Source of the DNA: Acidobacteriota bacterium | GTDB lineage: Bacteria; Acidobacteriota; Terriglobia; UBA7540 | Reading direction: 5' to 3' | DNA length: 32,561 bases | Assembly (NCBI GenBank): GCA_902812465.1 | Contig: CADDZE010000042.1 | Span: 1-32,561, forward strand | In this document: positions 1-32,561 of the stretch, in pieces | Layout: every line of letters starts with the position of its first letter | How positions within the stretch are numbered: position 1 is the first letter of the stretch | Translations under genes and position numbers: made by a program | The notes under the pieces: model-generated | Seen by the model: only the letters and a program-made list of their open reading frames with translations | Told to the model about the DNA's origin: nothing | The model's database searches: none

Positions 1-6
1 TGATGG

Positions 7-176
7 GACGGCTCTGCACTCGGTGCGACCGAAAACGCGCCACCCCAGGCGGGCGGCTCGGAAGGGCCGCGTTGCCGCTAACCTCAGTCGCCCTACGGGC
101 TCCTTCGGCTAGCGGCAAAGAAAAACCGAACAGATCATGGGCTATAAAAACCGGACATCTTCCCGTGCTAAGAACA
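7..176 (+). repeat. Left copy of the terminal inverted repeat
   Basis: These 170 bases recur in reverse complement at the other end of the window (32386-32561). Reading both copies in the same direction, I see one substitution (near position 36) and one 6-base insertion in the right copy; everything else matches. The core from about 77 to 117 can fold, with outer arms CCGCTA/TAGCGG and an inner GCCC-TAC-GGGC hairpin, so it resembles a palindromic interspersed repeat. Six extra bases precede it at the window start. It encodes no transposase. Positions 177-377, between the repeat and the 3' end of glmS, show no gene or convincing terminator. That it is a multicopy genomic repeat is inferred from its position at both ends. 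Confidence 0.85.
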
Positions 177-377
177 CTTTGCATTATCTGGGGTGCGGAA
201 AAGGCAGACCCTGTAATGTATACCCGATTGAGTCAGCGGGCATGGACGGAGCAGTCAGGAAAGAAGTAGCCGCCTTAGCGATGGGACTGGAAGCTTCTGA
301 TAGGCCTTCCAACTGTGAGGGAGAGCGGGAGCAGAGGAGCGGGGGGAGGGCGTGGTACAGTGGCGTAACTCGCGGTC

Positions 378-2252
378 TCATTCGACGGTGACCGACTTGG
401 CAAGGTTGCGCGGCTGGTCGACGTCGCAACCGCGTAACACCCCGATGTGGTACGCCAAGAGCTGCAGTGGCACTACCTCCAGGATCGGCGAGAGTAAGTC
501 ATGCGTGGCCGGCAGGACAATTCGGTAGTCTGCCATGTCCGATGCTTCGGTATCACCTTCCGAGACCAGTGCCACGATTGTCGCACCCCGGGCCTTGGCT
601 TCCTTGATGTTGGCCACCGTTCGTTCGTATCTCACCTTTGAATCGGCGGCCCGCGGGTCGCACGTGGCGATCACCACCACGGGAAGGCCATCGGTGATCA
701 GCGCGTTCGGCCCGTGCTTCATCTCGCCTGCCGGGTAGGCCTCGGCATGAATGTAGGACACTTTCTTCATCTTCAGAGCTCCCTCGAGGGCAATCGGAAA
801 GTGGGCGCCGCGCCCCAGAAAGATGAAGTCCGCCGAGCGATAGAACTGTCGCGCCAGATCTTCAAACTCCTCGTCGCGCTCGAGTACAGATTCAAGCTGG
901 CGAGGAAGCCGCGCGAGGTCTGAGAGCAGGGGTTTAGCCTGTTCCGGCCGGAGGTTGCCTCGTGTCTCGCCTAGGTAGACCGCGAGCAGGAGCAGCGCGG
1001 TGAGCTGAGCGGTGAAGGTCTTGGTCGAACCGACGGCCATCTCCGGCCCCGCGTATGTGTATATTGTGCCGTTGGCCTCGCGCGGCACCATGCTGCCCAT
1101 CACGTTGCAGATGGCCAGTGTCTTCGAGCCTTTGGCCTGGGCCTCGCGCTGACCGGCGATGGTATCAGCCGTCTCGCCGGACTGGGTCAGCAACAGCGTA
1201 AGGGTGCTCGAGTTTACCAGTGGGTCGCGGTAGCGAAACTCCGACGCGTAGTCCACTTCCGTTGGCACGTGGGCCAGCCGTTCGATCATAATCTTGCCGG
1301 CCAGCCCGGCGTGCTGCGACGTGCCCGCGGCCACGATCTTTATATCCCGAAACGAACGGAAGTCCTCTTCCGTAATTTCCATTTCGTCCAGGAATACCTG
1401 ACCGCTTTCGGCAGAAAAACGGCCCAGCATCGTGTCGCGGACGGCGCGAGGTTGCTCGTAAATCTCCTTGAGCATGAAATGCTTGAACCCACCCTTCTCC
1501 GCCAAGATGGGCTCCCAGGTAATGTGCTGCACGCGCCGTGTAACCGGCTGGCCGTCGAAATCCATGAGCTTGACGCCGTGCGGGGTCAGCACCGCGATAT
1601 CGCCATCCGCCAGAAACAGCAGGTCACGCGTGTGATAGAGAATGGCGGGCACATCGCTGGCCACAAAATATTCATCCTTGCCCAGGCCAATTACCGCCGG
1701 AGGGCCCTGGCGCACGGCAACAATCTTGTTCTGGTCGCGCGTGGAGGCGATGGCCAGCGCGAAGACACCCTTGAGGCGGCGTACGGCTGCACGAACCGCA
1801 TCCTCAAGCGGCACGGTAGGCGCCGAGACCGCGTGGCCATCCAGGTATTCTTCGATAAGGTGAGCGATCACCTCTGTATCCGTCTCGGTGACGAACTTGT
1901 GATTCTTGGCTTCCAGTTCGCGCTTCAGCTCCAGGTAGTTCTCGATGATACCGTTGTGTGCCACCGCTACCGTGCCCTGGCAGTCGCAGTGGGGATGGGC
2001 ATTGGCTTCAGTGGGCGCTCCGTGAGTAGCCCAGCGTGTGTGCCCGATGCCGTAAGTGCCGTCGAGAGGGTTTAGACGGATGACCTCTTCCAAGTTGCGT
2101 AGCCTGCCCGAGGCCCGGCGGATTTCCAGCGCGCCATTCCGCATGACAGCCAGGCCGGCCGAGTCGTAGCCGCGGTACTGCAAGCGCCGGAGGCCGTCCA
2201 GCAGCACTGGAACCACGCGCTTGTTCCCGATGTACCCGATGATTCCTGACAT
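378..2252 (-). CDS. glmS: GlmS-type glucosamine-6-phosphate synthase with Ser in place of catalytic Cys1
   Basis: The 624-residue product has the full glutamine:fructose-6-phosphate aminotransferase layout: an N-terminal class II glutaminase domain (about 1-230) followed by two SIS isomerase domains. GlmS makes glucosamine-6-phosphate for peptidoglycan and lipopolysaccharide in the cytoplasm. Glutaminase residues HTRWATHG, AHNGIIEN and TDTEVI are present, as are the isomerase motifs QSGETADT, GEMKHGP and the C-terminal AKSVTVE that carries the Schiff-base lysine. The anomaly is the start: ATG TCA GGA gives MSGIIGYIG where the family has MCGIVGYIG. The N-terminal cysteine nucleophile is therefore serine, and no alternative in-frame start restores it. 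A second conserved Cys (usual ACGTS) is Ala (AAGTS). The fold assignment is firm. Whether the protein uses glutamine, free ammonia or another donor is open. Ribosome binding site: none visible. Confidence 0.93.
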   Translation of the reverse strand: MSGIIGYIGNKRVVPVLLDGLRRLQYRGYDSAGLAVMRNGALEIRRASGRLRNLEEVIRLNPLDGTYGIGHTRWATHGAPTEANAHPHCDCQGTVAVAHNGIIENYLELKRELEAKNHKFVTETDTEVIAHLIEEYLDGHAVSAPTVPLEDAVRAAVRRLKGVFALAIASTRDQNKIVAVRQGPPAVIGLGKDEYFVASDVPAILYHTRDLLFLADGDIAVLTPHGVKLMDFDGQPVTRRVQHITWEPILAEKGGFKHFMLKEIYEQPRAVRDTMLGRFSAESGQVFLDEMEITEEDFRSFRDIKIVAAGTSQHAGLAGKIMIERLAHVPTEVDYASEFRYRDPLVNSSTLTLLLTQSGETADTIAGQREAQAKGSKTLAICNVMGSMVPREANGTIYTYAGPEMAVGSTKTFTAQLTALLLLAVYLGETRGNLRPEQAKPLLSDLARLPRQLESVLERDEEFEDLARQFYRSADFIFLGRGAHFPIALEGALKMKKVSYIHAEAYPAGEMKHGPNALITDGLPVVVIATCDPRAADSKVRYERTVANIKEAKARGATIVALVSEGDTEASDMADYRIVLPATHDLLSPILEVVPLQLLAYHIGVLRGCDVDQPRNLAKSVTVE

Positions 2253-2266
2253 GATGGGTGAAAGCG

Positions 2267-2275
2267 ATTATAGCA
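2267..2275 (-). promoter_or_regulatory. Extended -10 promoter of glmS
   Basis: On the minus strand the sequence reads TGCTATAAT, an extended -10 element (TGn plus a perfect TATAAT). Transcription would start about 8 bases before the glmS ATG at 2252, giving an almost leaderless mRNA. This agrees with the missing Shine-Dalgarno sequence. No good -35 box is seen. The same nonamer occurs upstream of the secretin gene. Confidence 0.5.
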
Positions 2276-2579
2276 ACCGCAACGGCCTCGGGGAGAGCTT
2301 TAAACGGGCGTGATCACTTACGAGCTATGTTCTACAGAGCCTTAAGGGAACACGGTTCGCGGCCAAGTCGCTCTCAGCCCAGGGAAAGATCGCCTCTTCG
2401 CCGCTATAATCTCCCCGCAGCCCTCATGCGGCGCTGGGCCGAAAGGCAGTGAAAGGCGTTCGCTCTCCATGAAACGGGAAGTCTGCAAAACCCACGTCTG
2501 CAATGCCTCGCGCACACGACCGCTCCTTGGCGGTCCATCCCTGATAGTGGTAGGCTGATTCGCCGGAGGAAGATTCAAC
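2276..2579. other. Intergenic region between divergent glmS and sodC
   Basis: Together with the glmS promoter this 327-base gap has no recognisable gene. On the plus strand a TATAAT hexamer lies at 2405-2410 without a matching -35 box or TG extension, so it is only a weak candidate for the sodC-selD promoter. A clear Shine-Dalgarno sequence (GGAGGA) sits 8-9 bases before the sodC ATG. Confidence 0.4.
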
Positions 2580-3101
2580 ATGAGAACTTCAATCTTTCTA
2601 GCAGCGGTCATCCTCTTCGGCGGAATGCTGGCTTGGGGCCAAGCAGCACCGCAAGCCGCCAAGGCGGAGCTCAAAGATGCGCAGGGTCAACCGGTGGGCA
2701 ATGCTACTTTTACCCAGACGCCGGCCGGGGTCGAAATCGCCGTCACGGTGACGCACCTTCCACCCGGCACGCATGGTATCCACATTCACGCGGTAGGCCA
2801 GTGCGAGCCGCCCGACTTCAAGTCAGCCGGGCCGCACTTCAACCCCACCAACAAGAAGCACGGGCTCAAAAACCCCGAAGGACATCACGCCGGGGACCTG
2901 AGGAACTTGGTGGTGAGCGACGACGGCACAGGCACTTATCATGCGGTCGATGCGGACGTCACGCTGGCGCCTGGTCCGAACTCGCTCTTGTCCCCGACAG
3001 GCACATCACTAGTGATCCATGCCGCACCGGACGACGATGTTACCGACCCGTCTGGCAATTCTGGGGCGCGGATCGCCTGCGGCGTGATCGTGCAACAATA
3101 G
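2580..3101 (+). CDS. sodC: Exported Cu,Zn superoxide dismutase
   Basis: The 173-residue protein converts superoxide to oxygen and hydrogen peroxide, probably in the periplasm. Residues 1-21 form a signal peptide with no lipobox cysteine. The metal site is complete: copper ligands His68, His70 and His147, bridging His86, and zinc ligands His94, His103 and Asp106. The spacing of the zinc ligands (86/94/103/106) matches the classical 63/71/80/83 pattern exactly. Cys75 and Cys167 can form the conserved disulfide, and Arg164 corresponds to the electrostatic-guidance arginine. A strong GGAGGA ribosome binding site fixes the start. The stop codon lies 4 bases before the proposed selD start, so the two genes are probably co-transcribed and perhaps translationally coupled. 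Confidence 0.95.
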   Translation: MRTSIFLAAVILFGGMLAWGQAAPQAAKAELKDAQGQPVGNATFTQTPAGVEIAVTVTHLPPGTHGIHIHAVGQCEPPDFKSAGPHFNPTNKKHGLKNPEGHHAGDLRNLVVSDDGTGTYHAVDADVTLAPGPNSLLSPTGTSLVIHAAPDDDVTDPSGNSGARIACGVIVQQ

Positions 3102-3105
3102 TCGT

Positions 3106-4170
3106 ATGAACGAGCGCGAACGGCTCACCACCATGGTGAAAGCGGCAGGTTGAGCAGCCAAGTTGAGTCCAAGTATTTTGGACTCGGTACTGAGCAAGCT
3201 GCCGAAACAATCCGATCCCAACGTACTAGTCGGCTTCGATACGGCTGACGACGCGGGAGTGTACTGTTTGGCACCGGACCTAGCTCTCGTGCAGACGGTC
3301 GATTTTTTCACACCGATTGTCGACGACCCCTACACGTTTGGTCAGATCGCCGCCGCCAACTCGCTCAGTGATATCTACGCCATGGGCGGCCGCCCGCTCA
3401 CTGCGCTTTCGATTGTAGGATTCCCGAATAGCGGGCGCGACCCCGCGATTCTCGAGGAGATTCTGCGCGGCGGCTTGGACAAGATGCGGGAAGCAGGTTG
3501 CACGGTGATTGGCGGCCACAGCATTGGTGATGAGGAAATCAAGTTCGGCTACGCCGTGACGGGTGTGATCAGCCCGCAGCGCATCTGGACGAATGCGGGA
3601 GTGAAGGCGGGCGATCGCTTGATTCTCACCAAGCGGATAGGCACCGGAATCATTGCTACGGCGTTGAAGAAGGGGCAAGCGAGCGACCAATCCGTGAAAG
3701 CCGCGATCGACTCGATGGGCCAGTTGAATCGTGCGGCCAGTGAAGTGGGCCTGAAGTTTAATATCCACGCCGCAACGGACGTCACCGGCTTCGGCTTGCT
3801 GGGGCACGCCCGGGAGATGGCAGTGGCCAGCCAGGTGAGCCTGGTGATGGATGCCGCCCAGGTTGAGTTTCTACCCGGCGCGCTGGAGTACAGCCGCCAG
3901 GGCCATCTTCCCGGCGGCCTCAAGCGTAACATCGAATTCGTCAGCGGCTGTGTCGAGTTTGGCGGCGACGTCCCCGAAGAAGTGCGAAATTTGTTATACG
4001 ATCCGCAAACCTCTGGCGGCCTGCTGCTTGCCGTCAGCCCGGCAGACTCCGCCCGCCTGCTTGAAGCGCTGAGTGCACACGGTGTGCAGGCGCATGAGAT
4101 AGGCTATGCCATTGAAAAGACCCGGCCGCTGATCTGGGTTCAGCTCTCCAATCAAGGTAGCCGAGGCTGA
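3106..4170 (+). CDS. selD: Selenide, water dikinase, selenocysteine-containing (in-frame TGA read as Sec16)
   Basis: SelD makes selenophosphate from selenide and ATP, the selenium donor for selenocysteine and selenouridine. An uninterrupted frame starts only at TTG 3163, but that would remove the catalytic segment. Reading upstream in frame from ATG 3106 gives LTTMVKAAG, then TGA (3151-3153), then AAKLSP. This is the family's nucleophile motif (AGC/U..K) with the TGA exactly where Cys or Sec belongs; Lys19 matches the essential lysine of the family. With Sec16 the protein has 354 residues, close to the usual ~347. Downstream motifs TVDFF, AAANSLSDIYAMGG, GGHSI and ATDVTGFGLLGH are intact. A SECIS-like hairpin follows the TGA. 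ATG 3133 is an alternative in-frame start. The gene begins 4 bases after sodC ends. It implies SelA, SelB and tRNA-Sec elsewhere in the genome. Confidence 0.93.
3162..3188 (+). promoter_or_regulatory. Bacterial SECIS element within selD
   Basis: Immediately after the selD TGA the RNA can form a perfect 8-bp stem, GAGTCCAA (3165-3172) with TTGGACTC (3178-3185), extended by three G-U pairs at 3162-3164/3186-3188. The 5-base loop is GTATT. Loop size, 19 bases between TGA and loop, and a G at the first loop position fit the known rules for bacterial SECIS elements, which bind SelB to insert selenocysteine. Confidence 0.85.
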
Positions 4171-4215
4171 TTAGCCGAAATGATCCGCGATGAGCTTTGC
4201 CGCGCAGCGGTGGGC

Positions 4216-5283
4216 TCAGTAAAACTTACCCGTGTAGTTGGTGGGAGTAGCCGGGAAGCCTGTGCAGTTGAGGGGATTGCTGGCGTAACCGCACTCCCAA
4301 CCAGTGAAATTCATGATGTCGAACGCTCCGGCCAGCGGCAGTGCGAGCACGTTGTACGTGCCGGGTGGAAGACCAATGAGGCTGTAGTGACCTTGCGTGT
4401 CGGTGAGGCCATCGATCACAGCATTGCCCGTCGCGGCGTCGATGGCCACCACATGCGCTGCGAAGGCTCCCGTGGGGCTTAGCAGAATCGAGCCCGAGAC
4501 TGTGCCGGTAGCCGCGGCAAAGCTGCCGTTGGGATAGAGGAAGGAGATTCCAGCCGCGTCGTCCACCGAGAGGGTCCTCTGAACGCCCGCGGCGGAGGTG
4601 TCGCCGAATGGGTACATCACAGCGTGAGCAATACCGCTGTGGTCGAGACCTAGGAGGTGCCCGATTTCATGGGTGGCAACGGACTGCAGATCGAAAGCAT
4701 TGGGGGCCGGAGGAGTGGTGGTAGAAAACTGTTCCGCCGGATTGAACACAATATCCCCATCGGCGATACAGGACCGAAGTGGGCAACTACGCGAGGTGGG
4801 AGGTGAAGTACACGAGTAAGTGCCACCGGTGGGAGAGCCGAATACTGTAGCGATGAACGTGACGGCAATAGTGCCGGTGGGAAAGTCGGCGCTGGCGTTC
4901 GGATCCATGAAACTTACGGTGTTCACGCAGTCGCTGCTGTTAACGCCGTTCGCCGTGGTGTCCGGCCCGCGTGTGATAATAAGACTGAGGAGACTCTGGC
5001 CTCCCACCTGTGCTTGCTGCCACGTCTTGAATGCGTCTGTAATCGTCGTCGAGATGTCCGTTCCTCCCGCTGTGATAACGTTGTTCGCACTCGGATTCAG
5101 ACTCCAGATAACCTGAGCACTGGCCCAGCGCGTGGGCACCGGCCCGTTTGCGTTGTCCTGTTCTGGATTAAAGGCGAGAATCGCTAGAGAGGAAAGGACC
5201 GAAACAACAGCTGCTGCACTCAAGGATAGAGTGGTGGGGGTGGGCCGGAAGGGGCGGCTACAAAATCGACCGAAGCGTCTCAC
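4216..5283 (-). CDS. Secreted matrixin-like zinc metalloprotease with C-terminal carboxypeptidase-regulatory-like domain
   Basis: I chose the GTG at 5283, giving 355 residues, because it overlaps the upstream gene's stop as GTGA and follows an AGAGGTGA ribosome binding site. It then begins with an Arg-rich, hydrophobic signal peptide (about residues 1-40). The catalytic motif HEIGHLLGLDHS supplies three zinc-binding histidines (205, 209, 215) and Glu206, and is followed by a Met-turn (VMYP). This is the M10/matrixin signature of metzincins. Several cysteines precede the active site. The last ~100 residues (TVSGSILL...GHYSLIGLPPGTYNVLALP) look like the beta-sandwich regulatory domain of carboxypeptidases, often used for surface attachment. 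It is the last gene of the minus-strand block, coupled to an unknown exported protein and an Ig-like lipoprotein. The substrate is unknown. Confidence 0.85.
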   Translation of the reverse strand: MRRFGRFCSRPFRPTPTTLSLSAAAVVSVLSSLAILAFNPEQDNANGPVPTRWASAQVIWSLNPSANNVITAGGTDISTTITDAFKTWQQAQVGGQSLLSLIITRGPDTTANGVNSSDCVNTVSFMDPNASADFPTGTIAVTFIATVFGSPTGGTYSCTSPPTSRSCPLRSCIADGDIVFNPAEQFSTTTPPAPNAFDLQSVATHEIGHLLGLDHSGIAHAVMYPFGDTSAAGVQRTLSVDDAAGISFLYPNGSFAAATGTVSGSILLSPTGAFAAHVVAIDAATGNAVIDGLTDTQGHYSLIGLPPGTYNVLALPLAGAFDIMNFTGWECGYASNPLNCTGFPATPTNYTGKFY

Positions 5284-6113
5284 GGTTTCACCTCTCGAGC
5301 TACAGTAGCCTGTCCTTGTAGGCGGCCCATCACCTCCGAATGAGCAGATATGTCCGCCGCCTGTCCGCGGATGAAAATGCGCGTCCAGTGGATCATCCAC
5401 ACCGACCCGTGGCGCACTGCCGTTCCTTCAACGACACTCCCCGCAGGAATCAGGGTGGTCGCGTCAGGGTAAATTGCAGCGGTGGTTTGCGCCCGCACTT
5501 CCATCCGGCCCACGCCGCGGAATGCCGCAGACCGAATGACCACGGGTAGAGAGACCGCCGCAGAGAGGGTGAAGGACCTCGCCATAGCACTCTGCAAACG
5601 CTCCTGGAAACTACGGAGCGGCAGAGTCTCTTCAGACGCCAGGCCGCAGCCAGCTCCCTCTAATGCCGACCCGAACGGACGGATCACCCGCTCCTCGCCC
5701 GTTTGAAGATCACGATAGATGCGATATGCGCCCTCCATCATCCCTACGACCAAGTACCGGGCGGGGTTATCACGCGAGGGCTCGAGGAATAGGACATAGC
5801 TCGCTTCCGGCACAAAATGTACAACGCCCGGCACGCGCACGTGAAAATTTCCCACCGTGCCGCCAGGCTGCTTCACCACTACTGCCCGCCCCACCTTACC
5901 CTTGACCACGCTTTCCACCGCGAACGTTGTGAACGTGTCGATCTCCGTGTGGGTGTCGTTCCACCGGCTCTCTTGTGCGATCAGGTGGCCGCGGATGATC
6001 GCCGTGGACACCTGTGTGAGCTGCTCTAGAGTCAACTGCCGGAGGGTGGTGGGGCGCAGAATCGACGCGCCAGCTACCAGGGTGGCGATGGTCAGTCCGA
6101 TTAGTTTCCTCAT
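5280..6113 (-). CDS. Exported protein of unknown function preceding the matrixin
   Basis: The 277-residue product has an N-terminal signal peptide (MRKLIGLTIATLVAGA) and no other membrane segment, so it is probably exported. I do not recognise a named domain. The N-terminal half (STAIIRGHLIAQESRW, then FAVESVVKGKV) resembles small beta-barrel-like regions seen in exported proteins encoded beside metalloproteases, but this is only an impression. Later parts contain VLFLEPS and GMMEGAYRIY. The start codon lies 4 bases after the stop of the lipoprotein gene, and its stop overlaps the start of the matrixin gene by four bases. The three therefore form a coupled unit. A role as partner, inhibitor or chaperone of the protease is possible but unproven. 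Confidence 0.75.
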   Translation of the reverse strand: MRKLIGLTIATLVAGASILRPTTLRQLTLEQLTQVSTAIIRGHLIAQESRWNDTHTEIDTFTTFAVESVVKGKVGRAVVVKQPGGTVGNFHVRVPGVVHFVPEASYVLFLEPSRDNPARYLVVGMMEGAYRIYRDLQTGEERVIRPFGSALEGAGCGLASEETLPLRSFQERLQSAMARSFTLSAAVSLPVVIRSAAFRGVGRMEVRAQTTAAIYPDATTLIPAGSVVEGTAVRHGSVWMIHWTRIFIRGQAADISAHSEVMGRLQGQATVAREVKP

Positions 6114-6117
6114 ATTC

Positions 6118-6924
6118 TTACTGTCCCGGCACAGTGATCAGAAGTCCCCCGACAAACACCGTGACTTCGCCCGCTCCGTTTTCGACCAGAATGTTGTGGG
6201 GACCGAGCGCGGCCTTCGGGCTCACCTGGATCCGCACGTTCACACAGGGGTGCCCGTCCGTCGTTGTGCAGAAGGCGGAGGCATCTGGCTGGGTCACCGT
6301 GACGTCCCCGGCGGGGCCAAGCACTTGGTAAGTCGTACCGGGTACGAAGCCGTTGCCCACCAAGAAGAGGTTGGCCGTCCCACCCTGGGCCACGCTAACC
6401 CCGGTGGCTCCTGCCGTGTTTCCCGTGCCCACGGCCAGAAACTGCAGGGTAGGGGTTAAGGGTGCCAGCGCTATGTTGACCCCGCTCGTCTCCGCCCCTG
6501 CCCTCACGTCGACAGGAGTCATCGTCACCGGCGGCGGGGGCGCGACGATGTTTACCGTCGCGGATCCTGTGCTCGAGGGATTCGCCTCGCTGGCGGCCGT
6601 CACCGTCACTTGGTTGGGATTAGGAACTGTGGCGGGAGCCGTGTACAATCCCGAGGCCGAAATCGTGCCTACGGTGGCATTTCCACCCACCACGTTGTTC
6701 ACGCTCCACGTCACCGCAGTATTCGTCGTTCCGGTTACGGTAGCGGTGAATTGCTGCGTGGCCCCAGTCTTAAGGGAGGCAGCACTCGGGCTGACCGAGA
6801 CTGTGATCGTCGGCGCGGAAATCATGCCACTGGAACTTCCACCTCCGCACCCGCAGACAAGACAAGCAGGCAACACCAAGGACAGAAGGGGCAGCCACCG
6901 TGGTCGCGCGCGCTCTAGTGGCAT
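6118..6924 (-). CDS. Ig-like (Big2-type) lipoprotein
   Basis: The start at ATG 6924 gives 268 residues beginning with a basic stretch, a hydrophobic core and the lipobox-like VCGC followed by GGGSSS, a typical lipoprotein junction. An upstream in-frame extension lacks signal-peptide character and was not used. Residues ~35-130 form a bacterial Ig-like domain (ITVSVSPSAASLKTGATQQF, AVTWSVN, GTISASGLYTAPA, VTVTAAS), common in surface proteins. The C-terminal half is another beta-rich module with the segment FLVGNGFVPGTTYQV, resembling IPT/TIG-like folds. No enzymatic motif is seen. It starts the coupled trio with the exported protein and matrixin and lies 147 bases after the pseudopilin gene. 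A surface-display role is inferred. Confidence 0.8.
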   Translation of the reverse strand: MPLERARPRWLPLLSLVLPACLVCGCGGGSSSGMISAPTITVSVSPSAASLKTGATQQFTATVTGTTNTAVTWSVNNVVGGNATVGTISASGLYTAPATVPNPNQVTVTAASEANPSSTGSATVNIVAPPPPVTMTPVDVRAGAETSGVNIALAPLTPTLQFLAVGTGNTAGATGVSVAQGGTANLFLVGNGFVPGTTYQVLGPAGDVTVTQPDASAFCTTTDGHPCVNVRIQVSPKAALGPHNILVENGAGEVTVFVGGLLITVPGQ

Positions 6925-7071
6925 GACGTAGCTATGATATCGGGGATTATACAGTGAGTAAATCCCCAGCTTTCGGTTACGCACCCCAGACACAGGAAGA
7001 ACCGAAAGCAGCAAGTGGCGTATACCTCTAAAGCCATAGGGATGCCAACCGACCGTCATAGGCTGCTCCGT

Positions 7072-8121
7072 TTAGTGGTTGCTAACGCCACTCTGACCGG
7101 GAGAGATCGGCTGCAGCGGAATCTGCTGGCTTGGCTGGTTGGGATTCGGCTGATTGGGGGCCACAGGCTGGTCTGGCGAAGGTTGCGTTGGCATCGGCTG
7201 ATCCGGAGCCGGCTGCATTGACCCTGGCTGGGTTGGCTGGTTCGGATTGGACGGCTGTCCGGTTGCCCCTCCTGCCCCCGGCGAGGCATGCGGCGACTGC
7301 TGGCCGGTAAATGGTGTGTACACCGTCCCCAAAAACTCCCAGTCCGCGTAATGATTGTAACGATTCCATACGCGAATCGATTCATGCTCGCTACAACTTG
7401 CCACCCCTGCGATGGCCGTGCCTACGGGTTGATTACTCAGGGCGAATCCACCGAATGCCGACGTCGACTGCGGTCTGTCGCTCTTAGCCCCTAGGCAGTC
7501 CGGGCTTGGCCTGCGCTTTTCACTTTGTTCGCCTGTATTGCCTGTGGTGTTAGTCGATTGCCTTCGGTTGTTATCGCCGGAAACCACTGTGCCGGTCTGG
7601 CCGGGTGAGCTGGTTCCGGCGCTTGCCCCAAGGGACAACCCCAGCGTTCCTTGACCAGCGGAGCCTAACTGAGCGTTTAGCTGTGCGCCGCCAGCGAGTC
7701 CGAACCCGCCGGACTCCGCACCATTGCCAGTCTGGTCCGGCCCGCCTAAGGCCATTGGGTTCGGGCCGAGCTGAACCTTTTGCGTTCGCGAGTCCAACAA
7801 CACCCCGTTCGGGCCGACGTGTATAAACCTCCACTTGCCATTTGGACTCATCGGGTCAGTATAAGCGTGACGAAGAAAGCGCATCCCGTTAGTGCGGATA
7901 AGTTCGTCCACCGAGACCGGATAGCGGTGAAACTGCCTCTGAAAGAGGAAGATGGCTCGGGCATACTCGTTCCCGCGAAAGATCAGCTCCTCTTCGCGCT
8001 CGCGCTGGCCCTCTTGGTAGGCGCTGGGAAGGGCCGCGGTAAGTGTCAGGAGGATGACCGTGACCGTGATGAGGAGGACCAGCAGAGCGTAACCGGCATT
8101 CGAGCCTACGAAATTGCGCAA
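7072..8121 (-). CDS. Atypical type II/IV pseudopilin with Pro/Gln-rich C-terminal tail
   Basis: The product has a prepilin-like N terminus, NAG followed by YALLVLLITVTVILLTLTAA. The cleavage-site Gly is there, but the usual Glu at position 5 is absent, as in GspK-type minor pseudopilins. A helical region (EREEELIFRGNEYARAI) and a globular part with YTDPM follow. The last ~75 residues are a low-complexity run rich in Pro, Gln and Asn. Near the middle, SIRVWNRYNHYADWEF is a conserved-looking patch. No in-frame ATG exists between the pilP stop and the leader. TTG at 8121 would give a 10-residue leader and 349 residues, CTG 8127 is an alternative, and neither has a clear ribosome binding site. 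The start is therefore uncertain. The gene belongs to the pilus operon, 79 bases after pilP. Confidence 0.75.
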   Translation of the reverse strand: MRNFVGSNAGYALLVLLITVTVILLTLTAALPSAYQEGQREREEELIFRGNEYARAIFLFQRQFHRYPVSVDELIRTNGMRFLRHAYTDPMSPNGKWRFIHVGPNGVLLDSRTQKVQLGPNPMALGGPDQTGNGAESGGFGLAGGAQLNAQLGSAGQGTLGLSLGASAGTSSPGQTGTVVSGDNNRRQSTNTTGNTGEQSEKRRPSPDCLGAKSDRPQSTSAFGGFALSNQPVGTAIAGVASCSEHESIRVWNRYNHYADWEFLGTVYTPFTGQQSPHASPGAGGATGQPSNPNQPTQPGSMQPAPDQPMPTQPSPDQPVAPNQPNPNQPSQQIPLQPISPGQSGVSNH

Positions 8122-8200
8122 TTTCAGGGGCGCGTTGCGGGCTTCTAACCTGGGATAGGCCCTCCGCGAAGCGCCGATTCCACAGGCCGAATTCGTGGCA

Positions 8201-8797
8201 TCACTGCGGAATAAGCAGTTCACCCATCTGATGGGTCGTTTCATCTTCCACCGTGACCTGGCTAGGCGTAATCTTGATCGCTCGATAATGCTTGTCGAAT
8301 TCCTCGCCTTCGCGGACGAGAAAGATATCATCCTGATCGAGAATCGCGGCCTGCTTCACCCCGTTGGTCTCGCTATAACCGAGCGCTTGCAAGGGGATGG
8401 GCGGCGGAGGCGGAGGGGGCGGCGGCGTCGTAGGCCGTGCATTGGCTGCTTTCCTGGCGGCGATTTCCGCCGGTGAAGGCCCGTACTCGAAGGGATTGCG
8501 TTCCAGTGTAGGCAGGGGTTGCTGCTCGAGATCCTTGAGAACCTCAACGTGTAACTTCGGATCATATTGCGCGAAGTCATCTGGGTTCGGTGCGAGTTTC
8601 GACGCGGCTGGCGCAACCTCTGCCCCCGGCGGGATCACTGCCCTTGCCGGTGCCGTAGTAAGGCCGCGCTGGCGCGAACCTGCCAGTGCCGCACGTTTGG
8701 CGTCGTTGCCGCCGAGTTGCGCAATTAGGCGCAGCAGCAGTACCAGCGCCACGAGCCCGAGCCCCATGGTCAAATGTGTGCGCGACCGACTCGTCAT
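8201..8797 (-). CDS. pilP: PilP-like inner-membrane/periplasmic pilus assembly protein
   Basis: This 198-residue protein has one N-terminal membrane helix (MGLGLVALVLLLRLIAQL), a long disordered periplasmic stretch including nine consecutive prolines, and a C-terminal beta domain (LQALGYSETNGVKQAAILDQ ... EEFDKHYRAIKI ... QMGELLIP). This is the PilP/GspC homology pattern. PilP links the PilN-PilO inner-membrane platform to the secretin. The marker RNPFEYGP before the proline run is typical of such proteins. No lipobox is present, so it is membrane-anchored by its helix rather than by lipid, a difference from classical PilP. Its ATG overlaps the pilO stop as ATGA, indicating translational coupling. 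Confidence 0.85.
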   Translation of the reverse strand: MTSRSRTHLTMGLGLVALVLLLRLIAQLGGNDAKRAALAGSRQRGLTTAPARAVIPPGAEVAPAASKLAPNPDDFAQYDPKLHVEVLKDLEQQPLPTLERNPFEYGPSPAEIAARKAANARPTTPPPPPPPPPIPLQALGYSETNGVKQAAILDQDDIFLVREGEEFDKHYRAIKITPSQVTVEDETTHQMGELLIPQ

Positions 8798-9336
8798 GGC
8801 ATTACGTACAGGTCAGCAGTCAGCCGCAGCTCGAGGTTTCCTTGGTCCCCCGACTCCAGACTGAAGCCGCGCACCACCAGCAAGTCGCTTGTGGTTTCGA
8901 CCGCATGCATGAAGCGGAGCAAGCTGGGAAACGGGCCGGTCACGCTGACCTCCATGCCCAGCCACTTCAGCTGCTCTCCCTTGGCTGAGTTCAGACGATA
9001 GCTCAGCGCATTGAGCTGAACGTTCGCTTCCTTACTCAGACGCGCGACGAGGCGCCCAGCATGCGAAAAGCTGTTCCTGCGGGGAGGCACTCGCTCCTGC
9101 AAGAAGGCATCGAGCTGGTCGTCAGCATCCTTTACCTTAATTCGGTCCAGCTGGGCCACCCTGACCTTCTCCTGCTGCCACTCGCGCCGCGTGCTCTCCA
9201 GCGACTCCTGAGCTGTCTCGAGCTTGGCATCGTATACGCGTACCACACCCAGCCATACGAACAGGTCTAGCAGGGCCAAAGCCAGGCCTGCACTTTCCAG
9301 CGTGCGAATCACAGCTCTCCGACGATGCCGATCCAT
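8794..9336 (-). CDS. pilO: PilO-like pilus assembly protein
   Basis: With ATG 9336 as start the protein has 180 residues: a short basic cytoplasmic tail, one membrane helix (about 12-32), a coiled coil (KLETAQESLESTRREWQQEK and onward to ~80) and a C-terminal ferredoxin-like domain ending VRGFSLESGDQGNLELRLTA. This is the bitopic PilO/GspM layout. PilO pairs with PilN to form the inner-membrane alignment complex. The upstream TTG at 9375 would add 13 residues without a ribosome binding site and was not used. The 147 bases between pilN and pilO hold nothing recognisable. The stop overlaps the pilP start by four bases. Confidence 0.85.
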   Translation of the reverse strand: MDRHRRRAVIRTLESAGLALALLDLFVWLGVVRVYDAKLETAQESLESTRREWQQEKVRVAQLDRIKVKDADDQLDAFLQERVPPRRNSFSHAGRLVARLSKEANVQLNALSYRLNSAKGEQLKWLGMEVSVTGPFPSLLRFMHAVETTSDLLVVRGFSLESGDQGNLELRLTADLYVMP

Positions 9337-9483
9337 TCGAAAAACCCGAGGCGAGCGGTATCCGGTTAGTAGCAACTAGGGACATCAGCTTGAGCCCTCG
9401 TCTCAGCGGACGTAATTCCCCCGGGAACGAGAGCTAAGCGACCCAGCTGCTTGCCGCCTGCCGACTGTTTCTGCCGTCTCGTG

Positions 9484-10134
9484 TCATTTGACCGCCGTTG
9501 CCGCTCCATGTTGCTGCCTGCCGGTCGTTGTCTCCCGGATCGCGCCGCTTGCCTGGCCCTGAGCTACCTGCCCGGGTGAGTAAACAGCCGTGCAAGTAAT
9601 ACTGACCGGAGCCGTGGGGCCGCCCTTAGACTCAAAGCCATTTTGCAGTACGGTCACATCACTAAAGTCAGGTGAGTCCTCGAGGTTGCTGACGAACTGC
9701 TCCACCGACTCCTGGGAGTCTCCTTGTATTCCGAGTGTGATCATCGCGCGGCCATTGGGTTGTGAGAAGGTCAAGCTGGCCAGCCTCACCCTTGGTGGCA
9801 AAAGCCGGGCAATGCGCTCCAACAGAGCTACCCCCGAAAGCTGCCTCTGGTCAATCAGCGAATTAACGAAGTTGACCTCATGGATGATCTGCCGGTACTG
9901 AGGCTGCTCGAGACTGCGCCGTAGAGACATTTCCCGGGACCGCAACTGGCTCAACTGAGACTGGTAGGACGCCCGAGTCGCATTGAACATCCCGTACTCG
10001 CGGATATCGCGAAAAGCCGCAACCGCGAGATAAGCCAACATCAGGAAGGCACCAACCGCTAGCGGAACGGCCCAGCAGAGCCCGTAGCGGTCCCGGAAGC
10101 TTGGCGCGGCGGCGAGATTGAGTTCTATCTTCAT
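9484..10134 (-). CDS. pilN: PilN-like pilus assembly protein
   Basis: The 216-residue product starts MKIELNLAAAPSFRDR, matching the PilN INLLPWR-type cytoplasmic segment that docks onto PilM. A single membrane helix follows (about 22-43), then a coiled coil (ASYQSQLSQLRSREMSLRRS) and a periplasmic domain with LLPPRVRLASLTFSQPNGRA and FVSNLEDSPDFSDV, both typical of PilN/GspL. A Gly/Gln-rich tail ends the protein. It lies 13 bases downstream of pilM, within the operon, with no strong ribosome binding site visible. Confidence 0.88.
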   Translation of the reverse strand: MKIELNLAAAPSFRDRYGLCWAVPLAVGAFLMLAYLAVAAFRDIREYGMFNATRASYQSQLSQLRSREMSLRRSLEQPQYRQIIHEVNFVNSLIDQRQLSGVALLERIARLLPPRVRLASLTFSQPNGRAMITLGIQGDSQESVEQFVSNLEDSPDFSDVTVLQNGFESKGGPTAPVSITCTAVYSPGQVAQGQASGAIRETTTGRQQHGAATAVK

Positions 10135-10147
10135 CGGAGTAACGGGC

Positions 10148-11224
10148 TCAAGGTTCAGGGCTCAGTGCGGCAGGACTGAATTCCGAATTGCCGTTTATTC
10201 CTATTCCTACTCCATTAGCCGCCAAAGCGGCAGCAGGCGCGCCAAAGCCCTCGAATAATGCACGCTCATCCGCAGCGAGCAAGGCAGAGGCCATTCCGAC
10301 GCTGGGCGTTAGCGGGCGGACGTCTCGCTGCAGAGCCAGAGTGAGGTCGGCACTGATCCGGTTCATTTCCGGCGGACGGGCGCAGAGCCAGACGCCAGCA
10401 ACCTGCAGCTGGAAGCGGTCCTCGGCACTCGCCAGAGCTCGCGAGGCCTCAGCCACCGCTTCACTTGTTTCGTCGACCTCCAGTGCCCGCGTTCGCCACA
10501 AGCACAGACGTTGCCCCGCGACAACTGCCGTGGTGAGGAATCCGCTACACCAGTGAATGATCAATTGCCCGCTGGTTTCATCGGTGTCGGGCAACAGCGG
10601 AAGCATTGCGAGCGTGGAAGGCAGGATGAGAGTGCAGTCACCATTCACGGCTGCCACGGCCGATTCGTATTCACCCATCACCTCATTGCTGGCCGCGACG
10701 GCCAGCACCTCGATGCGCTGTGAATCACGGTATGTGACTTGGTAGGAGACCCGCGCCTCTTCGGCGGGGAAGGGTAAATTCTCCCGGATTCGCCACCGTA
10801 CGAGCCCCTGCGCTTCCCTCGGAGCTTCAGGTAGTGTCTCAAACGTGAGCGTCGTTACGCGCACGACTGCATCTGGAACCAGTAGGCCGGTCGTTCCCCA
10901 CCGCCCACTGCGCGACCGAAGAAAAGCGGCGATGCCCTCGAGCTTGCGGGATAGATCCTCAGGATCCGCCACATTGGGCGCGTGGACGGCCGGACGAAGT
11001 GTCCCCGGCTCGAGGCGGCCCACTGCGATTTGGTGCACTTGCCGCGTTGTTCCCTCGCCTCCCCTTCCGCCGAAAGCAGGCCTTGCCCTGGGTTTGCGCT
11101 TTACCAGCCTCACTCCGGTGACAAACTGGGGTTGTACCTCGATAATGGTTTCCGGCAAGGTGAACGGGCCGGTGTTCTCAATCACCGTCGGCCTTGTCCA
11201 AAATTTCAGCTGCTTCCAATCCAT
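10148..11224 (-). CDS. pilM: PilM-like actin-fold pilus assembly protein
   Basis: This 358-residue cytoplasmic protein lacks membrane segments. Its order and the segments LLVPDAVVRVTTLTFETLP and GLVRWRIRENLPFPAEEARV fit PilM/GspL-type actin-like ATPases, which bind the PilN N terminus and link the platform to the motor ATPases. The sequence is diverged from proteobacterial PilM, with little of the FtsA-like nucleotide motifs recognisable by eye, so the call rests mainly on these segments and on the PilM-N-O-P gene order. It lies 47 bases after pilB. Confidence 0.8.
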   Translation of the reverse strand: MDWKQLKFWTRPTVIENTGPFTLPETIIEVQPQFVTGVRLVKRKPRARPAFGGRGGEGTTRQVHQIAVGRLEPGTLRPAVHAPNVADPEDLSRKLEGIAAFLRSRSGRWGTTGLLVPDAVVRVTTLTFETLPEAPREAQGLVRWRIRENLPFPAEEARVSYQVTYRDSQRIEVLAVAASNEVMGEYESAVAAVNGDCTLILPSTLAMLPLLPDTDETSGQLIIHWCSGFLTTAVVAGQRLCLWRTRALEVDETSEAVAEASRALASAEDRFQLQVAGVWLCARPPEMNRISADLTLALQRDVRPLTPSVGMASALLAADERALFEGFGAPAAALAANGVGIGINGNSEFSPAALSPEP

Positions 11225-11271
11225 CGTCGTTGCCGGCTATCCGCCGTCACATCAGCATCCAGCTCAACCGG

Positions 11272-12891
11272 CTATACCTTCCCCTCCGGTGGCTCGACAA
11301 AGGTCACCTTGTTAATCTCTTTCAGAGTGGTGATGCCCTGGCGGACTTTCTCGAGCGCCGACTCACGCAAGGTCACCATACCTTCAGCCCGCGCCACCCG
11401 ACGCAGCTCGGCAGTAGGACGCTTCTCGAGAATAAGCGCCCGTACTGTGTCGGTAAGGGCCAGAATCTCCCCAATGGCCGTGCGTCCATGAAAGCCGGTG
11501 TGGTTGCAGCGCATGCATCCGGCACCCTCGTAAAACACCCCATCGCGCCAAGTGGCAGGATCGAGCCCCGACTCCTCAAACATATCCGGTGTTACCTGCG
11601 CGGGACGCTTGCAAAACTCGCAAATCACCCGGACCAGGCGTTGGGCCATGATGCAGTTCAGGGCGGAGACAAAGTGATACGGCTCGACACCCATATTGAG
11701 AAAGCGACTGAGAACGTCAAGCACGTTGTTGGCGTGCACCGTGGTAAAAACAAGGTGGCCGGTCAGAGCCGACTGGATGGCGATCTGAGCCGTTTCGTTG
11801 TCGCGAATCTCGCCCACCATAATCTTGTCGGGATCGTGGCGCAGGATGGAGCGCAAACCGCGGGCGAACGTCAGACCCTTCTTCTCGTTGACCGGGATCT
11901 GGGTGACGCCGCGAATCTGGTATTCAACGGGATCCTCGATGGTGATGATCTTGTCCTCGTCGCTCTTGATCTCCGAGAGCGCGGCGTAGAGCGTCGTGGT
12001 CTTGCCGCTGCCGGTGGGCCCGGTTACCAGGATCATGCCGTAAGGCTCGCGAATGAAGCGGCGCAGGCGGCGCAGCTCGCGGTCGGAAAATCCCAGTACG
12101 TCTAAACGCAGCTGTTTGAACTTCTCGCTGAGCGACTCCTTGTCCAGGATGCGGAGCACGGCATCCTCGCCGTTGATGCTAGGCATGATCGAGACGCGGA
12201 AGTCGATAGGGCGGCCCTTGTAGCGAACGCGGAAGCGCCCGTCCTGGGGGACACGGCGCTCGGCAATATCCAGTTCGGCCATTACCTTGATGCGGGCAAT
12301 CAGGTTAGAGGCGAACTCTTGCGCCAGGGGGCGCATCGCTTCCTGCAGCACACCGTCAATGCGATTCTTCACCACCACCGCGTTGTCATGGCTCTCGATG
12401 TGGATGTCGCTGGCCCGGCGCTCCAATCCGGCGAAGATAATCGAGTCCACCAGGCGGATCATGGGATTGGCATCGCGGTCCTCCACGAGGTGTTCGAGCG
12501 AAAGGCCCTCTTCGGCGTCGGAACCCTCGCCTACCACCTCAAGCCGGAAGTCCTCGGTAGCCTCCTCGAGGACGCGCTGCGACGGTTCGGTGCGCTTGAT
12601 AAACTCGCGCACCTGGGTGGGTGCTGCAACCTTGATACGCAATCGCCGGTCAAGCTTCATCTCCAGCTCGTCCAGCCGATCCAGATCGGTGGGGTCACCG
12701 ATGGCTACGGTGAGTTGTTGATCCTCGGCCTCGAGCGGCAGAAACTCGTATCGCAACATCAGGTCAAGGGGAATGCTGCGCAGCAGCTCGGGCTGCATCG
12801 GCACGTCGCGGAGGTCGACGAAGGGGTAGTGATAGCGCGCTGCCAGTTCCTGCGCACGCCGCAGTTCGGATTGGACTTCAGGTTCGGCCAT
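11272..12891 (-). CDS. pilB: PilB/GspE-family assembly ATPase
   Basis: The 539-residue cytoplasmic ATPase powers pilus or pseudopilus extension. An N-terminal MshEN/GspE-N domain (about 1-115) precedes the secretion ATPase core. Walker A is GPTGSGKTTT (291-300), followed by the Asp box (ITIEDPVEYQIRGVTQIPVN), Walker B (IMVGEIRD) and the His box (TGHLVFTTVHAN). A zinc-binding tetracysteine is formed by CEFC and CMRC, as in GspE and PilB. Arg fingers in the region of RASDIHIE and AERRVPQDGR are also present. All catalytic elements look intact. Sequence alone does not settle PilB versus GspE. The PilMNOP neighbours favour a type IV pilus label, the GspG-like neighbours a type II one. Confidence 0.93.
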   Translation of the reverse strand: MAEPEVQSELRRAQELAARYHYPFVDLRDVPMQPELLRSIPLDLMLRYEFLPLEAEDQQLTVAIGDPTDLDRLDELEMKLDRRLRIKVAAPTQVREFIKRTEPSQRVLEEATEDFRLEVVGEGSDAEEGLSLEHLVEDRDANPMIRLVDSIIFAGLERRASDIHIESHDNAVVVKNRIDGVLQEAMRPLAQEFASNLIARIKVMAELDIAERRVPQDGRFRVRYKGRPIDFRVSIMPSINGEDAVLRILDKESLSEKFKQLRLDVLGFSDRELRRLRRFIREPYGMILVTGPTGSGKTTTLYAALSEIKSDEDKIITIEDPVEYQIRGVTQIPVNEKKGLTFARGLRSILRHDPDKIMVGEIRDNETAQIAIQSALTGHLVFTTVHANNVLDVLSRFLNMGVEPYHFVSALNCIMAQRLVRVICEFCKRPAQVTPDMFEESGLDPATWRDGVFYEGAGCMRCNHTGFHGRTAIGEILALTDTVRALILEKRPTAELRRVARAEGMVTLRESALEKVRQGITTLKEINKVTFVEPPEGKV

Positions 12892-12988
12892 GGGAAGCGA
12901 AGCATGAAAGATTGTCGGGTGGCTACCGATGAACAGCTCAACTCGGTTCAGCCTGACTCAGGAACCAGCTTCGTTGCCAATTCTCCTT

Positions 12989-14194
12989 TCAATGGACTTG
13001 CGCTGCCAGCGAAAACAGCGGCAGGTAAAAAGCAATCAAAATGAACGCCACAATGATGGCGATGAGGCCGATCATCAGGGGATCGACCAGCGCTACCAGC
13101 GTCGACAGATCAATGTTCACATCCTCTTCAAAGAACTCCGCCACGCTCTCGAGCATGGCCGGGAGGGCCCCGGTGCCCTCCCCCACTTCAAGCATATCCA
13201 GAGCCATGGGCGGAAAGAAACCGTGGGCGCGAAGGCTGCCGCTTAACGACTTGCCGCTAGTAACTTCCTCTTGCGCCTTCGCGATAGCCTGCGTTAGCAC
13301 CGGGCTGGTAACCGACGCCTTGGCCGTCTCAAGGGCGGAGACCACGGGCAATCCGCCTTGCAGGAGTGTAGCCATGGTGCGGGCAAACTCAGCCACAGAA
13401 AACTTCAGCAGCAACTCTCCCGCCACTGGCAGGCGATATCTCAGCCGGTCCCAGGCAAGCTTCACACGAGGTGATTGCCAAGCCGCTCGCGCCAGCAGCG
13501 CCACTCCAACCACGGCGGCGAAGACAATCACCGCATAGTGCTGCAAGGTAAGGGAAAAAGAGATCACCAGCTGCGTCAGGCTGGGCAGGGCCACGCCCAG
13601 GTCCTGGTAGAGCAGGGCGAAGCGGGGCACAATGAAACCCACCACGAAGGTAATAAGTAGAGTGAGGAAGACAAGTAGAAAAGCTGGATATACCAAGGCC
13701 GCGAGCAGCTTCTTGCGGAATCCCCGCCCGATTTTTTGATAGACGATGTATTGGGAAAGTACCCGGTCTAGGCTCCCGCTACGCTCACCCGCGCGCAGCG
13801 TCGCCGAATAGACCTTGGGAAACTGCCCGGTGGCTTCGAAGGCATGAGACAGCATAGCGCCCGAGCGCACCTGATCGCGCACTTCCTCAAGGGCCAGGCG
13901 CAGGGCCTCGCTGCGTGCTTGCCGGGCCAGCAGCTCCAAGGACTTTTGCAAAGGCAGCCCGGACTTCGACAGTGTCAGGAACTGCTGGTTGAAAATCAGG
14001 AAATCATCCGCGCTGACTCGCTTTTTGCGGCGGGGAAGTGGCAGGCGAGCGCTGAGAACTCGCTTAGGTTGGATGGAAAAGACGTAGTAGCCTTGCGCTG
14101 CCAGGCGTCGGCGTAGTTCGGACTCCGATGGCGCGTGTTCCGTCTGGCTTAGAACGCGCCCCGTCACGGTGCCGAGTTTGCAGACAAATTCCAT
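12989..14194 (-). CDS. pilC: PilC/GspF-family inner-membrane platform protein
   Basis: Starting at ATG 14194 the protein has 401 residues and the typical MEFVCKLGTVTGRV opening. Two T2SSF repeats follow, each a helical bundle: LIFNQQFLTLSKSGLPLQKS near 70-90 and VAEFARTMATLLQGGLPVVS near 265-285. Three hydrophobic membrane segments lie after each repeat unit (LVYPAFLLVFLTLLITFVVG; YAVIVFAAVVGVALLA; LMIGLIAIIVAFILIAFYLP). PilC/GspF is the inner-membrane adaptor that PilB turns to extrude pilin subunits. ATG 14206 is an alternative start, and neither has a strong ribosome binding site. The gene lies between the pseudopilins and pilB. Confidence 0.92.
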   Translation of the reverse strand: MEFVCKLGTVTGRVLSQTEHAPSESELRRRLAAQGYYVFSIQPKRVLSARLPLPRRKKRVSADDFLIFNQQFLTLSKSGLPLQKSLELLARQARSEALRLALEEVRDQVRSGAMLSHAFEATGQFPKVYSATLRAGERSGSLDRVLSQYIVYQKIGRGFRKKLLAALVYPAFLLVFLTLLITFVVGFIVPRFALLYQDLGVALPSLTQLVISFSLTLQHYAVIVFAAVVGVALLARAAWQSPRVKLAWDRLRYRLPVAGELLLKFSVAEFARTMATLLQGGLPVVSALETAKASVTSPVLTQAIAKAQEEVTSGKSLSGSLRAHGFFPPMALDMLEVGEGTGALPAMLESVAEFFEEDVNIDLSTLVALVDPLMIGLIAIIVAFILIAFYLPLFSLAAQVH

Positions 14195-14335
14195 CAAAAA
14201 AAGCATCGCCACGCGGTCACGGGCAAGCGCTCGCTGAGCCGCCAGCCATTGGAACCAGCGGTTTCAGAAACCACGGTTGCGAACGGCCGACCGCTGAGAG
14301 TTGCGCTCCTGGTAGCCAGCCAATCTCACCTGGCG

Positions 14336-14809
14336 TCACCACGTGTTGTAAGTCGTCGTCCCGTCCAAAGCTGTGGCCTGGGAGCCACTGTGGACGTCTA
14401 CAACCCCAGCCTGGGTTTGCTCGGAATCAAGCAAAGGGACATCCTCGATGTCCACCTGCCACGTCTCGTTCGACCCAGTCATTGGGTCCACTGGAACGCC
14501 GCCGCGAAGATATCCCGCGTCGACGAGCTCTTGCAGGCTCTCCGGTGGGCGCTGCTTGTCCACGGTGAATTCATCGATGCACTTGCGCATGGTCGTCAAG
14601 TCATCGCGCAAGACGGCTTCGCGGGCACGCTGGATCGCAAGTTCGTACGAGGGCACAGCAAAGGAGGCAAGGATCAACAGCAGAGTCAGAACAATCATCA
14701 GCTCAAGGAGGGTAAACCCAGCCGATGTTGGCTCCTCGTGGTCCTTTTTCAGTTCGATTCTACAGCGAACTGTGTGCCATGGGCGGCCGAAAACGCCCCC
14801 CCTCAACAC
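14336..14809 (-). CDS. GspG-like pseudopilin (second of a tandem pair)
   Basis: The product carries the class III prepilin signature AGFTLLELMIVLTLLLILAS, with Gly before the cleavage site and Glu5, then an amphipathic helix and a short C-terminal domain. I chose GTG 14809 because a GGGAGG sequence lies about 10 bases upstream, giving 157 residues with a ~31-residue leader. ATG 14845, overlapping the previous gene, and CTG near the motif are alternatives. The C-terminal part contains PVDPMTG and ends ATALDG...YNTW, echoing the neighbouring pseudopilin. It probably belongs to the pseudopilus or pilus shaft or tip and would need a prepilin peptidase encoded elsewhere. Confidence 0.85.
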   Translation of the reverse strand: MLRGGVFGRPWHTVRCRIELKKDHEEPTSAGFTLLELMIVLTLLLILASFAVPSYELAIQRAREAVLRDDLTTMRKCIDEFTVDKQRPPESLQELVDAGYLRGGVPVDPMTGSNETWQVDIEDVPLLDSEQTQAGVVDVHSGSQATALDGTTTYNTW

Positions 14810-14831
14810 CGAGCGCGGCCCTCCCTCGAAC

Positions 14832-15344
14832 CTACCAATCGGCATACTTGGACCCATCCAGCGCCGTTCCCTGGCTAAGCGAGTACACATCGAAGACGTT
14901 CTGCCCTCCCCAACTGCGGGAGTCCGGATCGTCCTGCATGGAGCGTAGGCCCCATTCGGCCTTGCCGGTCATCGGGTCTACAGGAATGCGACGCAAGAAC
15001 TTGTACTTCGCGTTGGCTGTACCTTTCAGCACCACACCCTTCACCAGCGTGTCCAGGTCAGGAGGATACCCGAAAGTATCCGCCTCGGTGGGGATCATGC
15101 CGCGGTCGCTAAAGTCCTTATAGCGATCGATGGCGCTTCGCAGCTCGCGCAGGCAGCGGTGCAGCTCGGCTTCCCGTGCGCGCTTGGCCTGTATTAAGAG
15201 CGCGGGCACGGCCGCACCTACGAGAATCAACATGATTGCCATGGTGGCAATCATTTCCAGCAACGTGAAGCCGGCGGCATTCCGCGCCGAAAAATTGCGT
15301 CTCGCCCGCCCACCGAACTGCGAGTCTCGAATCCCAAAACTCAT
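14832..15344 (-). CDS. GspG-like pseudopilin (first of a tandem pair)
   Basis: This 170-residue protein has a 24-residue leader and the prepilin motif AGFTLLEMIATMAIMLILVG with Glu5. A helix (ALLIQAKRAREAELHRCLRE) and a C-terminal domain follow, with RIPVDPMTGKAEWG and FDVYSLSQGTALDGSKYADW. GspG proteins have a DP-containing calcium-binding loop in this position, but the details here differ. The ATG overlaps the stop of the secretin gene as ATGA, so the two are translationally coupled. The shared DPMTG and ALDG..Y..W motifs show that this gene and the next arose by duplication. Confidence 0.88.
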   Translation of the reverse strand: MSFGIRDSQFGGRARRNFSARNAAGFTLLEMIATMAIMLILVGAAVPALLIQAKRAREAELHRCLRELRSAIDRYKDFSDRGMIPTEADTFGYPPDLDTLVKGVVLKGTANAKYKFLRRIPVDPMTGKAEWGLRSMQDDPDSRSWGGQNVFDVYSLSQGTALDGSKYADW

Positions 15345-17134
15345 TCTTGCGGCCCCGCAGGGGGCATGGCCCGAGGCAGCATCGGCTCAGCCGGCCCCCC
15401 CGATCCAGCCGAAGGACGGCCAGCAGCGATGGCTTTCGATTGCAGCGACTCCGGCAACCGAACCACGTGCGGCGTCAGCATGATCAGCACTTCCGTATCC
15501 TGCACCTCCTTCGACTCCGTAGAGAAGAAATAGTGCAGTAATGGCACGTCACCCAGAAAGGGAAGCCCGGAAACGGTACGGCTCTCCTGTTTCTGGATCA
15601 GCCCGCCGAGCAAGCTCACCTCGCCCTCCTTGAGACGGATGGTGTGCTCCACCGCACGCTGGCCGAAGGTAGGCTCTTGAATGCCCCCAACATTCAGATT
15701 AGCGCCCAGGGACAAGATCTCGACCTTGGCCTTCAATGTCACTTCGCCGGTAGCTGACAGATGAGGAGTTATATCCAAGTTGACCCCCGTGTCCTGATAC
15801 TGAAACTGCGTACTGGCGAGGAGCCCCAAGCTGGTGGTGCCCCCGGTAGTGCCCGTAACCGTGCTACCTAAGGACGGCAAGAAAGTTCCGGTTGCATAGG
15901 GAATCCGACTTCCAATCTTCAGCTTAGCTTCTTGCCCGTCAGTTACGCGAATCTCCGGGTTCTGGAGGATGTGGGTGCGGGCGTCGTTGAGTAACGCCTG
16001 GGCGATCGCACCCGGAAGCGCCACGATGAAGTCACTGGTGCTGATCTTTCCCAGCTGATTGAGCGGCAAAGTCGGAGTCGCCCCCGCGGGAGTTCCGGGA
16101 GGACTGAAGGCGACACCGATCTGGGCTGACACACCGTTTTGGCTGAGCGGCACGGGCGCCAGGCCGAGCTGGCGCAGGCGGTCGGTGTTCGCCTCCAAGA
16201 TCGCCACATCAATCAGAATCTCCGCCTTGCCGAGATCGAGGCTGTGCAGCAAGGCTTCCGCCGCGGCCACCTTTTCCGGCGTGTCATAAACGATGATGGC
16301 GTTGGCCGCAGGATTATCAAACACCTTGGAGGTCGGTCCGAGCACCTGCTTAATCGTCGTCACCAGAGCCTGGCGGTCGGTCTGCTCGAGCGGATTAGCC
16401 AAATAGTAGGTCTTCAGAACCTGGTCTTCAAACTCCTGGCGGTTTTGCCGGTTGTCTGGAATCACCAGAATAGAATTGGGAGTAATCACTTTCCAAAACA
16501 CGCCAGCCGAGTAAGCCGCAATGTGGAAGGCGTCCTCCAGCTTCACGTTGCTCAGATCGAGAGACATCGGCCGGGGCTGGAATGTCTGGTGGAAGGCCAC
16601 ATTGATGTCCGCCAGTTTGCCCAGAATCTCAAATACCTTGCGGCTATCAGGACCGATATGGAGGTGAGAAATGACCTCCGAAGAAAAGGGCTTCAGGGTG
16701 ACGACGGAGGTTTGGTCGGTCTGATCGCGCGTTTCTAAAGACTGCTTCAAGATCTTCTGGCGCTGAGCCTTAGCCGTCGCCTGCTGCTGTAATACGCGCT
16801 GCAACCACTGCGCGGCTGCCTGATTTGAGGGGTCTACCGCCACTGCGCGCTGGAACTCGCCTGTGGCTTCGTCTACGCGATTCTCCGAAAGCAATTTTTG
16901 GCCTTGCTTAAGGTGGAAATAGCCAGCGTTGGTGCGGGCCAACTTCTCGTGAATGAGATACTGCGGGTTTTCGGGTTGGCTCTGTAGCGCCCGTCCAAAC
17001 TGTATGACAGCGGTGTCCCAATCCTTGCGCATCTCGGCCTTGCGGCCCTCATGAAAAGCGGCGGTACCCGGCCCACAGCTCAGCGACAGCACCGCGCACA
17101 GCCCGGCGCCCAGAAAACCCACATTTTTCCCCAT
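15341..17134 (-). CDS. pilQ: PilQ/GspD-type outer-membrane secretin with N-terminal TPR region
   Basis: From ATG 17134 (7 bases after a GGGGGG ribosome binding site) the protein has 597 residues. A signal sequence ends near LSLSC, possibly a lipoprotein-type cleavage site although not canonical. Residues ~25-120 form TPR-like repeats (DWDTAVIQFGRALQSQPENP; EATGEFQRAVAVDPSNQAA). Next come an STN/N0-like segment (LSNVKLEDAFHIAAYSAGV), a secretin N domain (TTIKQVLGPTSKVFDNPAAN) and the C-terminal secretin pore domain with LKIGSRIPYATG, YQDTGVNLDITPHL, EGEVSLLGGLI and GLPFLGDVPLLHYFF. It ends in a Pro/Gly-rich tail. The protein would form the outer-membrane channel of the system. It is preceded by a promoter and overlaps the first pseudopilin gene. 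Confidence 0.92.
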   Translation of the reverse strand: MGKNVGFLGAGLCAVLSLSCGPGTAAFHEGRKAEMRKDWDTAVIQFGRALQSQPENPQYLIHEKLARTNAGYFHLKQGQKLLSENRVDEATGEFQRAVAVDPSNQAAAQWLQRVLQQQATAKAQRQKILKQSLETRDQTDQTSVVTLKPFSSEVISHLHIGPDSRKVFEILGKLADINVAFHQTFQPRPMSLDLSNVKLEDAFHIAAYSAGVFWKVITPNSILVIPDNRQNRQEFEDQVLKTYYLANPLEQTDRQALVTTIKQVLGPTSKVFDNPAANAIIVYDTPEKVAAAEALLHSLDLGKAEILIDVAILEANTDRLRQLGLAPVPLSQNGVSAQIGVAFSPPGTPAGATPTLPLNQLGKISTSDFIVALPGAIAQALLNDARTHILQNPEIRVTDGQEAKLKIGSRIPYATGTFLPSLGSTVTGTTGGTTSLGLLASTQFQYQDTGVNLDITPHLSATGEVTLKAKVEILSLGANLNVGGIQEPTFGQRAVEHTIRLKEGEVSLLGGLIQKQESRTVSGLPFLGDVPLLHYFFSTESKEVQDTEVLIMLTPHVVRLPESLQSKAIAAGRPSAGSGGPAEPMLPRAMPPAGPQE

Positions 17135-17174
17135 TACAATACCCCCCTTGAAGGGTTGCCGTTTGCTATGCGGT

Positions 17175-17183
17175 ATTATAGCA
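17175..17183 (-). promoter_or_regulatory. Extended -10 promoter of pilQ
   Basis: On the minus strand this is TGCTATAAT, an extended -10 with perfect TATAAT, about 40 bases before the pilQ ATG. No convincing -35 box is present. It suggests that the secretin-to-matrixin genes can be transcribed separately from the upstream HEAT-repeat gene. The rest of the 307-base gap (17135-17441) shows no gene or obvious terminator. Confidence 0.55.
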
Positions 17184-17441
17184 CCCGCGGCAGCACCGAT
17201 CGCCTGCCGTTCGCATGCCTGGGAAAGAAAACCCAGCCAGCGCACCCCCTTTGGTCTGGGCGCTCTAATCTGAGTCCCCTACCTGACCCCATCGGCTCGC
17301 CAGAGTCCGCTCCAACCCAATGTTAGGCGCAAAAGCTCGCGCGCTCGTCTTCCAGCCCCACCCGTTGTTTTTGAGGACATGAGCCCGAAATCTGGAAACA
17401 TCTAAAGAACACGCCGCAGCACCGGCTCCGAACCAGAAGCA

Positions 17442-18557
17442 TTAACGATCAGGACCCTCCGGCTCCTGATGAGACTGTCGGGCCTTTTCCTTGAGCACCT
17501 CAGCAGCAGCGTTTCTGACGCTCTCGTCAGGATCGGAAAGGGCACTCTGCAGCAGGTCTGTAGCCTCGGGATTCTGGGCGAGCGTTTCAAGTACCAACAG
17601 ACGCACCTCGGGGTCGGGATCGCTGAAAGCTTGACGGAGAAGCTCGACGGAGTCAGAAGTGCCGCGGCCGGCGAGTGCCTGGATGGCGTACTCCTTGATG
17701 GTGGTGTCCTTGTCCGAAAGGGCCGAGCGGAAGGCGGTGAGCACGGCACCTGGGTCAGCCTGGTTGTATTGATCGAGCAGCTGCAAAGCTTGCAGGCGGA
17801 CAGCTGGTTGGCCGTTGGCAATCGCCAACTGTAAGGCCTGAACCGCCTGCTGAGGGTCCTGTGTGGCCAGCGTCTGGAAGGCGTGCGATTGCACGGCGGG
17901 GTCGGCGCTCATTATTTCCTTCAGCAGGGCCGGGTCGACGCCTGCCGGCGCAGCACCCAGCGGCGCTGGCTGACTCAAGAGCTGCGGACTGGTGGGGGTG
18001 TCATCGAGCGCTGCGGGGTTAAAAATTAGCAGGCGCGCCCGTCGCGCGGAAATGGGAGTCGAAACATCTCCGATGATGGCGTAATCCACATTGGCAAGCA
18101 GCTCTTTCAGGCCCCGGTCGAGCGGCAGGTTCGAAAACCGAACCGAGACGGCATGTTGCAACTCCTGCGGCGATCCTCGCAGTTCGACGCCAGCCTGGCG
18201 GGTTACCTCCTGGATGATCTGGTAAAGCGAGGCATTTGACGCTGTGACGCTTAGCTTGCCTTGCCTGCACTCAATCTTCGTTTGCTGGACCGAGTGCTGT
18301 GGCTGATCAGCCTGGGGTTGCCAGCGGACAGGTGGCGGGGCAGGTTGCGCCACGGGCTGCGGTGGCCGGACGGTGGGTTCTAGCCGCTGGTCGGGACTCA
18401 TTCGTTGAGAGTCCACCTTGGGGGACCCAGCCGGCTCGGCCTGCATTGCCAGCACGCCAGGATCCCCGGTCTCCCCACCCGTGTATCCACCCTCCATCGA
18501 GGCTAGAACGCGTCCCGCCCAGAGCGTCACTACTAGGATGAGAAGGAGCCAATTCAC
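17442..18557 (-). CDS. Exported STN-like/HEAT-repeat protein upstream of the secretin
   Basis: The 371-residue protein starts at GTG 18557 with a signal peptide (NWLLLILVVTLWAGRVLA). A Pro/Gln-rich linker follows (about 45-90). Residues ~95-175 (KLSVTASNASLYQIIQEVTR, VSVRFSNLPLDRGLKELLAN) resemble the secretin/TonB short N-terminal (STN) domain. Residues ~215-365 form five or so HEAT-like helical repeats (SADPAVQSHAFQTLATQDPQ, ALSDKDTTIKEYAIQALAG, AFSDPDPEVRLLVLETLAQ, ALSDPDESVRNAAAEVLKE). HEAT repeats bind protein partners. With an STN domain next to a secretin operon, a role as periplasmic secretin-assembly or docking factor is a reasonable inference, but no such function is established here. 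It ends about 300 bases before pilQ. Confidence 0.82.
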   Translation of the reverse strand: MNWLLLILVVTLWAGRVLASMEGGYTGGETGDPGVLAMQAEPAGSPKVDSQRMSPDQRLEPTVRPPQPVAQPAPPPVRWQPQADQPQHSVQQTKIECRQGKLSVTASNASLYQIIQEVTRQAGVELRGSPQELQHAVSVRFSNLPLDRGLKELLANVDYAIIGDVSTPISARRARLLIFNPAALDDTPTSPQLLSQPAPLGAAPAGVDPALLKEIMSADPAVQSHAFQTLATQDPQQAVQALQLAIANGQPAVRLQALQLLDQYNQADPGAVLTAFRSALSDKDTTIKEYAIQALAGRGTSDSVELLRQAFSDPDPEVRLLVLETLAQNPEATDLLQSALSDPDESVRNAAAEVLKEKARQSHQEPEGPDR

Positions 18558-18599
18558 CAGTTGCCGCCTTCCGGGCGCCTACAGCCCCGCTCGCCGTCC

Positions 18600-18628
18600 A
18601 GTGTACCCCGAAATAGGATGCCAGTCAT
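18600..18628 (-). promoter_or_regulatory. Candidate sigma70-type promoter of the STN/HEAT gene
   Basis: Minus strand: ATGACT (18628-18623), a 17-base spacer, then TACACT (18605-18600), about 43 bases before the GTG start. Both hexamers match the consensus at four or five of six positions. It lies in the 164-base gap after the ppc stop and could drive the pilus block. The call rests only on motif match and spacing. Confidence 0.4.
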
Positions 18629-18721
18629 GGGCAGGTGGTCGCCCAATCATTTTCGACTCTGAGCCCGGGCCGCGGACCGCCACGCTCTCCTGCCGCGGCT
18701 CCAAGCCCACCCGGATTAATG

Positions 18722-21439
18722 TCATCCCGTGCTTTTCATGCCGAATGCGATGCCTCCCACCGTAATCTGCAGCAGGCGCAGGGCACCAGGCTTCGGCTTC
18801 CCGCCTCGGCGCCACTCTTTGAGGAAACGTATTTGCAAGTAATTAAGAGGATCAACGTACGGATTCCGCAACCGGATCGATTCGGCCAGAACTGGCTGCC
18901 CGGCCAGCAACCGATCGCGCCCACATACCGCCAGCACCCAGTAGCGACTGCGGTGAAACTCCTGCTCGATGCGCTGGAAGATGCGCCGGCGAACGCTCGT
19001 GGACTGCACGAGCTGGGCATAGCAACCAGCAATATACAGGTCGGTCTTGGCCAGGGAAATTTCGGCGTTATCGATCAGAACGGTGAAGAAGGGCCAGCCG
19101 CGATACATGGCGCGAAGGTGCTCGAGCCCATGGGCTGCGGCGAATTCTTCGAGCGCGTACCCTAGTCCATACCAGGAAGGCAGGAAGTGGCGCGACTGGG
19201 TCCAGGCAAAGACCCAGGGAATCGCCCGCAAGTCACGCAGATCGCGGCTGGCGGCGCGGCGCGCGGGACGCGACCCGAGTTGAAGCTGCCCGATTAGGTC
19301 GATTGGGGTCGCCTGGCAAAAATAGTCCAAGAACTCTGGCGTCTCGTATACCAGGTTCCGGTACCACCGGCGGCTGTGCTCTGCCAGCTCTTCAGCCGCC
19401 TCGTACCACCCTGTCAGACGCCTTGCAAGAATCTTCTTCGAGTGCAGCAGGTTGGCGTTTAACACGGAGGCCACCAGCTGCTCCAAGTTCCTTTGTGCGA
19501 TGATTGGGTTCGAATACTTCAGGGAAATAACTTCACCTTGCTCCGTGATCCGCAGCCTCCCACCAGGCGCGGCATAAGGCTGAGCCTGAACGCTGCGATA
19601 CGAAAGCCCGCCGCCGCGGTCGATCGTGCCGCCTTTGCCATGAAACAAGCTAAGGCGCACTCCGTGCCGCTCGGCGACGCGCGCTAAGCCTTCCTGGGCT
19701 CGGAACAGTGCCCAGTTAGCCGCCAGGTATCCGCTGTCCTTGACCGAGTCTGAGTACCCGAGCATGACCTCCTGAAAATCATCCCTGGAACGCACCAGGC
19801 GGCGGTAAAAGGGGTCGGATAGCAGCGTGTCCAGTGTCTTCGGGCATGCGACAAGATCGTCATAGGTCTCGAAGAGTGGCACAACGTCGAACGACGAGCG
19901 AAGTGCATCTTCCTGGGGGCGCCCGCCGTTCTCCACCGACGATTCGATGAGCCCGGCCTCCGCTCCGAGCAACAGCACATCCCATAGGTCGGCAGCCTTG
20001 GTCGTCATGCTCAAAATGTAGCGGTGGGCAGCCTCCTCGCCGTACCGCCGCTGCACCTCTTTTAGGGTGCGGAACTCCTCAAGCACTCGACCCGTTGCCG
20101 GCGAGAGGTGCAAGGGTAGGAGCGGCTGGCGAACGAGGTGTTGCAGGGATCGGATGCGAGCTTTCTCCGGCTGCGACGGCAAATTGGCGGCGCGCAACAA
20201 CTCGTCCGCCGCGGCGCGAACCACCGACGCGTGCTGCCGGAAGTCAAGACTGGCGGCGTGGAATCCAAACACCTGGACCGCCACCCGCAGGTGCCCGGGC
20301 CCGGCGCGAGCGACTCTGGGACTCGGGTGTTTCTCTACGGCTTCTTCGAGCAGGCGCGCATCCCTTTCGAATTCACGCGGCGATGCATACTCGCCCGGCG
20401 CCCGCTGCGCGGTCCGCTCGAGTCTCCAGATCATCACGCGTAGCTTGCGGCGATAGAATTCGTGCGGTTGGTCGATGGCTTCGAAGGCCCGGGTCGGCGG
20501 AAAGCGGCGGAAGTCTTCGTTCAAGGAGCGCCGCAGCCTTCGTCCCGCAGCTCCGTCCGCGCATGAAAAGGACAGCAAGCCCAGGAGGCGCTCGCAGCAA
20601 CGCCGATAATATCCCAGAACACTTTGCCGCAGCCTTTCGGCAGCGTCCAGGCTGTGCTGGGGTAACACGCGAGGATTGCCATCCCGGTCTGCGCCCACCC
20701 AAGACCCGAAGCGGAGAAAGGGCGGGGGCTCTGTCAGGGAAGAATCAAAACGAGCCAGCTCGCTGCGGAACGTGTCCCAGAAGGAGCCGGCGAGATCGTA
20801 AATCGTCCTGTCGAGGTAGACGAGGGTGTTCTCGATTTCCACCTCCGGGGTTACTGGCCGCTCCCGAATCTCGTCCGTCAGCCACAGCGCCTCAATCCAG
20901 GGATCGAGGAGGCGGTCCGCCGCGGCGTGGGAATCGGCGGCAGCCACTTCCGTCATGACGCGATCGATGCGCAGGATGTGGTTCATCACGCTGCGGCGCT
21001 TGGCCTCGGTCGGATGGGCGGTGAGGACCGGCTCGACCCGCATCGAGGCCAGCAGCCGGGCCAATGCCTTGGCGGGGACGGACTGCCGCCTCAGTTCCGC
21101 GAAGACGTGTCGCAAGGACATTGGCGCGCCGCTCTCCTGCAGCTCGTAGGCGCGCAGCCGCCGGATCCGCTGGCGCTCCTCGCAGAGGTTGACGAGGTGG
21201 AAAAACAGGCTGAAAGCGTGTGCCACCGCGATGGCCTGCTTGAGCGTCAGCCGCCGAACCTGCCGCTGGTTCGCTCGCAGCACGGCCGCTAGGTGGCGGC
21301 CGGTCTCCTGGCGAATCTGCTTCGAAAGGCGGCGCAGGTTTTCGATGGCTGCAAACACTTGCGTGCCGCACTGCTCGCGCGCCACCGCGCCGAGTCGGGT
21401 TGTAAGAAGCCGGACTTCGCGTCGAAGAGCTTCGTCCAT
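18722..21439 (-). CDS. ppc: Phosphoenolpyruvate carboxylase
   Basis: PEP carboxylase adds bicarbonate to PEP to make oxaloacetate, refilling the TCA cycle. From ATG 21439 (GGAG nine bases upstream) the protein has 905 residues, within the family range. Catalytic motifs are present: VLTAHPTEAKRR with His142, GSWVGADRDGNPRVLP, MLGYSDSVKDSGYLAANWA, LFHGKGGTIDRGGG with His600 and Arg608, and PWVFAWTQSRHFLPSWYGLG. The C terminus is MKSTG where most family members end in NTG. In the glycine-rich loop the usual FHGRGG is FHGKGG (Lys602), a conservative change that may mark a subfamily. An upstream in-frame extension of 55 codons overlaps nothing but lacks conservation and was excluded. On its minus-strand upstream side a GATAAT hexamer lies at 21464-21469, a possible -10. 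Confidence 0.95.
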   Translation of the reverse strand: MDEALRREVRLLTTRLGAVAREQCGTQVFAAIENLRRLSKQIRQETGRHLAAVLRANQRQVRRLTLKQAIAVAHAFSLFFHLVNLCEERQRIRRLRAYELQESGAPMSLRHVFAELRRQSVPAKALARLLASMRVEPVLTAHPTEAKRRSVMNHILRIDRVMTEVAAADSHAAADRLLDPWIEALWLTDEIRERPVTPEVEIENTLVYLDRTIYDLAGSFWDTFRSELARFDSSLTEPPPFLRFGSWVGADRDGNPRVLPQHSLDAAERLRQSVLGYYRRCCERLLGLLSFSCADGAAGRRLRRSLNEDFRRFPPTRAFEAIDQPHEFYRRKLRVMIWRLERTAQRAPGEYASPREFERDARLLEEAVEKHPSPRVARAGPGHLRVAVQVFGFHAASLDFRQHASVVRAAADELLRAANLPSQPEKARIRSLQHLVRQPLLPLHLSPATGRVLEEFRTLKEVQRRYGEEAAHRYILSMTTKAADLWDVLLLGAEAGLIESSVENGGRPQEDALRSSFDVVPLFETYDDLVACPKTLDTLLSDPFYRRLVRSRDDFQEVMLGYSDSVKDSGYLAANWALFRAQEGLARVAERHGVRLSLFHGKGGTIDRGGGLSYRSVQAQPYAAPGGRLRITEQGEVISLKYSNPIIAQRNLEQLVASVLNANLLHSKKILARRLTGWYEAAEELAEHSRRWYRNLVYETPEFLDYFCQATPIDLIGQLQLGSRPARRAASRDLRDLRAIPWVFAWTQSRHFLPSWYGLGYALEEFAAAHGLEHLRAMYRGWPFFTVLIDNAEISLAKTDLYIAGCYAQLVQSTSVRRRIFQRIEQEFHRSRYWVLAVCGRDRLLAGQPVLAESIRLRNPYVDPLNYLQIRFLKEWRRGGKPKPGALRLLQITVGGIAFGMKSTG

Positions 21440-21710
21440 GTCAGAATGCTCCGCTCCCTCTCTATTATCATGCTGCGTTGGCACCGGGCATCCGAAAGGC
21501 GAGCCGGAAGGCCAGTTGGAGGTTCCAAAAGCTTTTCCTAGGCGGAGAATTGGATTACTCCCAAAACAACGCCTTGTAGCCGCTGGAGAGCCGCAGCTTT
21601 CCAAAGCCAGCTGCCCAGCCTGGAACCGACCACTATCTTCGCTGCCTTAGATCGCTTAGAGTATCCTGTGACCTTGGCATCAAAGGTCCCCACATTCTGG
21701 GAGGTAACCC

Positions 21711-22088
21711 ATGCAGCATTCTCCGAAGTTTCTAGCTTTGGTCGCGGATGCTAAAACGCGCATCCGCGAACTTGACGTGCACGAGGTGAAGCGGCGCCTG
21801 GATGCGGGCGAGCGCTTCCAACTTGTCGATGTGCGCGAGGAGAGCGAGTGGGCCCGGGGACACTTGCCGGGCGCCATCCACCTGAGCAAAGGCATCATCG
21901 AACGTGATATCGAAACCCGATTCCCCGACCCCTCCACCCCCATCGTCCTCTACTGCGGCGGCGGATACCGCTCCGCGCTGGCCGCCGATAACCTGCGGAA
22001 AATGGGATATACCCAAGTCGTCTCGATGGACGGCGGATGGCGAGGCTGGCTGGAAGCGGGATATCCCACGGTCAAGGAAAGCAGCTAG
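21711..22088 (+). CDS. Single-domain rhodanese-like sulfurtransferase
   Basis: The 125-residue cytoplasmic protein has one rhodanese domain: VDVREESEWARGHLPGAIHL (CH2A-like segment) and the active-site loop YCGGGYRS with Cys82. The cysteine would carry a persulfide transferred between a sulfur donor and an acceptor. The physiological partners are unknown. A strong GGGAGGT ribosome binding site sits just before the ATG. It is the first of three small plus-strand genes, divergent from ppc; the 271-base gap between them shows no other gene. Given the selenoprotein SelD nearby, a role in selenium rather than sulfur trafficking is conceivable but unsupported. Confidence 0.93.
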   Translation: MQHSPKFLALVADAKTRIRELDVHEVKRRLDAGERFQLVDVREESEWARGHLPGAIHLSKGIIERDIETRFPDPSTPIVLYCGGGYRSALAADNLRKMGYTQVVSMDGGWRGWLEAGYPTVKESS

Positions 22089-22122
22089 CCGGCCGACTTC
22101 CAGTGAAAGGCGATGAGGTGAA

Positions 22123-22407
22123 ATGGCCATGAGGTATTTTGCCGTATTACTCCCTATGCGCGACACTCAAAAGAGCCAAGAACTAAGGCCGCAGCACCTT
22201 GATTACCTTGCCCGCCAAGTGCGGGAAGGGAAGGTTTGGGCGCGCGGCCGCTTCACTGACGGGTCGGGCGGCCTGGTGATTTACAGGTCTGAATCGGCTG
22301 ACGAGATCCGGCGCATCGCCGAAAACGACCCTTACGTCGCGTCGGGAGCGCGAGGCCTTGAAATACACGAATGGGAGCTGATCACCGACGATGCCGCCCC
22401 TGCCTAA
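22123..22407 (+). CDS. YciI-like protein
   Basis: The 94-residue protein matches the YCII family, a small ferredoxin-like (dimeric alpha/beta barrel) fold. Recognisable pieces are RYFAVLLPMRD, the HLDYL motif with the conserved His and Asp, GRFTDGSGGLVIYRS, and the segment ENDPYVASGARGLEIHEWEL. The biochemical role of most YciI proteins is not known; some act as dehydrochlorinase- or lyase-like enzymes. A GAGGTGAA ribosome binding site precedes ATG 22123; ATG 22129 is a possible second start. It lies 34 bases after the rhodanese gene and is probably co-transcribed with it. Confidence 0.88.
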   Translation: MAMRYFAVLLPMRDTQKSQELRPQHLDYLARQVREGKVWARGRFTDGSGGLVIYRSESADEIRRIAENDPYVASGARGLEIHEWELITDDAAPA

Positions 22408-22533
22408 TCGCCCCTCTCGGCTCGTGTTCTCCTTGGGCTGTCTCAACTGGGCTTCGCATCTCCCTGGGCCTAGTGCTCCGAGACCGTCCGCGGCTGATTG
22501 CGATAGAATCACCGTCTTGCGCGAGGATGCCGC

Positions 22534-23055
22534 ATGACCGATTGGGCCGAACCCCTCAAGATACGGCCGGCACGCGTCGACGACGCCAAAGAAATCGCCC
22601 GTATCTACAACCAAGGCGTACAGGACCGCGCCGCGACGTTCGAGAACGCCTACGTCACGCCGGAGGAGCGCTACCTCTGGTTGGTGGCGCGTCCGGACGA
22701 ATACCCGGTGCTAGTCGCGGAGGTGAAGCACACATTGCTGGGCTGGGCCTCCCTGACGCCCTACAGCCCCCGGGCATGTTACAAGGGCATCGCCGAGCTT
22801 TCCATCTATATCGACCGCAGCCTGCGGGGCCACGGTGTGGGCCAGGAGTTGATGCGCGCCATGCAAGAAGCGGCACGGGAGAAGGGATATTACAAGCTGG
22901 TCGGACGCATCCTCGCGGATAACCAACCAGGCCGCAAGCTGTGTGAGGTCACCGGCTGGCGTGAGGTTGGCCTACATATCAAGCACGGCAAACTCGCCAA
23001 CCAATGGCACGACCTCGTGCTGGTCGAGTTTCTGATTCCGGAAAACCTCAAATAG
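22534..23055 (+). CDS. GNAT acetyltransferase of the phosphinothricin acetyltransferase type
   Basis: This 173-residue protein has the GNAT fold: IRPARVDDAKEIARIYN at the start, the acetyl-CoA loop RSLRGHGVGQELMRAM (R/Q-x-x-G-x-G/A), and LVGRILADNQPGRKLCEVTG and WREVGLHIKHGK toward the end. The last two patches, with GWASLTPYSPR, are typical of phosphinothricin/methionine-sulfoximine N-acetyltransferases and related arsinothricin-resistance enzymes. These enzymes acetylate the amino group of glutamate analogues. The exact substrate cannot be told from sequence. The ATG is preceded by GAGGA. It lies 126 bases after the YciI gene. Confidence 0.9.
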   Translation: MTDWAEPLKIRPARVDDAKEIARIYNQGVQDRAATFENAYVTPEERYLWLVARPDEYPVLVAEVKHTLLGWASLTPYSPRACYKGIAELSIYIDRSLRGHGVGQELMRAMQEAAREKGYYKLVGRILADNQPGRKLCEVTGWREVGLHIKHGKLANQWHDLVLVEFLIPENLK

Positions 23056-23397
23056 CCCTTTCCAAAAGCCGGCTGCGGCCCGGAGAGGTAAATTCAGTTA
23101 TAAAGGCTGAGGAGAGTGCGAGTTGATTTTTCGCTAGCAAGCGAAGACCAAATCCTTTGAAAGGAGCTTACACCCTAGGGCGAAAATGACATCGATCGCC
23201 GAGCGGTTCCGGCACTTTGCAGCTGATCTGAAGGAGACTCTTTGAAGGGACTTGTAAGGGAACTCGCGGATGCCGGGAGTGCCGTCGTCAGTCGGCGATG
23301 CCTGCCGCAAGGCATTACATCAAACAGGTCCGCGTTGCGCAACAGTACTAGAATACCCGGGCCGTGGAACGCCTCGACCGCAATCGCTTCGCGTTGA
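23056..23397. other. Intergenic region after the acetyltransferase gene
   Basis: These 342 bases hold no recognised gene. A short plus-strand frame at 23186-23245 (19 codons, MTSIAERFRHFAADLKETL) starts with ATG and could be a small peptide or the remnant of a longer frame. Its support is weak. A 6-bp hairpin TTCGCT-AGCA-AGCGAA lies at 23130-23145 without a T-tract on either strand, so it is not a clear terminator. Confidence 0.4.
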
Positions 23398-24434
23398 CTA
23401 TACCTTGTAACCAACTAAAAGGCCCTTCGCGCCGGGCGATTGGATTGGAACGCGCTGAATGTCCCGGAAGCCGCATTGCTCAAGCCATTCCGTATGTTCC
23501 GCCCAGGTATAGTTGCGCCCTTCAGTTTCAATCAGCATGTTTAACGACATCAGGGCGGCAGGCGGCGGGCCGGTCTCGTCGTCGTCCATCATCAACTCGC
23601 TGACGATCACAGCGCCGCCTGAGGGCAACGCCTCGTAACACTTGCGCAGAATCGCGAGAGCTTTTTCCGGCGTCCAATCGTGCAAAATCATGGAGAGCAG
23701 AATCACGTCCGAGCCTTTAGGCAGAGCCTCGGTGAAGAAATCACCCCCCAGCGTGAGGATACGCTCCACGAGGCCGGCCTCGGTGATTTTCTCTCGCGCA
23801 ATCTCCAGAGCCGGCGCAATCTCGTAGACCACGGCCTAAGGTGCGGCCAGCGCTTGGCTGCCTCGGATGGAGTAAGCCCCCGAACCTTCGCCCACATCGA
23901 GCAGTTGGCGATATTTCGAGAAATCAAACGACTCCGCGACGACTCGGCCGGCCACCGCGCTGAGGCTGTGCATGGCTTCTGTAAAGCTGCGCTGTTCTTC
24001 AGGATGGGCGGCCATGGCCTCGAAAAGGCCGGGCTTGTCGACCCAGGTCTGCGCGCGGTTGGTTTTGAGCGCCTCCGTCAGACGGTTCCAGGGAAGATAG
24101 AGCCGCCGGTCAAGCATGGTCACGAAGCCGCCGAAATATACGGTTTGCCGCACACCAGGAGTTCTTCCGCCAAAGGAGAATTGAAAAATCGCCCCTCGCG
24201 CCGGACGAGCAGGCCCAACGCGGCGCACCCGCTCAGCAGCATCTTGGCCGGCCGCAAATGGAGTCCCAGCAGTTTGGTCAACTCCTCAGTCGTCGTACCT
24301 TGGCCCGAGATGTGCGTGAACAGATCCAACTCCACCGCTGAAGCCAGCGTCTTCGCCGCCCAGAAGCCCGTGGTGATCTGCATGAGCGGGATCGGCGTGA
24401 GTTGCGGCTTGGAACTTTGACCTGCTGTTTCCAT
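23398..24434 (-). pseudogene. O-methyltransferase gene, broken (copy 1)
   Basis: The translation, pieced together across frames, is a ~345-residue SAM-dependent O-methyltransferase of the plant/acetylserotonin type: an N-terminal dimerisation winged helix (GFWAAKTLASAVELDLFTHI, LGLHLRPAKMLLSGCAALGL), the SAM motif LLDVGEGSGAYS and a C-terminal catalytic part (ILLSMILHDWTPEKALAILR, GGAVIVSELMMDDDETG). ATG 24434 follows a strong GGAGGG ribosome binding site. A one-base loss near 24136-24141 shifts the frame after GKPY. A +1/-1 pair between about 23838 and 23872 garbles the segment that should read EAAKRWPHL. An in-frame TAG (23838-23836) then precedes AVVYEIAPALE. The total of 1037 bases (3n+2) agrees with one net deletion. 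Pseudogene is the simplest reading; sequencing error is the alternative. Substrate unknown. Confidence 0.85.
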
Positions 24435-24789
24435 CGGGACCCTCCTTGCTTGCAAGAGGCGGGCGGCGCGAGTGGCCTCCCTTCCGGAAGTCCACGACCG
24501 GCCACCCGGTGGTGGCTGCTGCCGCACGGCTTGGCCGGCGTGCACGCTGTTGCTGAGCCCTGGCAGACCGATAAACCTAAGAAGCAGATCCTTCGGCCGC
24601 AGGCAGCGTCTGCGCAGCACTTCGACCGCTGCGCTTCCCATTCCCATGCCAATCCTCCTTCGCCTCGCCCGTCTGCTTGCCGTCTGGGCTTCATTTTCAT
24701 AAGGCCAGCGCCACTCCGTGAAGCCAAGCCTTGCTCCCGCTCTGTTCGCCATGGGTTTCGAGACCGACTGCTTTCCCGCGCCTTGCCGC
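24435..24789 (-). other. Gap between the two methyltransferase copies, with a possible small reading frame
   Basis: No known gene is recognised in these 355 bases. On the minus strand an ATG at 24647 follows GAAGGAGGA by five bases, a very good ribosome binding site. It opens a frame of 71 codons (MGMGSAAVEVLRRRCLRPKD...) that runs in frame into the methyltransferase copy 1 start at 24434. It could be a small protein remnant or an unusual N-terminal extension. No homology is recognised. Confidence 0.3.
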
Positions 24790-25828
24790 TCACGGTTTGA
24801 CGCCCGTCACGATGCTCCAGTAACCGAAGGTGGGCGTGACCTTGATGTCGCGGAACCCGGCTTCGGCCAGCATTTCTGCGAGTTCGCGCCCGGAGTACTG
24901 CTGGCCGGTTACCCACAGAAGCATCGTGATGTTGAACGCGGCGACAGGGAACGGCCCCGTCTTGTCGTCATGGAACAGCATTTCGTGTAAGATAATGCGT
25001 CCGCCCGAGGGCAGGCTGTCAAAACTCTTGCGGGTCAGGAAGCGGCACTTCTCGGGCGGCCAGTCGTGATAAATGGCGGAGTAAAAGTGCGTGTCAGCAG
25101 GCGGGAAGAGCCCCTCTGCCCACATGTCGCCGACGGCAGTCTTGATGCGGCCAGCCAAGCCGTATTGTGGAATAAATTCCTCCGCCACCTCGCAGACAGG
25201 CGCGAGATCAAAAATGATAGCTTACAAATTTGGCCATCGAAGCGCCGCGCCGATGGAATGGCAGCCGGAGCCGCCGCCGATGTCCAGCATCGGGCGGTGG
25301 CGCAAAAGGTCAACCTTGTCCGGCCAAAGGAACGCGGGGCCCATGCTGTGCCCGTGCATGGCCAACGTAAACGCCCGCGCAAACTGCGCCTGCTCTTCGT
25401 GGGTTTTGAAGATGTCGCCACCCCCGTAAGCTTGCGGATGCGTTGATCAATACCGCCTTTATCAGAGAATCCACCGACCACACGGGAAAATTGTTCGTCA
25501 CCAAATCAAGGTACCCGCAGAAAGAGGCGGGGCTGGACTCCAAAAGATAATCGTCTGCAACCGGCGTCGTGGCATAGCGGCCATCCACAAGTTGGATGAA
25601 GCTGAGCGACGCGCACACCGCCAGGAGCGCTTCCGCGGGGCGGCGCTCGATTTTGAGCGCATCACACAGCTCACTTATGGTCAGGGGTTTCTCGGCAAGC
25701 AGCGGAAAGAGCTTGAGGTTGTGGGCGACCAAGACTGCGGGATAACCGAAAATCCCAAACAAAACGTCCCAAATCGGGCGGTCGTCTTGCCTCGGTTTGC
25801 GGATTTGTAAAGCCGGCGGTGCGTCCAT
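24790..25828 (-). pseudogene. O-methyltransferase gene, broken (copy 2)
   Basis: This is a paralogue of copy 1, again about 345 residues when the frame is repaired. It starts at ATG 25828 after a strong AGGAGG ribosome binding site, with a dimerisation domain (AHNLKLFPLLAEKPLTISEL, LSFIQLVDGRYATTPVADDY), then FKTHEEQAQFARAFTLAMHG, SAM motif MLDIGGGSGCHSIG, and catalytic region HFYSAIYHDWPPEKCRFLTR and IILHEMLFHDDKTGPFPVAA. A one-base insertion near 25428-25436 breaks the frame after NASA, and an in-frame TAA (25224-25222) lies between RWPNL and AIIFDLAP. The length of 1039 bases (3n+1) fits one net insertion. The stop sits at the same aligned position as the TAG in copy 1. The gene would have been transcribed ahead of copy 1. 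Confidence 0.85.
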
Positions 25829-26726
25829 TGGTTTCCTCCTTGCAGGGCGACCCCGCGGCAAGGCACTCCTTATTTTTCCGACGGGCTTCCAAGACCCTGC
25901 CTTCCGTGCTCGCATAACCCGTTGCGGCAGATGTTGTCAATACGTATTCCTGCGTATCGCAGCCACGAAGCGAAGGGAGCCGTGGCTTATCTGAATCATC
26001 GCGACCTTGTTACCCTGCTCGCGATTGCTCAGTAGATCTAAAGAAAGCAAACATGAGCCCTTCACCCATACTTCGTGCTAGTTTTACCTCGTGGTTGGGT
26101 CAAGCACGTCATGCTGCGGGCAGCAGGCTTAGTGGGCGGCGGGGATGTCCTAACTCCAATAACCGGTTCCTATCTAGAGAGTTAGATTAGATTGAAGATA
26201 GTGAGAGTGCTTTACCACCAAATGGTTTCCCAGTTCGCCCCAAGGTCCCGCTCCGATGGACGCATTTGCAGTGACATGCCAATTCGATGATTATGAAGTG
26301 CCCACAATTCCGCCGCTGAAGGATTAACGGGCCGGCCCGCCAAGTCTCTATACCATCAGTCGGCGCACTTCGAGTTTGCTTTTTGAACGCGACCTTCACT
26401 CTCGCCGCGGCCCATTCATCGCTGCCCATGACAGGCTGGCGCACTGCGTAGCGGTCTCAGCCTTTTCTCCCATAACCTTCGGCTGCCCGGCACGTACAAC
26501 CAAATTGGCGAATCCCACACCTCGAACCAGACAACTATCTCCATGGCGGGGCATGTCTCACGTCCGATACTCGAACATGATGGCCACCTCCGGTTGGAGT
26601 CCAAACGGCGGCCCTGGGCGCGATCACTTCAGCACCGCAGGGGCGATCGTAAGGGGGATGCGCTGCAAATGCTAACCAAGTCGACTAGCACCAGAGAATG
26701 GGGTGATCCTTAAGCTGTCGACCAGT
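25829..26726. other. About 900 bases without a recognisable gene
   Basis: I see no gene between the methyltransferase start and tRNA-Asp. Short frames on both strands lack ribosome binding sites and recognisable domains. On the minus strand near 25912-25940 a perfect TTGACA (25940-25935) is followed after 17 or 18 bases by only a weak -10, a possible promoter for the methyltransferases. It overlaps the palindrome AATACGTATT (25939-25948), which could be an operator. The lower G+C of parts of this stretch fits non-coding or decayed DNA. Confidence 0.45.
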
Positions 26727-26803
26727 TGGCGGGGACGACGGGACTCGAACCCGCGACCTCATGCGTGACAGGCATGCGTTCTAACCAGCTGAACTACGTC
26801 CCC
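26727..26803 (-). tRNA. tRNA-Asp (anticodon GTC)
   Basis: The minus strand folds as a complete 77-base tRNA with encoded CCA: acceptor GGGGACG with CGTCCCC, U8-A9, D-arm with AGTTCAGCTGG, anticodon stem CATGC/GCATG enclosing CTGTCAC (anticodon GTC), T-loop TTCGAGT, and discriminator G73 as expected for aspartate. It lies 106 bases downstream of tRNA-Val and probably shares its transcript. Confidence 0.97.
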
Positions 26804-26909
26804 GCTCGCGAACGACACAGCGCTGGTGGGAGCGGCCGGGCCGGGTTGCGCGCCCAAGGGTACGTACCCCGTACCATGGGCTGCCGTTCACTTGCGTCAG
26901 CAGGGTCCC

Positions 26910-26986
26910 TGGTGGGCGGTATCCGGCTCGAACGGATGACCTTCTGCTTGTAAGGCAGACGCTCTGACCAGCTGAGCTAACCGCCC
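26910..26986 (-). tRNA. tRNA-Val (anticodon TAC)
   Basis: A complete 77-base tRNA with encoded CCA lies on the minus strand: acceptor GGGCGGT with ACCGCCC, U8-A9, anticodon stem CTGC/GCAG enclosing CTTACAA (anticodon TAC), T-loop TTCGAGC and discriminator A73, as expected for valine. It precedes tRNA-Asp and is divergent from the DUF507 genes. Confidence 0.97.
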
Positions 26987-27051
26987 GAGCGCGAAACAAG
27001 AATGCGCCCCTTCCTCGCTCTGCAGCCAATGCGCAGTGCCGGGCAGTCGCC

Positions 27052-27079
27052 TTGACACCCTGACAAGGGCGAATATACA
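27052..27079 (+). promoter_or_regulatory. Sigma70-type promoter of the DUF507 pair
   Basis: A perfect TTGACA (27052-27057) is followed after 16 bases by TATACA (27074-27079), about 45 bases before the first DUF507 ATG. This is the best consensus promoter in the window. The box positions place the start of transcription near 27086. Confidence 0.65.
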
Positions 27080-27124
27080 CTGGCACATTCCGAGGGTCAA
27101 CCGCGGTTCCCCGATCAGAGTCGC

Positions 27125-27403
27125 ATGCAGTTTCCGCGTGAATATGTGGCCTACATGGCCAAGGAGGTTCTCAAACGGCTCACCACCGCCGGTCTCATTC
27201 AATTCGACCAATCCGACTACGTCACCGAGGTAATTACGCAAGTGATGCTCGATGAGCTGAGCATTGAGGACCGAATCAACGAAGAGGTCCGAAAGATACT
27301 CGACCAGCACGGGGAAGAGATGAAGCAGATGGGGGCATCCTACGAGGAGATGTTTAAGAAGGTGAAAAGGCAGCTGGTGCGGGAGAGGAAGGTGGTCTTA
27401 TGA
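27125..27403 (+). CDS. DUF507 family protein, first of a pair
   Basis: The 92-residue product matches DUF507 (MQFPREYVAYMAKEVLKRLT, LIQFDQSDYVTEVITQVMLD, LSIEDRINEEVRKILDQHGE). It is mostly helical and charged, without signal peptide or membrane segment, hence cytoplasmic. The family has no established function. ATG 27125 lacks a strong ribosome binding site but begins as family members do (MR/MQ-P-R..). Its stop overlaps the start of the second DUF507 gene as ATGA, so the two products are probably made in fixed ratio and may bind each other. Confidence 0.88.
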   Translation: MQFPREYVAYMAKEVLKRLTTAGLIQFDQSDYVTEVITQVMLDELSIEDRINEEVRKILDQHGEEMKQMGASYEEMFKKVKRQLVRERKVVL

Positions 27404-27735
27404 GAGCGTTTGTCCCAGAGGATCGGGACGAGCGAAAAGGGAAACTAAGCCATGAAAAGATCATCCAGCTTTCGCACCGATTGACAACGGCCATTAAGGA
27501 ACTAGACGAAGTCGAGATCTTTGATGAGCCTAATGCCATCCGCCAGCAGATCGTGAAGATCCTTAACGATCTGGTGCGCGAAGAGGCGGAAATCGAGCAG
27601 AGAGTGCGCCAGCACATCACCTCACAGAAGCGAGTCATTGTTGAGGGCAGCGCAGAGTGGGACATTCTTTATCGTAAGTACTATGCGGAAGAACTTCGCA
27701 AGTTGGGAATCACACCGCCTCCCCCGCGTAGCTGA
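27400..27735 (+). CDS. DUF507 family protein, second of a pair
   Basis: This 111-residue protein also belongs to DUF507: LSHEKIIQLSHRLTTAIKEL, EPNAIRQQIVKILNDLVREE and EWDILYRKYYAEELRKLG mirror the family pattern of two helices followed by a short C-terminal helix. It is about 20 residues longer than its partner at the N terminus and ends in a proline-rich tail. Translation is coupled to the first gene through the ATGA overlap. It converges on the PDZ-GAF regulator gene with only 12 bases between stop codons. Function unknown. Confidence 0.87.
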   Translation: MRAFVPEDRDERKGKLSHEKIIQLSHRLTTAIKELDEVEIFDEPNAIRQQIVKILNDLVREEAEIEQRVRQHITSQKRVIVEGSAEWDILYRKYYAEELRKLGITPPPPRS

Positions 27736-27747
27736 ACCCTGACCGAC

Positions 27748-30000
27748 TTACCTCTTTCTTCCATCCAGCCCTTCGAGCTTGGCTGCGGCCGGTGGGGCGA
27801 CGGGGTGAGCGCCATCCGGGAGGGAGGCCATAGGTGGCGAAGCATTCGCAGCGCGAGGATCCGTGCCTCCACGCACGGGCGCGATGAAGCGGTAGCCCCG
27901 CCGCGCCAGCGTTTCGACGTAACGGGGCTGCGTGGCCGAGTCACCCAAGGCCATCCTCAATCGTTTCACCGCCGCGTTGATGCTGTTCTCGAATTCTACA
28001 ATGGTATCGTCGGGCCACAGGCGCTGCTGGATCTCTTCGCGCATCACCACCTCACCTGCCCGCTCCAGCAATATCGCCAGGATTTGAAAGGATTGTTGGG
28101 GCAGCCTAACGCGGACGCCTTTGCGCCGTAGCTCGCCCGCTCGCAGGTCCACCTCGAAATCATCGAACCAAAGCCGTTCTACCACTGCTGCACCGGCGGG
28201 CCGCTCCATGACTAGCGCCAGGCTAGCTGCGATCGCCATTAGCAGGTCCTGGTCTTCACGGCTGTAAGGCTCCTCTGAACGCTTCTTCCCCAAAGCTAAC
28301 AATACTTGTCTGCGTGCGGGCGTCATCACGACGGGTACCAGCAGCTCAAGGCGGCTCTGCCGAAGGTAGTCCAGTTCGCCAGGGGGCAATTGCTCCTCAA
28401 GCCAGCCCACCTCCTCCTGTGTCACGTTCAGTGGTCTTCCCATTAGCCGGACCACAGAAACCAGCTTGCTGTCTGCGGGCAGAGGAGGGAGCTGTTGACC
28501 GCTAGGTATGGCGGAGACGCATCGATAAGACCTTTCCCCGGGGTCCTGAATTAAGAGCATGACGGTTTCGGGATGGAGGGCCGCTTCAATCTGTGTAACG
28601 ACGAATGGCGCCGCGCGCTCCCATTCCCCGGCAGCCCTCAGTCCCTCCGCCACCTGACGCAGCAAGCGGTGAGCATCGTAGCGCTCCCGGAAGAAGCGGC
28701 GGTCGAGCGAGTCCATCCAATTGCGCCGGCGCCAGTGGGCCAGGATGGCGACTCCGGCACCGGCAGCATACAGCCAGCCCCGAGAGTAGAGGATAGTCGC
28801 CAGCGGCGCATGCGGGTGCGCAAGTGAGTCACCCAGCAGAATCACGGCCAAGGCCGGTATAGGCGATAGCAACAAGCCACGAGCCGCCGCGTACTGGAGT
28901 CCCTGACGAATGATGATGCGAACGTCGAACAGTCGATGTCGAAGCACGCTATAAGCGAAACAAACGGGAAAGAAAAGATACAAGCCGGTAATCAAAGCGG
29001 GAATCGGCTCCACATAGTAGAGCCGCGCGATGCGTTCCGGTGCCGATACCCAGGCCAGTCCAACCGTCACTGCCCCCAGGCCGATCAGGGCTCCCACCAC
29101 CAGCACGCGTACGCGGCGCCGTTCGTTCGGGTCTTCCAACCGACTGTAGTTCTTGAACAGGAGCAGCAGGCCCCCTGCGAGGTAAGCGACATCGTAAAGA
29201 TTGTTCGTGTAAGGGTAGATTCCTGGTGTCCACGAGGGAATTACCGTCATCCTCTCGGGATGATAGATGACGCGAGCTGCGTGGTAGAGCCACGGAAGAA
29301 AGAGGGCCAGGGGAGCCCAAATGAGCACCCAAATCCAGCGTGCCTGAAAGAGCTTCCGCGGGAAAATGGCGAAGAAGGTTAGAGTTAGCTGAGCCCTGGC
29401 TAGGTCGGTGACCACCGGGATCCAGAGCAATGCGGATAGCCAAACCGGCAAATGACGCCACACTACTGCCACGCCCGGAGGCCATTGCAACCCAGCGATC
29501 GCGGCGCCGGCCAAGAAAAGGGCCCCCACACGGCTGACGGGATCGTCAGGGCGCTTGAAAGCGATCACGAAGCCGAGGACGAGCGTGACCAGCAGGCCGA
29601 TGAGCAATGCGATTTGGGCCTTGCCAAAAACCGAGCTGTACGAAGTCCACGACATTTGTTGATAATGGAGCGGGACATTGAACCACCCCCAGCGCTCAAC
29701 CTCGAGTTCCTGTGTCTCACCCACGCGTAGGTTAACGAAAACGGTCCACCAGTCCCAATCGTTGCGCACGGGACGCCCGTTGATAGCGCGCCAGCGGTCG
29801 CCCGCCCGCAGGCCAGCGCGCGACGCCGGAGTATCTGCAAGTACGCGCGTAACGACCCACTCGCCGCGGCTGCGATCCAGCTGATCCGAAGTCCCCATGT
29901 GTTCGGGTCCGCGAAACTGCACGTAAGTAAATAAAGTGAAGTAAAGGCCGAAAGAAGCGCCCATGACGTACACCCACCACGGTGCTCGTCTCCGCAGCAT
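27748..30000 (-). CDS. Membrane protein with PDZ, multiple TM segments, GAF and C-terminal winged-helix DNA-binding domain
   Basis: The 750-residue protein combines, in order: a membrane helix (about 8-28), an extracytoplasmic PDZ domain (about 38-105; TRVLADTPASRAGLRAGDRW), a block of about eight hydrophobic segments (about 128-420), a linker SLDRRFFRERYDAHRLLRQV, a GAF-like sensor (about 445-600) and a transcriptional-regulator winged helix (about 611-709; QSFQILAILLERAGEVVMRE, FENSINAAVKRLRMALGD, VETLARRGYRFIAPV). A disordered tail follows. PDZ-TM-GAF units are usually attached to kinases or phosphatases. Here the output is an OmpR/CadC-type DNA-binding domain, so the protein likely acts as a one-component regulator that binds DNA while in the membrane. 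No phosphoacceptor or kinase domain is seen. A promoter lies 80 bases upstream. The ligand and targets are unknown. Confidence 0.88.
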   Translation of the reverse strand: MLRRRAPWWVYVMGASFGLYFTLFTYVQFRGPEHMGTSDQLDRSRGEWVVTRVLADTPASRAGLRAGDRWRAINGRPVRNDWDWWTVFVNLRVGETQELEVERWGWFNVPLHYQQMSWTSYSSVFGKAQIALLIGLLVTLVLGFVIAFKRPDDPVSRVGALFLAGAAIAGLQWPPGVAVVWRHLPVWLSALLWIPVVTDLARAQLTLTFFAIFPRKLFQARWIWVLIWAPLALFLPWLYHAARVIYHPERMTVIPSWTPGIYPYTNNLYDVAYLAGGLLLLFKNYSRLEDPNERRRVRVLVVGALIGLGAVTVGLAWVSAPERIARLYYVEPIPALITGLYLFFPVCFAYSVLRHRLFDVRIIIRQGLQYAAARGLLLSPIPALAVILLGDSLAHPHAPLATILYSRGWLYAAGAGVAILAHWRRRNWMDSLDRRFFRERYDAHRLLRQVAEGLRAAGEWERAAPFVVTQIEAALHPETVMLLIQDPGERSYRCVSAIPSGQQLPPLPADSKLVSVVRLMGRPLNVTQEEVGWLEEQLPPGELDYLRQSRLELLVPVVMTPARRQVLLALGKKRSEEPYSREDQDLLMAIAASLALVMERPAGAAVVERLWFDDFEVDLRAGELRRKGVRVRLPQQSFQILAILLERAGEVVMREEIQQRLWPDDTIVEFENSINAAVKRLRMALGDSATQPRYVETLARRGYRFIAPVRGGTDPRAANASPPMASLPDGAHPVAPPAAAKLEGLDGRKR

Positions 30001-30080
30001 AGGCTTTAGCCTCGGGAGGTAACCTAAACCTTAACTTCGCGCGGTACCCAAGGGAGGTCGTCGGCTACCTGGGTGAAGGC

Positions 30081-30108
30081 AGTTTAGCACTCGGCTTGCC
30101 AAAGTCAA
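30081..30108 (-). promoter_or_regulatory. Promoter of the PDZ-GAF regulator gene
   Basis: Minus strand: TTGACT (30108-30103), a 16-base spacer and TGC-TAAACT (-10 at 30086-30081 with TG extension). The spacing and match are good. The leader would be about 75 bases. The rest of the 254-base gap (30001-30254) shows no gene. Confidence 0.55.
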
Positions 30109-30111
30109 GCC
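30093..30111 (-). promoter_or_regulatory. Inverted repeat overlapping the -35 box of the PDZ-GAF regulator gene
   Basis: GGCTTG (30093-30098) and CAAGCC (30106-30111) form a 6-bp inverted repeat spaced by 7 bases that covers the -35 box. It is a plausible operator, for example for autoregulation by the winged-helix protein. This is inference from position only. Confidence 0.35.
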
Positions 30112-30254
30112 ACGTTCCCCCCGCCCAATGGGACAGCAAGGCCTTCGAGGGCAAGTTGGAACGACGCTGGGCACTAAACGGTGGCTAGTTCCCTGTGGCG
30201 CTGGCAGCCGGATGCCGCGCTAAGGCGGGGAGCCTGCGACGGCAGCATTGCTCG

Positions 30255-32327
30255 CTACATGAAGTAGTCGAAGTCACGCTCCGTGCGCACGCGCCTCCGG
30301 ATGCGGAAGATGTGGGCTGGCGTGGTTTGGGGATGTAATTCGACGTAGTTTCTGGGGCCGTGCCATAGGTAACGGGCATCTGCCAGCAGATCGTGGACCT
30401 GGTAGGGTTGGTGGGGATCGATCGCCAAGCTCTCGAGCGGAAGCTCGACCATGCCGCATTGCATGTGGTGCGGATCAAGGTTGACGACCACCAAAATCAC
30501 ATTGGTCAAATCCTCGGTACTCTTCGTATAGGCGATGAGCTGCTCATTCTCCACGGTGTGAAAGCGCAGCGTGTGGTTAGTCTGGAGCGCCGGATTCTCG
30601 CGGCGGATGCGGTTAACGCGCCCTACCAGGTCCTTCAGGCTGTCAGGCCGGGTGATGTCCCAGTGCTTGATCTCGTATTTTTCCGCGTCCAGGTATTCTT
30701 CCCTCCCCGGGGCCAGCGGCCGGTTCTCGCACAGCTCGAAGGCCGGTCCGTAGATGCCGTAGCCGGCCGAGAGTGTTGCCGCCAGCACCAGGCGCACAAT
30801 GAAGGCCGGCCGCCCGCCATACTGCAGGTATTCGGTGAGGATATCTGGCGTGTTGGGCCAGAAATGCGGGCGGTAGTACTCCTTGAGTTCGGTTTGGGTT
30901 AGCTCGGTGAGGTATTGCGTCAGTTCCCACTTGGTGTTGCGCCAGGCAAAGTAGGTATAAGACTGCGTGAATCCCAGCTTGGCCAGGCGCTCCATCACCC
31001 GGGGCCGGGTGAACGCTTCAGCGAGAAAGAGCACGTCCGGATAGTCGCGCCGGATCTCCGCCAGGAGCCATTCCCAGAAGGCAAAAGGCTTGGTGTGGGG
31101 ATTGTCCACGCGAAAGAGGCGCACCCCTTGCTTGATCCAAAAGACCACGATGCTCTTCAACTCTTCCCACAGCTTGCGCCACTGCACGCATTCGAAATCG
31201 AAGGGATAAATGTCTTCGTACTTTTTGGGTGGATTCTCGGCATACTGGATGCTGCCATCGGGCCGGTGGCGGAACCATTCAGGGTGCTGCTTGACGTAAG
31301 GATGGTCGGGGGCGCACTGGAACGCGAGGTCCAGCGCGATCTCGAGACCGAACTCCCGTGCCTTAGCCACCAGGTGCTTGAAGTCTTCGAGTGAGCCCAA
31401 CTGCGGATGAACGGACTTGTGCCCTCCTTCCTCCGAGCCGATCGCCCAAGGGCTCCCCACGTCCTCCGGCCCCGCCTCGACGGCATTGTTCTTTCCTTTG
31501 CGGTGAACCCGGCCGATGGGATGAATGGGAGGAAGGTACAGGACGTCGAAACCCATCTCCGCCACATACGGCAGGCGGAGCTCGCAGTCCTGGAAGGTAC
31601 CGTGCCGGCCGGGCTCGGGAGAGCAGGAACGCGGGAACATTTCATACCAAGCGCTAAAGAGCGCTTGCCGTCGATCCACCACCACCGGAAGCAGCTTTTC
31701 ATAAGTCGCCGCCGAGCGCCGCTCCGCATGGCGGTCCATGAGCACCGCCAACTCCTCGCTGAACACTTCCTCCACCAGGGCGGGGTCGTTCGCCGAGGCT
31801 GATCCACCGTTTTGTTCGGCTCGCCTAGCGGTGCGCCGGAGCTCTTCGGCCAAGGCCCGCAGGCGTAAGCCGTCCAGGGCGCGGCCGTTGCCGCCGTGCG
31901 GTTCGGCCCGCTTCGCTGCCTGCTCAACCAGCTCAGCCCCTATAAGCAGGTCCACTGATACGTCCTGACCTGCCTCGACCTTCTTGCCCAAAGCCAGCCG
32001 CCAGGTGCGGAAATAGTCGACCCAACCTTGAAGGGTGTATTCGTAGCGGCCCATCTGGGGCACCTCGAAGCTGCCCATCCAGCGGTCGTTGCCCAGCTCG
32101 CACATCGGCGACTCATTCCACGCGGCTTCACCCACTCGCCGGTGGAGTACCACGGCGGAGACCAAGTCGTGCCCGTCAGCAAAGATATCCGCCGTGACGG
32201 TGACTTTGTCGCCCTCGACGCGCTTGATGGGATAGCGGCCTCCCTCGATTTGGGGGTGCACGTTTTCGATGACTACCCGGGGGGGTGGAGGAAGCTGCTG
32301 GCTGGCCCTGGCGCTGCGATGCTTCAC
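30255..32327 (-). CDS. glgE: GlgE: alpha-1,4-glucan:maltose-1-phosphate maltosyltransferase
   Basis: The 690-residue protein transfers maltosyl units from maltose-1-phosphate to linear alpha-1,4-glucans, the extension step of the GlgE glycogen pathway. It is a GH13 (subfamily 3) enzyme of normal length: an N-terminal domain (about 1-125), a helical insert, a (beta/alpha)8 barrel and a C-terminal beta domain. Catalytic residues are the nucleophile Asp408 in GVRLFRVDNPHTKPF and acid/base Glu437 in LFLAEAFTRPRVM. LYLPPIHPIGRVHRKGKNNA and NPPKKYEDIYPFDFE are GlgE hallmarks. It starts at GTG 32327 after a GGAGG sequence seven bases upstream. Partner genes (treS, maltokinase, glgB) are not in the window; the upstream side is cut by the repeat at the window end. 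Confidence 0.95.
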   Translation of the reverse strand: MKHRSARASQQLPPPPRVVIENVHPQIEGGRYPIKRVEGDKVTVTADIFADGHDLVSAVVLHRRVGEAAWNESPMCELGNDRWMGSFEVPQMGRYEYTLQGWVDYFRTWRLALGKKVEAGQDVSVDLLIGAELVEQAAKRAEPHGGNGRALDGLRLRALAEELRRTARRAEQNGGSASANDPALVEEVFSEELAVLMDRHAERRSAATYEKLLPVVVDRRQALFSAWYEMFPRSCSPEPGRHGTFQDCELRLPYVAEMGFDVLYLPPIHPIGRVHRKGKNNAVEAGPEDVGSPWAIGSEEGGHKSVHPQLGSLEDFKHLVAKAREFGLEIALDLAFQCAPDHPYVKQHPEWFRHRPDGSIQYAENPPKKYEDIYPFDFECVQWRKLWEELKSIVVFWIKQGVRLFRVDNPHTKPFAFWEWLLAEIRRDYPDVLFLAEAFTRPRVMERLAKLGFTQSYTYFAWRNTKWELTQYLTELTQTELKEYYRPHFWPNTPDILTEYLQYGGRPAFIVRLVLAATLSAGYGIYGPAFELCENRPLAPGREEYLDAEKYEIKHWDITRPDSLKDLVGRVNRIRRENPALQTNHTLRFHTVENEQLIAYTKSTEDLTNVILVVVNLDPHHMQCGMVELPLESLAIDPHQPYQVHDLLADARYLWHGPRNYVELHPQTTPAHIFRIRRRVRTERDFDYFM

Positions 32328-32365
32328 GGCTCGGCCTCCGCCCTTGGATTTGGCCTTCCCTTGGG

Positions 32366-32371
32366 ATTATA
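32366..32371 (-). promoter_or_regulatory. Candidate -10 box of glgE
   Basis: On the minus strand this is a perfect TATAAT about 38 bases before the glgE GTG. The -35 region falls at the inner edge of the terminal repeat (TAAGAA with 16-base spacing, a poor match), so the repeat may sit at the promoter boundary. Confidence 0.4.
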
Positions 32372-32385
32372 TCTGCGGAAGAAAT

Positions 32386-32561
32386 TGTTCTTAGCACGGG
32401 AAGATGTCCGGTTTTTATAGCCCATGATCTGTTCGGTTTTGGTTTTTCTTTGCCGCTAGCCGAAGGAGCCCGTAGGGCGACTGAGGTTAGCGGCAACGCG
32501 GCCCTTCCGAGCCGCCCGCCTGGGGTGGCGCCTTTTCGGTCGCACCGAGTGCAGAGCCGTC
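32386..32561 (-). repeat. Right copy of the terminal inverted repeat
   Basis: This is the reverse complement of 7-176, with one substitution and a 6-base insertion (duplicated AAAACC-type unit). It runs to the last base of the window and may continue beyond. It lies directly upstream of the glgE promoter region. A reading frame through the element is kept open by the 6-base difference, but its product (LTSVALRAPSASGKEKP...) lacks any recognisable domain and I do not call it a gene. Confidence 0.85.

Follow-up and report, generated by a model that had tools for sequence, protein, structure and literature searches.

The gene at 27748-30000 on the reverse strand of the window (by which we mean the whole 32,561-nucleotide stretch of DNA analysed here) probably codes for a one-component transcription regulator embedded in the membrane and derived from a receptor Ser/Thr kinase by a swap of its output domain. 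The parts of this regulator are all of known kinds and their combination alone is new: a winged helix serves as the output of a PDZ-TM-GAF sensor, and the exchange of a kinase for a DNA-binding domain is visible.

Domain anatomy and surroundings of the regulator

The first-pass annotation of this DNA had described a single uninterrupted frame of 750 residues, and this is indeed what is present: the gene is one open frame with an ATG start and no internal stop, and it stays open for 10 codons further upstream (760 codons altogether). Its features are as follows.

27748..30000 (-): whole gene, PDZ / ~10-TM / GAF / winged-helix regulator of 750 aa (open frame, Pfam, AlphaFold2 model)
29911..29979 (-): TM helix 1, residues 8-30 (helix 8-30 in the AlphaFold2 model)
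29665..29892 (-): PDZ domain, residues 37-112 (Pfam; RseP/DegP sequence matches; DegQ fold match)
28735..29631 (-): polytopic membrane domain of ~9 more helices, residues 124 to ~422 (model helices, hydropathy, conserved in orthologues)
28201..28674 (-): GAF domain, residues 443-600 (sub-threshold Pfam; fold match Z ~14)
28165..28203 (-): fusion joint, residues 600-612 (comparison with kinase relatives)
27877..28176 (-): OmpR/ToxR-type winged-helix domain, predicted to bind DNA, residues 609-708 (Trans_reg_C; ToxR fold match; conserved positions)
27751..27876 (-): Pro/Ala-rich tail, residues 709-750, mostly disordered in the model (pLDDT <50 at 719-750)

The proposed domain order of PDZ, multi-pass membrane part, GAF and C-terminal winged helix is confirmed within this single frame by profile, AlphaFold2 model and fold matches taken together. 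The PDZ_2 profile matches residues 44-103 (E 1.2e-7, 32.4 bits, cut-off 27), the PDZ_6 and PDZ profiles likewise exceed their cut-offs, and Trans_reg_C matches residues 630-705 (E 4.7e-17, 62.3 bits, cut-off 26.2). The GAF domain fared differently in the domain search and structure prediction that the annotation had advised: by sequence, GAF_3 at residues 468-600 stays below the curated cut-off (E 0.0037, 18.1 bits versus 27), whereas by fold GAF domains are matched at Z ~14.

The AlphaFold2 model, built from 63 aligned sequences, has a mean pLDDT of 81.8 and a pTM of 0.61, and displays TM1 at 8-30, a PDZ fold at 37-112, a GAF fold at 443-600 and a winged helix at 609-705. Further membrane helices are modelled at 124-149, 154-169, 186-212 (two adjoining), 221-246, 257-287, 291-318, 333-353, 380-394 and the start of 400-440; with about ten TM helices, the PDZ domain would lie outside, between TM1 and TM2 on the periplasmic side, and the rest inside. 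An amphipathic segment (RHRLFD..RQG, ~354-378) is located within the polytopic membrane domain, and a conserved FFRERYDA motif (436-443) just ahead of the GAF domain. At the joint, the C-terminal helix of the GAF domain leads nearly straight into the winged helix, at a point where the kinase relatives mostly carry a Cys ribbon and then the kinase. Comparison of folds by VIA-align, for which the whole model was taken as query and by which the membrane part was barely probed, identified the DNA-bound ToxR structure 8b4d_C as the nearest match to the winged helix (Z 16.4, rmsd 1.9, 105 aligned), 6oza_A as a match to the GAF domain (Z 14.7, rmsd 3.3, 160 aligned), and DegQ 3pv3_B as a match to the PDZ domain (Z 13.3, rmsd 1.6, 87 aligned).

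A GlgE maltosyltransferase gene lies on the same strand (30255-32327 (-)), 254 bp upstream of the regulator. The annotation had suggested an inverted repeat in the regulator's own promoter. This suggestion was not supported: in the region between the two genes, 30001-30254, the best perfect arms measure 6 bp and are equalled in 28 of 40 mononucleotide shuffles, which is chance level, and a repeat search upstream of the regulator returned only arms that are imperfect or far apart, so that the repeat was rejected as an operator. A sigma70-like promoter match is present at 30081..30108 (-) (TTGACT-16-TAAACT, 9/12) and represents weak evidence; two such matches occur in the region versus 0.7 expected.

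Conservation of the neighbourhood was also considered as a clue to function, and was rejected. Seven window proteins (GlgE, a DUF507-like protein, three methyltransferase pieces and two that we take to be rhodanese-like and GNAT-like) have no homologue beside relatives of the sensor, bar one unrelated methyltransferase match (at locus L080). Conversely, the loci of GlgE and DUF507, compared in 11 relatives apiece, contain neither a sensor nor a winged-helix match within flanks of ~1.5 kb. The sensor family does not keep GlgE as a neighbour in the flanks examined, so we draw no link to glycan metabolism. What several relatives have next to GlgE is an amylase-like stretch.

Kinship of the two halves

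Judged by sequence, residues 1-606, which make up the sensor half, are orthologous to the membrane Ser/Thr protein kinases of Acidobacteriota, a relationship that the first-pass annotation had missed and from which the reading of the regulator as an output swap follows. The nearest relatives in 61 related genomes end in such a kinase behind a Cys-rich ribbon; identity with five of them is 38-47% over residues 1-606, and the order of PDZ, TM and GAF is the same; this homology, together with the RHRLFD and FFRERY motifs, places the regulator in the PDZ-TM-GAF receptor family of this phylum. When six kinase relatives were scanned with Pfam, each gave a Pkinase (PF00069) match with an E-value no weaker than 1e-41, the domain being C-terminal in five and N-terminal in one (L060). 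The comparison was extended to all other distinct close frames (bits 250 or more, de-duplicated by identical sequence only, with the window fragments L133 and L145 dropped and L001 identical to L096): 42 of these 43 carry a kinase and none a winged helix, the remaining one (L109, genome G298) being a broken kinase version in which the sensor end and ribbon are kept and the frame stops shortly past the ribbon. In the window protein, neither Pfam nor a purpose-built kinase HMM detected a kinase domain, and it is consequently not itself a receptor Ser/Thr kinase (PDZ-TM-GAF-STK).

Kinases such as L009, L010 and L011 are thus alike to the regulator in the whole of the sensor and in domain order, and differ in ending in a protein kinase, which a short Cys-rich ribbon (ECPxCGxCYD...C) usually links to the GAF domain, where the regulator has a DNA-binding domain. 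The ribbon is present in most kinase versions: its strict form, CxxCGxxY, occurs in 30 of the 42 kinase frames and a variant form in several others, while it is absent from some, N-terminal-kinase frames included, and from the window protein. Three frames combine the same sensor with an N-terminal kinase (L060, 3779-6634 (+); L106, 202-2064 (-); L126, 1361-3202 (-)), implying that the kinase has changed ends within this sensor family. The nearest relatives of full plan in the regulator's own genome share its sensor plan and end in other outputs, one being a PDZ-TM-GAF-SpoIIE phosphatase (L003, 29% identity) and the other a PDZ-TM-GAF-PAS-HisKA-HATPase histidine kinase (L005, 25%). PDZ-TM-GAF sensors therefore occur with three outputs besides the present one (Ser/Thr kinase, SpoIIE phosphatase and histidine kinase), in agreement with the annotation's statement that such modules usually feed histidine kinases or phosphatases.

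For the winged helix, 21 relatives at 49-67% identity were collected, most of them from proteins of related genomes in which a winged helix is combined with TM segments (wH-TM); the closest relative in its own genome is just 50% identical. We compiled 41 related winged-helix frames, being 43 rows minus the window's own row (L001) and a fragment of it (L145), with L177 a longer copy of L019; these are mostly best matches and not a random sample. The domain is N-terminal in 38 of the 41, starting at residue 96 or earlier, and a hydropathy scan placed a TM helix ahead of it in none. In the other three, all from the regulator's own genome, it is C-terminal and TM helices are absent. The difference from proteins of the CadC/ToxR type that had been put forward earlier is borne out by these counts.

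A tree of 49 distinct sensor segments, from which segments under 420 aa were left out, positions the window row inside a clade of 37 C-terminal-kinase and two N-terminal-kinase rows, with a support of 93/91 that is slightly under the star threshold; the position of this row within the clade is not settled by the tree. Since the window row is nested among kinases, the simplest reading is that the kinase was lost and the winged helix gained. A kinase remnant was sought elsewhere in the regulator's own genome and rejected, as the ribbon-kinase part has no close copy there and only general kinases were retrieved (best 45% over part).

No second fusion of this sensor with a winged helix was encountered in any genome set searched, and the architecture was seen in one draft genome. 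These sets comprise 396 genomes of the phylum (the sensor query matched in 16, the full-length query in 17) and 399 of the class (matched in 17), both drawn evenly from larger groups with 2-3 candidates scored per genome, as well as all available genomes of the family (39, matched in 5) and of the order (40, matched in 6); a contig pattern scan employed two short patterns and contributed 58 loci. The genome sets overlap, so these counts are not additive. Within the order, the winged helix occurs in G000 only and kinase versions in G002, G007, G016 and G019, the frame in G016 being broken by unknown bases. Candidate GAF-winged-helix fusions in relatives, consisting of nine matches that begin before query residue 600 and five other winged-helix matches, were rejected because all 14 carry the winged helix towards the N terminus, its first residue being 96 or lower (L181 was left out). 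The annotation's view of the architecture as unusual is in line with these searches, in which it did not prove widespread. A description of a PDZ-TM-GAF-winged-helix architecture was not found in the literature searched, a body of text to which most subscription journals do not belong.

Integrity of the fusion and alternative readings

Since the source genome is a draft (190 contigs, 4.16% contamination), the fusion might be an artefact, in which assembly merged the sensor part of a kinase gene with a winged-helix gene unrelated to it, or an indel erased the stop between neighbouring genes. We consider this unlikely. The fusion is indeed known from one draft genome only, and a pair of O-methyltransferase genes (Dimerisation + Methyltransf_2) lying side by side at 23398-25915 (-) is disrupted, with the parts of each gene in different frames; these are either decayed genes or assembly indel errors, and the contig may therefore contain errors of the latter kind. 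However, the regulator frame is open for its full 760 codons, and the joint falls after the GAF helix has ended (599) and before the winged helix begins its first strand (609). GC content is even across the joint (sensor 60.5%, winged helix 61.0%, window 60.4%), and both flanks fit the same family: the DUF507-like gene reaches 62-76% identity inside the family and no more than 54% beyond it, while the best near-complete matches of GlgE are in the family (up to 69%, the best outsider reaching 65%), which is evidence against a chimera of lineages. Furthermore, the 50% identity of the best winged-helix relative in the same genome argues against a duplicated copy, and if the two were separate genes the sensor would lack an output, a situation found in no intact close relative. 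In a leave-one-out comparison, the sensor keeps 29 of 29 positions conserved in 37 orthologues and the winged helix 27 of 28 positions conserved in its 21 relatives; hence, neither half looks like a decaying passenger.

This conservation also bears on the suggestion that the winged helix has lost DNA binding and become a module for protein-protein contact or dimerisation, with the receptor signalling via partners. Some OmpR-type domains do make protein contacts, yet the retention of nearly all conserved winged-helix positions, and a closest fold match that is itself bound to DNA, render this quite improbable. A different proposal is that an intramembrane or periplasmic protease frees the GAF-winged-helix part as a soluble regulator, the PDZ domain marking cleavage under envelope stress as in the RseP/DegS pathways. 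The PDZ domain is indeed nearest by sequence to those of RseP and DegP, but neither a protease nor a cleavage site was identified, and the module is common to kinases and SpoIIE phosphatases, in which release would have no evident role; we regard this proposal as highly doubtful.

Relation to known systems and proposed mode of action

ToxR and CadC activators carry an N-terminal winged helix, a single TM segment and then a periplasmic domain. The regulator shares with them the winged-helix fold (CadC 5ju7 was matched in addition to ToxR) and the nature of a one-piece membrane regulator; it differs in that its winged helix is C-terminal, after ~10 TM helices and GAF, and it falls outside their family. 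Neither is it an OmpR/PhoB response regulator, in which a receiver domain precedes the winged helix: a Response_reg match was lacking in Pfam up to E 1, and a GAF fold occupies that place instead. It does combine a DNA-binding domain (with DNA binding itself predicted) and TM segments in one protein, as judged by Pfam, hydropathy and the model, and would as such belong to the transmembrane transcription regulators, a known and widespread class of which, according to PMC10269533, 56% cross the membrane once and some as many as 22 times by TM regions. The one-component regulator CoxC, whose sensing of CO is shown by experiment (PMC11347149), resembles it in joining a transmembrane sensor to a C-terminal DNA-binding domain; yet CoxC pairs an MHYT sensor with a LytTR domain, and the abstract names neither PDZ nor GAF. 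The Pfam matches of the regulator include Trans_reg_C and no LytTR, which sets it apart from LytTR/MHYT one-component proteins. By plan only, it may be set beside the Bacillus sensor kinase ComP, which, according to PMC9620489, has ten TM helices, carries a PDZ fold in its first extracellular loop and ends in HisKA and HATPase_c rather than in a winged helix.

To return to the preferred reading of an output swap, the ancestor would have been a receptor Ser/Thr kinase of the order PDZ, ~10 TM, GAF, Cys ribbon and kinase, whose kinase half gave way to a DNA-binding winged helix like those of the wH-TM proteins that abound in Acidobacteriota. A working scheme may be drawn from the anatomy of the model. 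The periplasmic PDZ domain and the helix bundle would sense an envelope or membrane signal, with the long helix 400-440 relaying the change to the GAF domain; peptides at the PDZ domain and a small molecule at the GAF domain, as suggested in the annotation, are hypothetical inputs. The exit helix of GAF (581-599), being nearly continuous with the winged helix, could then reset the pairing of two winged helices, and the altered pairing would alter DNA binding while the protein is still in the membrane. The direction of replacement, the topology, the dimer mechanism and the DNA binding are each put forward here as predictions.

We lean towards viewing this as the rewiring of a receptor in one lineage by gene fusion with retention of the sensor, in which the PDZ-10TM-GAF block would act as a plug-in receptor that can drive outputs of four different kinds (Ser/Thr kinase, phosphatase, histidine kinase and DNA-binding domain) via the same GAF exit helix. 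The fusion illustrates how a receptor kinase may be rewired into a one-component regulator, and it provides a matched pair in which one sensor is linked to a kinase in sister genera and to a DNA-binding domain here. What the kinase family senses is otherwise hard to learn in uncultured Acidobacteriota, and identifying the genes controlled by the winged-helix version could show it for the family as a whole.
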